From assembly GCA_002841295.1 (NCBI GenBank), contig PHEU01000006.1, positions 1 through 64,000 of the forward strand: a stretch of DNA of 64,000 nucleotides, given 5' to 3'. The DNA comes from Actinobacteria bacterium HGW-Actinobacteria-6 (GTDB taxonomy: Bacteria; Actinomycetota; Coriobacteriia; Anaerosomatales; Anaerosomataceae). This document shows, piece by piece, positions 1-64,000 of this stretch; position 1 is the stretch's first letter, and each line of letters starts with the position of its first letter. A program made the translations under genes and the position numbers. The notes beneath the pieces were generated by a model, which saw only the letters and a list, made by a program, of their open reading frames with translations, did no database searches and was not told where the DNA came from.

Positions 1-612
1 GTGCTTGCGAGCGACTACGAGTTCGACGCGGCAGAAGTCCGCCGTCAGGCGAGCGTCATCGCTCGGCAGGCGGACCACATGGACGCGCTCCTTGATGACC
101 TCAACCTGTCGTTCCGGTTACGAGCCGATGCATTGCCACTCACGAGAGAGAGCGTCGATCTCATTGAACTCGTCCGCGAGTTGGCGGTGGAACTCGCCAA
201 TGATCCGCGCTCCGAAGGCCGTGAGGTTGTCTTCGTCGAGCCTGCCGGCGGGGGCGTGCTCACCGCCGAAGTCGATTCCTCGATGCTGCGTCGCTCGGTA
301 ATGAACATCCTGGTGAATGCTGCCATTCACAACCCGGCCGGCACGACGATCACGACCACACTCGGCCGGAGCGGAGCCTCGGCATACCTCGAGATCGCGG
401 ACGACGGTGTGGGCATGACCGCCGAGACGCGCGGGCGGCTCTTTGACCGCTACTATCGTGGGACGTCGACCGGCGCGGACGTGGCGGGCACCGGCCTGGG
501 GATGGCGATCGCGAAGCAGATCATCGACGCACACGGCGGGGCAATCGACGTCTCAAGTGCAAGCGGTCAGGGAACGACGGTGCGCCTGACGCTACCGCTC
601 CTGTCGAGTTAA
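1..612 (+). CDS. Sensor histidine kinase, C-terminal part (5' end outside window)
   Basis: This is the catalytic end of a two-component sensor kinase. The visible 203 residues begin in the dimerisation/linker helix. A GHKL ATPase domain follows: an N-box around residues 97-112 (RRSVMNILVNAAIHNP), a G1 box EIADDGVGM and a G2 box GTGLGMAIAKQI. The reading frame is open from base 1, so the GTG at position 1 is probably internal and the sensor and HisKA parts lie upstream. The gene ends 72 bases before an ABC exporter, which fits the kinase-regulator-ABC arrangement used to sense cell-envelope stress or antimicrobial peptides. The stimulus cannot be told from this fragment. Confidence 0.85.
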   Translation: MLASDYEFDAAEVRRQASVIARQADHMDALLDDLNLSFRLRADALPLTRESVDLIELVRELAVELANDPRSEGREVVFVEPAGGGVLTAEVDSSMLRRSVMNILVNAAIHNPAGTTITTTLGRSGASAYLEIADDGVGMTAETRGRLFDRYYRGTSTGADVAGTGLGMAIAKQIIDAHGGAIDVSSASGQGTTVRLTLPLLSS

Positions 613-684
613 GCGCGAGTTCAACCTCCGTTTCTCCTGACTTCAAGCAGCCGCATCACCCTGGAGTCATGGAGGTGATGCGAC

Positions 685-1596
685 GTGAATGAACTCGTCG
701 TCAGAACAACAGGTCTCACCAAGCGCTACGGAAAGCGCGCGGTCGTGGACCGCCTGGATCTGCATGTGGAACGCGGACAGATCTACGGGTTTCTCGGCCT
801 CAATGGGGCGGGGAAGACAACAACCATCCGGATGCTCATGGGTCTCATCCATCCATCATCGGGGTCGGTGGAGCTGTTTGGCCGACCGGTGCCCGCAGAA
901 CGTATGGCGGTCATGAGGCGCGTGGGCGCGCTCGTTGAGAGTCCCAGCTACTATGCGCATCTCAGTGGCCGAGAGAACCTGCGCGTGATCGCGACGCTGT
1001 TGGATCTGCCCGAGAAGCGCATCGACGAAGTGCTCGCGATTGTGCGCCTGACGGCAGACGCCGGACGTAGGGCTGGAGATTACTCGCTCGGGATGAAACA
1101 GCGCCTGGGCATTGCCGCGGCGCTTCTCGGCTCACCGGAACTTGTTGTGCTTGATGAGCCAACGAATGGTCTTGACCCGGCGGGAATCCACGAGATCCGA
1201 GATCTCATTCGCAGTATGCCCCGGGAGCACGGCATCACGGTGCTCGTGTCGAGCCACCTGTTGGCGGAGATCGATCAGATGGCGACATCCGTCGGGGTGA
1301 TCCACAGCGGGCGACTGCTCTTCCAGGGGCCGATCGATGACCTGCGGGCGCGAAGTCGCGGACACGTGCGCATCGAGGTCGACCGCCCCGACGTCGCGCT
1401 GCCGCTTGCGGGTGGACTGCCCCTGGTCGCCGCCGAGGCAGGCGCTCTCGTACTGGACTCGCTGGTGCCGGGGGATGCCGCGCGGCTTGTCTCAGCGTTG
1501 GTGGGGGGCGGCGTTGCCGTCTACCGGGTGGAAGAACGCAAGCGCACGCTCGAGGAGATCTTCCTGGAGCTTACGGGCGAGGGGGCGGTGGCATGA
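685..1596 (+). CDS. ABC transporter ATP-binding protein (peptide/antibiotic export type)
   Basis: ATPase subunit (303 aa) of an ABC-2 type exporter. Walker A is GLNGAGKTTT near residue 40, the signature is YSLGMKQ, and Walker B LVVLDEP is followed by the D-loop GLDP. The 80-residue C-terminal extension after the ATPase core is typical of BcrA/lantibiotic-immunity ATPases. The GTG start is set by GGAGGTGAT about 6 bases upstream. Two membrane subunits follow with ATGA-type coupling, so the three genes form one transporter operon with the kinase upstream. Likely role is export of, or protection from, a membrane-active peptide; the substrate is not determined. Confidence 0.9.
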   Translation: MNELVVRTTGLTKRYGKRAVVDRLDLHVERGQIYGFLGLNGAGKTTTIRMLMGLIHPSSGSVELFGRPVPAERMAVMRRVGALVESPSYYAHLSGRENLRVIATLLDLPEKRIDEVLAIVRLTADAGRRAGDYSLGMKQRLGIAAALLGSPELVVLDEPTNGLDPAGIHEIRDLIRSMPREHGITVLVSSHLLAEIDQMATSVGVIHSGRLLFQGPIDDLRARSRGHVRIEVDRPDVALPLAGGLPLVAAEAGALVLDSLVPGDAARLVSALVGGGVAVYRVEERKRTLEEIFLELTGEGAVA

Positions 1597-2408
1597 GCAG
1601 CGTCGATGCGACGCGTGTCGCCGCCTCGACCCGCGGGGCTACGGCGAGGGGGCTCCTGGTCGCCGACTGGCGTCGTATGCGAGGCACGTGGTTGTTCCCG
1701 CTCACGGTGCTTGGGCCTGTCGGCGTGACGCTGCTCGGCGTCATTCTGTTCCTGCTGCGAGGCGAGTACATGCTCAAGCCGTTCCTCTCCGGAGAGAAGA
1801 GCGGCTTCATGGTAGTCACCGAGCAGCTGGGGATGATCCACGTGTTCGCGATCGGCCTGGGCGCGGCGCTGCTTGCTTCGATGATCGTGGACCTGGAGCA
1901 TCGTTCGGAAACCTGGAAGGCGATGTTCTCGCTCCCGGTATCACGCGCCGGCACCTACGTCGTGAAGTTCGTCTGGTGCGCCGTGCTCTTGGCGGCTTCC
2001 TCGGCGTTGATGACGCTCGGGTACTCGTCGCTGGTGGTCTGGCAGCGCCTGGGCGCGGTGCCGTGGGCGGATCTGGCGACGCTCGGCGCGCTTGTTTGGA
2101 TTGCGTCGTTGCCGCTGCTCGCGCTTCAGTTGTTCATCTCCACCGCTCTTCACAATCAGGCGCTTCCGCTCACGGTCGGCATCCTGGCGCCGATCTTTGG
2201 CATGAGCATGTCAGACCTTGCGCCGTGGACGCCCTGGACGTTGATGACACAGGCGTTGGCGTATGCGACTGGTGGTCTGGCAGCTGGCGCGCAGACGGAG
2301 TCGCTCACGGGATTTGGCCCCGCGCAGGTCTGCACAGTGGCCGTAGGGACAACGATAGTGCTCGTGCTGTGCGGCACGCTCGCGCTCGCACGCCGTGAGA
2401 TCAGATAG
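1593..2408 (+). CDS. ABC-2 family transporter permease
   Basis: Integral membrane subunit (271 aa) of the exporter. About six hydrophobic segments are visible, the first near residues 36-58. The conserved SETWKAMFSLPVSRA stretch (about residues 99-113) is typical of the lantibiotic-immunity/BcrB-like ABC-2 family. Its ATG overlaps the TGA of the ATPase gene (ATGA), which indicates translational coupling. A second permease with the same VCRPEHxxxxWKQLLALPVSR-like motif starts 9 bases after it stops, so the transporter is probably a heterodimer of two related permeases plus the ATPase. Confidence 0.8.
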   Translation: MSSVDATRVAASTRGATARGLLVADWRRMRGTWLFPLTVLGPVGVTLLGVILFLLRGEYMLKPFLSGEKSGFMVVTEQLGMIHVFAIGLGAALLASMIVDLEHRSETWKAMFSLPVSRAGTYVVKFVWCAVLLAASSALMTLGYSSLVVWQRLGAVPWADLATLGALVWIASLPLLALQLFISTALHNQALPLTVGILAPIFGMSMSDLAPWTPWTLMTQALAYATGGLAAGAQTESLTGFGPAQVCTVAVGTTIVLVLCGTLALARREIR

Positions 2409-2417
2409 GGGATACCG

Positions 2418-3158
2418 ATGCTCAGGATGCTCAGAGTCGAGTTCATGAAGATGCAGTGGCCGCTTGTGGGGCTCGTGGTGCTCCTTGGGCCGCTAATAGC
2501 GGTGGTCCTCGGGCTGAACCCCGGTGCCGGGGCGGGGGCCGAAGCCTGGAAGCTTGCGTACGGCTTTGCGACCGTCCGCTACGCGTGGCTGTTCTACCCG
2601 CTCCTCGCTGGTGTGCTGGCAGCCCTCGTGTGTCGGCCGGAGCATATGGGCGGCGGCTGGAAGCAGTTGCTCGCGTTACCGGTCTCACGTTCGACGGTGT
2701 ACGGCGCCAAGTTCTTCGTGCTTGTCGGACTTCTTGCGGTCGCAAACCTGGTGTTTGGGGCCGTGTTCATCGTCGCCGAGATGGCGGTCGGTCTTTCGGC
2801 AGCCGACATTCCCTGGAGCGAGATGGGACCTTCGCTTCTCGGCGGTTGGATAGCGGTGCTGCCGCTCGCGGCGGTTCAGCTGTGGGTTTCGAGCCGCTGG
2901 AAGAGCTTCGGGGCCGCGCTTGCGCTCAACGTGTGTCTCACATTGCCGGCGATCTTCGCAGCACAGTCGCACGAGATCGGACCGTGGTATCCATGGGCGC
3001 AGCCGGTGCTCGCGATGTCGGGACTTGGGCCGTCCTCGGCCAAGGGTATGGCGCTTGGTCTCTCGATGACGACGCTGTGGGTCGTGATCGGCGGGGGGCT
3101 GGCAGTCGCTCTCATCGGCGGATTGGTCACGTTTGCCAGGGCAGACGTGCGGCAGTAG
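2418..3158 (+). CDS. ABC-2 family transporter permease, second subunit
   Basis: Second membrane subunit (246 aa), related to the preceding permease. It has about six hydrophobic segments and shares the EHMGGGWKQLLALPVSRS-type loop (about residues 75-92) with the partner's EHRSETWKAMFSLPVSRA. The start is ATG at 2418, 9 bases after the upstream stop. FEG-type lantibiotic self-protection exporters use exactly such an ATPase plus two unequal permeases; this parallel is an inference from architecture. The operon appears to end here, because the next gene encodes an unrelated cytochrome. Confidence 0.8.
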   Translation: MLRMLRVEFMKMQWPLVGLVVLLGPLIAVVLGLNPGAGAGAEAWKLAYGFATVRYAWLFYPLLAGVLAALVCRPEHMGGGWKQLLALPVSRSTVYGAKFFVLVGLLAVANLVFGAVFIVAEMAVGLSAADIPWSEMGPSLLGGWIAVLPLAAVQLWVSSRWKSFGAALALNVCLTLPAIFAAQSHEIGPWYPWAQPVLAMSGLGPSSAKGMALGLSMTTLWVVIGGGLAVALIGGLVTFARADVRQ

Positions 3159-3217
3159 CCGGCGAAACCCCGCACGCTGCACGTTAGGCGCGTTCGCACG
3201 CCGGGAATCCTCCTTGC

Positions 3218-3685
3218 ATGCGAACGCGAACGATACTCGTGCTGGGAGTTGCGCTCATTGTCGTGGGGGCAGGAGGCATGTTGCTGCTCGGCCGTTTCGG
3301 CGGGCCGAGCGTTCCGACCAGCGGGTCGGCATCGGTGGGAGAGCAAATCTACTACACCGGCACCGGTGCCGCAGGACCGATTTCTCGCACTGGTGGCATG
3401 ATGTCTGGTCGCGCTTGTGCCGGTTGCCACGGGGAAGACGGCAAGGGTGGCACGTTTCGCATGATGTTCAGTGTGGAGGTCCCGGACATTCGGTACACCT
3501 CGCTCACGTCGCCGCACACCGAGGACGACCCACCAATGCCCGCCTGGACCGATGCCGATATCGCACGAGCTATCCGCGAGGGCGTGGAACCAGATGGCGA
3601 GTCGCTTGATTCATTCATGCCGAGATGGGATATGTCCGACGCGGATATACGTGACGTGATCGCGTATCTAAAGGAGCTGGGCTAG
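3218..3685 (+). CDS. Monoheme c-type cytochrome, membrane-anchored or secreted
   Basis: A 155-aa protein with a charged N-terminus (MRTRT), one hydrophobic segment (residues 5-25) acting as signal or anchor, and a class I cytochrome c domain. The haem attachment site is CAGCH around residue 67. A methionine in FMPRWDMS near residue 135 is the likely distal ligand, followed by the usual C-terminal helix (DADIRDVIAYLKEL). It therefore works outside the membrane as an electron carrier. No purine-rich ribosome site precedes the ATG (the bases read CCTCC), so the start is less certain than the domain. It leads a small group with a SHOCT protein and a copper ATPase. Confidence 0.85.
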   Translation: MRTRTILVLGVALIVVGAGGMLLLGRFGGPSVPTSGSASVGEQIYYTGTGAAGPISRTGGMMSGRACAGCHGEDGKGGTFRMMFSVEVPDIRYTSLTSPHTEDDPPMPAWTDADIARAIREGVEPDGESLDSFMPRWDMSDADIRDVIAYLKELG

Positions 3686-3687
3686 AG

Positions 3688-3981
3688 ATGATGAACCAGG
3701 GATGGGGCTATGGCACCGGCATGGGCGGAATTGGAGTAGGGGAGATTCTGTTCCTGATCTTTGGTGCTCTCGTCGTTGCAGGCATTGTGGTGCTCATCAT
3801 TTGGGCGGTGCGCAGTTCGCGCGACCACGGCAGCAAAACGTCGGCTGCAGGTTCGGGTCAGGCAATAGGTGGCCCTTCAGTCGGTCACGATGAGGCCGTC
3901 GCGATTGCCAAGCGCAGGCTCGCCACCGGCGAGATCACCAAGGAGCAGTACGACGAGATCGTGACCGCGCTCGGCGGATAG
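3688..3981 (+). CDS. Small SHOCT-domain membrane protein
   Basis: A 97-aa protein with a glycine-rich N-terminus, one transmembrane helix (about residues 14-36, [20 protein letters not shown]), a short linker and a C-terminal SHOCT motif ([20 protein letters not shown]). SHOCT domains are short oligomerisation modules at the ends of many membrane proteins and do not indicate a reaction. The gene begins 2 bases after the cytochrome stop and ends 2 bases before the copper ATPase, so it probably belongs to the same transcript. ATG at 3688 or 3691 could both serve as start. Confidence 0.8.
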
Positions 3982-3983
3982 CT

Positions 3984-5954
3984 GTGGAGGATCATTCGCA
4001 GCACAGCGAGCACGGCGGACGGCACACCGGCCACTCAGTAGCGGATTTCCGACGCCGCTTCTGGATTAGCCTGGTGGTGACGGTTCCTGTCATCCTCATC
4101 TCACCGAACCTGCCGCTCGTGCCGGGCGGGCAGATTGTCTCCTTGCCGGGATCCGGCTGGATACTCCTCGCACTCGCGACGTTCCTCTACATCTTCGGCG
4201 GCAAGCCGTTCCTTCTCGGCATGGTGCGCGAGCTGCGCGCACGCACGCCGGGGATGATGACGCTCGTGGCGGTTGCGATCAGCGTCGCGTACTTCTACAG
4301 CAGCGCGACGGTGCTTGGTGCCCCGGGAATGCCTTTCTTCTGGGAGCTCGCGACGCTCGTGGACGTCATGCTGCTCGGCCACTGGATCGAAATGCGCTCG
4401 GTCGGGGACGCCTCCAAAGCGCTTGAATCGCTCGCGAAGCTGATGCCCGCCGAGGCGCATCTGCGCGATGCTGACGGAACCACCCGGGACGTGGCACTCG
4501 AGTCGCTCGCGGTGGGCGACACGGTGCTCGTACGGCCGGGCGATAAGGTGCCAGCCGATGGCGATGTGCTAGAGGGTGCCTCGTCGGTCGATGAGTCCAT
4601 GCTCACGGGCGAGTCCGTGCCCGTGAGCAAAGCGGTCGGTGACGAGGTCATCGGTGGTGCTGTGAACGGCGAGGGCATGCTCGTGGTCACGGTGCGCCGT
4701 ACGGGTGCCGAGTCGTTCCTCTCACAGGTGGTCGACCTTGTCCGCGAGGCGCAGGCGTCCAAGTCCAAGACGCAGGACCTGGCCGATCGGGCGGCCATGT
4801 GGCTCACGTTCGTCGCCCTCGGCGGCGGGACCATCACGCTTGTTGCGTGGATGGCGCTTGCCCGACCGTTTTCATACGCCATGGAGCGCGCCGTCACGGT
4901 GATGGTCATCGCCTGCCCGCACGCGCTCGGGTTGGCGATTCCGCTCGTTGTCGCGGTCTCGACTGCGCTCGGCGCCCGCAGCGGTCTGCTCGTGCGCGAC
5001 CGGGCTGCGTTCGAGCGAGCACGGTTGATCAACGCTGTCATCTTCGACAAGACCGGCACGCTTACTGAAGGCCGCTTCGGCGTGGCCGAGGTGCTGCCGC
5101 TCGGCGATGCGACGCGTGAAGAACTTCTCGGCCTGGCGGCTTCGGTGGAGCAGTACTCCGAGCACCCCATCGCGCGTGCGATCGCGTCAGAGGCGTCGAT
5201 TAGTGCGAGCGTCACCGACTTTGCAGCGATTCCCGGCAAGGGCGCTCGCGCGAGCGTGGACGGACGCGAGATCGCGGTCGTTAGCCCCGGCTACCTCGCC
5301 GAGGCCGGCATCCCGCAGCCAGACGGAGCGAGCGAGTTCTTCTCGGGCGATCGCACGGTCGTCTTCGTGCTTCGCGACGACGAGCTTCTCGGCGCGATCT
5401 CGCTCTCCGACGTGGTGCGCCCGGAATCAGTCGGCGCAATCCGGCATCTTCGTGAGATGGGCGTTGAGTCGATCATGCTCACTGGCGACAACGAAGCGGT
5501 TGCAGCTCGTGTTGCCGCCCAGCTCGGCATCAAGCGCTACTTCGCGGGCGTGCTTCCCGCCGAGAAGGCCGCTACCGTCGAGCGCGTGCGCGCCGAGGGC
5601 AAAGTGGTGGCGATGGTCGGCGATGGCGTGAACGACGCGCCGGCGCTCGCCTCGGCAGATGTGGGAATCGCGATCGGTGCGGGAACCGACGTGGCGGTTG
5701 CCACCGCTGACGTCGTATTGGTGCGAAGTGACCCGGCGGACGTTGTCGCGATCATCGAGCTGTCGCGTGCCACGTACGGCAAGATGCAGCAGAACCTCGC
5801 CTGGGCGACCGGCTACAACGTGATCGCCATCCCGCTTGCTGCCGGCGTGCTCGCAGGCGTAGGTATCGTGCTGAGCCCGGCCGTGGGCGGCCTACTGATG
5901 TCGGCGTCTACGGTTATCGTGGCTATCAACGCGCGGACGCTGCACGTCAGCTAG
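3984..5954 (+). CDS. copB: P1B-type copper-exporting ATPase with CPH motif (CopB type)
   Basis: A heavy-metal P-type ATPase (656 aa) in the cytoplasmic membrane. The actuator motif TGES is at about residues 208-211, the membrane metal-binding CPH at 311-313, the phosphorylation site DKTGT at 355-359, the SEHP nucleotide-domain motif near 393, and GDGVND follows. CPH rather than CPC marks the P1B-3/CopB class. The N-terminus lacks a CxxC domain and is instead histidine-rich ([15 protein letters not shown]), typical of CopB. The start is GTG, 2 bases after the SHOCT gene. The stop overlaps the convergent kinase gene by 8 bases. Likely role is copper (or silver) efflux; co-location with a cytochrome c may reflect copper-stressed electron transfer, which is inference. 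Confidence 0.9.
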
Positions 5955-6834
5955 CGCAGGCGCCGCTCCAGCGGCAGAGATGCTCACCCAACACCTCAGG
6001 TAGGACCGCCACAAGGTCGCGTGCGTGCATCGCAGGCGTGGCGCCCATCACGCGACCGGCTTCGCGGTTCGCCTTGCAGGCGCAGATGGCGGCATCGACC
6101 GTCGGGAATCCCGCGGACAGGAATCCGCACGCGAGACCGGTCACCGTGTCGCCCGTGCCCCCAATGGCCTCAAGCTCAGGGACGCATGGCTCATCGACTG
6201 TGTCGATGAGCTCGCCCTCGCACACGATGTGGTCGCGCGCTCCCTTGATGAGTAGCACTCGTGAAGCACCGCCGGTCTCGTAGGCCTTGTGGGCGAGCGC
6301 GACTGGATCAAACCCGGTCGTGCCGAACAGGTACTGCGAAACGTACGCCGGGTGGGAGACACTCGGGTCGGCGAGGAACCCAACCTCGCCCACGTCTGGT
6401 GTCATGAGCTCGAACCGCGAGGCGATCCCGGCCGCTTTGGCGGCATACATGCCGCCCGCGTCGGCGACCAGGAGGGCGTCGGGAGCAGCAGTAGTGAGGT
6501 GTTCGGTTGCGGTGCGCATGAGAGCCATGATCGGCTGCATGTAGTGGAACGCAATCACGCTCGGTCGCACGCGGGCGACCGTACCGGCGAGGTGGCGGTA
6601 GACTTCGCGCGTGCCCTCGCCTCGGCCGATATCGCCAGCCACGAGTGCGTGCGGCGCGGCAGTCCCGAGATGCGCCGCTACCCGGCACGCGGCGCCAAGC
6701 ATCGCCGAGGTGCCCTGCGCGTTCGGCACTCTCGTGCCGCCGATGAGCACCGTGCCATCGGGCTCAACCCGGACCGGACCGTCCAGCACGGGACCGCCCG
6801 CCACTGGGTACGTCGCTACAACGAGCAGGCTCAT
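5947..6834 (-). CDS. Ribokinase-superfamily kinase in the selenium/sulfur operon
   Basis: A 295-aa protein of the ribokinase/YjeF-C-terminal fold. Visible are [13 protein letters not shown] (phosphate-acceptor loop region, near residue 155) and the anion-hole motif [11 protein letters not shown] with the catalytic aspartate near residue 245. The real start is the ATG at 6834, which overlaps the TGA of the upstream DUF3343 gene (ATGA); a much longer upstream frame is only shadow. It is the last gene of the yedE-tusA-DUF3343 operon. Related proteins include NAD(P)HX dehydratases and sugar/pyrimidine kinases. The substrate is unknown, and the operon suggests a link to selenium or sulfur carrier chemistry. 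Confidence 0.7.
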
Positions 6835-7382
6835 CGGGCATTCCTCCCGAGCGCCGCGCATGCCTCGGCATATGCGCGATCGAGCATGAGGCCGCAGAGC
6901 GTGTAGCCAAGCTCCTTGGGCCTTGGCGCTTCTTCGAGTGTCAGGCCGACGAGCTCGAGGTTGAGGTAGGGAATATCCGGACAGCCGCCGCCACTCGTGT
7001 TGACGATCATTCCGGTGGCCTTCTCGACGACGATCTTCATGTTGCCCGCCCTCACCATGAGCCACGCGCCAAAGTCGACGCTGGTCACGATGTCGGAGAC
7101 AGCCATCGTGCCTTCTGCGTCGTCGACCCACATGCGCACGGCGACGTCGGCCTCCGAGAGCGTTCGCATCGCGCCCACGTGCTCGACGCGGTGCATGCTC
7201 ACCGAGAGGTCGCATCCTGCGCGCAGGTGCTGCGGCGGAGCGACCAGCGTGATGGCGTAGCCTGCGGTGTTGAGCACGCGCTCGGCCGCAAGCGCCTCGT
7301 TGACGTTGTCGAACAGGAGCAACCCGAGCGCCTCCTCGGCACCCGGGTTGTCCTGCTTCTCTTTGCGGCCAAAGAGCCTCAC
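6831..7382 (-). CDS. DUF3343 putative Se/S-carrier protein with C-terminal extension
   Basis: A 183-aa protein. The N-terminal part (about residues 18-95) matches DUF3343, a small domain proposed to carry selenium or sulfur: LLLFDNVNEALAAERVL and PPQHLRAGCDLSV are the recognisable segments, with a conserved Cys in AGCDLS. An additional 85-residue C-terminal region contains GGGCPDIPYLN and CGLMLDRAYA, so two more cysteines may be functional. The start is GTG, overlapping the tusA-like stop (GTGA). It is encoded between tusA and a kinase and is co-transcribed with the YedE transporter. The carrier role comes from the family name; the extension has no recognised function. Confidence 0.75.
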   Translation of the reverse strand: MRLFGRKEKQDNPGAEEALGLLLFDNVNEALAAERVLNTAGYAITLVAPPQHLRAGCDLSVSMHRVEHVGAMRTLSEADVAVRMWVDDAEGTMAVSDIVTSVDFGAWLMVRAGNMKIVVEKATGMIVNTSGGGCPDIPYLNLELVGLTLEEAPRPKELGYTLCGLMLDRAYAEACAALGRNAR

Positions 7383-7588
7383 GCGCGAGTGCCTGTGATC
7401 CGGTACTCTTCGTCCGACTCCTCGATGCTGACTTCGTAGCCTGAGTCCTTGAGCAGCGCGACCACATTGGCCTTCGCCGTACCGGAGTCAGCGTGCACGC
7501 GAATCTTGGAGGGGTCGCCTTCAAGCGCCTTCTTGGTGTGCATGAGCGGCATAGGGCAAGAGAGCCCTCGAACGTCCAATTCCTTCAT
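7379..7588 (-). CDS. TusA/SirA-like sulfur (selenium) carrier protein
   Basis: A complete 69-aa TusA-family protein: beta strand MKELDVRGLSCPMPL with the family CPxP signature (Cys11) followed by a helix. The cysteine is the persulfide/perselenide-accepting residue in characterised TusA proteins. It starts at ATG 7588, 14 bases after the yedE stop, and overlaps the DUF3343 start. In selenium-related clusters this place is normally taken by TusA or YedF. Only the TusA domain is present, without the extra DsrE-like half of full-length YedF. Confidence 0.85.
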   Translation of the reverse strand: MKELDVRGLSCPMPLMHTKKALEGDPSKIRVHADSGTAKANVVALLKDSGYEVSIEESDEEYRITGTRA

Positions 7589-7602
7589 CGTTCCAACCTT
7601 CC

Positions 7603-8862
7603 TTATGCCGTGCGGGTGCGCTTGAGCAGCGCTACCGCGACGAGGATCGCTGCCATTACGCCGAGCGCCGGCCAAGCCAAGGGCGCCAGGCCTTTCGCCG
7701 AGGACGCGATGCCAGCCCAGTGTGTGAAACCGGCGCCTACGAGCATGCCGGCCACAGCTACGAAGCTGTCGGCATCGCCCTCTGAGCCCATGATGACCTG
7801 GCGGAACGGACAGCCACCAAGCAGCATTGCTGCAAACGTAGCCACGGCCATCGAGGCGAAGTTTCCAAGCGCATCGGTGTGCGCGACCGGCTGGCCCACG
7901 AAGCCAAGGTTGTATTGGCCGAGGAGTATGTTCACGACGGTCGCTCCGATGAGCAGGCCCACAACGCCGAAGAGCAGGTCGTATCGCTTGACGAGGACAG
8001 CGTCGCGGATGCCGCCGATAGAGCAGAAGCGGCTGCGCTGTGCGACGACGCCGACTGCAAGACCAGCCGCAAGCGAGATCCACAGTGATGCGCGCTTTCC
8101 GCCCGGCTGCGGCTTCGCCTTCGTGACCGACTCGGCAGACGCGGCGATCGCCCCGTCGGCGCCTACGATCGAGCCGTCAGCGGCAAGCGTTGCGCCCACA
8201 GGCTTCAGGACCTGCGAGATCTGTCCGTCGGTCTTGAGGAACACGGCCGGGGGCTTGTCTCCCGTGGAGAACGCCCCCTCGGCAGTTTGTGTGGCGAAAT
8301 CAGGCTTCGTGCCGAATGCGCTTACGAGCGCGAAGACTAGCAGCACGATTGCGAGCGTCGGCAGTAGCCAACCCAGCGGCTTGGCGATGTTCTTCGCTCG
8401 GCCAAGGTTGAAGCCGCGCTTGAGGAAGACGATGCCAACGACTACGCCGGCTACGATGCCGAGGATGCCCCAGAGCGCATTCAAGTCACCGCCGCCCAGT
8501 CGCAGCCAGGCGCGGACGGTGCACCCCAAGAAGATGAGTGCCGAGGTCATGAAGATGAACCCGAGCACAAAGCGCAGCAGCGGATTGCTGCCACCGCGCG
8601 GGCGGAATTCGCGGGTGAGAATCGCTGCGCCCAAGGCTCCAAGGATGATGCCGATGATCTCCGGCCGTATGTAGGCGACTGCCCCCTGGCCGGTCGTTCC
8701 CCCGACGAAGAATCCCGTGATGTCTCGCAAGAAACATGCGATGCACAGCCCCATGTTGCCTGGATTACCTTGGCTCACGAGCCATGCTGCTACTGCACCG
8801 ATGAACAGCCCGGCACCCCCAAGAATCCAGGCGGTTGGACCAACCATCCGACGCTTTCCCAT
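7603..8862 (-). CDS. yedE: YedE-family selenium/sulfur-compound membrane transporter
   Basis: Polytopic membrane protein (419 aa, about ten hydrophobic segments) of the YeeE/YedE family. Family landmarks are GCTVRAWLRL in the first half, QRSRFCSIGGIRD, and GGCPFRQVI in the second half; these cysteine-bearing motifs line the pore in related thiosulfate transporters. A polar loop of about 75 residues (about 190-265) separates the halves. ATG at 8862 is preferred over a longer frame because GGGGG lies just upstream. Members of this architecture with TusA/YedF and DUF3343 neighbours are annotated as putative selenium transporters; direct transport of selenium is not shown by sequence. It leads a four-gene operon. 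Confidence 0.85.
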   Translation of the reverse strand: MGKRRMVGPTAWILGGAGLFIGAVAAWLVSQGNPGNMGLCIACFLRDITGFFVGGTTGQGAVAYIRPEIIGIILGALGAAILTREFRPRGGSNPLLRFVLGFIFMTSALIFLGCTVRAWLRLGGGDLNALWGILGIVAGVVVGIVFLKRGFNLGRAKNIAKPLGWLLPTLAIVLLVFALVSAFGTKPDFATQTAEGAFSTGDKPPAVFLKTDGQISQVLKPVGATLAADGSIVGADGAIAASAESVTKAKPQPGGKRASLWISLAAGLAVGVVAQRSRFCSIGGIRDAVLVKRYDLLFGVVGLLIGATVVNILLGQYNLGFVGQPVAHTDALGNFASMAVATFAAMLLGGCPFRQVIMGSEGDADSFVAVAGMLVGAGFTHWAGIASSAKGLAPLAWPALGVMAAILVAVALLKRTRTA

Positions 8863-9000
8863 GAAACCCCCTACAGTCGATAGTACGAATAACCCCCGCT
8901 TATAGTGAGTATCAGAGTAACAGAATGTCAACCGCAATTTGTTGTGAAAGAGAGGGCGTCGCAGGGCAGAGAGCGGATTCTTGAGGACGGGCAGCTCCTG
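8863..9000 (-). promoter_or_regulatory. Upstream region of the yedE operon with candidate promoter
   Basis: AT-richer stretch between pafC and yedE. On the minus strand a perfect TTGACA lies at 8926-8931 and a TATAAG at 8899-8904, but their spacing (21 bases) is too long for a standard sigma-70 promoter, so the exact pair is uncertain. The region contains no open frame. Confidence 0.35.
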
Positions 9001-9945
9001 TTAACCCTCGAGCTCAGCGAGCGCTCTCTGTGCGACCTCGCGAACCGCCGCGCGTACCTCGGGCGTTTCGATAGCGTCGATCATCCCCAGGCCAGCCGCC
9101 ACTCTTCGGGCGACCCACGTTGCCGAGGAGTACGGCACCTCGGCGAAAACGGCGCCGTTCTGCTTCAAGTTGAAAGCAGCACCCGGCCAGTCGCGCTCCT
9201 CGGTATGGCGCGCTCCCGGTGCGAGCCGGAGCACGGCAAGCGGCAGCCCTTCGCCGTCGGGTATCACACTCGCGCTGACCGATTGAGAGCGCTCGAAGCG
9301 CTCGCCCGTCGGTTCGGCTTCGCGTATGCGGTCCAGGCGGAAGGTGCGCACGTCGCCTGCACTTTCGCAAAGCGCCTTCACGTACCAGGCACCGCGCTCG
9401 TTTGCGAGCGCATACGGACAGATGACGCGGTCGGAATGCGTGCCGCTTCCTGCCGAGAAGTACCCGATGCGGATCTTAGATCCGGACTCGATCGCCTCAG
9501 CAAGCATCGCGTAGATGCCCACGACCGGAGCGCTCGCGTCGCCAGCGCGCAGTGTGGCCGCAAGCTCGGCGGGGTCGATCTCGGCCGAGGCGGCCGCGAG
9601 CAGCCTGGTTACGAGCGGGTCATCGCTGCCGTGTCCGGCGGCCTGCAGCGCCGCCACGAGGGCGCGAGCTTCGCGGGGAGCGAGACGCACCGGTCGGTCG
9701 AGCGCGGGCGGGGCGCTGTAGACGGTCACGGTGTCGCCGTCGATTGCGAGGTCGATCATCTCGTCGGGGGTGAACGGCGGGACGCCACAGTATGAAAGCG
9801 CGGTCAGGTCGGCCGCGACTTCGGCTTCCGGCGCGCCCACGGCAGCGGCCAGCTCGGCCAGCTTCAGCGTCTCGCCTTGCTTGAGGTATGGCAACAGCGC
9901 CAACATCCGGCGCGTGTGCATCGCGGTGTTCTTTCTAGCGGTCAT
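9001..9945 (-). CDS. pafC: WYL-domain transcriptional regulator, PafC-like
   Basis: A 314-aa regulator with an N-terminal helix-turn-helix (residues about 8-60, MLALLPYLKQGETLKLAELA) and a WYL domain whose core reads IRIGYFSAGS, followed by a WCX-type C-terminal domain. It is paired with, and overlaps by 11 bases, a second WYL protein upstream. Such a tandem is characteristic of actinobacterial PafB/PafC, which form a heterodimeric activator of the DNA-damage response in mycobacteria. Start chosen at ATG 9945 (GGAGG 12 bases upstream); a TTG three codons earlier is possible. Proteasome genes are not in the window. Confidence 0.8.
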   Translation of the reverse strand: MTARKNTAMHTRRMLALLPYLKQGETLKLAELAAAVGAPEAEVAADLTALSYCGVPPFTPDEMIDLAIDGDTVTVYSAPPALDRPVRLAPREARALVAALQAAGHGSDDPLVTRLLAAASAEIDPAELAATLRAGDASAPVVGIYAMLAEAIESGSKIRIGYFSAGSGTHSDRVICPYALANERGAWYVKALCESAGDVRTFRLDRIREAEPTGERFERSQSVSASVIPDGEGLPLAVLRLAPGARHTEERDWPGAAFNLKQNGAVFAEVPYSSATWVARRVAAGLGMIDAIETPEVRAAVREVAQRALAELEG

Positions 9946-10903
9946 GGCGCGCAAGCACCTCCGTAAGTCCTACTCGGAAGATATCGACGACTGTCTGCGG
10001 CTCAAGCGGAACCACGCCGGGCCCATGCTCAACGCACCACGACGCCAGCCCGCGCGGATCGCCGACTTCGATGCGCCAGAGCGCGCATCCGTCCGGCTGC
10101 TCCGCGATCGTGCCGTTTCCGCCCGAGAGCCGGGCCGCTCGCCACGCATCTTCTGCCGAGAACCGCACGACCGCTTCAAACGGCGTCGGCCCGTACTGGA
10201 AGGGCAGCAGCGAGTACTCTGCGACAGCGAACCAATCCGGTCGCTCGAAGTCGGGCGTCTTGGGCGCAGTCGCGTTCACGCGCATGTTGGTCGCGCGCTT
10301 GAGCGCGTACACGCGGATCTCGCCGATCGAGGTGTCGAGCCCCACCAGATACCAGCGTCCCTCCCGGAAGAAGATGCCGTATGGCGCGACCTCGTGCATG
10401 CGGGACTCGCCCTTGGCGTTGGTGTAATCGAAGGCGACGAACTTGCGAGACGCGATCGCCTCGGCGGTCAGTGCTGCCGAGGCACCCTGGGCGCGCGGGT
10501 CTTCATCAACGAGTGTGGTCGCAACCGAAACGGGTGCCGGTGCACCCTGGCCGAGCTTGGCGAGCGCAATCGTGAGGTCCTCGGCAAAGGGGAAGGACTC
10601 GTCGGTCGCGAGCGCGGCGACGGCAGTCCGGATGGTGGCTGTCTCCTCGGCAGAAAGCATCACTTCGGTCGCGAACGTGCCGGCGCGGTCGAGGCGATAG
10701 CACTCGTCCTCATCGACCTCGATGGCGATGCCTGCCGCGCGCAATGCTTCTTTGTCGCGCTCGAACATACGCAGGAAGGCTGCTTCGTCCTGATCTTCGG
10801 GATATCCGAGGCCTTCGGAACGCAGTTCTTCGGCCGAGACAAAACGTGGGGTCTTGGCGAGAAAGAGCGCCAGGTTAACGAGGCGCTCGCCGGGATCCGG
10901 CAC
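9935..10903 (-). CDS. pafB: WYL-domain transcriptional regulator, PafB-like
   Basis: A 322-aa protein, homologous in layout to its downstream partner: N-terminal winged helix (RLVNLALFLAKTPRFVSAEE), a central region, then a WYL domain (KFVAFDYTNAKGE, followed by YLVGLD) and C-terminal WCX part. The start is GTG at 10903, fixed by AGGAGG six bases upstream; the longer frame starts inside that site. In actinobacteria PafB and PafC act together as DNA-damage-responsive transcription activators, with ligand binding inferred for the WYL domain. It is the first gene of the two-gene operon. Confidence 0.8.
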   Translation of the reverse strand: MPDPGERLVNLALFLAKTPRFVSAEELRSEGLGYPEDQDEAAFLRMFERDKEALRAAGIAIEVDEDECYRLDRAGTFATEVMLSAEETATIRTAVAALATDESFPFAEDLTIALAKLGQGAPAPVSVATTLVDEDPRAQGASAALTAEAIASRKFVAFDYTNAKGESRMHEVAPYGIFFREGRWYLVGLDTSIGEIRVYALKRATNMRVNATAPKTPDFERPDWFAVAEYSLLPFQYGPTPFEAVVRFSAEDAWRAARLSGGNGTIAEQPDGCALWRIEVGDPRGLASWCVEHGPGVVPLEPQTVVDIFRVGLTEVLARHDR

Positions 10904-10918
10904 GGTTCCTCCTAGCAT

Positions 10919-11323
10919 CGACGAAGCGGACTACCCGATTCTACAGCGAAGAAGCCCAAGCGCGGAAAGTGTCGGAGAAAGAGGACGAGGCGCGCGGGGG
11001 GAGCGCACCTCGTTAGTGAAGTGGGCGATTCCCCGTCCATTGAGGGGGGAGGAGAAGACGGGTCGCACAACCCCACGTATATGTTAGCAATATATATGCC
11101 ACTCATGTCCAGTGGTGTTGCAAACTAATCTAAAGGACTGCTATATGAGACGCGGCACGATACAACGGATGGGGGAACTTCGGGAGGGGACTGCGCACGC
11201 ACGTCGATGCGCGGTCATGCGGACCACAGAAACCGAGTCGAATCCTCCCACCGCAACATTCGGTCCTTCGTTTACACTTGACCTGCCGGCGCAGCTGCCG
11301 GTCGGTGGAGCAGAGGGGGAGCG
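10919..11323. other. Intergenic region with AT-rich patch, no gene seen
   Basis: About 400 bases between pafB (leftward) and a rightward membrane-protein gene. It includes an AT-rich patch around 11079-11150 unlike its surroundings, a TACACT -10-like hexamer at 11273-11278 without a convincing -35, and an imperfect inverted repeat GACCTGCCGG...CTGCCGGTC at about 11280-11303 just before the next gene. No open frame with a ribosome site was found. Confidence 0.5.
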
Positions 11324-12268
11324 ATGGAACGAAACGATGATGTGACCGAGGTCGCGCAGACCCGGAAACCTAACAAGGCGCTCAGAATCGTAATCGTACT
11401 GCTCACGGTGATCATTCTGGCAGGTGCCGGTGTGCTGGGAGCCCGTGAGCTATCGCGCATGAACAGCGCCCGGGGCAGCCTCGACCTTGCTATTGAGAAG
11501 CTCTCGGCAGCCGAGCCGGTCGTCTTGCAGGTCGACAACGCCGTCCGCAGTGAGGTCGCCTCGGCAGTCGTTCCCGCCGCTGAGGACGGGCTTATCGCTG
11601 CCGAGAAGGCAATCGGCGACCTGAATGAGGCGCTAGCGCAGCTTGACGTGGCGCAATCCGGACTCTCCGATAGCGATGCAACGCTCGCGGCGGCCGTCCG
11701 TGAAGCTATTGTCGCCCGAATAGCGATGCTGACGGAGGCGAAAGTCGTGCTCGCAGCAGACTCCCGTGCGGGCACCGTGGTTGACCCGGCGCACCAAGCC
11801 TGGGCACTGGCTGGCGAGGCCGCGACGCTGACGGTGAACGCCGCTGCCGAGTACAACAAGCACACCAAGGCTGGCGTCGAGGGCTCCACGAAGCTGTCGA
11901 ATCAGGCGACCGTCAAGCTTAAGTTGGCTCGCTCGCTCCTCGAGACCGTGACCGCAGGCTTCCCTGAGGCCGATATGGCTCCGTATGTGAGCTATATCGA
12001 TGGCCGACTCAAACTGCTCGACAGCTCCCGCAAGATCGACTCACAGTGGCTCGCGAACAAGATAGAGGACGCGAACAAGCTTCTCGATGCGTACAACGCT
12101 GAGGAGCAGAAGGTCGTGGATCAGGCTAAGGCGCTCACCTCGACGCCGGCCGGCACGATCGCTGATGCATATGAGCTGCTCACAAAAGACGCGATCACGC
12201 GTTACTTCAAAGCGCGCGATGAGGCACGGAGTGCAGACGAGGCCGTGAAGGCGGCTGCTGCGAGCTAG
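11324..12268 (+). CDS. Single-pass membrane protein with long helical extracytoplasmic domain
   Basis: Unrecognised 314-aa protein. After a polar 22-residue N-terminus there is one transmembrane helix (about 23-45, LRIVIVLLTVIILAGAGVL). About 265 residues follow that are nearly all alpha-helical by composition (alanine, leucine, lysine and glutamate rich, few glycines or prolines), with heptad-like patches around SLDLAIEKLSAAEPVVLQVD and WLANKIEDANKLLDAYNAEE. The large domain most likely lies outside the cell. The next gene, 32 bases on, encodes a multi-pass protein and probably shares the transcript. No enzymatic motif is visible. The ATG start follows GGGGGAGCG. Confidence 0.7.
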   Translation: MERNDDVTEVAQTRKPNKALRIVIVLLTVIILAGAGVLGARELSRMNSARGSLDLAIEKLSAAEPVVLQVDNAVRSEVASAVVPAAEDGLIAAEKAIGDLNEALAQLDVAQSGLSDSDATLAAAVREAIVARIAMLTEAKVVLAADSRAGTVVDPAHQAWALAGEAATLTVNAAAEYNKHTKAGVEGSTKLSNQATVKLKLARSLLETVTAGFPEADMAPYVSYIDGRLKLLDSSRKIDSQWLANKIEDANKLLDAYNAEEQKVVDQAKALTSTPAGTIADAYELLTKDAITRYFKARDEARSADEAVKAAAAS

Positions 12269-12300
12269 CCCACGATGGCTGAAGACGAAGGAGATGCTAC

Positions 12301-13044
12301 ATGGATAGCGCATTCTGGTCTGCTTGGTGGTGGCCAGCACTAACGGCAACCCTCGGATTCGTGTATGTCGCGCTGCTCGTTCGCCAGTGGTTGGAGCGTC
12401 GCAAGCCGCATCAGCTGGCCTGGGCCGTCGGCTTCTTGTTCTACGCTGTCGCGGCGGTCATGGAGGCGGTGTCTGAGTACACCGGGACATGGGACCCAAC
12501 CGTCTACCGGTTCTACATCGTGCTTGCCGCATCGATGGTCGGGTTCCTCGGCCTGGGTACGCTCTACCTCATCACCAAGAAGCGGACTCTCGGCAATCTC
12601 TATCTCGGTTTCGTTCTCGTCTGCCTCGGCATCTTCCTGTACGGCGTCTTCACGACCCAGCTCATCACCGAGAACCTCGTCGCCGGCATCACAGTTGGCG
12701 GTTCGGCGCTCGGCTCGGGCGGCTCGTTCCCCCGAATGATGTCATTGCCGTTCAACATCACAGGTTCCTTGTTGCTGCTCGGCGGCTCGGCGTGGTCGGT
12801 CGTGAAGTTCTGGTCCAAGCCCGAGTACCGCTACCGCTCGTGGGCGAACGTGCTCATCTTCGTCGGCACGCTCATCATTGCAGGCGCGGGCTCCATGGCG
12901 CGCGCCGGACAGACGGTGGGCCTGTATCCGGGTGAGATGGTCGCCTCGGCACTGCTGCTCTGGGGCTTTCTGAAGGCAGGGACGCTGCAGAAGGGCGCCG
13001 AGGCCATCAAGGCGCGCAGGGCGGCTGATCAGCCCTCTTCGTAG
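12301..13044 (+). CDS. Multi-pass membrane protein of unknown function
   Basis: A 247-aa protein with about seven hydrophobic helices, starting near residues 9-27 (WWPALTATLGFVYVALLV) and including VGFLFYAVAAVMEAVSEY and WANVLIFVGTLIIAGAGSMA. No conserved histidine or cysteine clusters suggest haem or metal binding. The ATG is preceded by AAGGAGATGCTAC. Its last 16 bases overlap the end of the convergent crp/fnr gene. It may partner the helical membrane protein upstream; no family function can be assigned from the sequence. Confidence 0.7.
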   Translation: MDSAFWSAWWWPALTATLGFVYVALLVRQWLERRKPHQLAWAVGFLFYAVAAVMEAVSEYTGTWDPTVYRFYIVLAASMVGFLGLGTLYLITKKRTLGNLYLGFVLVCLGIFLYGVFTTQLITENLVAGITVGGSALGSGGSFPRMMSLPFNITGSLLLLGGSAWSVVKFWSKPEYRYRSWANVLIFVGTLIIAGAGSMARAGQTVGLYPGEMVASALLLWGFLKAGTLQKGAEAIKARRAADQPSS

Positions 13045-13742
13045 CCGGCGCCGAGACGGGCGAGCGCGCCCACGTCATACACGATGACTTCCGAGCCGCG
13101 CACGGCGAGCACCTCTTCGTCGCGGAGGCGCGCAAACGCGCGCGAGAGCGTCTCGGGAACCGTCCCGAGCGACGCCGCGAGTTCGGCCTTGCTCATGCCG
13201 AGTGACACCTTCAGTCCTTCGGGCGTGGCTTCGCCGGTGGCGAGCGAGCGCTGGAACAAGTATCGCGCGAGGCGCCCGGGTACATCGAGGGCGAGCGTCT
13301 GCACGACCGCGGTGAGGTTCACGACCCGCGATGCGAGGTCCGCGATGAGGCTGCGAGCGACGTCGGGCTCCTCGGCCATGAGCGAGAAGAGCGCCTCGCG
13401 GTCGAGCCACGCGATGGTTGCGTCGGTTGCGGCTTCAACGTTGGCGGGGTTGCGACCGCCGGAGAGGGCGGCGACGGCTACGAACGGCTCGCCGGACTCC
13501 ACGGTCTCGAGTGTGATGCTGCGCCCGTCCGCCTGCAGGTGGAATACGCGCGCCTTGCCTGAGACGACCACGCCCAGAAGCGTAGCGGGTTCGCCTTCGG
13601 TTGCGAGCGTTGTTCCACGCGACACGTGCTGCACGCGGGCGACAAGCGCAAGCTCCCCGATCGCCTTCGCACTCGCAGCGCGCCACAGCCGACACGCGGC
13701 GAACGCGGCTAGCACATCAGGTCTCGGGGTATCGCTTGGCAC
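13029..13742 (-). CDS. Crp/Fnr-family transcriptional regulator (nitrosative-stress type)
   Basis: A 237-aa cyclic-nucleotide-binding-fold regulator: beta-roll from about residue 32 (VARVQHVSRGTTLATEGEPA), dimer helix around PGRLARYLFQ and a C-terminal helix-turn-helix (MSKAELAASLGTVPETLSR). It lacks the N-terminal cysteine cluster of Fnr, so it is closer to DNR/HcpR-type sensors, some of which bind haem. The GTG start at 13742 follows GAGGAGG by 6 bases. It is divergent from a YgbA_NO protein, ferredoxin and hcp, and the shared upstream region holds a perfect Fnr-type palindrome, so it very likely controls these genes in response to NO or redox state. Confidence 0.85.
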   Translation of the reverse strand: MPSDTPRPDVLAAFAACRLWRAASAKAIGELALVARVQHVSRGTTLATEGEPATLLGVVVSGKARVFHLQADGRSITLETVESGEPFVAVAALSGGRNPANVEAATDATIAWLDREALFSLMAEEPDVARSLIADLASRVVNLTAVVQTLALDVPGRLARYLFQRSLATGEATPEGLKVSLGMSKAELAASLGTVPETLSRAFARLRDEEVLAVRGSEVIVYDVGALARLGAGYEEG

Positions 13743-13775
13743 CAGTGGCCTCCTCGGTAAAGTCGTGTTGCGATT

Positions 13776-13789
13776 TTGACATGAGTCAA
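13776..13789. promoter_or_regulatory. Fnr/Crp-family operator, TTGAC-N4-GTCAA
   Basis: Perfect inverted repeat TTGACATGAGTCAA, matching the half-site spacing of Fnr/DNR boxes (TTGAT-N4-ATCAA). It lies in the divergent region between the Crp/Fnr regulator gene (start 13742) and the YgbA_NO gene (start 13859), so one box could serve both directions. Confidence 0.7.
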
Positions 13790-13858
13790 GGCTCACTGCG
13801 AACCGCAAGGATAGAGTCAGCCCAGCCGAGGAAAGGAACTCCTTTGGGGGAGTCGATG

Positions 13859-14293
13859 ATGACAGACAAGTTCCGTGAGCGCATGGCAGACGAACAGGTC
13901 CGCCATGACACACGGACGCTCGGCGATTTCGTCGGCATCTACTGCGGCGGCAACCACACGGACAGCGGTCGGCTGGCGATCGAAAGCGACGCCGCAACAC
14001 TCGGTGTGTATGGGCGAAAGCCCCCGGTCATGTGTGCCGAGTGCGCGGAGCATCTCAGATATGCCGAGAAGCGCCGCGCCTACTGCCCCAAGGATCCGAA
14101 GCCGTTCTGCGCACACTGTGACACACACTGCTACAACCCCGAAGAGCGGGCGTGGCAGCAGCAGATGATGCGCTACAGCGGACCGCGCTCGATGTTCCAC
14201 GGACACGCAATCGACGGCATCAAACACGCGCTCGAGGCGCGCAAGTACCGCAAACAGGCCGGCAAGCCCGGCGCGAGAGAGGAAGTCCAATGA
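13859..14293 (+). CDS. YgbA_NO family protein (nitrous oxide-stimulated promoter family)
   Basis: A 144-aa soluble protein rich in cysteine and histidine: IYCGGNH near residue 26, CAECAEHL near 60, and YCPKDPKPFCAHCDTHCY around 75-92. This pattern matches the YgbA_NO family, named for genes induced by nitrogen oxides; YgbA of enterobacteria is induced by nitric oxide. The cysteines probably bind a metal. ATG at 13859 is preferred to the ATG one codon earlier because the GGGGGAG site is then 6 bases away. It is the first gene of the operon with a ferredoxin (ATGA overlap) and hcp. Confidence 0.85.
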   Translation: MTDKFRERMADEQVRHDTRTLGDFVGIYCGGNHTDSGRLAIESDAATLGVYGRKPPVMCAECAEHLRYAEKRRAYCPKDPKPFCAHCDTHCYNPEERAWQQQMMRYSGPRSMFHGHAIDGIKHALEARKYRKQAGKPGAREEVQ

Positions 14294-14676
14294 CAGACAC
14301 CATCACCCGACAGATCGTCCACATCGACGAGGAGCTCTGCACCGGCTGCGGCCTGTGCGTGTCGCCGTGCGCCGAGGGCGCCATCGTCATGGAGAACGGC
14401 AAGGCCAAGGTCGTGCGCGAAGAACTGTGTGACGGCGCCGGCTTCTGCCTCGGCGTCTGCCCGACCGGTGCGCTCACGCTTGAGACTCGCGAGACCGTCC
14501 CGTTCGACCACGAAGCTGCCGCGCCGATCATGGCCGAGAAGCTCAAGACGTACATCCCGCAGTCGTGCTACATCTGCGGCACCGATGAGGATTCGGCACC
14601 GCTCCTCCCCGTGCGGACCAAGGGTAACAGCACGTGGGTATGTACTCGGTGCCTCCCGCAGCTGATCCACGGGTAG
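14290..14676 (+). CDS. 4Fe-4S ferredoxin with C-terminal zinc-ribbon-like cysteines
   Basis: A 128-aa iron-sulfur protein. The first cluster motif is CTGCGLCVSPC (about residues 15-25). The second is CDGAGFCLGVCPTG, with an altered spacing (C-x5-C-x3-C-P) that may bind a cluster with only three of the usual ligands in that stretch. A C-terminal CYIC...CTRC pair (about residues 98 and 119) resembles a rubredoxin or zinc-ribbon knuckle. Such ferredoxins occur next to hybrid-cluster proteins and probably supply electrons to Hcp. Its ATG overlaps the stop of the YgbA_NO gene. Confidence 0.85.
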   Translation: MTDTITRQIVHIDEELCTGCGLCVSPCAEGAIVMENGKAKVVREELCDGAGFCLGVCPTGALTLETRETVPFDHEAAAPIMAEKLKTYIPQSCYICGTDEDSAPLLPVRTKGNSTWVCTRCLPQLIHG

Positions 14677-14687
14677 CGCTTTTGGGC

Positions 14688-14746
14688 GTGCCGGTTTGCG
14701 GCACAAATCCCCGGCTCAAACAGTCCTCGGCGGGGCTTGCCCCGCC
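14688..14746 (+). other. Two perfect hairpins between ferredoxin gene and hcp
   Basis: Two short perfect stem-loops lie in the 180-base gap: GTGCCG/CGGCAC (14688-14704) and GGCGGGG/CCCCGCC with loop CTTG (14729-14746). Neither is followed by a T run, so they may attenuate or stabilise the message rather than terminate it. Further on, ACACGTGCAT occurs twice as a direct repeat (14781-14790 and 14820-14829), just before the hcp ribosome site. Confidence 0.5.
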
Positions 14747-14856
14747 TGCGGAACTCGCCGGGGACCTGCACCACAAACCGACACGTGCATGGTTTCGCGA
14801 GAGCAGATTCAGACAAACAACACGTGCATATCCAAGTTTGAGAAGGAGTGAAGACT

Positions 14857-16494
14857 ATGTTCTGTAACCAATGTGAGCAGACTAGTAAGGGTGTTGGGTG
14901 CACTACTGTTGGGGTTTGCGGGAAGACGCCGGATGTCTCGGCGCTGCAGGACCTCGTTTTGCATCAGCTTAAGGGGATTGCGGCGCTCGGGGTTGCTGGC
15001 GCGAAGGTCGGCGTTGTCGACCACGCGGCTGACGTGTACATGACGCAGGCGCTCTTCACGACTGTGACGAACGTTGACTTCGACGACGAACATCTTGCTG
15101 GCGTCATCCGTGAGGGCGCGGCTGTGAAGGCTGCGCTTCTGGCGAAGGTCGATGCGGCTGGTGGCGTTGTTGATACGAACGACCCGGCAGTGATGTTCGA
15201 GCCGGCCGCCGATCTTGCGGGACTCGTCGCGCAGGGCGAAGCGGTCGGGATCTTCTCGGATCATGATCGTGACGAGAACGTTGTCGCGCTGCAGCAGACC
15301 GCCGTCTACGGCCTCAAGGGCATTGCGGCGTATGCGGATCACGCTCGCGTTCTCGGCCATGAAGATGTGCGCGTCTACAGCTTCCAGCACGAGCTTCTCG
15401 CCGCGCTATCGGACAAGAGCCTCGACTTGGACGCATGGGTCGGTCTCACGCTCAAGACGGGCGAGGTCAACCTGTGGGTCATGGAGCTGCTCGACGCAGC
15501 GAACACCGGCACGTACGGGCATCCGGTCCCCACGTCGGTCCCGCTTGGCCACCGTCCCAACAAGGCGATCGTCGTCTCAGGGCACGACCTCAAGGACATC
15601 AAGGAGCTCTTGGAGCAGACCGAGGGTCTTGGGATCGACATCTACACGCACGGCGAGATGCTGCCGGCGCACGGCTACCCGGAGCTGAAGAAGTACCCGC
15701 ACTTCTACGGGCACTACGGCACCGCGTGGCAGAACCAGCGCAAGGAGTTCGACGAGTTCCCGGGTGCCATCCTCATGACGACCAACTGCATCCAGAACCC
15801 GCGCGACACGTACACCGACAACATCTTCGCGACTGGCCGAGTGGCGCACCCGCGTGCAATCCACGTCGACAACGGTGAGTACAAGGCCGTCATCGACCGC
15901 GCGCTTGCGATGCCCGGCTTCACCGATGAGTTCGATGGCGGTTCCGTGATGGTCGGCTTCGGTCGCAATGCGGTGCTCTCCGTCGCCCCGACGATCATCG
16001 ACGCCGTCAAGTCCGGCGCCATCAAGCACTTCTTCCTGGTCGGTGGATGCGACGGCGCCAAGCCGGGCCGCAGCTACTACACCGACTTCGTGGAGCAGGC
16101 GCCGGCCGACACGGTCGTTCTCACCCTTGCGTGCGGCAAGTTCCGTTTCTTCGACAAGCAGCTGGGCGACATCGGCGGCATCCCTCGTCTGCTCGACGTG
16201 GGCCAGTGCAACGATGCCTACTCGGCCATCAAGATCGCACTCGCGCTTGCGGATGCTTTCGAGGTCGGCGTGAACGAGCTGCCGCTCTCGATGATCCTGT
16301 CGTGGTACGAGCAGAAGGCCGTCGCGATCCTGCTGACGCTCCTGCACCTCGGTATCACCGACATCCGCCTTGGGCCCACCCTGCCGGCGTTCATCACGCC
16401 TGCAGTGCTCCAGGTGCTCGTTGATGCGTTCGACATCAAGCCGATCGCGGCCACCGCTGCCGAGGATCTCAAGACGATCCTGGGTGCCGCGTGA
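14857..16494 (+). CDS. hcp: Hybrid-cluster protein / hydroxylamine reductase
   Basis: A 545-aa cytoplasmic metalloenzyme. The N-terminal [4Fe-4S] motif has Cys3, Cys6, Cys15 and Cys21 (C-x2-C-x8-C-x5-C), the spacing seen in strict anaerobes. Hybrid-cluster motifs are visible further on, including TNCIQNP (near 310), VGGCDGAKPGR (near 395) and LACGKFRF (near 425). Hcp reduces NO to N2O, or hydroxylamine to ammonia in vitro, and protects anaerobes from nitrosative stress. The ATG at 14857 has AAGGAG 8 bases upstream; a GTG three codons earlier lies too close to that site. The first 250 bases are less GC-rich in third positions than the rest. Confidence 0.95.
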   Translation: MFCNQCEQTSKGVGCTTVGVCGKTPDVSALQDLVLHQLKGIAALGVAGAKVGVVDHAADVYMTQALFTTVTNVDFDDEHLAGVIREGAAVKAALLAKVDAAGGVVDTNDPAVMFEPAADLAGLVAQGEAVGIFSDHDRDENVVALQQTAVYGLKGIAAYADHARVLGHEDVRVYSFQHELLAALSDKSLDLDAWVGLTLKTGEVNLWVMELLDAANTGTYGHPVPTSVPLGHRPNKAIVVSGHDLKDIKELLEQTEGLGIDIYTHGEMLPAHGYPELKKYPHFYGHYGTAWQNQRKEFDEFPGAILMTTNCIQNPRDTYTDNIFATGRVAHPRAIHVDNGEYKAVIDRALAMPGFTDEFDGGSVMVGFGRNAVLSVAPTIIDAVKSGAIKHFFLVGGCDGAKPGRSYYTDFVEQAPADTVVLTLACGKFRFFDKQLGDIGGIPRLLDVGQCNDAYSAIKIALALADAFEVGVNELPLSMILSWYEQKAVAILLTLLHLGITDIRLGPTLPAFITPAVLQVLVDAFDIKPIAATAAEDLKTILGAA

Positions 16495-16817
16495 GCGAGC
16501 TTGAACCGCTAGCGATTCCGGAGACGGCGGCCCCCTCGCGGGGCCGCCAGATCCTCGGACGCGTGCTGCTCGGTTTTGGCTGGACGATCGTCGGCTTCGT
16601 GGCGCTCGGCATCGTGCTCTATCTCTTCGGCGGCATGTGGGTGCGCACGCCCGAGATGCGCGCTGCGTACAGCGATCTCGTCGCCAGCGGTCAGCAGCCT
16701 GCCATAGAGCGCACGCTCGTCGTGCCAATTCCCGGTTGTGTGTGCCACAGCGACGACCCGGTCACACAGGCGCAGCACTCCACGCGGCACATCCGTGACT
16801 GCTTCACCTGCCACTAG
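16491..16817 (+). CDS. Small membrane-anchored protein with CxCH and CxxCH motifs
   Basis: A 108-aa protein starting with GTG inside the hcp stop (GTGA overlap). One transmembrane helix (about residues 28-48, GFGWTIVGFVALGIVLYLFG) is followed by a short extracytoplasmic segment holding CVCHSDD and, as the last four residues, CFTCH preceded by HSTRHIRD. CFTCH is a standard haem c attachment site. CVCH has one residue too few between the cysteines, though the two histidines and acidic residues around it look conserved. It resembles a minimal NapC/NirT-type anchor cut down to one or two haems. The coupling to hcp suggests a role in electron delivery or NO detoxification, which is inference. Confidence 0.7.
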   Translation: MSELEPLAIPETAAPSRGRQILGRVLLGFGWTIVGFVALGIVLYLFGGMWVRTPEMRAAYSDLVASGQQPAIERTLVVPIPGCVCHSDDPVTQAQHSTRHIRDCFTCH

Positions 16818-16878
16818 CACCGTTCGCGTGTCACCGGTGTAAGCTGAGTGAAAGTGTCCGTTTCAGCCGAGGAGTGAA

Positions 16879-18267
16879 GTGCTCAAGCTCGTGAGAGAGC
16901 TGCTGGTGATTGCCGCCGCCGTCGGCCTGGCGCTGATAGCGTTTACGATGGGCGCCCACTCGTCGTTTACCGTCGGGCCGGTGACCGTCGCCGCAGCGTT
17001 CCGCCCTGGCGTGGGTCGCACCTCGCTCGCGCTGCCGCCGTTCGGCTCCGTCGATGCGCGCACACACGATGCGCCCGTGCGGGTCGAGCTGCGCCTCGAA
17101 GACGTCGCCATCTCGGAGATTCAGCGTTGGGTTGCCGAGGGCGTCCCCAACGGCGACACGCTCAACACGCTGCGCTCGGAACTCATGTCAGGCATCAGGT
17201 TCACGTACGCCCTCGGCGTGCTCGCCAGTGCGCTCACCTGCGCCCTGGTGCTCTTCGCAGCGCGAACAAAGCCCCGCCGAGCGGCTCTCGTTGTCGGCAC
17301 GCTCACTGTGGCGATGGTGTGTGTCGGCGCATGGAGCGTGCTCGCCTTCGATGAGGGAGCGTTCGCGCAACCGACGTACCACGGAGCGCTTACGTACGCG
17401 CCGGGGCTTGTCTCGACCGTGCAGAAGCGTCTCGTCACCGTGGGTGAGCTCCAGGACAAAGTGAGTGCTGTCGCAGGCGACCTCGCGTCGTATTACGGTA
17501 CCCCCCAGATCTTCGCTTCAGGCGGAGCGATGCCCGGCACTATCCGGGTGTTGCACATCTCGGATACGCACCTCGATCCTGTTGGCGGCGAGCTCGCGAT
17601 TCAGCTCGCGGACGCGTTCGATGTCGCGTTCGTGCTTCACACCGGCGACATCAACATCTACGGGACGTCTTTTGAGGCTTCCGCCGCGGTCGTCGCGCTC
17701 GACTCCTCTCGACCGCTCGTGTTCGTGCCGGGCAACCACGATTCTCCCGCGATCATCCGTGCCTTCTCCGCGCTTGAGAACGTGACCGTGCTGGAGAACA
17801 CATCCACTGTCGTCGCCGATCTGCGCGTGTTCGGAGTGCCCGATCCCGTGAGTCGCGGCTTCAGCGTCGAACCCGACAAGAAGCAGATGGAACTCCTGGC
17901 AGACCAGGCCGCCGGTGCGCTGTGGGGATCGATCGTCCTGACAGATGTGCGGCCCGACATCGTCGCGCTCCACAACCCCGCGATGCAGGCTCCGTTCGCG
18001 GGGATGGCGCCCATCGTGCTCAGCGGCCACACGCATACTGCGAGCATGAGCTTCCAGGACGATACCTGGTGGCTGAACGCGGGAACTACCGGGGGCATCG
18101 CATTTGGCGGTCCCAAGGGCTCACAGACGGCATACTCGGCAGCGGTGCTCTACTACTCAGAAGCCGTTCCGCACCGCCTGGTCGCCATCGACCGCATCGA
18201 AGTAAACGGAGCCACGCGCGAGACCTCGCTCAAGCGCACGACGATCGACGCCGGGGAGAGGCTGTAG
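16879..18267 (+). CDS. Membrane-anchored calcineurin-like metallophosphoesterase
   Basis: A 462-aa protein with two N-terminal hydrophobic segments (about residues 9-28 and 108-128, possibly a third at 134-152) and a C-terminal phosphoesterase domain on the outer face. All metal-binding blocks are present: HISDTHLD, LHTGDI, PGNHD, ALHNP and LSGHTHT. It probably hydrolyses a phosphodiester such as a lipid or nucleotide; the substrate cannot be read from the motifs. The start is GTG with GAGGAG 4 bases upstream. It is a single gene between the hcp operon and a peptidase gene. Confidence 0.85.
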   Translation: MLKLVRELLVIAAAVGLALIAFTMGAHSSFTVGPVTVAAAFRPGVGRTSLALPPFGSVDARTHDAPVRVELRLEDVAISEIQRWVAEGVPNGDTLNTLRSELMSGIRFTYALGVLASALTCALVLFAARTKPRRAALVVGTLTVAMVCVGAWSVLAFDEGAFAQPTYHGALTYAPGLVSTVQKRLVTVGELQDKVSAVAGDLASYYGTPQIFASGGAMPGTIRVLHISDTHLDPVGGELAIQLADAFDVAFVLHTGDINIYGTSFEASAAVVALDSSRPLVFVPGNHDSPAIIRAFSALENVTVLENTSTVVADLRVFGVPDPVSRGFSVEPDKKQMELLADQAAGALWGSIVLTDVRPDIVALHNPAMQAPFAGMAPIVLSGHTHTASMSFQDDTWWLNAGTTGGIAFGGPKGSQTAYSAAVLYYSEAVPHRLVAIDRIEVNGATRETSLKRTTIDAGERL

Positions 18268-18390
18268 CGGCACAGCTCGCCGCTTTAACCCCCGGTTCAC
18301 ACGCAATCGCATCGCTCACTTCGAATGTGGATTATTATAGGCGCAGGGAGCAATCCCTTGAGTGCACACCAAACACGCCCGGGAGGCTCG

Positions 18391-20073
18391 ATGTCTCAGC
18401 TCGCTGAGCACGTTCACCAGCTCGCCGACGTGATCGGTCCACGACCGGCTACCACGGATGCCGAGGCACAGGCTGCCGCATATATCGACGGAGTGTTTCG
18501 GGAGCGTGGGCTTGAGGTCGAGCACCAGGAGTTCGATTGCCCGCGCACCTACTCGTGGGCGTACATCGCGTATCACGTGCTGACAATCGGCGCAGCTGTG
18601 CTCTCCCGCTGGTTCGGGTGGCCGGCGTTTCTGCTTGCAGTGCTCTCGGCCGTGCTTCTGTGGTTCGACCTGGATACACGTTGGGGCCTGAGTAACCTCA
18701 TGCCGAAGGGGCCGAGCCAGAACGTCATCGCGCGCCACGTCCCAAAGGCGCGCCGCAACGAGCGAGTCAAGCGCGTCGTGATCGTGGCGCACTACGACTC
18801 CGCGAAGTCGTCGCTGGCCTTCAGCCCGGGCATGGTCAAGAATTTCGGCCTCTCGTTCGGCCTCATGAAGTGGCTCACGTTCATCGTGCCGGGGGCCATC
18901 TTCGTCTCGGCGTTGCCCTGGACGAAGTCCTGGAGCCCGTACAGCTGGTACGCCACACTGGCGGTCGCCGCGTATCTGGTGATTCCGCTGCTCATCAACC
19001 TCCATCGCGAGCTGTTCATGAAGGCGGTCGACGGCGCCAACGACAACGCGTCAGGTGTGGCGGCTATGCTCGGTGTCATGGAGCTTACGGTGCCCGAGCC
19101 AGATGCAGAGCCGTCGCGATATTCCTCCGAAGCCCCTGTGCGTCGTACGCCCGAGGCCGCCGTTGAGGCTGATGTCGTGTTGGAAGACAGCCTGCTTTCG
19201 TACACGCCCATAGCCCCCGCCGAGGACGATATCCGCCGCAGCTCGCTCGGCAGCTTTGGCGATGTCGATTGGGATGCCGAGGAGCCCGCGCGCCCGGCCA
19301 AGAACCAGTCAAGCTTCGACATGGGCGACACGGTCGGGTGGGACGCGCCGCTCGTCGAGCCGCGCTCTGACGAGCCTGAGCCTAAGCTGACAGCGACGGA
19401 GTCGGCCGAGCGCCACGGACTGCGTGATTGGCTCGGCCTCGGTAGCAACTTCGACGCGCGGCACGAGGGTAAGAAGATCGGCCACTGGGAGAACTTCAGC
19501 GAAGACGATGATGATGACTTCGGCTCCAAGGGCGGTAGCGCCGGTGATCCCGACTTCACCGACCCGACGTTCGCCACTGATGAGGCTGCGCGTATCCGGC
19601 GTCGGGTGACCACAGGTATCGACAGAGCGCTCACGGAGAAGGAAGTCTGGTTCGTGGCCACGGGTGCCGAGGAAGTCGGCACGTGTGGCATGCAGGCGTT
19701 TCTCAAGGAGTACGAAGAGGATCTTCGCGATGCGCTCATCATCAACATCGACAACATCGGCACCGGATCGCTCTACTGGGTCACGGGCGAAGGTATGGCG
19801 CGTAGGTACCACTGCGACCGCCGCCTGGCATCCTCGGCGCGGCGCGTGGCGCGTGAGGAGGATCTGCCGGTCAGGGGCCGAGAGTACCGCGGCCTGTCAA
19901 CCGATGCGACGCCCGCACTTGCTCGCGGCTTCAAGGCGATGAGCGTGATGGCGTTCGATATCAACGGCCGCCTTCCCAACTGGCACTGGCGAACCGACAC
20001 CGTCGAAGCTGTACAGCCCGAGAACCTGGACCTTGCTGCCACGTTTGTGGCCAAGCTCATACGTGAGCTGTAA
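18391..20073 (+). CDS. M28-family zinc aminopeptidase with membrane segments and acidic insert
   Basis: A 560-aa protein with an M28 peptidase domain. Zinc ligands and catalytic residues are recognisable: VAHYDSAKS (near 131), DGANDNASG (near 213), TGAEEVG (near 425) and the final NWHWRTDT histidine. Hydrophobic segments occur near residues 60-90 and 155-205, inside the domain. Between the second and third metal blocks there is an insert of about 190 residues rich in Asp, Glu, Ser and Pro (EDDDDDFGSKGGS), likely disordered. GGGAGG four bases before ATG 18391 decides the start over a longer frame. The substrate is unknown; the catalytic part probably faces one side of the membrane. Confidence 0.85.
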   Translation: MSQLAEHVHQLADVIGPRPATTDAEAQAAAYIDGVFRERGLEVEHQEFDCPRTYSWAYIAYHVLTIGAAVLSRWFGWPAFLLAVLSAVLLWFDLDTRWGLSNLMPKGPSQNVIARHVPKARRNERVKRVVIVAHYDSAKSSLAFSPGMVKNFGLSFGLMKWLTFIVPGAIFVSALPWTKSWSPYSWYATLAVAAYLVIPLLINLHRELFMKAVDGANDNASGVAAMLGVMELTVPEPDAEPSRYSSEAPVRRTPEAAVEADVVLEDSLLSYTPIAPAEDDIRRSSLGSFGDVDWDAEEPARPAKNQSSFDMGDTVGWDAPLVEPRSDEPEPKLTATESAERHGLRDWLGLGSNFDARHEGKKIGHWENFSEDDDDDFGSKGGSAGDPDFTDPTFATDEAARIRRRVTTGIDRALTEKEVWFVATGAEEVGTCGMQAFLKEYEEDLRDALIINIDNIGTGSLYWVTGEGMARRYHCDRRLASSARRVAREEDLPVRGREYRGLSTDATPALARGFKAMSVMAFDINGRLPNWHWRTDTVEAVQPENLDLAATFVAKLIREL

Positions 20074-20154
20074 CGGGGCTCGCTCTCAGGTGCGTGCTAC
20101 ACTCGTTCCTTGCGTGAGCCCTGACTGGGCGCTATCTGTACGGAGGCATGATTG

Positions 20155-21402
20155 ATGCAAAGCAGGCTTGCGAGGGCGCTTGCACGCACGGCGGTCGTCT
20201 CGTGGCGTGAACACCCAACGCAGTACGATATCGAGTCGTTGCGCGCTAATATCGAGCGCGTCGGGCTCGTGATCCGTGTGCGCTGGGCCATTGTCGCCGC
20301 GCTCTCCGTATTCTCAGTGGTGGCTGCGTATGTGTACGCGCAGGAAGTGCCGTTCAGGCAGTTCGTCACCAACATGACCGTGCCGGCGTTCGCGCTGGTC
20401 TTCGTCATGAGCTACAACACCTTCTACCAGATGACGTACCGCAAGGTCGGCAACGTTGCTTTTCTTAATCAAGCGCAGCTTATCTTCGACATCATCGTCA
20501 CGACCGTGCTGGTGTACTACAGCGGCGGTGTGTACTCGTGGTTCTCGGCGATGTACCTGCTCTTCATTCTGGAGGGCGCATTCATTCTCCCGAAGAAGTG
20601 GCACGTCTGGTTGCTCGTCATGGTCTCGGTGGTGCTGTACGGCTTTGTTCTCGGCGCCGAGTATCTTCGCTGGATACCGCATGTGGACGTGCCGTTCGTG
20701 ACGAACCATCTCTTCGCAAACGGCACGTACGTGCTGGTTCGCTATCTGTGGAAGATTACGATGTATGGCGGCGCGGGTACTATCGGCATCCTGATGATGC
20801 AGCGCATCCATATCCGGGAGAAGGAACTGCGAGAGAGTTCGTTTGTGGATGAGACCACCGGGTTGTTCAACCGCCCATACTTCCATCGCGTGCTTGCGGC
20901 CGAGATAGAGCGCGCGCGGCGCGGCGGCAGGGACCTGGCGATTATCGTCGCCGACGTCCATAAGTTCGCCGAGCTCAACCGTGTATTCGGGCTCGATGTC
21001 GGCGATGAGATTCTTGCTGCGCTCGGCGGGGTTCTGCGCGAGGTTTCGCACGATGACGAGCTCGATGAAGTGCGCGATCTTCATGTCGCGTGTCGAGTCG
21101 GCGGCGAGGAGATGGCGATCATCGTGCCGCAGTTCGCGCGCTATGAAGGTGAAGTAGCCCCGGCAGGTGATCGCGCGATGGCCATGGCCGAGGAGTTTCG
21201 CTCACGCGTTGAAGGACTCAGGGTGCGCGGCTTGAGCGTGACCGTGAGCGTGGGCGTTGCGGTCTTCCCTGCAGACGGCCATACGTTCGACGCGCTCGTG
21301 GATGCGGCAGATAGGGCGCTGTACGAAGCGTCAGACGCCGGCGGCAACCGAGTTGTCGCCGCCGGTACGCTCGATCAGTCGGTAGAGGATGAGGAACAGT
21401 GA
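20155..21402 (+). CDS. Membrane-bound GGDEF-domain protein (diguanylate cyclase-like, variant signature)
   Basis: A 415-aa protein with about six transmembrane helices (residues 43-220) and a C-terminal GGDEF domain (from about 240). The active loop reads RVGGEEM instead of RGGDEF. The upstream nucleotide-binding segment reads ADVHKFAELNRVFGLDVGD, keeping the metal Asp and the Asn but replacing the usual Asp-after-Asn and Gly-His residues. GGEEF enzymes can be active, so a reduced-activity cyclase or a GTP sensor are both possible. ATG 20155 has GGAGG 8 bases upstream. The next gene overlaps it (GTGA), so the two proteins are co-expressed. Confidence 0.85.
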   Translation: MQSRLARALARTAVVSWREHPTQYDIESLRANIERVGLVIRVRWAIVAALSVFSVVAAYVYAQEVPFRQFVTNMTVPAFALVFVMSYNTFYQMTYRKVGNVAFLNQAQLIFDIIVTTVLVYYSGGVYSWFSAMYLLFILEGAFILPKKWHVWLLVMVSVVLYGFVLGAEYLRWIPHVDVPFVTNHLFANGTYVLVRYLWKITMYGGAGTIGILMMQRIHIREKELRESSFVDETTGLFNRPYFHRVLAAEIERARRGGRDLAIIVADVHKFAELNRVFGLDVGDEILAALGGVLREVSHDDELDEVRDLHVACRVGGEEMAIIVPQFARYEGEVAPAGDRAMAMAEEFRSRVEGLRVRGLSVTVSVGVAVFPADGHTFDALVDAADRALYEASDAGGNRVVAAGTLDQSVEDEEQ

Positions 21403-22070
21403 GTACCGCGCCCAACCGCCGTCACGCGCTGGTCGCCTTGGCTGCGACGATCGTCGCCCTCGGCCTGTCTGTGTCGATATTGCTGATGCCCTGGTTCACG
21501 TTTGTGGCTGCTCCCGTTTCTGGTGCTCCCGCAATTACGGGCTTCTCTGAAGCCGGGGTGCGTGAGGTCGCCGAGCAGGTCCGATACTTCGTCACTCACC
21601 GCGATGCGCCCCCGCTTCCGGCCATCATCGACGGCCAGGAGGGGTTCGATGACTCCTCGGTCACGCACTTGGTGGACGTCCGAAAGGTCATCCTCGCCGC
21701 ACGCTGGATCACGGTCTTGGCCACGATTCTTCTCGGAGTGGTGGCTGCCGAGGCACTTTCTCGCGGCGAATTGCGAGGAGTCTCAGGCGGCCTGAGAACG
21801 GCCGGTTGGTCGATGGCCGGGCTGGTCGTGCTGTTGGGTATCTTGGGAACCGTGGACTTCGATTCGTTCTTCTCAGCGTTCCATGGCGTGTTCTTCAAGG
21901 CTGGTACCTGGACTTTCCCTGCGGATGCGATGATTATCCGCATCTTCCCTGAGCCGTTCTGGACGCTCGCCGCGGGTTCTTGGGCAGTTTTGACATTCGT
22001 TATCGCTGCTGCGCTCGTCGTCGCCGGGGTCGTGGGGAAGCGTGTCTCGAAGGACATGCCTGGTAATTAA
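21399..22070 (+). CDS. TIGR01906/DUF1461 family integral membrane protein
   Basis: A 223-aa protein with four transmembrane helices, the first at residues 10-32. It carries the family-type segment DFDSFFSAFHGVFFKAGTW followed by FPADAMIIRIFPEPFW. The family is widespread in Firmicutes and Actinobacteria and has no established function. The GTG start overlaps the GGDEF gene stop by four bases, which suggests coordinated production with the putative cyclase. Confidence 0.8.
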   Translation: MSTAPNRRHALVALAATIVALGLSVSILLMPWFTFVAAPVSGAPAITGFSEAGVREVAEQVRYFVTHRDAPPLPAIIDGQEGFDDSSVTHLVDVRKVILAARWITVLATILLGVVAAEALSRGELRGVSGGLRTAGWSMAGLVVLLGILGTVDFDSFFSAFHGVFFKAGTWTFPADAMIIRIFPEPFWTLAAGSWAVLTFVIAAALVVAGVVGKRVSKDMPGN

Positions 22071-22072
22071 TG

Positions 22073-22100
22073 TTCACAAAGCGTGGAATACCTGTACACT
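22073..22100 (+). promoter_or_regulatory. Promoter of the DUF5679 gene
   Basis: TTCACA at 22073-22078 and TACACT at 22095-22100 with a 16-base spacer. This is a credible housekeeping promoter immediately after the previous stop codon, giving a leader of roughly 90 bases before the zinc-ribbon gene. Confidence 0.6.
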
Positions 22101-22194
22101 TTCGTATGGGGAGAGTACTTTCAAAGGGTGATTTGCCCCTAGGTGGGGGCTTGGGGTTGTAGGATCCGTCGTGCAAATGGAGGTGAGCGGTCAA

Positions 22195-22344
22195 GTGGCT
22201 GCCAAAGAAGGTTACTGCGTGAAGTGCAAGGAAAAGCGCGAGATCAAGGACGCGCAGTCGATTGTCATGAAGAACGGCCGTCCGGCAACGCAGGGCCTGT
22301 GCCCGACGTGCGGGACCAAGATCTTCAAGATCGGTGCTAACTAG
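22195..22344 (+). CDS. DUF5679 small zinc-ribbon protein
   Basis: A 49-aa protein. Two CxxC knuckles (YCVKCKEK near residue 8 and CPTCGTK near residue 36) frame the DUF5679 core KDAQSIVMKNGRPATQG. The family is a stand-alone zinc ribbon common in actinobacteria; its function is unknown, though the small basic fold suggests nucleic-acid or ribosome contact. The GTG start has GGAGGTGA 8 bases upstream. It has its own promoter and a strong terminator, so it is expressed as a single-gene unit. Confidence 0.85.
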   Translation: MAAKEGYCVKCKEKREIKDAQSIVMKNGRPATQGLCPTCGTKIFKIGAN

Positions 22345-22359
22345 CATTTCGCGTTTTGT

Positions 22360-22392
22360 ACGGGCGCTGTTCCCTTCGGGGGCAGCGCCCGT
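22360..22392 (+). terminator. Intrinsic terminator-like hairpin
   Basis: Perfect 10-bp stem ACGGGCGCTG / CAGCGCCCGT around a 13-base loop, 16 bases after the zinc-ribbon stop and followed by CTGCATTCTT. It separates this gene from the trk genes. Confidence 0.75.
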
Positions 22393-22541
22393 CTGCATTC
22401 TTGCCGAAAAGGGGCGCATACTAGGGATGTGCCACTCAGGAAACGCGCTATTGACGTGTTGTTCGGGCAGGAATAGTCTGCGTGGATGCTCGCTTTGGGG
22501 CGAAGCCGAGGACAGGGTTCGCGAACTGGGGGTCATAGGCA

Positions 22542-23183
22542 GTGAACATCGTTGTCGTGGGATGTGGACGAGTAGGGTCGCAGCTCGCCACCCTTCTTTC
22601 GGTTGAGGGACATAACGTCGTCGTTATCGATCGCGACGAGGATGCGTTCCGTCGTCTCGGCAGCACCTTCAACGGCGTGACCATCAAGGGTCTTGGCTTT
22701 GACGAAGAGGTGCTGGAAGAGGCCGGTCTCCGTGAGGCTGATGCTTTCGCTGCGGTCACAAACCTCGATAACACCAACCTGATGGCTGCCGAGGTCGCCC
22801 GCAAGCTCTTCGGCGTGAAGCATGTGGTCGCGCGCCTCTACAACCCGGTCCGTGAGCGCACATACCAGCAACTCAACCTCGACTACGTCTGTGGTACGAC
22901 CCTGGTAGCCGAGAGCCTCATGGAGAAGATAAAGTCCGGCCACGGCCATCACCTGAGTACGGTAGGTGACGTCGAGGTCATTGAGTTCAAGTGCTCCGAG
23001 TACACCGAGGGCAAGCGAATCCGGGACCTTGAGATCGATCACGGGTTCCGTATCTGTGCTGTTCTGCGGGGTGCGGCGACGTTCATTCCAAAAGACGACA
23101 CGATCATCAAGTCGGGGGATATCGTCATCGCGGCAGTCAAAGATGAGGCCTTCGGCAAAATCGCTCGACTTATGGAGGAGTAG
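22542..23183 (+). CDS. trkA: TrkA-family potassium uptake regulator, first copy
   Basis: A 213-aa cytoplasmic regulatory subunit of Trk/Ktr potassium transport. The RCK_N Rossmann domain begins at once with VVVGCGRVGS and the acidic residue of VIDRDED that binds nucleotide ribose. RCK_C follows from about residue 140. E. coli TrkA has two such units fused; here they are two adjacent genes. The start is GTG with a GGGGG site about 10 bases upstream. It heads an operon with the second trkA, a small membrane protein and trkH. Confidence 0.9.
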   Translation: MNIVVVGCGRVGSQLATLLSVEGHNVVVIDRDEDAFRRLGSTFNGVTIKGLGFDEEVLEEAGLREADAFAAVTNLDNTNLMAAEVARKLFGVKHVVARLYNPVRERTYQQLNLDYVCGTTLVAESLMEKIKSGHGHHLSTVGDVEVIEFKCSEYTEGKRIRDLEIDHGFRICAVLRGAATFIPKDDTIIKSGDIVIAAVKDEAFGKIARLMEE

Positions 23184-23185
23184 CT

Positions 23186-23851
23186 GTGTACGTAGTGGTG
23201 AACGGGGGCGGCAAGGTCGCCTCGTATCTCGCTCGCACGCTGCTTGAGCGCGGCCACGCTGTCGCGCTGATCGAGAAGCGCGAAGACGTCGTTAACAAGC
23301 TTTCGGCGGAGCTTCCGGGCAGCCCCCTCATCATCCAGGGCGACGGTTGTGACGCTTCGTATCAGGAGGACGCAGGAGTATCGCGGGCAGATGTGTTCGT
23401 GGCTGCGACCGGTGACGATGACGACAACCTTGTGTCGTGTCAGCTCGCAAAGACTGCGTTTGGCGTACCGCGCGCGATTTCTCGCGTGAACAATCCCAAG
23501 AACGAACGCATCTTCAACGCGCTCGGCATCGAGGCAATCTCCTCGACCACGATCATCTCCCGGATGATCGAAGAAGAGGCGACCATCGGCGATATCCGTA
23601 CACTCACAAGCCTCCGCAAGGGGAACATGGCAATCGTGGAAATCGAGTTGCCCTTAGACCGCTGCGTAGTGTGCGGCAAGAAGGTCGCTGCGCTCAAGCT
23701 CCCGGTGGACTGCATTCTCGTCGCACTGATCCGCGACGAAGAGGTCATCACAGTACACGGCGATACTGAGCTTGCCGCCGGCGACGTTATCATCGCCTTC
23801 ACCAAGACCGAGCATGAAGCCAAGCTCAAGCGAGCGCTTACAGGGGATTAG
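23186..23851 (+). CDS. trkA: TrkA-family potassium uptake regulator, second copy
   Basis: A 221-aa homologue of the preceding gene: Rossmann motif VNGGGKVAS, the acidic LIEKRED and a C-terminal RCK_C domain. A CVVCGKKV pair near residue 158 is unusual and may bind metal or act as a redox switch; this is inference. The start is GTG with GGAGG 7 bases upstream, only 2 bases after the first trkA. The two proteins probably form the gating ring on TrkH together. Confidence 0.9.
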   Translation: MYVVVNGGGKVASYLARTLLERGHAVALIEKREDVVNKLSAELPGSPLIIQGDGCDASYQEDAGVSRADVFVAATGDDDDNLVSCQLAKTAFGVPRAISRVNNPKNERIFNALGIEAISSTTIISRMIEEEATIGDIRTLTSLRKGNMAIVEIELPLDRCVVCGKKVAALKLPVDCILVALIRDEEVITVHGDTELAAGDVIIAFTKTEHEAKLKRALTGD

Positions 23852-23855
23852 AACG

Positions 23856-24008
23856 ATGGCTGTGAAGAGTCTCCCCGAGCGTTCTCTCACGCGTCTGGAA
23901 CAGTGGCCGCTGTATATCGGTGGCATTCTTACCGAGGCGCTCTACGTTCTCGTCCTCACCGGAGCAGCGCTCGTCATGGCGCTCGTCGCCAAGATGTTCT
24001 GGCGATGA
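23856..24008 (+). CDS. Small single-pass membrane protein in the trk operon
   Basis: A 50-aa open frame starting MAVKSLPERSLTR, with one transmembrane helix (about residues 20-46, LYIGGILTEALYVLVLTGAALVMALVA) and a short basic tail KMFWR. It starts 4 bases after trkA and its stop overlaps the trkH start (ATGA), so the coupling supports a real gene. No homology can be claimed. It may be an accessory subunit of the Trk channel, comparable in size to the KdpF-type helpers of other potassium systems, which is inference. Confidence 0.6.
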   Translation: MAVKSLPERSLTRLEQWPLYIGGILTEALYVLVLTGAALVMALVAKMFWR

Positions 24009-25510
24009 TTCTCCGTCCTCGCAAGCAGGATCACCTGCTCATAGGAAAGTACACTGGCAAGATCGTCATCGGTGTCGGCATCCTCATGCTCATCCCGCTG
24101 GTCACCTCCCTCGTCTTCCAGGAATGGGACACGGCCGTCGATTTCGTCATCAGCATGTCGGCGTGCTTCATCTTCGGCTTCGGCACTCAGCTCGTATGCC
24201 GTACCGAGCGAGATCTCAGCTGGAGCCACGGTCTCGTCGTTGCCTCGGGATCGTGGATTGTTGCAACCATTCTTGGCGCATTGCCACACTGGCTGTCCGG
24301 ACACGAGGGTTCCTACCTGGACGCAATGTTCGATGTTATGAGCGGGTATACCACCACAGGTATGTACTTATTGCAGGACCTCGACCACATCTCGCGGGGC
24401 CTCAATATGTGGCGACATCTGCTGACGTATGCGGGCGGTCAGGGAATCGTCGTGATCGCGCTTACGTTCTTGTTCAAGGGAACGGCTGGCGCATACAAGG
24501 TCTACGTCGGCGAGGGCAAGGACGAGCGGCTGCTGCCAAACGTAGTCCAGACTGCTCGCGCAATCTGGCTTGTGTCGCTCACCTGGCTTGGGATCGGAAC
24601 AGCGGCATTGTTCGGCACAGGCATCTTGCTCGGGCAGGATCCGGTTCGGGCGTTCCTGCATGGTCTCTGGGTGTTCATGGGTGCGTGGTCGACGGGTGGT
24701 TTTGCGCCGCAGTCATACAACACGCTGTGGTTCCACTCGATTTCCTATGAAGTCGTTACGGTGGTCATCATGATCGCCGGCTCACTGAACTTCGCGCTGC
24801 ACTGGGCTCTGTGGACCGGCAATCGAAAAGAGGTACGCCGGAATATCGAGACCGTGAGTTTCGCCACCACACTCATGGTCATCACCATTGTCGCAACGTT
24901 CTGGCTTGCCAAAGCGGGCGTCTATCCCGACGCGATGTCGCTGTTCCGCAAGGCGTTCTATCAGCTGGCGTCTGGTCACACGACGACCGGCTTCTCGACC
25001 ATCTACTCGAAGGCGTTCATCAGTCAGTGGGGTCCGGTCGGCATGATCGCGACGACCATCGCCATGGCGATTGGTGCCTCGGCGTGCTCAACCGGTGGCG
25101 GTATCAAAGGGATTCGCCTCGGCATCATCACGAAGGCCTTCCTTCAGGACATTCGCAGGATGATCTCGCCGGAATCGGCGGTCGTGCGCGCGAAGTTCCA
25201 TCACATTCGCGACATCTTCCTGGAAGACGGACTGGTGCGCAGCGCGCTCACGATCACCGTCGCGTACCTCACGATGTATGCGCTTGCATCCTTCATGGGG
25301 ACGCTGTACGGCTACCCGCTGGTCTCGTCGATGTTCGAAGCCGTATCAGCCGGGTCGAATACAGGTCTTTCATGCGGCGTCACCGACCCCGCCATGCCTG
25401 CGCTCATGAAGATTGCGTATATCCTCGTGATGTGGCTGGGCCGTCTCGAGTTCATGTCCGTGTTCGCGCTGATCGGATACGCGTACTCGATGGTTAGGGG
25501 TCGCAGGTGA
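24005..25510 (+). CDS. trkH: TrkH-family potassium channel/transporter subunit
   Basis: A 501-aa integral membrane protein with the four pore repeats of the SKT superfamily: SGYTTTGMY, a second region AWSTGGF, SGHTTTGFST and AGSNTGLSCG, each carrying the filter glycine. About ten hydrophobic segments are visible. It starts at ATG 24005, overlapping the small upstream gene; the longer frame that begins inside that gene is spurious. With the two TrkA proteins it imports potassium. Confidence 0.93.
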   Translation: MILRPRKQDHLLIGKYTGKIVIGVGILMLIPLVTSLVFQEWDTAVDFVISMSACFIFGFGTQLVCRTERDLSWSHGLVVASGSWIVATILGALPHWLSGHEGSYLDAMFDVMSGYTTTGMYLLQDLDHISRGLNMWRHLLTYAGGQGIVVIALTFLFKGTAGAYKVYVGEGKDERLLPNVVQTARAIWLVSLTWLGIGTAALFGTGILLGQDPVRAFLHGLWVFMGAWSTGGFAPQSYNTLWFHSISYEVVTVVIMIAGSLNFALHWALWTGNRKEVRRNIETVSFATTLMVITIVATFWLAKAGVYPDAMSLFRKAFYQLASGHTTTGFSTIYSKAFISQWGPVGMIATTIAMAIGASACSTGGGIKGIRLGIITKAFLQDIRRMISPESAVVRAKFHHIRDIFLEDGLVRSALTITVAYLTMYALASFMGTLYGYPLVSSMFEAVSAGSNTGLSCGVTDPAMPALMKIAYILVMWLGRLEFMSVFALIGYAYSMVRGRR

Positions 25511-26082
25511 TGCGCCGACTGGCAAGCGTACTGATCGCCGTGGTGCTGGTGTCTGGGGCGCTTGTGCTCGGAGGATGCCGGGTGGCGGACAACCCTGAGG
25601 GCAGCCCGAACAAGCCAACGAGCGCTGAGCTCGTCGACGCCCCGAAGGCGTGGGATGACAAGACCGTGACGTTCACCGGTGAGGCGATTGGTGAGGCGAT
25701 GGTCCGAGGCGACAAGGCTTGGATCCACCTCAACGACGATGCGTACTACATCAAGAACGTCGAAGAGGGCGCGCACCTCGGCGGCTACAACAGCGGCATG
25801 GCGGTGTGGATCGATGCTTCGCTCGCCAAGGAGATCAAGGTCTTTGGCGACTACAAGCACGAGGGCGGTGTCGCCAAGGTCTCAGGCGTCTTCAACGCGG
25901 CCTGTGCCGAGCATGGCGGCGACATGGATATCCACGCGACGTCACTCGAGATCGTGGCAGCCGGGCGTGACGCGCAGGATCCGGTCAAGCCCGGCAAACT
26001 CATGTGGGCGATCGGACTCGCGCTTGTGGCCGGCGCCCTCTATCTGGTCGACCGTAGCTGGGGTCAGTGGGGACCGACCTGA
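25510..26082 (+). CDS. Lipoprotein with possible OB-fold domain and C-terminal membrane helix
   Basis: A 190-aa protein with a lipoprotein signal (MRRLASVLIAVVLVSGALVLGGC, lipobox LGGC, Cys23), a soluble domain of about 120 residues (AWDDKTVTFTGEAIGE... AWIHLNDDAYYI) whose alternating strands suggest an OB-like barrel, and a second hydrophobic segment near the end (KLMWAIGLALVAGALYLV). Being held by lipid and by a helix is unusual. It starts 1 base inside the trkH stop and so joins the potassium operon. Function unknown. Confidence 0.7.
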   Translation: MRRLASVLIAVVLVSGALVLGGCRVADNPEGSPNKPTSAELVDAPKAWDDKTVTFTGEAIGEAMVRGDKAWIHLNDDAYYIKNVEEGAHLGGYNSGMAVWIDASLAKEIKVFGDYKHEGGVAKVSGVFNAACAEHGGDMDIHATSLEIVAAGRDAQDPVKPGKLMWAIGLALVAGALYLVDRSWGQWGPT

Positions 26083-26103
26083 CGGGAGTGTTGCGCGGGA
26101 CAT

Positions 26104-26132
26104 TTGCCGGGTACATGAGCCTGTCCTACAAT
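26104..26132 (+). promoter_or_regulatory. Promoter of tRNA-Gly
   Basis: TTGCCG at 26104-26109 and TACAAT at 26127-26132 with a 17-base spacer. Predicted transcription start about 7 bases before the mature tRNA. Confidence 0.75.
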
Positions 26133-26145
26133 ACGCGTCACGATT

Positions 26146-26221
26146 GCGGACGTAGCTCAGTTGGTAGAGCGACAGCTTCCCAAGCTGTAGGTCGCGGGTT
26201 CGAGACCCGTCGTCCGCTCCA
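26146..26221 (+). tRNA. tRNA-Gly (anticodon CCC)
   Basis: Complete cloverleaf: acceptor GCGGACG/CGTCCGC, D arm GCTC AGTTGGTA GAGC, anticodon stem ACAGC/GCTGT with loop TTCCCAA (anticodon CCC at 26179-26181), T arm GCGGG TTCGAGA CCCGT. Discriminator T and the encoded CCA give 76 bases. It reads GGG glycine codons. Confidence 0.97.
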
Positions 26222-26232
26222 AAGAAACGACC

Positions 26233-26256
26233 GAAGGCCACCTCAGGGTGGCCTTC
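26233..26256 (+). terminator. Terminator hairpin after tRNA-Gly
   Basis: Stem GAAGGCCACC / GGTGGCCTTC (10 bp, loop TCAG) beginning 12 bases after the tRNA. No long T tract follows. Confidence 0.65.
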
Positions 26257-26395
26257 GTGCATCCGTTTATCGGACGTTCTCGCCGCTGGTCACAGAACTG
26301 ATTCCAATACTGAGAAAGTCGGAGTACTCTATCGAACATAGGTTCGGTACCGCTGCCCCTCAACTCCCCGGCGGAACGTCGATCGGGGGTGTCTT

Positions 26396-27346
26396 ATGGG
26401 GCGGCGTTTTGTTTCTCGGATATGGGTACTTGCGTTGATGTTGTTGTTGGCTTCGCCTGTGGCGGCGCGGGCGACTGAAGGCCTCACGCGTCCGTGCAGC
26501 GGCGAGCTGTTGCTGCGTTTCGGGTCGACGTACTCCTTGGTGGGGAAGAATGTCGTGCACCGCGGATTAGACATCCAGGCCGAGGAGGGTGATGGGGTTC
26601 TTGCCGCCGCTGGCGGCACAGTGTCCTTCGCCGGGCAGGTGCCTGCCGATGGAGGTGGGCGAGTCACAGCAGTCACCGTAACGACCGACACCGGCCTGCT
26701 CGTTTGTGTATCGCCGCTCAGGTCTGCGAGCGTGAGCAAGGGCGACTATGTGTCGGCCGGCGAGCTCGTTGGTGTCCTGGCGGGATCAGGGGACGATTCC
26801 GTGGCGGACACCCACGTGCACCTGAGCGTGCGAGACGAGGGTGTCTACGTTGATCCTGAGCTGCTTCTGGGCAAGCCGGTTGCCATAGTTGGCATTGATC
26901 CGGAGCCGGGCGAGCAGATAGCCGCTGATCGAAGCGTGCCGGACGCGATCCCGTCGGGCTCTGCCATTCCCGCTGTTGTCGGCTCCGGGGTGAGCTCAAG
27001 CGCCGGCCTCAGCGCGAAGAGCGGTGTCGTTACTGTGGCGGCTGGGTCGACCATTTCCGGACAGGCATCTTCGGTTCTCGGGCCGCAGATCGCCGAGTCG
27101 GTGCAAGGGTCCTTCTCGGCCGAGATTGCCCGCCTGAGGATGCGCCACGGAATCGTGCACACGGCAGGGTTCGCGGAACCGCGGATGGCGGACGTTGTGG
27201 CGGCGGCGGTCATGCGGCCGAGCGCGGTAGCACCCGTCAGTGCAGCGGGTCTGGGGCTGTTGATTGCGGCCTCGGGATGTCTGGCGGCCATCGGCAAGCT
27301 TCGCCAGGAGTCGGCCGCTTTGCCGGTGCTGTGGCGTGAGCGATAG
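26396..27346 (+). CDS. Secreted M23-family (LytM) peptidase-like protein
   Basis: A 316-aa protein with a signal peptide (MGRRFVSRIWVLALMLLLASPVAARA) and an M23/LytM domain over residues about 30-165. The zinc ligands are complete: HRGLDIQ (H and D) and the HVHLSV pair. The remaining region is low-complexity (Ala/Ser/Gly/Val) and ends in a hydrophobic segment (ASGLGLLIAASGCLAAIG-like, about 285-303) that may anchor it. It probably cleaves or binds peptidoglycan cross-bridges. It is a single gene just ahead of the rpsF operon. Confidence 0.85.
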   Translation: MGRRFVSRIWVLALMLLLASPVAARATEGLTRPCSGELLLRFGSTYSLVGKNVVHRGLDIQAEEGDGVLAAAGGTVSFAGQVPADGGGRVTAVTVTTDTGLLVCVSPLRSASVSKGDYVSAGELVGVLAGSGDDSVADTHVHLSVRDEGVYVDPELLLGKPVAIVGIDPEPGEQIAADRSVPDAIPSGSAIPAVVGSGVSSSAGLSAKSGVVTVAAGSTISGQASSVLGPQIAESVQGSFSAEIARLRMRHGIVHTAGFAEPRMADVVAAAVMRPSAVAPVSAAGLGLLIAASGCLAAIGKLRQESAALPVLWRER

Positions 27347-27385
27347 ACGGGAAGCGGGGGGTGTCAGAGCCGGGGGTTATACCGT

Positions 27386-27414
27386 TTGTGGACGCGGCGC
27401 GACTCTGGTACACT
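27386..27414 (+). promoter_or_regulatory. Promoter of the rpsF-dnaB operon
   Basis: TTGTGG at 27386-27391 and TACACT at 27409-27414, spacer 17 bases. Transcription would begin about 10 bases before the S6:S18 leader hairpin. Confidence 0.75.
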
Positions 27415-27430
27415 TCGAAAGCTTCATTTC

Positions 27431-27468
27431 CTGCCCCGGGCGAAAGCCTTCGTGTCCCGGGGCCGCAG
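27431..27468 (+). promoter_or_regulatory. S6:S18 ribosomal protein leader hairpin
   Basis: Stem CTG-CCCCGGG (27431-27440) pairs with CCCGGGG (27456-27462), then a three-base bulge CCG (27463-27465), then CAG (27466-27468). A hairpin with a CCG bulge upstream of rpsF is the hallmark of the known S6:S18 autoregulatory leader, in which the ribosomal protein complex binds its own mRNA. It ends 22 bases before the rpsF start. Confidence 0.7.
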
Positions 27469-27489
27469 TAGCCCAAGGGAGGTGAACCA

Positions 27490-27783
27490 TTGAAGGCTTA
27501 CGAACTCATGCTAGTTCTCAGCCCCAGCCTCGATGAAGAGGCACGGGAATCCGTCCTGGCCAAAGCCAGGAGCGTGATGACCGCCGACGGGGGTGTCGTC
27601 GATTCCGAAGATGCTTGGGGTAAGCGCCGTCTTGCTTTTGAAATCGACAAGCAGACTGACGGTGACTACCACGTTGTCATGTTCCACGCGACGACTGCCG
27701 CCATCGCCGAGCTCGACCGCGTCCTGCACATTACTGACCCGGTCATCCGTTTCATGATCCTACGCCGCGACGATCTTTCCTAG
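27490..27783 (+). CDS. rpsF: 30S ribosomal protein S6
   Basis: Complete 97-aa S6 (MKAYELMLVLSPSLDEE at the start, DPVIRFMILRRDD at the end). It starts with TTG, fixed by GGGAGGTGA 4 bases upstream. It binds S18 on the 30S platform. First gene of the conserved rpsF-ssb-rpsR block. Confidence 0.97.
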   Translation: MKAYELMLVLSPSLDEEARESVLAKARSVMTADGGVVDSEDAWGKRRLAFEIDKQTDGDYHVVMFHATTAAIAELDRVLHITDPVIRFMILRRDDLS

Positions 27784-27842
27784 TCGTTGAGTAGAGAAGC
27801 GGACTTACTCGCGGCATTGTGCCGCAAAGCGAGGTGGAGAAC

Positions 27843-28259
27843 ATGGGCATCAACAGAGTCAACATCACCGGTAATCTAACGCGCGATCCGGAGCTGCGTT
27901 CCACGGCTTCGGGTATGAACGTGCTCAAGATGGGCGTGGCGGTCAACGACCGCCGCAAGAATCAGAGCACGGGCGAGTGGGAAGACGTCCCCAACTTTGT
28001 GGACGTTACGGTCTTCGGTGCGCGTGCCGAAGCTCTAAGCCGATTCCTCAGCAAGGGCTCCAAGGTTGCGATCGAAGGTAAGCTGCGCTGGAGCCAGTGG
28101 GAGAACCCGCAGGGCGAGAAGCGCTCCAAGCTGGAAGTCGTTGCTGATGAGATTGAATTCCTCAGCTCTCGCGAAGGCGGTTCGGGTGGCGGCTACAAGG
28201 CGCCCTCCGCTCCCGCAAGCACTGCCGATGACCTCGATGGTGAGGAAATCCCCTTCTAG
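27843..28259 (+). CDS. ssb: Single-stranded DNA-binding protein
   Basis: A 138-aa SSB with an N-terminal OB fold (MGINRVNITGNLTRDPELRS, and the NFVDVTVFGARAE core), a glycine-rich linker and the acidic tip DDLDGEEIPF that recruits partner proteins. ATG 27843 follows GAGGTGGAG. The position between rpsF and rpsR is the standard bacterial arrangement. Confidence 0.97.
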   Translation: MGINRVNITGNLTRDPELRSTASGMNVLKMGVAVNDRRKNQSTGEWEDVPNFVDVTVFGARAEALSRFLSKGSKVAIEGKLRWSQWENPQGEKRSKLEVVADEIEFLSSREGGSGGGYKAPSAPASTADDLDGEEIPF

Positions 28260-28279
28260 TACGGACTTACTCTTGAGCC

Positions 28280-28300
28280 CCGGCGGAACCCTCCCGCCGG
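28280..28300 (+). other. Hairpin between ssb and rpsR
   Basis: Stem CCGGCGG / CCGCCGG around a 7-base loop, 20 bases after ssb, without a T tract. It may partly attenuate transcription or protect the upstream message. Confidence 0.5.
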
Positions 28301-28348
28301 TTGCTTGTGTCACCGGCCCACAGGGCCGCGAAAGGAGGTTGGACGAAC

Positions 28349-28615
28349 GTGAGCGATTACGCCCGTAAGCCGAAGCGCAAGTATTGCGCTTTCTGCAAGG
28401 ATCACGCCGAGTACATCGATTACAAAGACGTGAACACGATGCGTAAATACATGACCGACCGTGGCAAGATCAAGCCGCGCCGCGTCTCGGGTAACTGTGC
28501 ACAGCATCAGCACCAGCTTGCGACCGCTATCAAGCGCGCTCGTGAGATGGCACTTGTGCCGTACGCCGTTCCGGTAGTGAGCGGAAAGGTCGATGGCAAG
28601 CGCAGTCGCGGATAA
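28349..28615 (+). CDS. rpsR: 30S ribosomal protein S18 (zinc-type)
   Basis: An 88-aa S18: [17 protein letters not shown] followed by GNCAQHQ. The CxxC plus later Cys show the cysteine-containing (C+) form that can bind zinc. GTG at 28349 has AAAGGAGG at 28330-28337, about 11 bases upstream. The end overlaps the next gene by 23 bases. Confidence 0.96.
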
Positions 28616-29618
28616 CGTCGAACCGGTTCGTCCGGTTCGATTGCTGGCCGTCTCGGCGGCGTGCATCCTCGGCGCATATCTGTCGCTGGCGGTGCCGTTC
28701 CTTGGCGTGCCCGTGGCTGCAGGCGCTCTCGCGTGGCTGTGGTATCGCGGCCAACGTGTGACGACTATTGCCATCGCAGTGCTGTGTGGTTTGTTGACGT
28801 TTCTGATCGACCCCGCTGGTCCGTTCTACGTGACGCTGTGGCTGCTTATCGCAGGGCCCCTCGTTGCGACATTGGTTCAGCGGCGCTCGGTTGCGACGGC
28901 GGTGCTCGTGAGTACCGCGCTGATGACCGTCATATGGCTTGGGCTCCTTGTTGGGGTTTCGGGTTTGGAGGGTACATCGGTCAACGGCTACATGAGCACG
29001 TTGATGAAGACGGCGACGCAGCCGGCGCTTGACCAGGTCGTTGGTAACGCGACCGAAGCAGTACAGGCTCGCGAGCAAATCGCGCTGCTGGAGACCACAT
29101 TCGTGCGTCTCTGGCCGGCGATCATCGCGATCATGAGTTTCTTCACGACGCTCACCACGGTGTTCGCAGTCTCGGCTGTGGCCCGAACGAGCGGTGTGAG
29201 TGTGAAGATTCCGCCTGATCTTGACCGTCTTGATTTGAGTCCGCACGTCGTGTGGGGTCTGATCGTCGGCGGAGGACTGCTCGCTGCGGACAAGTTCCTC
29301 GGTGGGTGGAATGGCGGAGTGATGGGCGTGGTCGGAGAGAACCTTCTTCGCATCACGCAATGGATTCTCTTTCTGCAGGGCGTTGCGGTGTTTGCGAGCT
29401 TGTACAAGCGGGCCAAGTTCTCCCGGCTGTCCAAGGCGTTGGGGTACGTGCTACTCGGGCTAACCGAGGCATTCCTCCCGCTGGTCAGCCTGACGGGTCT
29501 TGCGGACATGTTCCTGAACGTACGCAAGCTACCGAGGGACGGAGCTGCAGAGTTAGCAGCACCATCCGAGAATGCTCCAGCTGGGAGTTCCGGCGAGGAT
29601 CGCTCGGCAGAAGAGTAA
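28593..29618 (+). CDS. DUF2232 (YybS-like) multi-pass membrane protein
   Basis: A 341-aa protein with about eight transmembrane segments, found between rpsR and rplI as DUF2232/YybS is in Bacillus and many other bacteria. After the last helix a polar tail of about 40 residues follows ([16 protein letters not shown]). It starts with ATG inside the rpsR gene, which implies coupling. Family function is not established; suggested links are to membrane transport of small molecules, similar in fold to ECF S components. Confidence 0.85.
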
Positions 29619-29720
29619 GTACGTTCGACTGTGTGGCGCGTGTGCGTCTCACAGACTAGAGTGTAAATACCGCGCCGCCCGACTTAGGGTCGAGGCGGAC
29701 GGCACGAACGAGGAGAGACA

Positions 29721-30296
29721 ATGAAGCTCATCCTGCTTACCGATGTTAAGGGTCGGGGCAACGAGGGAGACATAGTTGATGTCGCGCAGGGTTTTGCGGT
29801 CAACTTCCTTCTGCCCCGCAAGATGGCCGTAGCGGCCACTCCCGGTAACCTGAAGCAGCTCGAGGCGCGCAAGCACAACATTCGCAAGCGCGAAGGCGAG
29901 CGGCACGAAAGTGCAGAGAAGATGTCTGCATCCGTTAACGGCAAGACGCTCATCATCGAGGCCAAGGCCGGCGAAGAGGGCAAGCTCTACGGATCGGTCA
30001 CATCCGGTGCGGTCGCCGCAGCCATTGCGGACCAGCTCGGTATGGATATCGATCGGCGCAAGCTTGATATTCAGGCGCACATCAAGTCCACTGGCGAGTA
30101 TCCGGTCACCGTCCATCTTTACATGGACGTTAAGGCCGAGATCATCGTCAAGGTCGTGCCCTTGGGCGGCACAGCTGCCGCACTTGAGGCCGCTGCGGCA
30201 CCTGAGGTCGAAGAAGTCGAAGTTGAGGTCGTTGAGGTTGTAGCGGAAGCCGATGAGGCAACCGCCGAGACAACTGAAGAGACCGAAGCCGAGTAA
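29721..30296 (+). CDS. rplI: 50S ribosomal protein L9 with acidic C-terminal extension
   Basis: A 191-aa L9: the N-terminal domain MKLILLTDVKGRGNEGDIV and GFAVNFLLPRKMA, the connecting helix and the C-terminal domain are complete by about residue 150. An extra 40-residue tail made almost only of Glu, Val, Ala and Thr follows, which typical L9 (about 150 aa) lacks. ATG follows CGAGGAGAGACA. Confidence 0.95.
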   Translation: MKLILLTDVKGRGNEGDIVDVAQGFAVNFLLPRKMAVAATPGNLKQLEARKHNIRKREGERHESAEKMSASVNGKTLIIEAKAGEEGKLYGSVTSGAVAAAIADQLGMDIDRRKLDIQAHIKSTGEYPVTVHLYMDVKAEIIVKVVPLGGTAAALEAAAAPEVEEVEVEVVEVVAEADEATAETTEETEAE

Positions 30297-30368
30297 TACC
30301 GCACAGGCACCGCGCGGGCGCCCCGGATGGGGGCGCCTCGCGCATCGCTTGATACGACAGGGGTGACT

Positions 30369-31766
30369 ATGGCGTCGAGCGGCTCAAGTTTGGCGGATCG
30401 CGTTCCGCCACATAACCTTGAGGCTGAGCAGTCTCTGCTCGGCTCGATGTTCCTCTCTTCAGAGGCCGTCGAGACATGTCTCGACGCGGTGGACGACGCT
30501 GACTTCTCGCGTTCCGCGCACTCGAAGATCTTCGCCGCCATCAAGTACCTCTATGGCCGAGGCGAACCTGTCGATCAGATCACCGTTGCCGATCGCCTGC
30601 TGGCGACCGGCGATCTCGACGCAGCCGGCGGCAAGCCGTACCTGCTGGATATCACCGGCATGGTTCCAACCGCCGCGAACGCTATCTACTACGCCGAGAT
30701 CGTGAAGCGCACGTCGCTGCTGCGTCAGCTTATTGAAGCGGGCACCAGCATCGTTGCCATCGGCTATGAGAACCCCGACGACATCGGCGCCGTCATCGAA
30801 CAGGCCGAGAAGCGCATCTTCGACGTCACCAACAAGCGCGTCTCGAACAACTTCCGCCCGCTCGACGAACTCATGAAGTCCGGCTTTGAGCAGATCGAGA
30901 AGCTCTACGATCGCAAGGAGCACATCACCGGCGTGCCCACGGGTTTCCCGGACCTGGACAAGATCCTCGCCGGGCTTCACGCAGGCGACCTCATCATCCT
31001 CGCGGCCCGTCCCTCGGTCGGCAAGACGGCGTTCGCGCTCAACATGGCCGTGAACGCGGCAAAAGAGGGCTATCCAACAGCCGTATTCTCACTGGAAATG
31101 TCGAGCGACCAGCTCGTCCAGCGCATCTTGTGCGCCGAGGCGAGAATCGACTCTCAGCGCCTTCGCACCGGCTACCTGAACGACAGCGACTGGCCGTCGA
31201 TCATGCAGGCGATGGGTCGTCTCGGCGCAGCACCGTTGTGGGTTGACGACACCCCCGCCATCTCGATCCTCGAGGTGCGAGCCAAGGCACGGCGTCTCTT
31301 CCGCGACAAGCCCCAGGGACTCATCATCGTCGACTACCTGCAGCTCATGCAGCCACAGAACCGACGTTCCGAGAACCGCCAGGTCGAAATCGCCGAGATC
31401 AGCCGTGGCCTCAAGATCCTCGCGAAGGAACTCCACGTCCCGATCGTTGCGCTCTCGCAGCTGTCGCGTGCGGTCGAGCAGCGGACCAGCAAGCGGCCGA
31501 TGCTCTCCGATCTGCGTGAATCAGGCGCGATCGAACAAGACGCCGACGTTGTCATGTTCATCCATCGCGAGACCATCGGTAGCGGTGGCGGCGGAGGTAG
31601 TCACGACGACTTCGGAGGCGGCGAAGACCGGACCGAGGGCATGCCCGCAAAGGGCGAAGCTGAAATCATCGTTGCGAAGCATCGAAATGGCCCCGTCGAC
31701 AGCTGCTACGTGGCCTTCCTCGATCGCTATACCAAGTTCGCGCCGCTCGCCAAGAACGTGCCGTAG
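30369..31766 (+). CDS. dnaB: Replicative DNA helicase
   Basis: A 465-aa DnaB. The N-terminal domain starts PPHNLEAEQSLLGSM. The RecA-like domain has Walker A ARPSVGKTAF (near 216) and Walker B LIIVDYLQLM (near 320), then the LSQLSRAVEQR motif. A glycine-rich loop (SGGGGGSHDD) sits in the C-terminal part, and no intein is present. ATG 30369 is preferred to a GTG two codons upstream. It closes the ribosomal block. Confidence 0.96.
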   Translation: MASSGSSLADRVPPHNLEAEQSLLGSMFLSSEAVETCLDAVDDADFSRSAHSKIFAAIKYLYGRGEPVDQITVADRLLATGDLDAAGGKPYLLDITGMVPTAANAIYYAEIVKRTSLLRQLIEAGTSIVAIGYENPDDIGAVIEQAEKRIFDVTNKRVSNNFRPLDELMKSGFEQIEKLYDRKEHITGVPTGFPDLDKILAGLHAGDLIILAARPSVGKTAFALNMAVNAAKEGYPTAVFSLEMSSDQLVQRILCAEARIDSQRLRTGYLNDSDWPSIMQAMGRLGAAPLWVDDTPAISILEVRAKARRLFRDKPQGLIIVDYLQLMQPQNRRSENRQVEIAEISRGLKILAKELHVPIVALSQLSRAVEQRTSKRPMLSDLRESGAIEQDADVVMFIHRETIGSGGGGGSHDDFGGGEDRTEGMPAKGEAEIIVAKHRNGPVDSCYVAFLDRYTKFAPLAKNVP

Positions 31767-31782
31767 GCACCACCCGGCATCT

Positions 31783-32025
31783 CTAGGACTTCAGCAGCCG
31801 ATCGAACTCTTTTGGATTCCAGCCGACCATGGATTGATCGCCGACCATGATGACCGGCACGCCGTACTGCCCTGTCGCGGCTACCATGCGCTTGAGCCCT
31901 GCGCGATCCTGGGCGACATCCACATCCGTGAATTGCACGTTCTTCTCAGCGAAGTAACTCTTCGCGTGTGTGCAGTACGGTCAAGTCTTAGTCGTGAATA
32001 TGGTGACGCGTTTCTGCTCGGCCAT
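31783..32025 (-). CDS. Uxx-star family glutaredoxin-like selenoprotein (in-frame UGA = Sec15)
   Basis: An 80-aa frame on the minus strand with a single internal TGA (31981-31983) at codon 15. Reading it as selenocysteine gives a thioredoxin-fold protein, TKT-U-PYC-THAKSYF..., with Sec in place of the first Cys of the glutaredoxin CPYC site, a cis-proline segment YGVPVIMVGD (near 54) and a C-terminal helix WNPKEFDRLL. Both flanks of the TGA are clearly glutaredoxin, and a SECIS-like hairpin follows it. GGAGGTG precedes the ATG. This matches the Uxx-star group of small glutaredoxin-like selenoproteins. Conventional translation would give only 14 residues. Substrate unknown; a thiol/selenol oxidoreductase role is expected. 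Confidence 0.88.
31934..31974 (-). promoter_or_regulatory. Bacterial SECIS-like element
   Basis: On the minus strand, 15 bases after the UGA, GCGAAG/CTTCGC forms a perfect 6-bp stem (31949-31965) with loop AGTTA, which has G-U at loop positions 2-3 as SelB-binding bacterial SECIS elements require. A lower stem TGCAC/GTGCA (31970-31974 with 31934-31938) closes the structure. The element lies within the coding sequence, as in bacteria generally. Confidence 0.75.
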
Positions 32026-32150
32026 CAGGCACCTCCGTTGCGGTGGACGCATGGTACCTGCCCACGCCGGACTCCCTCGTAACGACTAGCAGGCGACAAC
32101 GCACGCTCATCGTGGTATGAACCTGTCGTGACTCCAACGAAAGGACTTCC

Positions 32151-33539
32151 ATGACCGAGCAGCGGTACGACGTCGTCATCGTGGGCGCCGGACCGGCGGG
32201 CATCTTCGCCGCGATCGAACTCATTCGATCAGGCCGAGCCGACCGAATCCTCATGGCGGAGCGCGGCAAGCCCATCGCGAAGCGCAAGTGCCCCGCCAAG
32301 CAGACGCACTGCATCGGTTGCGAGACATGCGCGATCATGACCGGTTGGGGCGGCGCAGGAGCGTTTTCCGACGGCAAGCTCACTCTCACGACCGAGGTCG
32401 GCGGCTGGCTTGGCGACTACGTGGGCGCCGACAATCTCGGGCGGCTGATCGACGACGCCGACAAGATCTGGCTCGAGTTCGGCGCGACCACCGACGTACA
32501 CTCTCCCGACGCCGAGACCGCAGCGCGGCTCTCCCGCGAGGCAACCCTTGCCGAGATGCGCCTCATTCCTATGCGCATCCGTCACATCGGAACCGACCGC
32601 TCACCCGCAGTGCTTCAGGCGATGCACGATTACCTTGCCGAGAGCGGCGTCGAGGTGCGCCTCTCATCTGCGGTCTCCCGAATCCTCGTGGACAACGGCC
32701 ACGTCGAAGGCGTTGAGTTCGTCGACGGTTCCAGAGTCAGCGCGAAGGCGGTCATCGCGGCTCCCGGTCGTGACGGCGCCGACTGGCTTACCGAGCAGGC
32801 GAACGAGCTCGGCATCGGGCTCGTGAACAACGCGGTCGACATCGGCGTGCGCGTCGAGGTCCCGGCGCCGGTGATGCAGCCGCTTACGGATGCGCTTTAC
32901 GAAGCCAAGCTCATCTACTACTCGAAGCAGTTCGGCGATCAGGTCCGCACATTCTGCATGAACCCCTACGGTGAGGTCACCACTGAATCGTACGGCGACA
33001 TCGTCACCGTGAACGGCCATTCCTTTGCCGAGGAGAAGACCGCCAACACCAACTTCGCGGTTCTCGTAAGCCAGAGCTTCACGCACCCGTTCCACGAGCC
33101 GATCACGTACGGGCGCTCGATCGCGGGACTCGCGAACCTGCTCGGCGAAGGCATCATCGTGCAGCGCCTCGGCGACCTTCGTCTCGGCCGGCGCTCTACA
33201 GCAAAGCGCATCGCCGAGTCGGTCGTCGTCCCTACTATGCCGCAGGCGACTCCCGGCGACCTGAGCTTCGTGCTCCCGTACCGCCACCTCGCTGACATCC
33301 TCGAGTTCCTGGATGCGCTCGACGAACTTGCCCCGGGAGTCGCGGGCGACGGAACGCTGCTTTACGGTGTCGAGGTCAAGTTCTACTCGTCGCGCCTGGA
33401 GCTCGATTCGCACCTGCAGAGCCAGGTCGCGGGGCTCTACGCCGTCGGGGACGGCGCGGGCGTGACTCGTGGGCTCATCCAGGCGAGCGCGAGCGGTCTT
33501 GTGGCGGCACGCGCGGTGATAGCAGGTGGAGTGGGGTAG
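32151..33539 (+). CDS. FAD-dependent oxidoreductase (COG2509-like)
   Basis: A 462-aa flavoprotein. The N-terminal Rossmann motif is VVIVGAGPAGIFAA, and a second FAD contact GLYAVGDGAGVTRGL lies near residue 435. A cysteine-rich loop CPAKQTHCIGCETC (about residues 47-60) followed by GWGGAGAFSDGK is typical of this uncharacterised dehydrogenase family; the loop could hold a redox disulfide or metal. It is divergent from the selenoprotein gene and shares its 125-base upstream region. The substrate is unknown. Confidence 0.8.
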   Translation: MTEQRYDVVIVGAGPAGIFAAIELIRSGRADRILMAERGKPIAKRKCPAKQTHCIGCETCAIMTGWGGAGAFSDGKLTLTTEVGGWLGDYVGADNLGRLIDDADKIWLEFGATTDVHSPDAETAARLSREATLAEMRLIPMRIRHIGTDRSPAVLQAMHDYLAESGVEVRLSSAVSRILVDNGHVEGVEFVDGSRVSAKAVIAAPGRDGADWLTEQANELGIGLVNNAVDIGVRVEVPAPVMQPLTDALYEAKLIYYSKQFGDQVRTFCMNPYGEVTTESYGDIVTVNGHSFAEEKTANTNFAVLVSQSFTHPFHEPITYGRSIAGLANLLGEGIIVQRLGDLRLGRRSTAKRIAESVVVPTMPQATPGDLSFVLPYRHLADILEFLDALDELAPGVAGDGTLLYGVEVKFYSSRLELDSHLQSQVAGLYAVGDGAGVTRGLIQASASGLVAARAVIAGGVG

Positions 33540-33557
33540 GGCTCTCTCGGCTAACGG

Positions 33558-34667
33558 TCAGATCCGGCGGTACTTCTTCAGTGCCGCGATGTTGCCTACT
33601 ATGAACACTGCGATGAAGGCCCACAGCACGGCCAATTCCAGCGCTATGTCGCCGAACCCGGCTCCGCGGAGCATGACAGCACGCATCGCATCGGAGCCGT
33701 ACGTGATCGGGAAGAGCCTGCTGAGCAGCTGCATCCAGCCAGGGGTCTGCGATAGATCGAACATGCCCGAGAGCAGGATCTGCGGTATCACGATGATCTG
33801 CAGCAGCTGTATGACCTGGAACTCAGTGTTGGCGAACTCCGAGACGAGGATTCCCAGCGTGAGCGAGACCAGCGCCATGGAGAGTGCGATAAGCAGGACC
33901 AGCCAGAAGCTGCCGAAGTTGGGGAAGCCCACCCAGTAGATGCTCGCCCAAGCGACAGCGGCGCTTTGGACCAACGTGAACACGCCAAATCCGAGTACGT
34001 AGCCAGCAACCAGCTCCCGACGGTGTATCGGCGTTGCGAGCAGGCGCTCCAGTGTTCCGCCGGTGCGTTCGCGGACGAAGCTGATGCCGCTCGTGATGAA
34101 GACGAAGAAGAACACGAACACGCCGATGAACACGGGTCCGTAGAAGTCGAACGGCCTCATTTCTGCCGAGCCGTGCAGATACGCGATCTCTGGAGCCTGA
34201 GGCGCCTCGAACGTCGGCAGCGGTAGGTACTTGGTGACGTCGATTTCAATCCCGCCCGGCAGCTTGATCGGCTTGATGTCGAGCTTGACCGAGGCAAGCG
34301 CCTCTATCTGAGCCTGACCGACAGCCCTCACCACGCCGCCCGTGATGGCAGGATCCGAGCCCTCGACCCACACCTTGACTGTATCTCCGTCTTTGCTGAC
34401 GAACCCGTCCGCGTCGCCGACTGCCAGAAGGTCGAGCGCCTCGGCCTGGGTCGCGCTGCCCGTTCTGGCGCCGGCATCCTCAAGCGCCTGCGTGAAGTCC
34501 GACGCCATGCCATCGGTGAGGATGAGCGGCTCGTATGACGGGGAGCCGAAGATCACGTTGAGCAAGAACAGCGCGAGGATGGGTGCGACGATCATCATGA
34601 AGAGGGTGCGAGGGTCGTGCCTGAACTGCCGAAGGATCCTGAGAGCGACCGCCAGGGTGTTACGCAT
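33558..34667 (-). CDS. ABC-2 type exporter permease
   Basis: A 369-aa membrane protein with one N-terminal helix (about 25-42), a large extracytoplasmic loop of about 140 residues, then five helices including the ABC-2 signature SFVRERTGGTLERLLATPI. This is the layout of drug/polysaccharide exporters such as YhfP/DrrB relatives with an extended loop. ATG 34667 overlaps the ATPase gene stop by 8 bases. The substrate is not predictable. Confidence 0.85.
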   Translation of the reverse strand: MRNTLAVALRILRQFRHDPRTLFMMIVAPILALFLLNVIFGSPSYEPLILTDGMASDFTQALEDAGARTGSATQAEALDLLAVGDADGFVSKDGDTVKVWVEGSDPAITGGVVRAVGQAQIEALASVKLDIKPIKLPGGIEIDVTKYLPLPTFEAPQAPEIAYLHGSAEMRPFDFYGPVFIGVFVFFFVFITSGISFVRERTGGTLERLLATPIHRRELVAGYVLGFGVFTLVQSAAVAWASIYWVGFPNFGSFWLVLLIALSMALVSLTLGILVSEFANTEFQVIQLLQIIVIPQILLSGMFDLSQTPGWMQLLSRLFPITYGSDAMRAVMLRGAGFGDIALELAVLWAFIAVFIVGNIAALKKYRRI

Positions 34668-35403
34668 CGTGACCACCACCCTGGGTCATTTCCATCCGGG
34701 CGAAGTGGAGGAATGCCTCTTCCAGGGTTGACGCGCCTGCCTGCATCCTGAGGTTCTCGGGTGTGCCGATCGCGATGAATACGCCGTCGCGTATCATCGC
34801 CAGCCGGTCGCATCGCTCGGCCTCGTCCATGACGTGTGTGGTTACGATCAGCGTCTTGCCAGTCTCGGTCATCTGGCGAAACGACTCCCAGATGTCGACG
34901 CGGTGCAGCGGATCCAGGCCGATCGTGGGCTCGTCGAGAATGAGCAACTCGGGTTCGTGCAGTATCGCCGTGGCCAGCGACAGGCGCCTGCGCATGCCGC
35001 CCGAGTAGTCGCGGGCCAGCTTGCCTGGCTCAACTTGCAGGTGCGCCGTCTCGAGTGCCTTCTCGCCGGCCCGCTTGAGCGCGGGGCCGGAGAGTCCGTA
35101 CAGCGACCCGAAGAACTCGAGGTTCTCGGAGGCGGTGAGATCGGTGTAAAGCGCATCAGACTGGGCCATGTACCCCATGCGCCGCATGAGCTTGAGGGAA
35201 GGCATCGGCTCGCCAAATGCGTGGACCTCGCCAGAGACCGGTTCGGCCACTCCTGCAATCACGTTCACGAACGTCGTCTTGCCGGCACCGGATGGGCCGA
35301 GAAGCCCCAGTATCTCGCCGTGCTCGACGCCGAGTGAGACGCCGTGCAGCACTTCTTCATGTCCGAAACGTTGGACAATGTCTCGGGCACTGAGAATTGG
35401 CAT
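34660..35403 (-). CDS. ABC transporter ATP-binding protein
   Basis: A 247-aa ATPase with Walker A GPSGAGKTT, signature YSGGMRRRLS, Walker B LLILDEPTIGLDP and H-loop TTHVMDEAE. ATG 35403 follows AGGAG; the longer upstream frame has no site. It forms a two-gene exporter with the permease downstream and is divergent from the ornithine operon. Confidence 0.88.
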   Translation of the reverse strand: MPILSARDIVQRFGHEEVLHGVSLGVEHGEILGLLGPSGAGKTTFVNVIAGVAEPVSGEVHAFGEPMPSLKLMRRMGYMAQSDALYTDLTASENLEFFGSLYGLSGPALKRAGEKALETAHLQVEPGKLARDYSGGMRRRLSLATAILHEPELLILDEPTIGLDPLHRVDIWESFRQMTETGKTLIVTTHVMDEAERCDRLAMIRDGVFIAIGTPENLRMQAGASTLEEAFLHFARMEMTQGGGHDA

Positions 35404-35562
35404 GGTCGCTCCTGTGTCAGCCGCATAGGTCTTCAGCCAACATACGCCAAATCGGTGCCCCCATGAAGTGATTGCATCTCGCGCAGGCACCGTCTTCGCG
35501 CTATCTTGAAGTGCATAGGAATCCATTGCTTCTGTATCCGCACGTCACGATAAGGAGTTCTC

Positions 35563-36573
35563 ATGATCAAGGTCGCCGTCTGGGGTACGGGCATGATGGG
35601 ACAGGGTTTGCTCGGCTATATCCTGGACCGGCCCAAAGACATCGAACTCGTAGGTGTCATCGATAGGCACCCCGAGAAGCATGGTCGCACCGTCGGCGAG
35701 GTCACCGGTCGGGAGTGCGACATTCCCGTCACCGCCGATTCCGCAGCGGTCCTCGCGCTCAAGCCCGACGTCGTGTGCATTCTCACCGCGAGCAACCTGC
35801 ATCAGATAACCGACCAGGTCGAGGCCGCCCTCAAGGCCGAGGCAGACGTCATCTGCATCGCCGAGACCCTCGCGTACCCGTGGGCGACCGACCCCGCATG
35901 GGCCGAGCGGATCGACGCGCTCGCCCGCGAGCATGGCGTGAGCGTGCTTGGCACAGGCGTGAACCCCGGCTTCGTTCTCGACGCGCTGCCGATCCTGCTC
36001 TCCTCGGCGTGTCTGCACATCGAGCGCATCGAAGCTGCACGCATCAACGACCTCTCGCCGTTCGGGCCGACCGTTATGGAGAGCCAGGGCGTGGGTACCA
36101 CCGTTGAGCAGTTCAACGCGGGTATCGCCGACGGATCGATCGTGGGTCACATCGGCTTCCAAGAATCCGTCGGGCTCATCGCGTACGCCCTTGGCTGGGA
36201 GATCGACGAGGTCGTCGAGACCCGTGAGCCGATCGTATCAACGGTCGAGCGCGAGACCCCGCACGTGCACGTTGCTCCCGGTGACGTCGCGGGTTGCCGT
36301 CACATCGCCCGTGCATACAGCAAAGGCGAACTCAAGATCGAGCTCGTGCACCCGCAGCAGATCCACCCCGAGCTCGAAGGTATCGAGACCGGCGACTACA
36401 TCACGATCGTCGGGGAGCCGAATATCAGCTTCCACGATGGTCCCGAGATCCCGGGTGGCAAGGGAACCTACGCGAGCACCGGCAACTACATCCCGCTCAT
36501 CGGTGCGGCACCTGCGGGCATCGTGACCGTCGTCGACCTGCCGATCCCGCGTTTCTGGGCACCGACCGTCTAG
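35563..36573 (+). CDS. ord: 2,4-diaminopentanoate dehydrogenase
   Basis: A 336-aa NAD(P)-dependent enzyme with an N-terminal Rossmann fold (VAVWGTGMMGQGLLG) and a dihydrodipicolinate-reductase-like C-terminal half containing GTGVNPGFVLD. It oxidatively deaminates (2R,4S)-2,4-diaminopentanoate to 2-amino-4-oxopentanoate and ammonia. It is first in the order ord-ortA-ortB-oraS-oraE, the same as in Clostridium sticklandii. ATG follows AAGGAGTTCTC. Its reduced cofactor feeds the cell's fermentative or respiratory redox balance. Confidence 0.92.
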   Translation: MIKVAVWGTGMMGQGLLGYILDRPKDIELVGVIDRHPEKHGRTVGEVTGRECDIPVTADSAAVLALKPDVVCILTASNLHQITDQVEAALKAEADVICIAETLAYPWATDPAWAERIDALAREHGVSVLGTGVNPGFVLDALPILLSSACLHIERIEAARINDLSPFGPTVMESQGVGTTVEQFNAGIADGSIVGHIGFQESVGLIAYALGWEIDEVVETREPIVSTVERETPHVHVAPGDVAGCRHIARAYSKGELKIELVHPQQIHPELEGIETGDYITIVGEPNISFHDGPEIPGGKGTYASTGNYIPLIGAAPAGIVTVVDLPIPRFWAPTV

Positions 36574-36585
36574 GAGATTCGCATC

Positions 36586-36912
36586 ATGGCTGACATCACG
36601 CGCTGCAGCGTAGGCGACTGGGTGGAGGTCGAGCGAGTGTTGCTCGAGCCCGCCGACCGATCGACGAATCTGCCCGAGGAGACCGCTGCGCAGCCGCTGC
36701 GCATGTGGGTGAAGGGATTCGCCCGTTCGGCGGCATCACTCGGCGATGAGGTCACCGTCGAGACGATGACCGGTCGCTCAGTGACCGGGATGCTCACCGA
36801 CGTGAACCCCGGCTACATGCACACGTTCGGGCGTCCGACGCCCGAGCTCACGCACGTTGGCCGAGACCTGCGCGATCGCGTTGCCGCATACCGCGCGAAG
36901 GCGGGTGAGTAA
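36586..36912 (+). CDS. ortA: 2-amino-4-oxopentanoate thiolase, subunit OrtA
   Basis: A 108-aa protein with the OrtA-type core VLLEPADRSTNLPEETAAQP, a short segment in which Glu and Asn are family-conserved, and a GYMHTFGRP motif in the second half. With OrtB it performs CoA-dependent thiolysis of 2-amino-4-oxopentanoate to alanine and acetyl-CoA. ATG is 12 bases after ord. Confidence 0.9.
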   Translation: MADITRCSVGDWVEVERVLLEPADRSTNLPEETAAQPLRMWVKGFARSAASLGDEVTVETMTGRSVTGMLTDVNPGYMHTFGRPTPELTHVGRDLRDRVAAYRAKAGE

Positions 36913-36913
36913 C

Positions 36914-38323
36914 GTGGCCGGAAAGACCGAAGCGATCATGGCCCGCAAGGGCGAGATCATGAAGCGTGCGCTCGGTATGGATTACTCGCAGTTCGAGCGC
37001 AGTCCCGTCGCCTTCGATTACGAAGGCATGATGTCCGCGCACGGCTACTCTATCGACGACATTGTCGCCATTCAGCGCGCAGGCGGCGTGGGGCGTACAC
37101 CGCTTCTTGAGCTACGTAACCTCACCGACCTCGTTCGGTCGTACAGCGAGCCCGGCCACGGCGCACGCATCTTCGTGAAGGACGAGGCCGCCAACATGGC
37201 CGGCTCCTTCAAGGACCGCCGCGCGAGCGTGAGCATTCACGTCGCCAAGGAGAAGGGGTATGCGGGCGTCATTGCCGCAACCTCCGGCAACTACGGTGCG
37301 GCCGTCTCAAGTCAGGCGGCGCGCGCGGCCCTCAACTGCATCATCGTGCAGGAGGCGTTCGACTCTCGGCATGTGGGCCAGCCCGAGATCATCGAGAAGT
37401 CGCGCATCTGCGAAGCGTTCGGCGCCGAGGTCATCCAGCTCACCGTAGGTCCCGAGCTCTTCAGCCACATGTTGGAGCTCCTCGACGAGACCGGCTACCT
37501 GGCGGCCTCGCTCTACTCGGCGTTCGGGGTGTCGGGCATCGAGACGCTCGGCTACGAGCTTGCCGAGGAGATGACGGCCGTCACGGGCGCACCTCCAACG
37601 CACGTTGTCGTCACGCATGCCGGCGGCGGCAACACCACCGGAACCGCGCGCGGCCTCAAGCGCGCCGGCGCGAAGACCGAGATCGTGAGCGCCAGCGTCG
37701 ACCTCTCGGGGTTGCATATGGCCAGTGACTCGGACTTCAACCGCAAGAGCTTCACAACGGGTCACACGGGCTTTGGCGTGCCGTTCGCGACGTGGCCCGA
37801 CCGCGCCGACGTGCCGCGCAACGCTGCGCGTGCGCTGCGCTATATGGATCGTTACCTCACCGTGAGTCAGGGCGAGGTCTTCTACGTGACCGAAGCGATG
37901 GCCAAGCTCGAAGGACTCGAGCGCGGCCCGTCCGGCAACACCGCGATGGCAGCCGCTATGTCGCTCGCGCGCGACTTGCCTGTGGACGCCACCGTCGTGG
38001 TGCAGGAGACCGAGTACACCGGTGCCGGCAAGCACCACTGGGCGCAGCTCAACTTCGCGCGTGAGAACGGCGTCGAGGTGCGTGCTGGCGATCCGACCGA
38101 GAACGTTCCGGGCAAGAGCATCATCATCCCCGAGCGGCCCGAGCAGATCCGCGCGAAGGAGATGGACCTCGCCCGTATGCGGAAGAGCTACGTCCGCAAC
38201 GCGCTATCACATGCGCCCGAGGGATACGCGCCCACGAGCGATGACGTCGCGTTCCTGGCCGAGGACACAAACAGCAATCCGGCGACGGTCGAGGAGATCA
38301 TCGCTGCACTCAAGGAGGCGTAG
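36914..38323 (+). CDS. ortB: 2-amino-4-oxopentanoate thiolase, PLP subunit OrtB
   Basis: A 469-aa fold-type II PLP enzyme resembling threonine synthase. The PLP lysine is in NMAGSFKDRRASVS (near residue 99), and the phosphate-binding glycine loop HAGGGNTTGTARG lies near 236. OrtB is much longer than a typical dehydratase and is only found with OrtA. The GTG at 36914 (1 base after ortA) is favoured; an ATG at 36938 is an alternative. The upstream-extended frame is spurious. The product acetyl-CoA allows ATP formation. Confidence 0.9.
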   Translation: MAGKTEAIMARKGEIMKRALGMDYSQFERSPVAFDYEGMMSAHGYSIDDIVAIQRAGGVGRTPLLELRNLTDLVRSYSEPGHGARIFVKDEAANMAGSFKDRRASVSIHVAKEKGYAGVIAATSGNYGAAVSSQAARAALNCIIVQEAFDSRHVGQPEIIEKSRICEAFGAEVIQLTVGPELFSHMLELLDETGYLAASLYSAFGVSGIETLGYELAEEMTAVTGAPPTHVVVTHAGGGNTTGTARGLKRAGAKTEIVSASVDLSGLHMASDSDFNRKSFTTGHTGFGVPFATWPDRADVPRNAARALRYMDRYLTVSQGEVFYVTEAMAKLEGLERGPSGNTAMAAAMSLARDLPVDATVVVQETEYTGAGKHHWAQLNFARENGVEVRAGDPTENVPGKSIIIPERPEQIRAKEMDLARMRKSYVRNALSHAPEGYAPTSDDVAFLAEDTNSNPATVEEIIAALKEA

Positions 38324-38686
38324 ATGGTTCGTCCCGATACGTTCCACGAGGTCCGCGAGCACCTGGCGGGTCTCTCGGATACCGAGCTCGAAGCCCGCTT
38401 TTGGGAGCTGTCTAATGACGTCGTGAAGCCGCTTATCGACTTGGCGCGTACGCACACCTCGCCGTCGATCGAGCGCAGCGTTCTCATGCGCATGGGTATC
38501 GACTCGCGCACCTGCATGGCCGTCGTATCCGAGTGCGAAACGCGCGGGTATCTCGGGCATGGAGCGGGACACGTCGTCTATCTTTGCATGCAGGCGTGGA
38601 GCTGCGACGCGCCTGCCGCAGCCGCCCGGCTTGCCGCCGGTGAGGGCTGGGAAATCCCTGCCGAGAAGTTCGGGGGCGCGCGATGA
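38324..38686 (+). CDS. oraS: D-ornithine 4,5-aminomutase, S subunit
   Basis: A 120-aa small subunit recognised by LSDTELEARFWELSNDVVKPL and RSVLMRMGIDS. It binds OraE and completes the active site of the B12/PLP mutase. ATG directly abuts the ortB stop, and its own stop overlaps oraE (ATGA). Confidence 0.92.
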   Translation: MVRPDTFHEVREHLAGLSDTELEARFWELSNDVVKPLIDLARTHTSPSIERSVLMRMGIDSRTCMAVVSECETRGYLGHGAGHVVYLCMQAWSCDAPAAAARLAAGEGWEIPAEKFGGAR

Positions 38687-40893
38687 GCGACATGCTGCCG
38701 CCTCTCGACCCGTGCACGAAGATCGACATCCAGTCGCTGCTCGATGGCCTGGCGGATTACCGCCCGCGCCGCCACGGCTGGACCTGGCGCAAGGCCGTTC
38801 CCGCCCAGAAGATGTACGAGTTCACCTACCACGAGACCTCCGAGCTGCTCAAGCAGAGCGTTCCGCTGCCGGCCGCGCACTACTTCGACAACATCGACCC
38901 GCAGCCTGATTGTGTGGTCACGACCGAGATCGCCTCGGGCAGGCCTGAAGACGACATCCGCCGCATGCGCATGGCCGCCTGGCACGGCGCCGATCACATC
39001 ATGGTCATTCGCACCGCCGGACAGAGCCACATCGACGGTCTCCTGGAAGGCACGCCCGAAGGCGTCGGCGGTATCGCCGTCACCCGCAAGCAGTGCCGCC
39101 TCACTCGCCGCGCACTCGATCTCATCGAGGATGAGGTCGGTCGCCCGATCAACTACCACAGCTACGTGAGCGGCGTCGCTGGTCCCGAGATCGCCGTGAT
39201 GTTCGCCGAGGAAGGCGTTAACGGCGCGCATCAGGATCCGCAGTACAACGTGCTCTACCGCAACATCAACATGTACCGCAGTTTCGTGGACGCCGCCGTC
39301 GCCAAGCGCGTTATGGCGCGCTCCGGCATTCTGCAGATCGACGGCGCTCACAACGCGAACGCCACGGCGGTTCGCGCGTGGAAGGTCATGCCTGAGTTGC
39401 TCGTCCAGCACGCCATCAACTGCGCCTACTCGGTGGCGGTCGGTATGCCCAAGGAGCAGATCGCGCTCTCGACCGTGCCGCCGGACGCCGCACCCGCGCC
39501 GTGCATGCGCATGGATATGCCGTACGCGATCGCGCTGCGCGACCTCTTCGGCGAGTACAAGATGCGCGCCCAGCAGAACACCCGCTACATGGAGGCCGAT
39601 AGCCGAGAAGCCACGGTCAGCCACGTACTCAACCTTGTGATATCGCGGCTTACCTCGGCGGATATCCAGTCCACGATCACGCCCGACGAGGGTCGCAACG
39701 TGCCGTGGCATTACAACAACATCGCCGCCGTGAACACGGCGAAGCAGTCGATGGTTGGCATGGATGGCCTGCGCGAGATCGTGAAGATCGACCGCGAGAA
39801 CCCGGAGCTCAAGACACGCGTACGTGAGCTCAAGGAGCGCGCAGTGCTCTTCCTGGAGGCGATGATCGCCGACGGCGGCTACTTCGCCGGGGTTGAAGAC
39901 GCGTACTTCGTCGACAGCGGTGAGTACCCGGAGACGAACGACGACGGTATCGCCCGTAGCTCCGATGGCGGGGTTGCCGAGGGAACCATCGTGCCGCGCG
40001 CCGACGACTACATGGCACCGGTGTGCGACCACTTCGGAGACAACCACCTGCCCGAGGGCCTCGAGCATCCGTGCGATCTCATCGGCGGCTGCACGATGTG
40101 CGACGACAGCAAGGTCCCGTTCACCGATGAACTCGATCCTGAGGACAACGTGAACGCGCGTCTTGCCGCCACCGCCGAGATGCGCGTGCATGGCCTTATC
40201 AAGCCGGAGGTCGAGTGGGCTGGCGACGGCATCGTGGCCGTCACGATGTTCCTGCCGGTCTCGGACCGCATCGCGGAGGCTGCCGCGCTTGAGCTCGGCC
40301 GCTCGATGAACCTCACGGATTGCGAGGTCATCAACAAGCAGGTAATGCACCCCGCCGAGGGAACACTGATCGAGCTCAAAGGTCGCTTGGATATCGCAAT
40401 CGACCCGAAGACACTCACGATTCCGGAGATCCCTGAGGTCCTCACCGACGAGGAGATTCGCGACTTCGTGCACGAGCGCGGCCTCAAGGCGGTCGCCGCG
40501 ACCGTTGGCCAGGACGAGCACTCGGTCGGCATGCGCGAGATTATCGACATCAAGCACGGCGGGCTGGAGAAGTGGGGTCTCGACGTGACCTACCTCGGCA
40601 CGAGTGTGCCGGTGGAGAAGGTCCTCGACGCAGCCATCGAGCACGCAGCTAGCATCGTCCTCATCTCGACGATCATCACGCACGGCGATATGCACCGGCG
40701 CAACATGGAGAAGCTTGCCGATCTCGCTGCCGAGAAGGGCGTGCGCGACAAGCTCATCCTCATCGCCGGCGGCACGCAGGTGACCGACGAGCTCGCCTGC
40801 GGCTGGGGCATGGACGCCGGCTTTGGCCGCAAGACGCACGGCATCGACGTGGCGAGCTTTGTCGTGAAGACGATGCGCGAGCGGGGGATGTAG
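38683..40893 (+). CDS. oraE: D-ornithine 4,5-aminomutase, E subunit (B12 and PLP)
   Basis: A 736-aa catalytic subunit that shifts the terminal amino group of D-ornithine to C4, giving 2,4-diaminopentanoate. A TIM-barrel part fills the first 500 residues. The Rossmann B12 domain follows from about 600 with the base-off motif DEHSVG (DxHxxG), the LGTSVP and IAGGTQVTDE loops. It needs adenosylcobalamin and PLP and, in the characterised enzyme, suffers suicide inactivation; glmL at 53.7 kb is the usual companion. The end faces a convergent degenerate-Fic gene 24 bases away. Confidence 0.95.
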   Translation: MSDMLPPLDPCTKIDIQSLLDGLADYRPRRHGWTWRKAVPAQKMYEFTYHETSELLKQSVPLPAAHYFDNIDPQPDCVVTTEIASGRPEDDIRRMRMAAWHGADHIMVIRTAGQSHIDGLLEGTPEGVGGIAVTRKQCRLTRRALDLIEDEVGRPINYHSYVSGVAGPEIAVMFAEEGVNGAHQDPQYNVLYRNINMYRSFVDAAVAKRVMARSGILQIDGAHNANATAVRAWKVMPELLVQHAINCAYSVAVGMPKEQIALSTVPPDAAPAPCMRMDMPYAIALRDLFGEYKMRAQQNTRYMEADSREATVSHVLNLVISRLTSADIQSTITPDEGRNVPWHYNNIAAVNTAKQSMVGMDGLREIVKIDRENPELKTRVRELKERAVLFLEAMIADGGYFAGVEDAYFVDSGEYPETNDDGIARSSDGGVAEGTIVPRADDYMAPVCDHFGDNHLPEGLEHPCDLIGGCTMCDDSKVPFTDELDPEDNVNARLAATAEMRVHGLIKPEVEWAGDGIVAVTMFLPVSDRIAEAAALELGRSMNLTDCEVINKQVMHPAEGTLIELKGRLDIAIDPKTLTIPEIPEVLTDEEIRDFVHERGLKAVAATVGQDEHSVGMREIIDIKHGGLEKWGLDVTYLGTSVPVEKVLDAAIEHAASIVLISTIITHGDMHRRNMEKLADLAAEKGVRDKLILIAGGTQVTDELACGWGMDAGFGRKTHGIDVASFVVKTMRERGM

Positions 40894-40916
40894 GGAGCCT
40901 CACGAGGCGCCTGGTC

Positions 40917-42221
40917 CTACTCTGGCAGGTGCAGCAGTGACTTAATGCCCGGGTCCGAGCGGAATACGAACGCCTTCCCGCGTTGCTCCTGCACGAGGTA
41001 GCCCATCTCGGCCAGGGTCATCAGGTCGGCCCGCGCCGTGGCGTACGCTATGTTGTGCTTCGTCTTGTGGTAACGGATCTGGAACTCGGCGTTCGGGTTT
41101 CGCAGAGCGCGTCCAACAATCGATCGCTGTCTGTGGTTGAGGAGCGTGTCCTCCTGCAGCGCTGCACGCACTTCCTGGTCGCGACGCAGACTGCGCTCGA
41201 TATGAGCACCCAGCTCCTGGACCGCCTGCAGCGTGAGCTGCGTCGCGATGGTCACGAACGGCGTGAGGTCGTATTCGTGGTAGCGCTCGACGCGGTGAAA
41301 CGTTGAGGATTCGGTGCATGACGGAATAGTGCGAACCCCTGACTCCCACTCAAGCGAGGTCTTCGAGATGGGCAACGCGGCGAGGACCGGAAGACCTGAC
41401 TTAAGCGCATAGAGTGCAAATGCGAGTCGCGCGACCGAACTGCTCGCTACTGGCAGCGGGCGGTAGCCTCGGAGTGACTCTCGGATGATGAGCGCCCTGA
41501 CGATGGCGTGGTCGAACCGATCTCCGGTGACTCCGTTTGCGTAGTCGCAAATCAACTCGATCTGTCGGTCAGCCAGTTCCGCCAGGAGGGTCTCGTCAAA
41601 GTCCTCCTGCCCGAAGCCATGCCGTCGTTCCGTGGTCTGGAGCTGTTCGACGTCTACTCCCTCAAGAACCCGTTCATGGAGTTCCATGAGGAGTTCACGC
41701 GAGAAGGGCCGGGTCGTGTACTCGTCCATGCGCGAAACAAGCGCGACGGTGTTCGAGATCAGGCGTTCGTTTGCGTTTTTGGGAGCCCGGTCGAAGCTCA
41801 GCATCTCGCGTGTCTTCTCCGGGGGGATCAAGAGACCGTCGAGTTGGACTGCGGCCACCGACTCGTCAATGCGGGAGCGGACTAGAAACTGCTGTCCGGA
41901 AGCCTCGGACACGGCTTTGTGCAGTGAGGATCCATGTCTGCACATACACTCGATGAGCGCGATGGACGCATTGATCTGCTGTGTGGGTGTGTACCAGTAC
42001 ACCCAGTCCTCGACATCCGGTATCGGGAAGTAGATCGCGCTCGCCCTGCGCAGGCCCATCAGCAGTTCCCACGCATCCATTGCGCTGATACCTTGCGGAA
42101 GGCGCATTCGCAAGAAGTCGTCCCATGACAGCGATTCGCGCGTGGAGCGGTGGAGAAGCACACCCAGCTGCTCGTCTTCGAGCATAGAGAACATCGCTTC
42201 CATGTTGGGTGTTTCGGTCAC
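40917..42221 (-). CDS. Degenerate Fic-fold protein with C-terminal winged helix, copy 1
   Basis: A 434-aa protein. The centre resembles a Fic domain (AVQLDGLLIPPEKTREML, then SRELLMELHERVLEG and IIRESLRGYRPLPVASSSVA), but the catalytic HPFxxGNGR is replaced by YRPLPVASSSV, so AMPylation is unlikely. The C-terminal 75 residues form a winged-helix-like domain (NHRQRSIVGRALRNP, ending GYLVQEQRGKAFVFR). It is homologous to the protein at the right edge of the window. GTG at 42221 has GAGGAG 5 bases upstream. It lies convergent to oraE and upstream of, and opposite to, the cytochrome b/AOR operon, so a transcription regulator of one or both is plausible. Confidence 0.7.
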   Translation of the reverse strand: MTETPNMEAMFSMLEDEQLGVLLHRSTRESLSWDDFLRMRLPQGISAMDAWELLMGLRRASAIYFPIPDVEDWVYWYTPTQQINASIALIECMCRHGSSLHKAVSEASGQQFLVRSRIDESVAAVQLDGLLIPPEKTREMLSFDRAPKNANERLISNTVALVSRMDEYTTRPFSRELLMELHERVLEGVDVEQLQTTERRHGFGQEDFDETLLAELADRQIELICDYANGVTGDRFDHAIVRALIIRESLRGYRPLPVASSSVARLAFALYALKSGLPVLAALPISKTSLEWESGVRTIPSCTESSTFHRVERYHEYDLTPFVTIATQLTLQAVQELGAHIERSLRRDQEVRAALQEDTLLNHRQRSIVGRALRNPNAEFQIRYHKTKHNIAYATARADLMTLAEMGYLVQEQRGKAFVFRSDPGIKSLLHLPE

Positions 42222-42548
42222 TAGGACTCCTCTGTGCGACTGTGGTTCTACCGTTCGTCATGTCTGTACAGGCGCCCTTGCGTGCACTCGTTGCCATAGA
42301 ACGGTTCGCAGTATCAATTACCATCATGCATTTCAGATGCATTGTACCAGGACTTCTTGGCTCTTCACCATCGACAGCTGGACCTTACAAACGGTTCTCA
42401 TCTAGTACATCACAGATAAACTATCAATACTTGAGAGATTGACATATTTGCGCGAGCGTCCGGAGAATGAACGAGGCCTCGCGTACCCCCACCCGGGTGT
42501 TCGCGCGGTCCGTGCCCGGCAGCACAGACAACGAATAGGGGTGAGGGT
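42222..42548. promoter_or_regulatory. AT-rich divergent regulatory region between the degenerate-Fic gene and the AOR operon
   Basis: About 330 bases with no gene and much lower GC than the flanks (42290-42440). Two ATGCAT palindromes are 11 bases apart (42326 and 42337), one helical turn, and could be a protein-binding site. A TTGACA occurs at about 42438 without a clear -10. The cytochrome b ribosome site (GGGGTGAGGGT) ends it. Confidence 0.45.
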
Positions 42549-43328
42549 ATGCAGAGAGCGCTTCTGTTTGACTCCGCCACGTGGCTCATCTGGCTAGCGC
42601 CGTTTCTTGGTGTACTAGCCGCGGGCTTCACGCGGCGGCGCGATCCGGTGGTCCAAGGCGACCGAGTGCTTAGGCATGATGGCGCGGCGCGTCTTGAACA
42701 CTGGGCGCACGGGATCGGTACGGCGGTGCTGCTCGTTTCGGGCATCGCGATGGGAGTTTGGTTCCTGCCCGCGTTCGCCGGGAGCGGCGCACCGATATGG
42801 GGCTGGATGGATCTACATTTTGCGGCGGTCACGGTCTTCCTGTTCGGCACCTTCTATTACAGTGCCAACACGCTTCTGGAGAAGAAGCGCTTCAGGGAGC
42901 ACCTACCGACCAAGAACGCGATCGAGTACACCAAGCGCCACTACGGCCTCCTCCTCGGCATGAAGAAGTTCACTATGCCGCCGGAGAAGAAGTACTTCGA
43001 GAGCGAGAAGATGGCGTACATCCTCGCGCTCGTTTCCACGAGCGTCATTATCCTGACCGGGCTGCTCAAAGTCGCGGCACATGCGATGAATGTGCCCGCA
43101 TGGCTGATGGCGGTCGTCACGCCCGCTCACGATATTGCGACGGTAGCGATGCTCGCCTTCTTCCTCGCCCACGTCTTCTTCGCAGCCGTGCTCCCGATGA
43201 GCTGGCCTGTGCTGAAGTCGATGTTCACCGGCTACGTGTCGCTCGAGCACGCCAAGAAGGAGCATGCGGGGTGGCTCGAGGAGCTCGGCTACGAGGACAA
43301 GGCGAAGAAGGACAAGACGGTCGCTTAG
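42549..43328 (+). CDS. Membrane cytochrome b subunit (formate-dehydrogenase-gamma-like)
   Basis: A 259-aa protein with about five transmembrane helices (residues 8-26, 52-74, 88-106, 152-175, 190-213). Candidate haem-b histidines sit in or near helices: LEHWAHGIG, DLHFAAV, PAHDIAT and FLAHVFF. This fits the diheme quinone-reactive subunits of formate dehydrogenase and related respiratory enzymes. It is followed by a Tat-targeted 4x[4Fe-4S] protein and an AOR, so it probably passes electrons between the exported FeS protein and menaquinone. Confidence 0.8.
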   Translation: MQRALLFDSATWLIWLAPFLGVLAAGFTRRRDPVVQGDRVLRHDGAARLEHWAHGIGTAVLLVSGIAMGVWFLPAFAGSGAPIWGWMDLHFAAVTVFLFGTFYYSANTLLEKKRFREHLPTKNAIEYTKRHYGLLLGMKKFTMPPEKKYFESEKMAYILALVSTSVIILTGLLKVAAHAMNVPAWLMAVVTPAHDIATVAMLAFFLAHVFFAAVLPMSWPVLKSMFTGYVSLEHAKKEHAGWLEELGYEDKAKKDKTVA

Positions 43329-43359
43329 CGCCGTCCACGAGAACCTGAAAGGACCAACG

Positions 43360-44076
43360 ATGGCAGACATCGATAAGACGAAAGACACGGTAGTCGCCGC
43401 GGATGGCGACGCCAAGACGGGCGTTTCCCGGCGCGATTTTCTCACCGGCGTGGGCGGTCTTGGTATCGGCGCAGTGCTCGGCGGGCTTATCGGCGGAGCA
43501 TTCCTGCTCCCCGAAGAAGTACTCGCGATTCCGGCGTCCGGAGGCTACCTGCTGGTGGACACCAAGAAGTGCGCGGGGTGTGAGACATGCATGCTGACCT
43601 GCTCTTTGGTTCATGAGGGCCGAGAGAACATCTCGCTCTCGCGTATCCAGATCACGCAGGATCCGTTCGGCAAGTACCCATACGACATGGCTCAGGAGCA
43701 GTGCCGTCAGTGCCCGTTCCCGGCCTGTGTCGATGCGTGCCCGACTGGCGCCATGCATGCAGACGAGGTCACTGGTGTCCGCATGGTCGACGAGGCCAAG
43801 TGCGTCGGCTGTGAGAAGTGCGTGAACGCATGCGTGTTCACACCTTCACGCGTGCAGTGGAACCACGAGGACAAGCATGCTCAGAAGTGCGATCTGTGCA
43901 AAGAGACCCCGTTCTGGAGCCAGGACGGCGGAGCCGATGGCAAGCAGGCATGCGTGGAGCTCTGTCCCATGAAGGCTATTTCCTTCACCAAGGAGATCCC
44001 GATGCAGTCCGACGCCGGCTACGACGTCAATCTTCGCAACGAGCACTACGGAAAGCTTGGCTTCCCGACCAACTGA
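43360..44076 (+). CDS. Tat-targeted four-cluster ferredoxin subunit (FdhB/DmsB-like)
   Basis: A 238-aa protein with a twin-arginine signal (VSRRDFLTGVGGLGIGAVLGG, residues about 23-43) and four cysteine groups: CAGCETCMLTC, CRQCPFPACVDAC, CVGCEKCVNAC and CDLC with later Cys. This is the electron-transfer subunit plan of exported molybdenum/tungsten enzymes. ATG 43360 follows AAAGGACC; the longer frame into the cytochrome gene is shadow. Because the AOR that follows lacks its own signal, this subunit may carry it across the membrane as a folded complex. Confidence 0.88.
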   Translation: MADIDKTKDTVVAADGDAKTGVSRRDFLTGVGGLGIGAVLGGLIGGAFLLPEEVLAIPASGGYLLVDTKKCAGCETCMLTCSLVHEGRENISLSRIQITQDPFGKYPYDMAQEQCRQCPFPACVDACPTGAMHADEVTGVRMVDEAKCVGCEKCVNACVFTPSRVQWNHEDKHAQKCDLCKETPFWSQDGGADGKQACVELCPMKAISFTKEIPMQSDAGYDVNLRNEHYGKLGFPTN

Positions 44077-44112
44077 TCCGGCCACTGAATAACATCGAGG
44101 AGGACTTGAGAT

Positions 44113-46173
44113 ATGGCTACAGGCGGATACGTCGGGAAGATTCTATTTGTGAATCTGACCGACAGAAGCACGGAAGAGATAGCGACGTCGGACTATGAGG
44201 AGTACGGCGGAGGCCATGGTATTGGCTCGGCGCTGTTCTTTGAGCGGGTCAAAGACAAGACCATCGATGGTTTCCACCCGGACAACCTCGTCACCTTCAT
44301 GACGTCGCCGCTGTCGGGAACGCTGGCTCCCTCGGCTTCGGGACGTACGGAGACTGGTTTCATCAGCGTGCACTCATACCCCATTGGGTGGTACACACGT
44401 TCCAACTTTGGTGGTCGTTTTTCGGGCATGCTGAAGTACGCAGGTTGGGACGGCATCGCGATTCAGGGTGCGTCCAAGACCCCTGTGTGGATCAATATCG
44501 TGAACGGGAAAGTCACGTTCGAGGATGCTTCGGGACTCTGGGGTCTCGACACCTATGAAACCCAGGAGGAGATCTGGAGTACGGTCAGCCACGGAAATGC
44601 GGCGGACGGAACGTGGTACGGGTTGGACACCAGCCGTGACAGTGGACGGACGACTCAGAGGCCTGCCGTCGCAACGATCGGGCCTGCTGGCGAGAACCTG
44701 GTCCGCAGCGCGATCGTTCTGCATGACGCAGGCAACGCGGCTGGACAGGGTGGACTTGGAGCCGTCTTGGGGTCCAAGAACCTGAAGGCCGTGAGCGTCA
44801 TCGGCACCGGTAGCATACCTGTGGCGGATCCGAAGTCGCTCGTGGATATTCGGTTCGAGCTGCAGAACCGCTTTGGCTACAACGTGGACGAGCCCACACT
44901 CGAGGCTCCCGTGGACAACTTCAGCTTCTATGGAGCCATCACCAGCCGACCTGGATACGGTCCGCTCATTCTGGGCATCGACCAGCCGGCACGCCCGCAG
45001 GGGTGCATGGGTTGCTTCAAGAACTGCAGGCGCAAGCTGGCCAGCGGTGTCAGCAACGAGGATCAGTGCGTCGAGTCGCTCTTCTACATGGCCGGAGAGA
45101 CTCAGGCCATTCAGAACCAGGCGACGGACATGATCGACAAGCTCGGACTCAACGTCTACGACGTCAAGGACCATGACTACTTGTACGCGCTGTACAAGAT
45201 GGGTGTTCTTGGAGTTGGCAAGGCGATCGACACCGATCTGCCGTTCGACAAGTACGGGTCCTACGAGTTCATCGACGCGTATACCAAGGCAATCGCTTTC
45301 CGAGAGGGAATCGGTGACGATCTGGCCGAAGGCATCGTGCGGGCGTCTGCAAAGTGGGGTCGTCTGGAAGAAGATCTCGCAAGTGGACTGCTCAAGAGGC
45401 CGAACTGGGGCTACGCCGAGCACTACAATCCTCGTCTCGAGGTTGAATGGAGCTACGGTTCGATCTTCGGCGATCGCGACATCAACGAGCATGGCTTCAA
45501 CTGGCACGTGTACTGGATGGCGTACATCCGCAGCATGGTGGGCCAGGATCCGATCATCTCAGCCGAAGAGGTCGCGAGTCGTCTCGCAGAGGCAACGGGC
45601 CTGGGCGATCCCATGGGCTTCGACTACAGCGAGGTGGGCATCTACGGAGAGCCCAAGGCCAAGGTCATCGCCTATCACCGGCACTACACCCGGTTCTGGA
45701 AGCAGTCGGTTCTGTACTGCGACTGGGCCTGGCCGATGTACATCAACTACAACTCGGACGATCACACCGGCGCCACGCCGGAGTATGAGCCCAAGATCTT
45801 CAACGCGGTCACCGGCAAGAACATATCCTTCGCGGATGGTCTGGAAATCGGCAGGAAGATCTGGAACCTCGACAAGTCGATCTGGGTCCTGCAGGGTCGT
45901 CATCGCGAGCAAGAGGTCTTTGCCGGCTACGTGTACGATGAGCCGAACCCGGCACCTTACTCGCTGCCCGTGTACGAGAACGGGGAGTGGTCGTTCTCTG
46001 ACAACCTGGGTAGGAGTCTCGATCGCGAGAAGTTCGAGGGATTCAAGGACCTGTTCTTTGGCGTCGAAGGCTGGGACAAGAAGACCGGCTGGCCCACGCG
46101 GGCGACTCTCAGCGGTCTTGGCCTGGACAATGTGGCCGACGCGCTCGAGAGTGCGGGCAAGCTAGGGAGCTGA
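44113..46173 (+). CDS. Tungsten aldehyde:ferredoxin oxidoreductase family enzyme, putatively exported complex
   Basis: A 686-aa AOR-family catalytic subunit. The [4Fe-4S] ligands are Cys298, Cys301 and Cys305 (CMGCFKNC) plus probably Cys536 (VLYCDWAW). The pterin-binding motif GGLGAVLGSKNLKAV lies near residue 214. The second pterin motif reads KLGLNVYDVKDHD rather than the usual LGxDxxSxG, which marks a divergent subfamily. Length exceeds the typical 600-620 aa, with extra C-terminal sequence. GGAGG lies 11-15 bases upstream of the ATG. It is co-directional with the cytochrome b and Tat-FeS subunits. The substrate is unknown; aldehyde or another low-potential oxidation coupled to menaquinone is inferred. 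Confidence 0.88.
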   Translation: MATGGYVGKILFVNLTDRSTEEIATSDYEEYGGGHGIGSALFFERVKDKTIDGFHPDNLVTFMTSPLSGTLAPSASGRTETGFISVHSYPIGWYTRSNFGGRFSGMLKYAGWDGIAIQGASKTPVWINIVNGKVTFEDASGLWGLDTYETQEEIWSTVSHGNAADGTWYGLDTSRDSGRTTQRPAVATIGPAGENLVRSAIVLHDAGNAAGQGGLGAVLGSKNLKAVSVIGTGSIPVADPKSLVDIRFELQNRFGYNVDEPTLEAPVDNFSFYGAITSRPGYGPLILGIDQPARPQGCMGCFKNCRRKLASGVSNEDQCVESLFYMAGETQAIQNQATDMIDKLGLNVYDVKDHDYLYALYKMGVLGVGKAIDTDLPFDKYGSYEFIDAYTKAIAFREGIGDDLAEGIVRASAKWGRLEEDLASGLLKRPNWGYAEHYNPRLEVEWSYGSIFGDRDINEHGFNWHVYWMAYIRSMVGQDPIISAEEVASRLAEATGLGDPMGFDYSEVGIYGEPKAKVIAYHRHYTRFWKQSVLYCDWAWPMYINYNSDDHTGATPEYEPKIFNAVTGKNISFADGLEIGRKIWNLDKSIWVLQGRHREQEVFAGYVYDEPNPAPYSLPVYENGEWSFSDNLGRSLDREKFEGFKDLFFGVEGWDKKTGWPTRATLSGLGLDNVADALESAGKLGS

Positions 46174-46175
46174 TC

Positions 46176-46610
46176 ATGCCTACAGTGACTGAGCGCGTGT
46201 TCTCGGTGCCATCCGAGGAACTCGTGCGACATGCGGAGAGAGAGCTCGCGTATTCCGAAAGGCTGACTGGCTACAGTGCGAGTCCGGCTGTCGGCAGCCA
46301 GAACGTGGAGATGTACAGCTTCGCGCAGGCCGGTAAGTTCCTGATAGGGAACAACTGGGCGAATCTGCTCGAAGATGGTACCAAATCGTCGCTGAACTAC
46401 GTGGACATGGCAAAGCTTGTGACCTGGTTCCGAGAAGTCATCGGAGACAGTGAGTTGGCGGATGCTGTGGAGCAAGATGTGGCTGGTGCTAAGAGCTACA
46501 TGGAACAGGCCGACGCGGCTGGAGCCGTGCTCAAGGCCCGATTCATGCAGTATCTCGAAGTGGTACCCGCTTCCATGCCGGAAGAGGCGGAGGCAGAAGA
46601 GGCGAACTAG
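46176..46610 (+). CDS. Unrecognised small protein following the AOR gene
   Basis: A 144-aa soluble protein starting 2 bases after the AOR stop with AGGGAG upstream. It is mostly helical by composition, with aromatic-rich centre (MYSFAQAGKFLIGNNWANLL, LNYVDMAKLVTWFREVIGD) and an acidic tail (EEAEAEEAN). It has no cysteine, so no FeS cluster, no signal peptide and no membrane segment. Tight linkage suggests an AOR chaperone, maturation factor or small subunit; that is inference from position only. Confidence 0.65.
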   Translation: MPTVTERVFSVPSEELVRHAERELAYSERLTGYSASPAVGSQNVEMYSFAQAGKFLIGNNWANLLEDGTKSSLNYVDMAKLVTWFREVIGDSELADAVEQDVAGAKSYMEQADAAGAVLKARFMQYLEVVPASMPEEAEAEEAN

Positions 46611-46720
46611 TACGACATGTACGGTGTGCGGGGGCACTGTTGCGGCAACGATGCGACAGTGCCCCCTGCACAGAATGCGACCTTCTCAACAAAGGACTCC
46701 ACAAGGCGGTGACTCCTAGG

Positions 46721-48007
46721 ATGAACGTGTTGCTCTTTCAGGCGCCCGTGGCGCGGTTGAGCCCACATGCGCACATATCGCCGCCGCTTGGACTGGCCTA
46801 CGTTGCTACGCATCTGCTGGATGAGGGTCACCGCGTGCAGATCGTCGATCTCAACGTGAGCGGTTTCAATCCCAAGCGTGTCACGCTCGCACTCAAGCGT
46901 TTCGCGCCGGACATGGTGGGGATCTCCGCGCATACCGAGACCTATCCCAACGCCGTAAAGATCGCAGCACTGGTCAAGGAGCATGACGCTTCGATTCTGG
47001 TCATGGTCGGTGGACCGCATCCGAGCATTATGCCCGAGGCCGTGCTGGCCGAGCCCGACATCGACTTCGTCGTGGTTGGCGAAGGCGAGCGCACAGCGGT
47101 TGAGTTGTTGGCAGCCCTGGCTCAGGGTGCGCAGCCGGATGCGATTGTCAAGATCGCCGGACTGGGCCATACCGTGGACGGCGCGCCGGTGCAGAACGCT
47201 TCGCGGTTGCCGTTGGATGCTGCCGAGGTACGTCGACCCGCTCGGCACCTGCTCTCGTTGGACTTCTACGAGGACGCCCACAACGTGCTTACCGCTCGTG
47301 GTGGATGCCCGTACCGATGCCCGTTCTGTTCGGCTTCATATATATGGGGAGGCAAGCGGCGTCCGCGACCGGTGACCGACATTATCGACGAGGTCGAGGA
47401 CATCGTCCGCACCTACGGGGCGCAGCACGTGTTCTTTGTAGATGACATCTTCACGCTGGACCGTGCGTGGTTGGAAGAGCTTCTCGCCCTACTTGTCACG
47501 CGGCCCGCTGGTCTCACCTGGGGCTGTGCCACTCGAGTTAACCTTGTGGACGAGGCGTTGCTCAAGCGCATGGCGCATGCGGGATGCGTTGGCATCCAGT
47601 ACGGCATAGAGTCCGGCGCGCAATCTATTCTCGACTCAGTGAAGTCTATCAAGAAAGAAGACGCACTTAACGCCGTGGAATGGGCGACGGCAGTAGGCAT
47701 CGTGGCCAGCTGCTCGTTCATGATCCCGTTCCCTGATGACACAGAGCAGACGCTCGCTGAGACACTCGATTTCATGCACGTTCTGAAGGACGCTGGTGCC
47801 ACGCTGCTGATGTCGTACACCACTCCGTATCCGGGCACGATGTTCGCCGAGAAGGCGGATGAGCTCGGACTCAAGATACTCACTGACGACTGGGAGCAGT
47901 TCGACGCGAAACATATGGTGATGGAGACCAGGCATCTTTCCGTCGAGCGGATCGAGCAGATCGCGAGTGAGATGGCGATCGATCTTGGAATGTCGAGGCG
48001 AACATGA
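46721..48007 (+). CDS. B12-binding-domain radical SAM protein
   Basis: A 428-aa class B radical SAM enzyme. The N-terminal cobalamin-binding-like domain is MNVLLFQAPVARLSPHAHIS..., ending near GGPHPSIMPEAVLAEPD, without the base-off DxHxxG histidine. The radical SAM core has CPYRCPFC (CxxxCxxC) near residue 200, then a downstream GIESG motif. It lies 110 bases after the small AOR-linked gene on the same strand. Such enzymes methylate or rearrange unactivated carbon; the substrate is unknown. A GTG four codons upstream could be the true start, since AAGG lies nearer to it. Confidence 0.82.
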   Translation: MNVLLFQAPVARLSPHAHISPPLGLAYVATHLLDEGHRVQIVDLNVSGFNPKRVTLALKRFAPDMVGISAHTETYPNAVKIAALVKEHDASILVMVGGPHPSIMPEAVLAEPDIDFVVVGEGERTAVELLAALAQGAQPDAIVKIAGLGHTVDGAPVQNASRLPLDAAEVRRPARHLLSLDFYEDAHNVLTARGGCPYRCPFCSASYIWGGKRRPRPVTDIIDEVEDIVRTYGAQHVFFVDDIFTLDRAWLEELLALLVTRPAGLTWGCATRVNLVDEALLKRMAHAGCVGIQYGIESGAQSILDSVKSIKKEDALNAVEWATAVGIVASCSFMIPFPDDTEQTLAETLDFMHVLKDAGATLLMSYTTPYPGTMFAEKADELGLKILTDDWEQFDAKHMVMETRHLSVERIEQIASEMAIDLGMSRRT

Positions 48008-48477
48008 AGCGATGACACGGATGCATCTGCTGGCTGGGCAGAGGGTAGGATTCCCGAACGACGGCAGTGCCGGCTGTCTTTGGGTGAGCGTCCCTCCGGT
48101 CCTCTCTGCGCAGGGAGGTTCCAGTAGCCCTCCTTGCGGCGACCTCCCGGAGTCGCGCCTGCCCTCTGCCCAACTCGCAGTTTGCGCTGCTCTGTGGTTC
48201 TTCGCGTGATGGTGACCGGACGGGGGTCCCGTTGAGACTCAGATGTTTCGCCACCCTGAGTACACCTCCTTGGGGGACCGCCGTCGCACCGGGATTCCGG
48301 CCCGGCAGGTTGCCATCGCTGAAGATAGCGACGGGGGGTCGGGGACAGACGGACCCGACCCCCCGCAGCAAGCGCATGGATGCCGGTGTGTAGGCTCTGC
48401 CGTTCGTCAGGCACTGTTCAAGACCTCGACACTCCAACCCGATGGAAGAAACAGTAACCTAGGGTCGGGGGTGTCCG
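48008..48477 (+). other. 470-base intergenic region with several strong stem-loops, candidate structured RNA
   Basis: No convincing gene. A 14-bp helix (48036-48049 with 48158-48171, one G-U) encloses 108 bases. A nested element pairs GGTCCC (48225-48230) with GGGACC (48274-48279) around ACTCAG/CTGAGT (48237-48242, 48256-48261). An 11-bp stem GGGGGGTCGGG/CCCGACCCCCC lies at 48333-48364. Together they look like a long structured leader of the cell-wall-binding gene on the plus strand, although an antisense RNA is equally possible. I could not match it to a known riboswitch family by eye. Confidence 0.5.
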
Positions 48478-50709
48478 GTGGGAAGACTATCTGTCGTTTC
48501 TCACTTAACGCGCGTTATGCTCGTCGTCGTCGTGCTAGTCGCGGTGCAGCCGATCTCGCGTGCGAAGGCCGAGACACAACCGCTTGATATCTCACCCACT
48601 ATGGTTCCGGCCAGCATGACACCTCAGGGTTTTCGCATCGGCGGACTCGACCGGTTTGAGACCAACGTCGGCCTCGCGCAGGCGGGTTGGGACTCATCCG
48701 AGTACGTTGTCGTAGCAAGCGGACGCAACTGGCCGGATGCGCTGGTGGGAACCGTGCTCGCCACAGCGCTCGACGCACCCGTCTTGCTTGCCGAACCGAC
48801 CGGCGTGCCAGCCTCGGTGGCCGAGGAGATACGACGCCTCGGAGCAACTCGCGCTATCGTGCTCGGGGGAACGGCGTCGCTGTCCTCGGGTGTGGTGGCA
48901 GACCTGGTCGTCGCGGGTGTCTCGGCGGGCAACGTCGAACGCATCGCGGGGGCCAACCGTTACGAGACCGCAGCGCTCGTTGCTGACAGGGTGGTTGAGA
49001 TTTCTGGCCAGCCTGAGTGGGTGGCGATCTCCACCGGCGAGAACTACCCGGATGCCATCTCGGTCTCACCGTGGGCGGGGGCACTCGGTGTGCCGATTCT
49101 TCTTACCCGAGCTACCGCAGTCCCGGCCTCGACCCAAGCGGCGCTTGAGCGGATCGATCCGACGGCGGTAGTTGTGCTTGGAGGCGAGAAGTCGGTGAGC
49201 GCCCGTGCGCTCGAGCAGCTTCCGCCCGCATGGCGCATCGGCGGCGTGGATCGGTACGAGACAGCCAGGCTCATGGCCGAGTTCGCCTCGGATCACGACT
49301 TCTTCTACGACGACATCTACGTGGCAAAGGGGACGGACTGGCCCGACGCACTTGGTGCAGGTTCCCTCGCGGCAAAGACGCGCGGCCTCATCATGCTTAC
49401 GCCCCCGGACCGCCCAGACAACGACACGCTGGACTTCTTCAACGGTCACTGCTCCGGTATGGAGGAGGTCCGCTTCATTGGCGGCTACTCTGCTGTCTCC
49501 GCAAGCGTAGAGCATCAGATCCTCAGGGCGTCCGAGACGCGCATGGACAGCGAGGCTGTCGTCCTAGTGGCGGGCGCGCTTCTCGATGACCTCCAGTCTG
49601 CGACACCGGATACGGCGGTCTTTTCAGACAGCGAGATTGCGAACGACCGCGTTCAAGTCGGCAAGATCCTCATTCTCAACAGCGCGCCTGTCGTCGATCC
49701 AGAACAACCGATCACGCACGGGTTCGTGCGCAGGGTGCTGGGTGTGACCGTCGAGGGTGGGATGGTTGTTGCCCAGACCGAGGACGCCGCCATCACTGAC
49801 TTCGTGGAGAAGGGCTCGGTCGATATCCACATCGACCCGATCCAGCCGGAAGATATTGCGAACCAGGCATTGCTCTCGTCGCAGATAGAGGAGGCCAACG
49901 CTGCCGGTCGACCAGTCGAGATAGCGTCGAACATCAGGCCAGCAGCAGTATTCGACTATCACTTTGAGGACGAACGGAACCTCTGGCACAACGAGGCCGA
50001 GACCGCGTCGCTCGATTCGACGCTGACGGTGGATTTGACCGTGTGCGCAGACCTGCAGATGCAAATCAGCGGTTGGTCGGTCCAGGCGGTCGGAATGAGA
50101 CTGTTCGTCAGCGAGAGCATCAGCGCTGAGCTCGGTTTTGCGTGGGCCGATGAGCTGACGCCACAGGAGTTTGCGCTTGCCGAGATCCCGCTCGGCTTCT
50201 GGGGATTCGATATTGGGCCGATCAACCTGAGCATCGGGATCCAGGCGAAGCCTGTCGTTGGCTACGAGAACGTCACCGGGGAGTTTGACTGCCAGTTTAG
50301 GCTCAGGCAGTACTTCGCTGCCGGCATGCGGATGATATACATCAAGGATGTGGGAACGACGGTCGTCCATGACTCCAAGTCGGCCTTTGATACCACGTTT
50401 GATGCGCACGGCAAGGCGACTGCCAGGCCATACGTGGGAATCAAGGTCGAAGTGGAGATCTGCGGCAGTGACGCAAACACCATCTACATGATGCCGGACG
50501 CGTATCTCTGGGCGCAGGCCGAAGGCGAGTTCCATGCCTGGGACAACTTCGAGCACACGTCTGGACAACTTGATGCGTCGCTCGAGTTTGGCGTGGAATG
50601 GCGCGTTGGTTACAACGTCGACCTCTTCGGTCTGTGGAGCGACAGCGACTACTACGCGGCCAACATGTACAGCAAGACGTGGACGTTCGGCGTCGGGTAC
50701 GTGAAGTAG
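48478..50709 (+). CDS. Secreted protein with three cell-wall-binding (CWB2) repeats
   Basis: A 743-aa exported protein. A signal peptide covers about residues 1-31. Three CWB2 repeats follow, each opening with a RIGGLDRFET-type motif: FRIGGLDRFET (near 51), ERIAGANRYET (near 150) and WRIGGVDRYET (near 247). CWB2 repeats bind secondary cell-wall polymers non-covalently in Clostridium and actinobacteria. The C-terminal 370 residues are beta-rich, tryptophan- and aspartate-rich and unlike any family I recognise. GTG 48478 follows GGGGGTG. It is preceded by the structured intergenic region. Confidence 0.85.
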   Translation: MGRLSVVSHLTRVMLVVVVLVAVQPISRAKAETQPLDISPTMVPASMTPQGFRIGGLDRFETNVGLAQAGWDSSEYVVVASGRNWPDALVGTVLATALDAPVLLAEPTGVPASVAEEIRRLGATRAIVLGGTASLSSGVVADLVVAGVSAGNVERIAGANRYETAALVADRVVEISGQPEWVAISTGENYPDAISVSPWAGALGVPILLTRATAVPASTQAALERIDPTAVVVLGGEKSVSARALEQLPPAWRIGGVDRYETARLMAEFASDHDFFYDDIYVAKGTDWPDALGAGSLAAKTRGLIMLTPPDRPDNDTLDFFNGHCSGMEEVRFIGGYSAVSASVEHQILRASETRMDSEAVVLVAGALLDDLQSATPDTAVFSDSEIANDRVQVGKILILNSAPVVDPEQPITHGFVRRVLGVTVEGGMVVAQTEDAAITDFVEKGSVDIHIDPIQPEDIANQALLSSQIEEANAAGRPVEIASNIRPAAVFDYHFEDERNLWHNEAETASLDSTLTVDLTVCADLQMQISGWSVQAVGMRLFVSESISAELGFAWADELTPQEFALAEIPLGFWGFDIGPINLSIGIQAKPVVGYENVTGEFDCQFRLRQYFAAGMRMIYIKDVGTTVVHDSKSAFDTTFDAHGKATARPYVGIKVEVEICGSDANTIYMMPDAYLWAQAEGEFHAWDNFEHTSGQLDASLEFGVEWRVGYNVDLFGLWSDSDYYAANMYSKTWTFGVGYVK

Positions 50710-50810
50710 AGCCGAACTCCACTCAGCCATGCTGTGGCCCTGGCAGAGCCCCGGTAGACGTGCCACCTTAAAGGGTACCGTATGATTGCCACCCTTGGGG
50801 GTAATCAGGC

Positions 50811-52745
50811 ATGGGCCACCGTCTCAAGTCAGCGCTCAGCGTCACGTTCGCTGCTGGAATCATGCTGTGGCTTTACCTAATGTCGAGAGACAACTACTTG
50901 TTGTTCCACAGCACGGCCGAGTTGGTTGGAATCACGGTCGCCGCCAGCGTTCTGCTCGCCGCGCGCTATTCGTTCATCAAAGAGGAGAGCGGATATCCGG
51001 AGTTTCTCGGTATAGCACTGAGTTCTGTCTCGGTCATCCTGTTCGTTCACCTTCTTGCCTACAAGGGCATGGGCGTCTTTCCTGGCAGTGATGCGAACCT
51101 CCCCACACAGCTGTGGGTCATCTCCCGGTACGTGCTTGCAGTGTCTTTGCTCGTCGCTCCGTCGTTCTCGCGTAAGCCGTCTCCGACAGTCTTGGTCTCC
51201 GGTGCATTTGCTGTCGTCACGAGTATGGCGCTGCTCTCCGTATTCGCATGGGGTTGGTTCCCGGATGCATACGTGGAGGGCGTCGGGCTGACAGGGTTCA
51301 AAGTGCTCAGCGAGTATGCGGTTGTTGGCATTTTGAGCTTGGCGGCGTTGAGGACGTATCATGAGCGCGCCGCAATCGACCCGCGTGCCCTGAGGCTTCT
51401 TCTGGCGGCCATCGGGCTGTTTGCCGCGTCGTCGCTCGCATTCACGCTGTACACGGACGTGTATGGCATCTTCAATGCGGTAGGTCACTTCGCTCAGGTG
51501 GCAGCATTCGCGATGGTCTTCGTCGCAATCGTCCAAGTGGGAATCACGTGGCCTGTGGCGCGTTTGTACCGCGAGCTACAGGAGCGTGAAGAAGGACTGC
51601 GGAAGGCGAACCACGATCTCATGCTCGTCTCTCGGTCAAAGGATGAGTTTCTGGCGAACATGAGTCATGAACTGAGGACGCCGCTCAACTCGATCATTGG
51701 CTTCTCGGAGATACTCCTGCGCGGACTACCGGGCGAACTCAACGCGGAGCAGCAGAAGCAACTTCTCATGGTCAACCAGGCCGGGCATCACCTGCTGTCC
51801 CTGGTCAATGACATATTGGATCTGGCGAGGATGGAAGCTGAGAGCAAAGTCCTTGAGCTTGCAGACTTCGACCTGAACGACGAACTTGCGCAAGTCGTGA
51901 TGATGGTGCGTCCCCTCGCCATGGATAAAGGCCTCGCTCTCGCAGTTGAGGCTGTCGAGGGCGGGCCCGTGATGCACTCCGACCCACGTGCAGTTCAGCA
52001 GATCGTGCTCAACCTGTTGTCAAACGCCATTAAGTTCACCGACGCGGGTGCGATTCATGTGTCAGTGAAGGTACGGACAGGAATGGCGATCATCGCGATC
52101 CAGGACTCCGGTTGCGGGATTGCTGCGGACGACATATCTGTATTGTTTGGTGACTTCAGCCGGACGCAGCAGGCATTTGCGAAGGAAGGTACCGGTCTTG
52201 GACTCGCAGTGAGTTCACGTCTCGCCGCACTGCTTGGTGGAGATATCGACGTGGTGAGTCAGCTGGGCGTCGGATCGACGTTCACTGTGGCGCTTCCCCT
52301 CGAGGCACCCGACTCGAGCGTGATCGCTGCGAAATCGCAAGCACACGATCTCGAGGAGTATGAGCGTACGGGACTGGCAGTCAGAGCGGGCAACGGAGCC
52401 ATACCCATCAGTTTGCCGCTGGCGCAGTCGGCGATGTTGCTGGTGAATGCTCAAACGTGTGCAATTGAGGATGCGAGCGAAGGTGCGGCCAGGCTCTACG
52501 GGTGGTCACGAAAGAGACTCATCCGCATGCGACTGTCGGATCTCGACTTTCTCGATAGCGAAACCAGGCGACGGATTGTGCGCCAGGTGATGGCTGGTCA
52601 GGTCAGCCAGCTCATCCTCAACCACAGGATGGAGTCTGGGGCGTCAGTCCGTGTGGAGGTGCTGCTGGCGCCCGTGAGCGAAGGCGGACGCTCCATGCTT
52701 CTCGCAATCATTGAACGACTACCCGAGCAAGCCGTTCCCGCCTGA
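50811..52745 (+). CDS. MASE3-domain sensor histidine kinase with C-terminal PAS domain
   Basis: A 644-aa kinase. The N-terminal eight-helix MASE3 sensor is recognised by HSTAELVGITVAASVLL, YPEFLGIALSS and HLLAYKGMGVFPG...ANLPTQLW. HisKA follows with MSHELRTPLN (phospho-His near residue 286), then HATPase with NLLSNAIKF, DSGCGI and GTGLGLAV. A PAS-like domain closes the protein (AQTCAIEDASEGAARLYGW), an unusual position after the kinase. No response regulator gene is adjacent. The signal is unknown. The gene lies between the cell-wall protein and the toxin-antitoxin operon. Confidence 0.88.
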   Translation: MGHRLKSALSVTFAAGIMLWLYLMSRDNYLLFHSTAELVGITVAASVLLAARYSFIKEESGYPEFLGIALSSVSVILFVHLLAYKGMGVFPGSDANLPTQLWVISRYVLAVSLLVAPSFSRKPSPTVLVSGAFAVVTSMALLSVFAWGWFPDAYVEGVGLTGFKVLSEYAVVGILSLAALRTYHERAAIDPRALRLLLAAIGLFAASSLAFTLYTDVYGIFNAVGHFAQVAAFAMVFVAIVQVGITWPVARLYRELQEREEGLRKANHDLMLVSRSKDEFLANMSHELRTPLNSIIGFSEILLRGLPGELNAEQQKQLLMVNQAGHHLLSLVNDILDLARMEAESKVLELADFDLNDELAQVVMMVRPLAMDKGLALAVEAVEGGPVMHSDPRAVQQIVLNLLSNAIKFTDAGAIHVSVKVRTGMAIIAIQDSGCGIAADDISVLFGDFSRTQQAFAKEGTGLGLAVSSRLAALLGGDIDVVSQLGVGSTFTVALPLEAPDSSVIAAKSQAHDLEEYERTGLAVRAGNGAIPISLPLAQSAMLLVNAQTCAIEDASEGAARLYGWSRKRLIRMRLSDLDFLDSETRRRIVRQVMAGQVSQLILNHRMESGASVRVEVLLAPVSEGGRSMLLAIIERLPEQAVPA

Positions 52746-52770
52746 GAATTCCGTGGCTGGTGTACTCGTA

Positions 52771-52800
52771 CTACACACTGATACACACTCATACACACGG
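52771..52800 (+). repeat. Three tandem 10-bp repeats, probable RHH operator
   Basis: CTACACACTG, ATACACACTC and ATACACACGG follow one another exactly, one helical turn each. They overlap the -35 region of the toxin-antitoxin promoter and lie next to a gene whose product starts with a ribbon-helix-helix domain, so they are probably its autoregulatory operator. Confidence 0.75.
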
Positions 52801-52810
52801 GTGCTATGAT
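52782..52810 (+). promoter_or_regulatory. Promoter of the HEPN/MNT operon (leaderless)
   Basis: TATGAT at 52805-52810 with TACACA at 52782-52787, spacer 17. The start codon at 52817 lies 6 bases after the -10, where transcription itself should begin, and no ribosome site is present. The mRNA is therefore predicted to be leaderless. Confidence 0.65.
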
Positions 52811-52816
52811 CGACAC

Positions 52817-53314
52817 ATGTACAACCGACTGAACATAACGCTACCCGAGGACGTTCTCGCGCGTGCCGACGCGTTCGCGAAGCGCGAGCGATACACACGC
52901 AGTGGTCTGATCGCAGCAGCGCTTGACGCGTTCCTAAGCGGCGAGACGTCGGGCGCGGAGGTCGCGCGGGAACCTGTCGCGGTGTACGCACCAGAAGCGG
53001 TCGGTCTCAACCCTGCAGTGCGCCCGCTGGTGCCCGCAATCATCGACGCATGTCGGCGGCACGACGTGGTGTATGCGGCACTTGTGGGCTCCTCAACCCA
53101 GCCGGATCCCGCGGTCACGCCACGCGACCTGGACATCCTCGTGCGGTTTGCGCCTTGCGATGAAGGGTATGCGGCCCGGTACTTCGATCTTCGCGCGGAA
53201 CTGGCGTCGCTGACGGGCAAGGAGATCGACCTTATCGAGTTTGACGCACTCCGCAATCAGCGACTGCGGGCGGAGTTCGAGCGCACCAAGGTGGTGCTCT
53301 ATGAGGTCGCATGA
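52817..53314 (+). CDS. RHH-MNT fusion antitoxin (MntA-like nucleotidyltransferase)
   Basis: A 165-aa protein joining an N-terminal ribbon-helix-helix DNA-binding domain (MYNRLNITLPEDVLARADAF... YTRSGLIAAALDAFL, residues 1-43) to a minimal nucleotidyltransferase domain (about 75-165). The latter has ALVGSSTQPDP and PRDLDILVRF, a GS-x11-DxD active site. In HepT/MntA systems MntA neutralises the HEPN RNase by adding AMP to a tyrosine. The fused RHH domain would add self-repression. It overlaps the HEPN gene by 14 bases. Confidence 0.82.
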   Translation: MYNRLNITLPEDVLARADAFAKRERYTRSGLIAAALDAFLSGETSGAEVAREPVAVYAPEAVGLNPAVRPLVPAIIDACRRHDVVYAALVGSSTQPDPAVTPRDLDILVRFAPCDEGYAARYFDLRAELASLTGKEIDLIEFDALRNQRLRAEFERTKVVLYEVA

Positions 53315-53654
53315 TCCATTGATCCCACTTGAAGACGCCCTCACAGCAGGTTCGGCGGTCGTTCGGTTTCTTGGGAGTCGATCGCTCGCCGACTACGAGG
53401 GAGACCCGATGCTCAGGTCGGCGGTTGAACGCCAGCTCATGATCGTGGGCGAGGCCCTGAACCGAACACTTCGCGCGGCGCCAGAGCTTGTCAATCGGAT
53501 TCCGGAGGCTCCCGAGGCAATAGGATTCCGCAAATTGCTCGCGCACGGATACGACGAGGTCGTCGATCGCCTGGTGTTCAACCTGGCGCACGAGAGGCTG
53601 CCCCTCTTGATTGATCGCGTGCGCGCGATCCTGGACGAAAGCGACAAGACATGA
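53301..53654 (+). CDS. hepT: HEPN-domain toxin (HepT/DUF86 family)
   Basis: A 117-aa all-helical protein with the HEPN RNase motif RKLLAHGY near residue 78 (R-x4-H-x-Y), where Tyr is the expected AMPylation target of the MNT partner. The N-terminal part includes ERQLMIVGEALNR. It is expected to cleave RNA when released from its partner. The ATG overlaps the antitoxin gene, and the stop overlaps glmL (ATGA). Confidence 0.85.
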   Translation: MRSHDPLIPLEDALTAGSAVVRFLGSRSLADYEGDPMLRSAVERQLMIVGEALNRTLRAAPELVNRIPEAPEAIGFRKLLAHGYDEVVDRLVFNLAHERLPLLIDRVRAILDESDKT

Positions 53655-55000
53655 GTGCTTCCCGCCGCGTAGATGCCCTCATCGTTGAGATTGGCTCGAC
53701 GACCACTGTCGCGACCGCATTCGATGGTCTCGCCGGCTGGCCGGAGACGACGCCGACGCTTCTCGGCCAGGGGTTCGCGCCCACGAGCGTGGCTGATGGC
53801 GACGTCGGCATCGGGCTCGATGCCGCGCGCGCGATGCTCGAGTCCAAGCTCGGGCCGCTCGCGCCGGACGTGACGCTTGCGACCTCTTCGGCAGCGGGCG
53901 GTCTGCGCATGACGGTTCACGGGCTCACGCAGAAGATGACGGCGATGGCCGCGCGCGAGGCGGCGCTTGGCGCCGGTGCGGTCGTGAAGTACCAGACGGC
54001 CGGACGGCTGCGTGACCACGACCTGCGCGAGATCGAAGTGGTGCAGCCGAACCTCGTGCTGCTCGCCGGCGGCGTCGAAGGCGGCGACACCGACGTCATC
54101 CTGCACAACGCCGGACGGCTCACAGAACTCTCGGTGCGCCCGATCGTCGTCTACGCTGGCAACTCCGTGGTGGCCGAGGAAGCGCGCGGCATCTTGGAGC
54201 CCGCCGGCTTCCGCGTGATGGTGACCGCGAACGTCTACCCCGGCATCGATGAGCTCGACATCATCCCGGCACGCCACGTCATCCATGACGCGTTCGAGGA
54301 GCACATCACGCGCGCGCCCGGCATGGAGCGCATCGGTGGATTCGTGACCGGTCGCATCCTCCCCACACCCGGTGCCGTGCTCATCGCCGCCGAGCTGCTT
54401 GCCGAGGAGGAAGGTGACCTGGTCGTCGTCGATGTTGGCGGCGCCACAACCGATGTCCACTCGGTCACCGATGGCACTCCCGAGATGTCGGCGATCGCCA
54501 CGGATCCGCAACCGCATGCCAAGCGCACGGTGGAAGGCGATTTGGGGACGTTTGTGAGCGCCGAGCACGTAGCCGCGCTGCTCCCTGCGGCCGAGCGACC
54601 CGTAGCGCTCCCGCCTGCGGTACCGAGCACGCCTGATGAGATAGCCGCCGCCTCGCTGCTTGCGCGCACCGCAGCTGTCACTGGCATGCACCGCCACGCA
54701 GGCGGGCTCACACACCTGTACACGCCAAGCGGCCGCAAGACGGTCGCGCGCGGGCGTGACCTTACCGCGTGCAGGCTGGTGATCGGCACCGGCGGCGCGC
54801 TGACGCGACTTCCAGACGGTGAGGGGATGCTTCGCGCTGCGATCGCCGAGAATGCCGAGCGGCTTCTACCGCCGACCGATGCGCGCATCGCGCTCGATCG
54901 CGACTACGCGCTTGCGGCCTGCGGAGCGCTTTCGACGTACTTCCCGGCCGGGGCGGTCGTTGCGCTGATGAGGGCGAGTATCGGTCCGAGGTCCGGCTGA
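53651..55000 (+). CDS. glmL: GlmL/MutL-family protein, partner of B12 mutases
   Basis: A 449-aa protein of the ASKHA ATPase superfamily: DALIVEIGSTTTVATAFD (phosphate 1), VVDVGGATTDVHSV (phosphate 2, near 262) and VIGTGGALTRL (near 376). GlmL/MutL proteins accompany glutamate mutase and ornithine 4,5-aminomutase and are thought to reactivate or chaperone the B12 enzyme. Here it is 13 kb from oraE, and its ATG overlaps the toxin gene stop, so it would be translated with the toxin-antitoxin message. The 3' end overlaps a convergent gene by 97 bases. Confidence 0.88.
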   Translation: MSASRRVDALIVEIGSTTTVATAFDGLAGWPETTPTLLGQGFAPTSVADGDVGIGLDAARAMLESKLGPLAPDVTLATSSAAGGLRMTVHGLTQKMTAMAAREAALGAGAVVKYQTAGRLRDHDLREIEVVQPNLVLLAGGVEGGDTDVILHNAGRLTELSVRPIVVYAGNSVVAEEARGILEPAGFRVMVTANVYPGIDELDIIPARHVIHDAFEEHITRAPGMERIGGFVTGRILPTPGAVLIAAELLAEEEGDLVVVDVGGATTDVHSVTDGTPEMSAIATDPQPHAKRTVEGDLGTFVSAEHVAALLPAAERPVALPPAVPSTPDEIAAASLLARTAAVTGMHRHAGGLTHLYTPSGRKTVARGRDLTACRLVIGTGGALTRLPDGEGMLRAAIAENAERLLPPTDARIALDRDYALAACGALSTYFPAGAVVALMRASIGPRSG

Positions 55001-55443
55001 GCAACGTCCGAGACGGCTTGAGTCATCTCGGCGACCTTGGCGGTGACTGCGCCGGTGAACCGGACGCACTGCTCGAGGCGGCAAGGGCTACTCCAGTCGG
55101 ATCCCCGCACGAGCGCGCGGCAGGAGGTGGTGCCGTTCTCGGCAACAAACCAGTCGCGCAGCTCCTTGGATTTAGTGAGTACCAGGGGAGCGGAGCCGAA
55201 AGCCGCGGAGCGACCGTAGACCAGGCCCAGCATCATGACGCCACCGGCAAGCGCACCGCACGTGCAGCCGTCTTGGTCGAGGCCGCCCATTCCCACAGCG
55301 AAGCCGGAGGCCATCTTGAGCGCATCTGCCGAGAGGGGAGCGCCGAGCGCGCGGTTTATCGTATGAACGACAGCCTCGGAGCAATCCAGCGCTTTGGAGC
55401 GGTAGAGCTGCTCTGCTTCGGCTCTCAGTGCTCCTGCGTTCAT
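54904..55443 (-). CDS. C_GCAxxG_C_C family protein
   Basis: A 179-aa protein named after its cysteine pattern: LDCSEAVV, DGCTCGALAGG, a Cys in TTSCRAL, and CRLEQCVRFTG. The family is probably redox-active or metal-binding and has no proven function; members often occur near molybdenum/tungsten or thiol metabolism genes. ATG 55443 follows GAGGAG. The last 32 or so codons overlap the end of glmL on the other strand, so the C-terminal tail is longer than usual for the family. Confidence 0.8.
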   Translation of the reverse strand: MNAGALRAEAEQLYRSKALDCSEAVVHTINRALGAPLSADALKMASGFAVGMGGLDQDGCTCGALAGGVMMLGLVYGRSAAFGSAPLVLTKSKELRDWFVAENGTTSCRALVRGSDWSSPCRLEQCVRFTGAVTAKVAEMTQAVSDVAQPDLGPILALISATTAPAGKYVESAPQAASA

Positions 55444-55512
55444 CTTCGCTCCTCGCGCGCGCGGTATAAGCATGACCTATAGCAATATAGTAGCAGGACT
55501 TATATAACAAGC

Positions 55513-55541
55513 AAGGGCGCCCCGCTCGGCGGGACGCCCTT
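55513..55541 (-). terminator. Terminator downstream of the RND gene
   Basis: Stem of 13 positions (AAGGGCGCCCCGC with GCGGGACGCCCTT, one mismatch) around TCG, followed on the minus strand by TTGCTTGTTATATAAG. It lies 20 bases after the RND stop. The AT-rich stretch 55444-55512 next to it is the promoter region of the C_GCAxxG_C_C gene. Confidence 0.7.
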
Positions 55542-55561
55542 TGGTCTTGCGTGGGTTGGTG

Positions 55562-58500
55562 CTATGCCGCAGCCTCCGCGTCCTGGTCGTTGCCCGCCAG
55601 GCGCAGGATCCGCTCCTTCAGAGACTCGAGCAGGTCGTAGACGACCGGAACAACGATGAGCGTGAGCGCTGTCGAGGTGGTGAGCCCGCCGACCACGATG
55701 ATCGCGAGTGACTGCGATGACATCGCACCGCTGGCCATGCCGCTGGCCATCGGAATCAGCGCCATGATGGTGGTGAGCGCCGTCATGAGAATCGGACGCA
55801 TTCTGTTGGTCCCGGCGTCGAGCAGTGCATCGTGTCGGGAGAGCCCCTCGGCAAGCTTCTGGTTCACCCGCTCGATGAACATGATGGCGTTCGTGGTGAC
55901 AAGTCCGATGAGCATCAGCGCACCGATCATCGCCGGCATGTCCAGCGGCAGGCCGGTCACGAAGAGTCCGACGATGCCACCGATGATGGCAAGCGGGAGC
56001 GAGAACATGATTGCCAGCGGAGCGATTGCCTCGCCGAAGGTCAGCACCATGACGAGATACACTGCCGCGATCGCGATGAGCATGGCGATCCCCAGTTGCT
56101 TGAAGCTCTCGTTCATCATGCTCGCGATACCTTCGGACTCGACCTCGACGCCTGTCGGTAGGTCGAGATCCGCCACGATGTTATCCACGGCGGTGACAAC
56201 CGTGCTGGTGTCGCGAACGGTGACCGCCGCCGAGACGGACGCGTACTGACGCTCGTCTCTGGTGAGGACCGACACAGGCGTCTCGATAGCTTCGACCTTC
56301 GCGATATCGCCGATGCGGACTTCGTCGCCAAGCGGCGTCTTCAGCGTGTGGTTCGCGATCGTCTTGGCCGAGGAGACATCTCCCAGGTGCGTGATATAGC
56401 GAAGCTCGGTTTCGCGTCCGTCCATCTCGATGAAGCCAGCGCTTTGCTCGGCAACGTAGCCGCGAACCATCCCGGCGACCATCGCAGCATTCAATCCGAC
56501 CTCGGCGGCCTTCACCTGGTCGACATCGACGGTGATCTGGGGACGCGTCTCGCTCAGGTTGCTCGATACGTTCTGGAGACCTTCAACGCCTTCGATCGCG
56601 TTCTCGATCTGCTCGGCTGCGGTGGCGATGGACTCCATCGTGGGGCCGGTGACGACGAGGTCGACCGAGTTGGCCGAGCCACCCATCGAGGAGATCTCAC
56701 CTACCTTCACCTCTACGCCTTCTACCGCCAGCGGGTCGGCGATAGCGTGCATGCGCTTGCCAGCGTCCTCCATGTTGGTGTCGGGATCGAATCCGACGAA
56801 CGCCGTGCCGCGGTTGCCGCTGATGACGCCTCCGCCCGCCATATTGAACCCGCCGGAAGTGCTGACCGATGTCGTGTAGAACGTGACATCTTCATCCTTC
56901 GCAAGACCGGCTTCGATCGTCTTGAGTGCTGTGTCCACATCATTTGCGTTGTACCCGGCCGGATACTCCAGATCGATCTTGATGTACGGTTCTGACATCG
57001 AGCTCATAAAGCCCGTGCCGATGACCGGCACCAGTGCGAGTGCGCCAGCCAGTAGCAGCGCGGCTCCGGCCATCACAGCACCCTTGTGACCAAGCGCCCA
57101 CTCAAGCGTCTTGCGATACGCCTTGCCGCTGCGGGTGTTGCCCTCATCGCGCGCCGGGACTTTCGAGTCCAACAGCGACCATTTCGCCAGCAGCGGTACG
57201 ACCGTGACCGAGACCAGCAGCGATGCCGCGAGCGCAACGGCGACCGTCAGAGCAAACGGCGTGAAGATCTTGCCGACGATGCCCTCGACGAGCGCCATCG
57301 GTGCGAAGACCGCCATGGTCGTGATGGTAGACGAGGTGATCGCGCCGGATACCTCGGCCGTGGCGGCACGGATCATCTCAGGGGTGCGCTCGGCGCCTGC
57401 CTGGATGTGGTTGAAGATGTTCTCGATGACGACGATCGAGTCGTCGACCACGCGCCCGATGGCCACCGTGAGACCACCAAGCGTCATGATGTTCATCGTC
57501 ACGCCGACGGCTTTCATGGCCAGCAGCGCGATGATCACCGACAGCGGAATCGATACGGCCGAGATGATCGTTGCGCGCCAGTTGCGCAGGAACAGCAGGA
57601 TGATCATGAAGGCGAACAGCGCGCCGAGCAGCCCCTCTCGGATCATGTCGGAAACGGAGTCCTCGATGATGACCGAGCCGTCGTAGGTGTAGTTGACCTC
57701 GGCGTCTGCGGGAAGCTGGCTGCGGACGCTCTCGAGTGCTTCGCGCACACCTTCTGCGGTGTCCACGGTGTTGGCTTCCTGCGTCTTGACGATGTCGAAT
57801 AGCACGGCGGTCTTGCCCGCGGCGCGGCTGAGCGAGGAGCTCGAGCCGTCGTCGTAGCTGATGTCGGCAAGTTCACCGAGCGACACAAGCTCGATGGTCG
57901 GCTCGGCCATCTCCATGTCGCCGGGCGCCGATGGCACCGAGCCCGACGGTGCCGACATGTTCGGTACGCTTGCGGGCGCCGATGGCGTGCTCCCTGCCGA
58001 GGACTGCAACGCCGACAGCTGCGCCTTGATGCCGTCGACAGCGGCGGTCAGACCCGGAATCGCCTGTCCCTCGAGCGCTGCGACGGTCGCCTCGGCACCC
58101 ATGTACTCGGGAGTCATCGTGGTGCCTGCGCTCTCGAGGTCGCGCATCAGCGACTTCGCAGCGGTGACCTGTATCTTCGCGTCGAGCAGCTGAGCCTGCA
58201 CGTCCTGCAAGGCCGCGACCAGGCCCGACTGCATGCCGAGCCCCTCCGCCATCTCGCCCATGCCTGTCCCAATGCTGCCGACAGCACCGCCGAGCTGACC
58301 CACGGCTCCGCCAAGCTGACCGACCGCTCCGCCGAGAGCACCCATGCCCTCGCCCATCTGCTGGAACGCGTTAGCGTACATCTCGTTGACGTTCGGGTAG
58401 ACCGCGATTTGCAGATCCTCAAGATCTTCGATGCTCGTGATGCTCCCGCTTACCCGAATCGGGTTGTCCACCGAGTCGATCTCAACAGAGCCGATCGGGA

Positions 58501-59134
58501 ACGAGAGGTTGGTAGCCTGCAGCTGCTGGACGACGGTGCTTTCGGTGAGCCCATTGTCCTGCAGCGCCTTGCTCTTGAACTTGATGATCACGGCCTCGGC
58601 GGTCTCGGCGCTGCTGTTGACCTCGCCGACGCCGTCAACGGACTTAAGCGCGGGAATCACGACGTCGCGAACTGCGGCCTGCAGCTCCTCGGGGGAGTCG
58701 CCGCCGGATACCGCGAACTTGAGAATCGGCTGCGAGCCCATGCTCACGCGCCTGGTCGTGGATTCCATCACGTTATCTGGAAGGTCCAGCGCTTTCAGCG
58801 CTTCGTTGATAGCACTCTCAGCTTCATCCATGTCGGATGAGTAGCTGAACTCGGCCACCACCACAGAGACGGAGTCGCTTGATGTGGACTGCACGGTGTT
58901 CAGCCCGTCGATCTGCTTGATCGCTTGCTCGATCGGCTGCGTGACTTTGTCGTGGACGTCAGCAGGAGCCGCGCCGGGATACGGAGTCACGATCGCCACG
59001 ATCGGGATCGAGATGTCGGGCATCGTCTCCTTCTTCAGCTGGCTAGCCGAGTAGAGTCCACCTACAACGACCATGATGGCCGCCATGATGATGACGGCGG
59101 CGTTCTTCAAGCTGAAGCGAGTGAGGAGATCCAT
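55562..59134 (-). CDS. RND-family efflux transporter with a 160-residue hydrophilic insert
   Basis: An 1190-aa RND transporter: helix 1 (residues 8-28), porter domain, helices 2-6, a second porter domain and helices 7-12. The RND motif VAIGRVVDDSIVVIENIF lies near residue 560, including the proton-relay Asp pair. Standard HAE-type proteins have 1020-1050 residues; the excess lies at about 249-411 in the first porter region. It begins with three 7-residue repeats (GGAVGQL, GGAVGQL, GGAVGSI, residues 269-289), then a helical stretch and a Pro/Ser/Ala linker. No membrane-fusion or outer-membrane protein is adjacent. It is preceded by its likely MarR regulator. Confidence 0.9.
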   Translation of the reverse strand: MDLLTRFSLKNAAVIIMAAIMVVVGGLYSASQLKKETMPDISIPIVAIVTPYPGAAPADVHDKVTQPIEQAIKQIDGLNTVQSTSSDSVSVVVAEFSYSSDMDEAESAINEALKALDLPDNVMESTTRRVSMGSQPILKFAVSGGDSPEELQAAVRDVVIPALKSVDGVGEVNSSAETAEAVIIKFKSKALQDNGLTESTVVQQLQATNLSFPIGSVEIDSVDNPIRVSGSITSIEDLEDLQIAVYPNVNEMYANAFQQMGEGMGALGGAVGQLGGAVGQLGGAVGSIGTGMGEMAEGLGMQSGLVAALQDVQAQLLDAKIQVTAAKSLMRDLESAGTTMTPEYMGAEATVAALEGQAIPGLTAAVDGIKAQLSALQSSAGSTPSAPASVPNMSAPSGSVPSAPGDMEMAEPTIELVSLGELADISYDDGSSSSLSRAAGKTAVLFDIVKTQEANTVDTAEGVREALESVRSQLPADAEVNYTYDGSVIIEDSVSDMIREGLLGALFAFMIILLFLRNWRATIISAVSIPLSVIIALLAMKAVGVTMNIMTLGGLTVAIGRVVDDSIVVIENIFNHIQAGAERTPEMIRAATAEVSGAITSSTITTMAVFAPMALVEGIVGKIFTPFALTVAVALAASLLVSVTVVPLLAKWSLLDSKVPARDEGNTRSGKAYRKTLEWALGHKGAVMAGAALLLAGALALVPVIGTGFMSSMSEPYIKIDLEYPAGYNANDVDTALKTIEAGLAKDEDVTFYTTSVSTSGGFNMAGGGVISGNRGTAFVGFDPDTNMEDAGKRMHAIADPLAVEGVEVKVGEISSMGGSANSVDLVVTGPTMESIATAAEQIENAIEGVEGLQNVSSNLSETRPQITVDVDQVKAAEVGLNAAMVAGMVRGYVAEQSAGFIEMDGRETELRYITHLGDVSSAKTIANHTLKTPLGDEVRIGDIAKVEAIETPVSVLTRDERQYASVSAAVTVRDTSTVVTAVDNIVADLDLPTGVEVESEGIASMMNESFKQLGIAMLIAIAAVYLVMVLTFGEAIAPLAIMFSLPLAIIGGIVGLFVTGLPLDMPAMIGALMLIGLVTTNAIMFIERVNQKLAEGLSRHDALLDAGTNRMRPILMTALTTIMALIPMASGMASGAMSSQSLAIIVVGGLTTSTALTLIVVPVVYDLLESLKERILRLAGNDQDAEAAA

Positions 59135-59184
59135 GTGGTTCCTTTCGGTGAGCGCGTGATTGCGTTGCAGTGATCCGAGAGAGG

Positions 59185-59661
59185 CTAGCCGCTTTCGGTC
59201 ACCATCGTTTCGATGAGGGTGGTCATGACGCGCGCGAGCACGCGAAGATCTTCGGGCGGCAGTGTAGCGGTGTACCGGCGCATCGCTTCCCGGCGCTCTT
59301 GCTCTGCCTCATCGAGGCGCGCGAGTCCCTTGTCGCTGAGGGTGACGTGAACGACCCTGCGGTCGGACGCATCGTGCTCGCGCGAGACGAACCCACGCTC
59401 CTCAAGCGTCTGAAGCGCCATAGAGACCGCCGAGTTCTTCATCCCACACGACTCCGCGACGTCCGAGGCGCGCATCGAGCCAACGTCGCGCAGAGTGCGC
59501 AGAAGAAGATAGTGCGGCAGCGCGAGATCCGTGGAACTCGAGCCCAGGCCGTAGCGCCCATTCATCATGCGGGCCATCAGGATGGCCCCGGCACCGATCT
59601 CATCGAGAAGGGTGTCAGACTCAGAGCGCGTGCTATCAGTTTCATGTGATGAATTATTCAT
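59185..59661 (-). CDS. MarR-family transcriptional regulator
   Basis: A 158-aa winged-helix repressor: YLLLRTLRDVGSMRASDVAESCGMKNSAVSMALQTLEERG as recognition region (seen in two parts), wing SREHDASDRRVVHV. It ends 50 bases before the RND gene on the same strand and probably controls it and itself. ATG 59661 is chosen because the promoter's -10 lies only 7 bases before it. No ribosome site is present, so the message is predicted to be leaderless. Confidence 0.85.
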   Translation of the reverse strand: MNNSSHETDSTRSESDTLLDEIGAGAILMARMMNGRYGLGSSSTDLALPHYLLLRTLRDVGSMRASDVAESCGMKNSAVSMALQTLEERGFVSREHDASDRRVVHVTLSDKGLARLDEAEQERREAMRRYTATLPPEDLRVLARVMTTLIETMVTESG

Positions 59662-59697
59662 GCGTTGAACTATATGACAGATAAGCTCGCTCATCAA
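59649..59697 (-). promoter_or_regulatory. marR promoter and overlapping operator
   Basis: On the minus strand TTGATG (59692-59697) and TATAGT (59669-59674) with a 17-base spacer form a near-consensus promoter. A perfect inverted repeat ATGAA-N3-TTCAT (59649-59661) covers the start codon and is a candidate MarR operator. Confidence 0.7.
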
Positions 59698-59699
59698 GC

Positions 59700-59729
59700 A
59701 GGACGCCCCGCACGTTCGCGGGGCGTCCT
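59700..59729 (-). terminator. Terminator hairpin after the second AOR gene
   Basis: Perfect 12-bp stem AGGACGCCCCGC / GCGGGGCGTCCT with loop ACGTTC, 24 bases after the AOR stop and touching the marR promoter. It insulates the efflux unit from AOR transcription. Confidence 0.7.
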
Positions 59730-59753
59730 GTGGTTCGTGCGTGGCGGCCTACG

Positions 59754-61610
59754 TCACACGACGCCGGTGAGTCCGAGTTTGTCGAGAGTCTCCGCGGTCG
59801 GCAACCCTGTCACCAGATCCCAGCCCATCGCCGTGTAGAAGCTGTCGAGCGACACGTCGATGTTCGCCACCTGACCCTTGCCCCGGCCATCAGGAGCGGG
59901 CTCGATCCTGACTCGTTTGGGGAGCGTGTCATCCGCGCGCGTGAATCCGAATTTCGCATTCACCAGCCGCTCGAGGTTGATGACCCTCTCAGCAGCCATG
60001 AGCAGGCGCTCCTTGCTCCACTGTTCACCGGTCGCCGCTGACAGCATCGCCGCATACGTAGACGGCAGGATCGCCAGCGTGATGACCGAGAACAGGCACG
60101 TGCCGAGCAGGTTGGTGGTCATCGAGAACTCCATGAACGGCTTGACCCACCACTGGTTGTCGTCGTCCAGGAAGTCGATATCGCCCTCGATGCCCAGCTC
60201 CTCGCTGCGGTACGCAAACGCATCCACAACGGAGGCGTATGGCCGCAGATGGTCAGCGCCTCTCGGCGAGACGGCGTGGCTGACGCCTTCACCCTTGCTG
60301 GCGCGCACGCCGCAGGAAGCGAGCTCGACGCCCTTCACGGTCATCGCATAATCCGCAGCATCCCCGCCGAGAGTCTCGGCGGCGCGCTTTGAGCCATTCG
60401 CGAGCAAGTCGCCGAGACCGTCGCGATGCGCGATCTTCTCAAGCAGCACCGGGAGAACCGCCCCGTTGCCCCAGGAGAGGTCGAGGCCGTCGGTGTGCTC
60501 GGCGGTGAGAATGCCACGCTCCGCCCACTCCATCGCGGTCGCGATGACCTGGCCGCTGGAGATCGTGTCCATGCCGAGGTCGTTGCACATGTGGCCGGCC
60601 TTCGCGATGACGCGAATGTCGTCGACGAGACACTTCGAGCCGAAGGCACCCATCGTCTCGAACTCGGGGCCGCCGCCGTGGCTGCCGGCGAACGGGCCGT
60701 CCTTCACGGTAGTAACGCGTCCGCATGCCACGGGGCAGCCGGAGCACGCGTACGGCTTCACTTCGAGGATCTCGTGGTATGCCGCGTGACCGACCTTGTC
60801 CATCGTCTCGTCCCAGGTCGTTCGCTGCCAGTTCTTCGTGGGGAGCAGCCCGAGCGCGCTGATGGAGTCGTAAAAGCTCGGGGTGCCGAACGGCTTCATC
60901 TCGTCTTTGACGAACTCCTCGGCTAGCAGCTCTTCGCGCGCCTGCTTCGCGACTTCCTTGAGCTTGTCGGTATCGGCAGTCGGCAGTGCTTTCGTCCCGC
61001 GTACCATGACCGCTTTGAGATTCTTGGAGCCCATGGCCGCTCCGCCGCCTCCACGCCCGGCCGCGCGCTCACCGTCCGTCATGATTGCCGAGAACATAAC
61101 GCCGTTCTCGCCTGCGGGCCCTATCGACGCAATCTGGAACGCCTTACTGTCGACGGTCGCCCGGAGCGCGGCCTCGGTGTCAGTCACGCCCTTGCCCCAC
61201 AGCGTCGAGGCATCCTTGATCTCAACCGTGTCGTCATCAATGAGAACGTAGACGGGCTTCTCGGCCCGACCGGTGAACGTGACCATGTCGTAGCCGGCCT
61301 TCTTGAGCGCGGGGGAGAGGTGACCACCCACGTTCGTGAGGCCGAGTCCGCCGCTTGCGGGCGAACGGAAGACGATGCACGTCCTGCCCGAGGTAGGTGC
61401 TGCCGTGCCGGTGAGCGGACCGAGGGTGAAGATCACGGGCTGCGACGGGTCGAGTGGCGGCTTGCTCATGTCTGCGAGGTCCATGAAGCTGCGTACGCCG
61501 ATACCCTCTCCGCCAATGTAATCCCGGTACCATTCATCCGGAATTGCGTCGACTGTGACCGCTCCCTTGGTGAGATCGACGAGCAATGATCTGTGCCAGT
61601 AGCCATCCAT
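59754..61610 (-). CDS. aor: Tungsten aldehyde:ferredoxin oxidoreductase
   Basis: A 618-aa enzyme of typical AOR length. Cluster ligands are Cys289, Cys292 and Cys296 (CSGCPVAC) and a later Cys in LLGTCLFSV. The pterin motifs are GGAAMGSKNLKAV (near 190) and NDLGMDTISSG (near 366). Unlike the other AOR here it has canonical motifs and no FeS, signal or cytochrome partner, so it is probably cytoplasmic. It would oxidise aldehydes from amino-acid breakdown to acids while reducing ferredoxin. GGGGA precedes ATG 61610. It is divergent from orr. Confidence 0.92.
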   Translation of the reverse strand: MDGYWHRSLLVDLTKGAVTVDAIPDEWYRDYIGGEGIGVRSFMDLADMSKPPLDPSQPVIFTLGPLTGTAAPTSGRTCIVFRSPASGGLGLTNVGGHLSPALKKAGYDMVTFTGRAEKPVYVLIDDDTVEIKDASTLWGKGVTDTEAALRATVDSKAFQIASIGPAGENGVMFSAIMTDGERAAGRGGGGAAMGSKNLKAVMVRGTKALPTADTDKLKEVAKQAREELLAEEFVKDEMKPFGTPSFYDSISALGLLPTKNWQRTTWDETMDKVGHAAYHEILEVKPYACSGCPVACGRVTTVKDGPFAGSHGGGPEFETMGAFGSKCLVDDIRVIAKAGHMCNDLGMDTISSGQVIATAMEWAERGILTAEHTDGLDLSWGNGAVLPVLLEKIAHRDGLGDLLANGSKRAAETLGGDAADYAMTVKGVELASCGVRASKGEGVSHAVSPRGADHLRPYASVVDAFAYRSEELGIEGDIDFLDDDNQWWVKPFMEFSMTTNLLGTCLFSVITLAILPSTYAAMLSAATGEQWSKERLLMAAERVINLERLVNAKFGFTRADDTLPKRVRIEPAPDGRGKGQVANIDVSLDSFYTAMGWDLVTGLPTAETLDKLGLTGVV

Positions 61611-61652
61611 TCGGGTCCCCTTCTCTCTCGGACGATTGCATCAAACGCTGCC

Positions 61653-61665
61653 TCCCACTGTGGGA
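61653..61665. promoter_or_regulatory. Inverted repeat TCCCACTGTGGGA in the aor-orr divergent region
   Basis: Perfect 6-bp half-sites around one central base, 43 bases upstream of the AOR start and 139 bases before orr. It is a candidate operator for either gene. Confidence 0.4.
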
Positions 61666-61803
61666 TCCAGCGTAGCTTCAATCCCTGGGCGTGCGAGAAG
61701 GATCCTTCGCGGACTGCGGGAAATGAATACTCACCCAAGTTATGTATACCCCACCGTGCGCGGGTACACTGGTATCAGCGTCCGTTTCGCTGAGAGGAAT
61801 CGC

Positions 61804-62865
61804 ATGCTCGCCAAAGCCACCGTCACCGTCGACCTGGCCAAGATCACCGAGAACGCCAGCCGCGTCGTCGAGGCGCTTGGCGGTCGCGCCGTCGTGGGCG
61901 TTACGAAGGTCACCTGCGCCTCGCCAGAGGTTGCTCGCGCGATGCTTGCGGGTGGCGTGGCGGGTCTGGCTGATTCGCGGCTTGAGAACCTCGCGAGTCT
62001 CCGCGCTTCCGGAATCGAGGCGCCGCTGTGGCTGCTTCGCTCCCCGGTACCGGCGCTCGCCGAGGACGCTGTCCGCTTCGCCGATATCTCGCTCGAAAGC
62101 GAGATCGATACGGTGGTCGCGCTCGACGCTGCAGCGGCCCGTCTTGGCAAGAAGCACTCGATCGTCGTGATGGTGGATCTCGGTGACCTGCGTGAAGGCA
62201 TCATGCCCGCAGAGCTTCCGGCGTTTCTTGAGCGCGCCTCGGCGCTCGCAAACATCGACATCCTCGGCATTGGGCTGAGCCTCACGTGCTACGGCGCGAT
62301 CGTGCCGGACGCCGAGAATCTTGGCGAGCTGGTGGCGCTCACGCATGCTGCCGAGACGCAGCTCGGTCATCGTCTGCTCGTCAGCGGCGGCATGTCGAGC
62401 TCGCTCGATGCGCTCATCGAAGGCACGCTGCCTGACCGCGTCGACAGCCTGCGCATCGGCGAGAGCATCTTGCTCGGCGTGAGCACGGTTACGCGCGAGC
62501 GAATCCTCGGCCTGCACACTGATGCCATCGTCGTGGAGGCGCCCGTCATCGAGTGTCTCGTGAAGCCGAGCTTGCCGACAGGTACGAGCGCACAGGACGC
62601 CTTTGGCGGATTCCCGGTGTTCGAGAACCGCGGCATACGCCGCCGCGCGATCTGCGCCATTGGCCGTCAGGACGTCGACCCCGACGGGCTCGTCCCCGTC
62701 GATTCTCGCGTTGAGGTCCTCGGCGCATCAAGCGATCATCTTGTGTTGGACGTCGACGCGATGTCGCCACCACCGCGTATTGGCGACGGCATCGCATTCG
62801 TCCCAAGCTACTCGGCCACGTTGCGGCTGTTCACATCGCCGTATGTGGAGAAGCTCTACCGCTAG
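61804..62865 (+). CDS. orr: Ornithine racemase
   Basis: A 353-aa fold-type III PLP racemase of the alanine racemase N-terminal family. The PLP lysine is in VVGVTKVTCASPEV (near residue 36), and a LSGGMSSS-like phosphate loop (RLLVSGGMSSSLDAL) lies near residue 200. Orr supplies D-ornithine to OraSE. A bare alanine racemase would normally be longer with a different C-terminal domain, and the presence of all other ornithine-pathway genes supports this assignment. ATG 61804 has GAGAGGA upstream. It lies 21 kb from oraE on the same strand. Confidence 0.85.
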   Translation: MLAKATVTVDLAKITENASRVVEALGGRAVVGVTKVTCASPEVARAMLAGGVAGLADSRLENLASLRASGIEAPLWLLRSPVPALAEDAVRFADISLESEIDTVVALDAAAARLGKKHSIVVMVDLGDLREGIMPAELPAFLERASALANIDILGIGLSLTCYGAIVPDAENLGELVALTHAAETQLGHRLLVSGGMSSSLDALIEGTLPDRVDSLRIGESILLGVSTVTRERILGLHTDAIVVEAPVIECLVKPSLPTGTSAQDAFGGFPVFENRGIRRRAICAIGRQDVDPDGLVPVDSRVEVLGASSDHLVLDVDAMSPPPRIGDGIAFVPSYSATLRLFTSPYVEKLYR

Positions 62866-62913
62866 GAAACGCACGTCAGGGAGTGCCGCGATGCCGCCTG
62901 CACGGCGCTGTCA

Positions 62914-64000
62914 CTACTTCGGCTTGTTGAGTCGCTTCTCGGCGCCCTGCGCGAGGCGGAATTCGAACGCCTTGCCGCGCTTCTGCTGCTCCAGGTAGCC
63001 GGCCTCAACCAGACGGATGAAGTCCTGGCGAGCGGTCTCGTACGCCAGCTCGCGAGTGCGCGCGTGATGCTTGATGGTGAACGTCGTCTCAGGCGCGCGC
63101 AGCGCCCTATCCAAAATGAGCGCCTGACGGTGATTGACGCCAAGGTGAGAGAAGCTCTCCGTGACCGAGTTGAACCGTGTTACGCGACGCCGGAGTTCCG
63201 CCTCGCCCATATCCTTTGAGCGCGAGATGATCTTGAGCTGTTGGATGAAGCGCCCGGTCAGATCATCGCCGGACGCGGGTTGGTCCAGCAGCTGCAGCCC
63301 TGATTCGATGATGCCTGAGACCCGGTACCCGTGACGGAGTGCGAACGCCATCGAGACCAGTCGGCTCACCAGGTAGTTGTACTGCTCGAACGGCCTGACC
63401 CGGCGGATCCACCATGCGAGGGCGAGGCTCTTCACCAGGGGGTGCACGAACGGGACATCCTGGGACTCGGTGTATGCATGCATGGCCTGAAGCTCGCCCA
63501 TGATGCGAGCGGACTGTGTGGCGGTGGAGTTACCGTCTTCGTTTTCGGCGACATTGCTTGTTCTCAGAATGCCAGCGTCGGGCTCACCGGCACGGAGCAG
63601 TCGGTGGACATCCATGATGTACTGAGGTGATATCGCCTGCGACCGCGCATCCGGAAGAGCCCGCATCGTCCTGTAGAACCGTACGGCGACGACACCGGCA
63701 TCGCTTGTCGGCATGACCTCGTCGTAGATGGCCGCGATGACTTCCGAGCGTGTCTCGGCGATCTCGGCCTGCGTCGGTACCTCTGCCTTGGCCTTTGCAA
63801 GCGCGACCAAGACGGCCTCTTCAACCAGCATTCGATCCTGGACGATCCACTCCTCGTCGGCCGGGAGCTCGGTCCTGCCGATGAGGCTGCGTGCAGCCCA
63901 CGTGTCGATATCGTAAAGCGATTCCATGAGCTGTGCCGTCGGCGTCACTCGAACCTGGAAGTCACCCCACGCGCTCTCGAGAACCAGGAGTCCGGTAGAG
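62914..64000 (-). CDS. Degenerate Fic-fold protein with winged helix, copy 2 (5' end outside window)
   Basis: At least 344 residues, open to the window edge; the sequence upstream of the GTG at 63948 still reads as protein (TGLLVLESAWGDFQVRV), so the true start is outside. It has a Fic-like helical centre in which the catalytic motif is altered to RPFEQYNYLVSR (no HPF, no GNGR), and the same C-terminal winged helix as the copy at 41 kb (NHRQALILDRALRAP, ending GYLEQQKRGKAFEFR). It is convergent to orr, 48 bases away, repeating the oraE arrangement. Probable transcription regulator. Confidence 0.7.
   Translation of the reverse strand, partial: STGLLVLESAWGDFQVRVTPTAQLMESLYDIDTWAARSLIGRTELPADEEWIVQDRMLVEEAVLVALAKAKAEVPTQAEIAETRSEVIAAIYDEVMPTSDAGVVAVRFYRTMRALPDARSQAISPQYIMDVHRLLRAGEPDAGILRTSNVAENEDGNSTATQSARIMGELQAMHAYTESQDVPFVHPLVKSLALAWWIRRVRPFEQYNYLVSRLVSMAFALRHGYRVSGIIESGLQLLDQPASGDDLTGRFIQQLKIISRSKDMGEAELRRRVTRFNSVTESFSHLGVNHRQALILDRALRAPETTFTIKHHARTRELAYETARQDFIRLVEAGYLEQQKRGKAFEFRLAQGAEKRLNKPK

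Follow-up and report, generated by a model that had tools for sequence, protein, structure and literature searches.

A probable UxxC selenocysteine glutaredoxin encoded beside dnaB in an actinobacterial lineage

Introduction

Glutaredoxin selenoproteins with a UxxC active site were described in 2005 from ten Sargasso Sea sequences (PMC1088965) and are included in current lists (PMC9312934, PMC13188914). Here we ask whether a glutaredoxin reading frame interrupted by a TGA in the actinobacterium HGW-Actinobacteria-6 encodes such a protein, or whether the TGA ends translation or is read in some other way. The frame lies in the window, by which we mean the whole analysed stretch of 64,000 nucleotides of contig PHEU01000006.1. 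Standard gene callers would truncate the gene at codon 15.

A glutaredoxin domain extends across the in-frame UGA

The original prediction, a minus-strand glutaredoxin frame in which codon 15 is a lone TGA, agrees with the sequence: 80 codons from ATG to TAG are interrupted by that TGA alone, at the position where CPYC has its first Cys (Table 1). Glutaredoxin sequence is found on both sides of the TGA, as had been claimed, with the PF00462 match (58.8 bits, cut-off 22.9) running across it from residue 7 to residue 64 of the protein, and the ribosome-binding site noted ahead of the ATG is likewise present. When all single-TGA-interrupted frames of the window were ranked by codon-usage score, this frame came first on both sides of the TGA; the other TGA-interrupted frames ranked lower, no supporting evidence was found for them, and they were dropped. 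The predicted structure of the protein (pLDDT 88) has the expected order, beta-alpha-beta-alpha-beta-beta-alpha, with helix 1 beginning at the active site. Judging from the sequence of this gene and of its homologues, we consider it very probable that the gene encodes a small glutaredoxin with selenocysteine as the N-terminal residue of its active site (UPYC). Elsewhere in the window, positions 35563-38323 hold genes of ornithine degradation (2,4-diaminopentanoate dehydrogenase, OrtA and OrtB).

Table 1. Features of the window that bear on the glutaredoxin gene
Feature	Position	Strand	Basis
Probable glutaredoxin selenoprotein gene of 80 codons, UGA at codon 15 (Sec15), ending in TAG	31783..32025	-	Frame, models, homologues, predicted fold
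In-frame UGA replacing the first active-site Cys (UPYC)	31981..31983	-	Aligned UGA/TGC/TGT in homologues
bSECIS-like hairpin starting 15 nt past the UGA: stem GCGAAG/CTTCGC, loop AGUUA (second loop base G)	31949..31965	-	Nucleotide invariance across 11 UGA loci
Ribosome-binding site GGAGG, 6 nt upstream of the ATG	32032..32036	-	Also in same-genus relatives
dnaB replicative helicase, convergent neighbour	30327..31766	+	Adjoins the gene, conserved
FAD-dependent oxidoreductase (PF07992, PF21688), divergent neighbour	32151..33539	+	Adjacency conserved in both Sec and Cys loci
YedE family putative selenium transporter	7603..8937	-	369.7 bits, cut-off 200; selenium context in the window

UGA and Cys codons exchange at a conserved locus

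Among 60 relatives, 10 carry UGA at the same codon with no other stop (60-82% identity), and 14 others, more distant than these, have an orthologue in which codon 15 is TGC or TGT (Cys). The alignment of codon 15 that had been proposed as a check has UGA (11 loci) or TGC/TGT (14 loci) in the same column, and none of the intact UGA homologues stops at codon 14 or shows decay beyond the UGA. In a set of 80 loci from named genomes, every UGA locus comes from a record labelled Actinobacteria, Actinomycetes, Coriobacteriia or Anaerosomatales, and the remaining loci have Cys. Where the contig is long enough, the glutaredoxin gene of Sec and Cys genomes lies, with few exceptions, between dnaB and the FAD-dependent oxidoreductase gene; because this location is shared, the Sec and Cys forms are positional orthologues. 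Two to three Sec/Cys changes are needed on the neighbour-gene tree, of which the starred branches force only one; the locus may thus have changed once or several times, in either direction. In one genome (G036) the Cys-type homologue (L042) has Arg at both active-site Cys positions (TRPWR) and is probably decaying; no selA match was found in that genome.

If the TGA were a genuine stop, the locus would be a pseudogene of a Cys-type glutaredoxin, produced by a recent nonsense mutation or by a sequencing error. That the gene is dispensable follows from its loss in several relatives: of the 14 tested relatives without a good match, 13 show no glutaredoxin match in the interval from dnaB to the FAD gene, and the remaining one (G018) retains a relic at this place from which approximately codons 5-55, including the UGA and the hairpin, are deleted. 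However, 11 genomes share the TGA at this codon, with synonymous distances between this gene and its UGA relatives of about 0.75 to 2.9, and the sequence downstream of it has no further stop and a median dN/dS of 0.20 (0.21 without the hairpin), compared to 0.29 upstream. Since dN/dS is no higher after the UGA than before it, the pattern is unlike that of a truncated gene; by this measure the post-UGA sequence is under purifying selection. With selA, selB and selD also present in the genome, a pseudogene is highly improbable. The G018 relic lies at about 1296-1480 of L157, and the same gap holds a frame that by eye is CoA-binding-like.

The hairpin past the UGA is conserved among UGA loci

The original prediction also included a 6-bp hairpin 15 nt past the UGA, with a G in its loop and an adjoining lower stem. 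These elements are all present in the window sequence, where the 6-bp stem is perfect and the lower stem has 2 bp, but the lower stem varies among relatives, and in a single sequence the hairpin does not exceed chance, because its folding z-score is only -0.81 and, when the peptide is recoded at random with synonymous codons, 33% of the resulting sequences have a perfect stem of 6 bp or more. For the same reasons, single-sequence folding was not used as support for a SECIS element.

Comparison of the loci gives a different result. The 17 bases GCGAAG-AG[G/T]TA-CTTCGC are common to 11/11 UGA loci, with one loop base differing and the stem itself invariant, whereas the Cys loci lack the hairpin sequence and use other codons there (e.g., GCC AAG CGC TAC CTG). 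Across the 11 UGA loci, hairpin codons +6 to +10 show zero synonymous variation, and mean codon entropy is 0.26 for the six hairpin codons vs. 1.03 elsewhere. The base immediately beyond the stem, at the wobble position of codon +11, varies 5/3/3. The hairpin Arg is encoded by AGG in 9/9 cases, even though AGG makes up 7.6% of Arg codons. The conservation of the hairpin among UGA loci, unlike the hairpin in a single sequence, is beyond chance; shared ancestry could account for part of the invariance, although other codons of the same loci vary.

Selenium machinery and an unusual tRNA-Sec

A search for selA, selB and selD, which had been suggested as a check, found all three in the same genome above their cut-offs (608.5, 372.7 and 371.4 bits, respectively). 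The selD gene carries an in-frame UGA of its own (...KSGU...) in an intact frame, and the three genes, together with a tRNA-Sec match, are clustered in about 9 kb of contig C63. Overall, selA is present in 48 of the 61 genomes searched. As for the yedE-tusA-DUF3343 operon that had been proposed in the window, YedE was confirmed by its model and TusA is plausible but below cut-off, whereas DUF3343 received no confirmation from an NCBIfam model. The Sec genes, the UGA/Cys homologues and the lack of decay downstream of the UGA support the selenoprotein reading. Decoding of the UGA as another residue, such as Cys or Trp, through suppression or an altered genetic code is scarcely credible: the identity of the residue is not given by sequence alone and the tRNA-Sec of this assembly looks damaged, but exchange with Cys at a redox-active position is the typical Sec/Cys pattern, selA, selB and selD are present, and the hairpin is specific to UGA loci.

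The search for selC, the tRNA-Sec gene, had a mixed outcome. The locus (G000:C63:47926-48015, or L154:101-190; anticodon UCA) scores 53.5 bits with the RF01852 model, above the gathering score of 47, but its T loop is shortened in this assembly to 4 nt (UUCU) vs. 7 nt (UUCGAUU) in relatives. Three bases (GAT) are missing against 6/6 aligned relatives, and the remaining arms are intact. ARAGORN did not call the tRNA-Sec of this assembly, whereas it recognised the genes of the tested relatives. The short T loop may be an assembly error, a recently damaged copy whose second gene is unassembled, or an odd but working real variant. With completeness of the assembly at 95% and two tRNA-Sec genes in some of the relatives, there may be an assembly error or an additional copy. 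It appears quite unlikely that the three bases are truly absent and that UGA decoding persists nonetheless, with both the glutaredoxin and selD depending on a tRNA-Sec whose T loop has 4 nt. In three genomes (G005, G018 and G039) there is more than one strong tRNA-Sec match, which suggests tRNA-Sec duplication.

The same tRNA raises the possibility that the gene is a selenoprotein gene of the lineage but that decoding has been lost in this organism, its only tRNA-Sec being short of three T-loop bases. The deletion is clean against the six aligned relatives and no second tRNA-Sec was found in the assembly, as such a loss would have it, but the glutaredoxin frame, the hairpin and the selD UGA frame are all intact, and we regard the loss of decoding as unlikely.

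Proposed mechanism

For the selenocysteine glutaredoxin, the most likely course, which follows from what is established for Sec insertion in bacteria and for glutaredoxins, is that SelB bearing Sec-tRNA would bind the hairpin and insert Sec at the UGA, that Sec15 would act as the nucleophile attacking a substrate disulfide or oxidised thiol, and that Cys18 would resolve the selenenylsulfide. Thioredoxin reductase, rather than glutathione, is the likely electron donor, because the C-terminal part of the protein is GW-x-P-x-EF and not the GG-x-D region, no GCS2-type ligase was found in the genome (GCS2 being the sole glutathione-synthesis family searched), and a thioredoxin reductase was found there. 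The GG-x-D region is typical of glutathione-using glutaredoxins. The C-terminal region of NrdH redoxins is presumably related to that of the present protein, which would also suggest thioredoxin reductase as the donor. NrdH redoxins (TIGR02194; PDB 1h75, 1r7h) are of similar size, but the protein scores 41.8 bits with their model vs. a cut-off of 85.75, and no link of the glutaredoxin to ribonucleotide reductase was seen.

Family placement

The label Uxx-star, under which the protein had been predicted, did not hold. The (seleno)proteins of the UXX-star families are likewise small and glutaredoxin-like and have Sec in the corresponding position, but the present protein falls below the cut-offs of all their models (60.4 bits vs. 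66 for NF041212, 48.7 vs. 72 for NF041114, 35.2 vs. 100 for NF041211, and 31.6 vs. 97 for a further subfamily), and its UPYC retains the resolving Cys, an ordinary UxxC motif; we therefore rejected this filing. The best-scoring curated NCBIfam model is TIGR02196 (YruB family), which matches over the whole length with 82.6 bits, under its cut-off of 88.55; the TIGR02196-type selenoprotein listed in PMC9312934 has UxxT, vs. UPYC here. Being below both the UXX-star and the YruB cut-offs, the protein is placed as a UxxC glutaredoxin, and it shows several marks of the selenocysteine form of these: a domain across the UGA, a UGA/Cys column, a conserved hairpin, and selA, selB and selD in the genome.

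In common with the known UxxC Sec glutaredoxins (PMC1088965, PMC9312934, PMC13188914), it has the PF00462 domain with, very probably, Sec for the first active-site Cys and the resolving Cys kept, and a SECIS-like hairpin past the UGA whose apical loop contains G. Unlike them, it belongs to a Coriobacteriia / Anaerosomatales-type actinobacterial lineage, has a conserved place beside dnaB, and is closest to a YruB-type model, not glutaredoxin 3.

Discussion

UxxC Sec glutaredoxins are already known from other bacteria, and the present gene extends them, with good support, to a new bacterial group; our literature search found no report naming glutaredoxin selenoproteins in Coriobacteriia. The lineage-specific selenoprotein that it contributes scores under the curated cut-offs of its nearest models. 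Within one bacterial order, the same locus with the same neighbours carries a Sec form, a Cys form, a relic or nothing, a clean natural comparison that is useful for testing why a redoxin gains or loses Sec.
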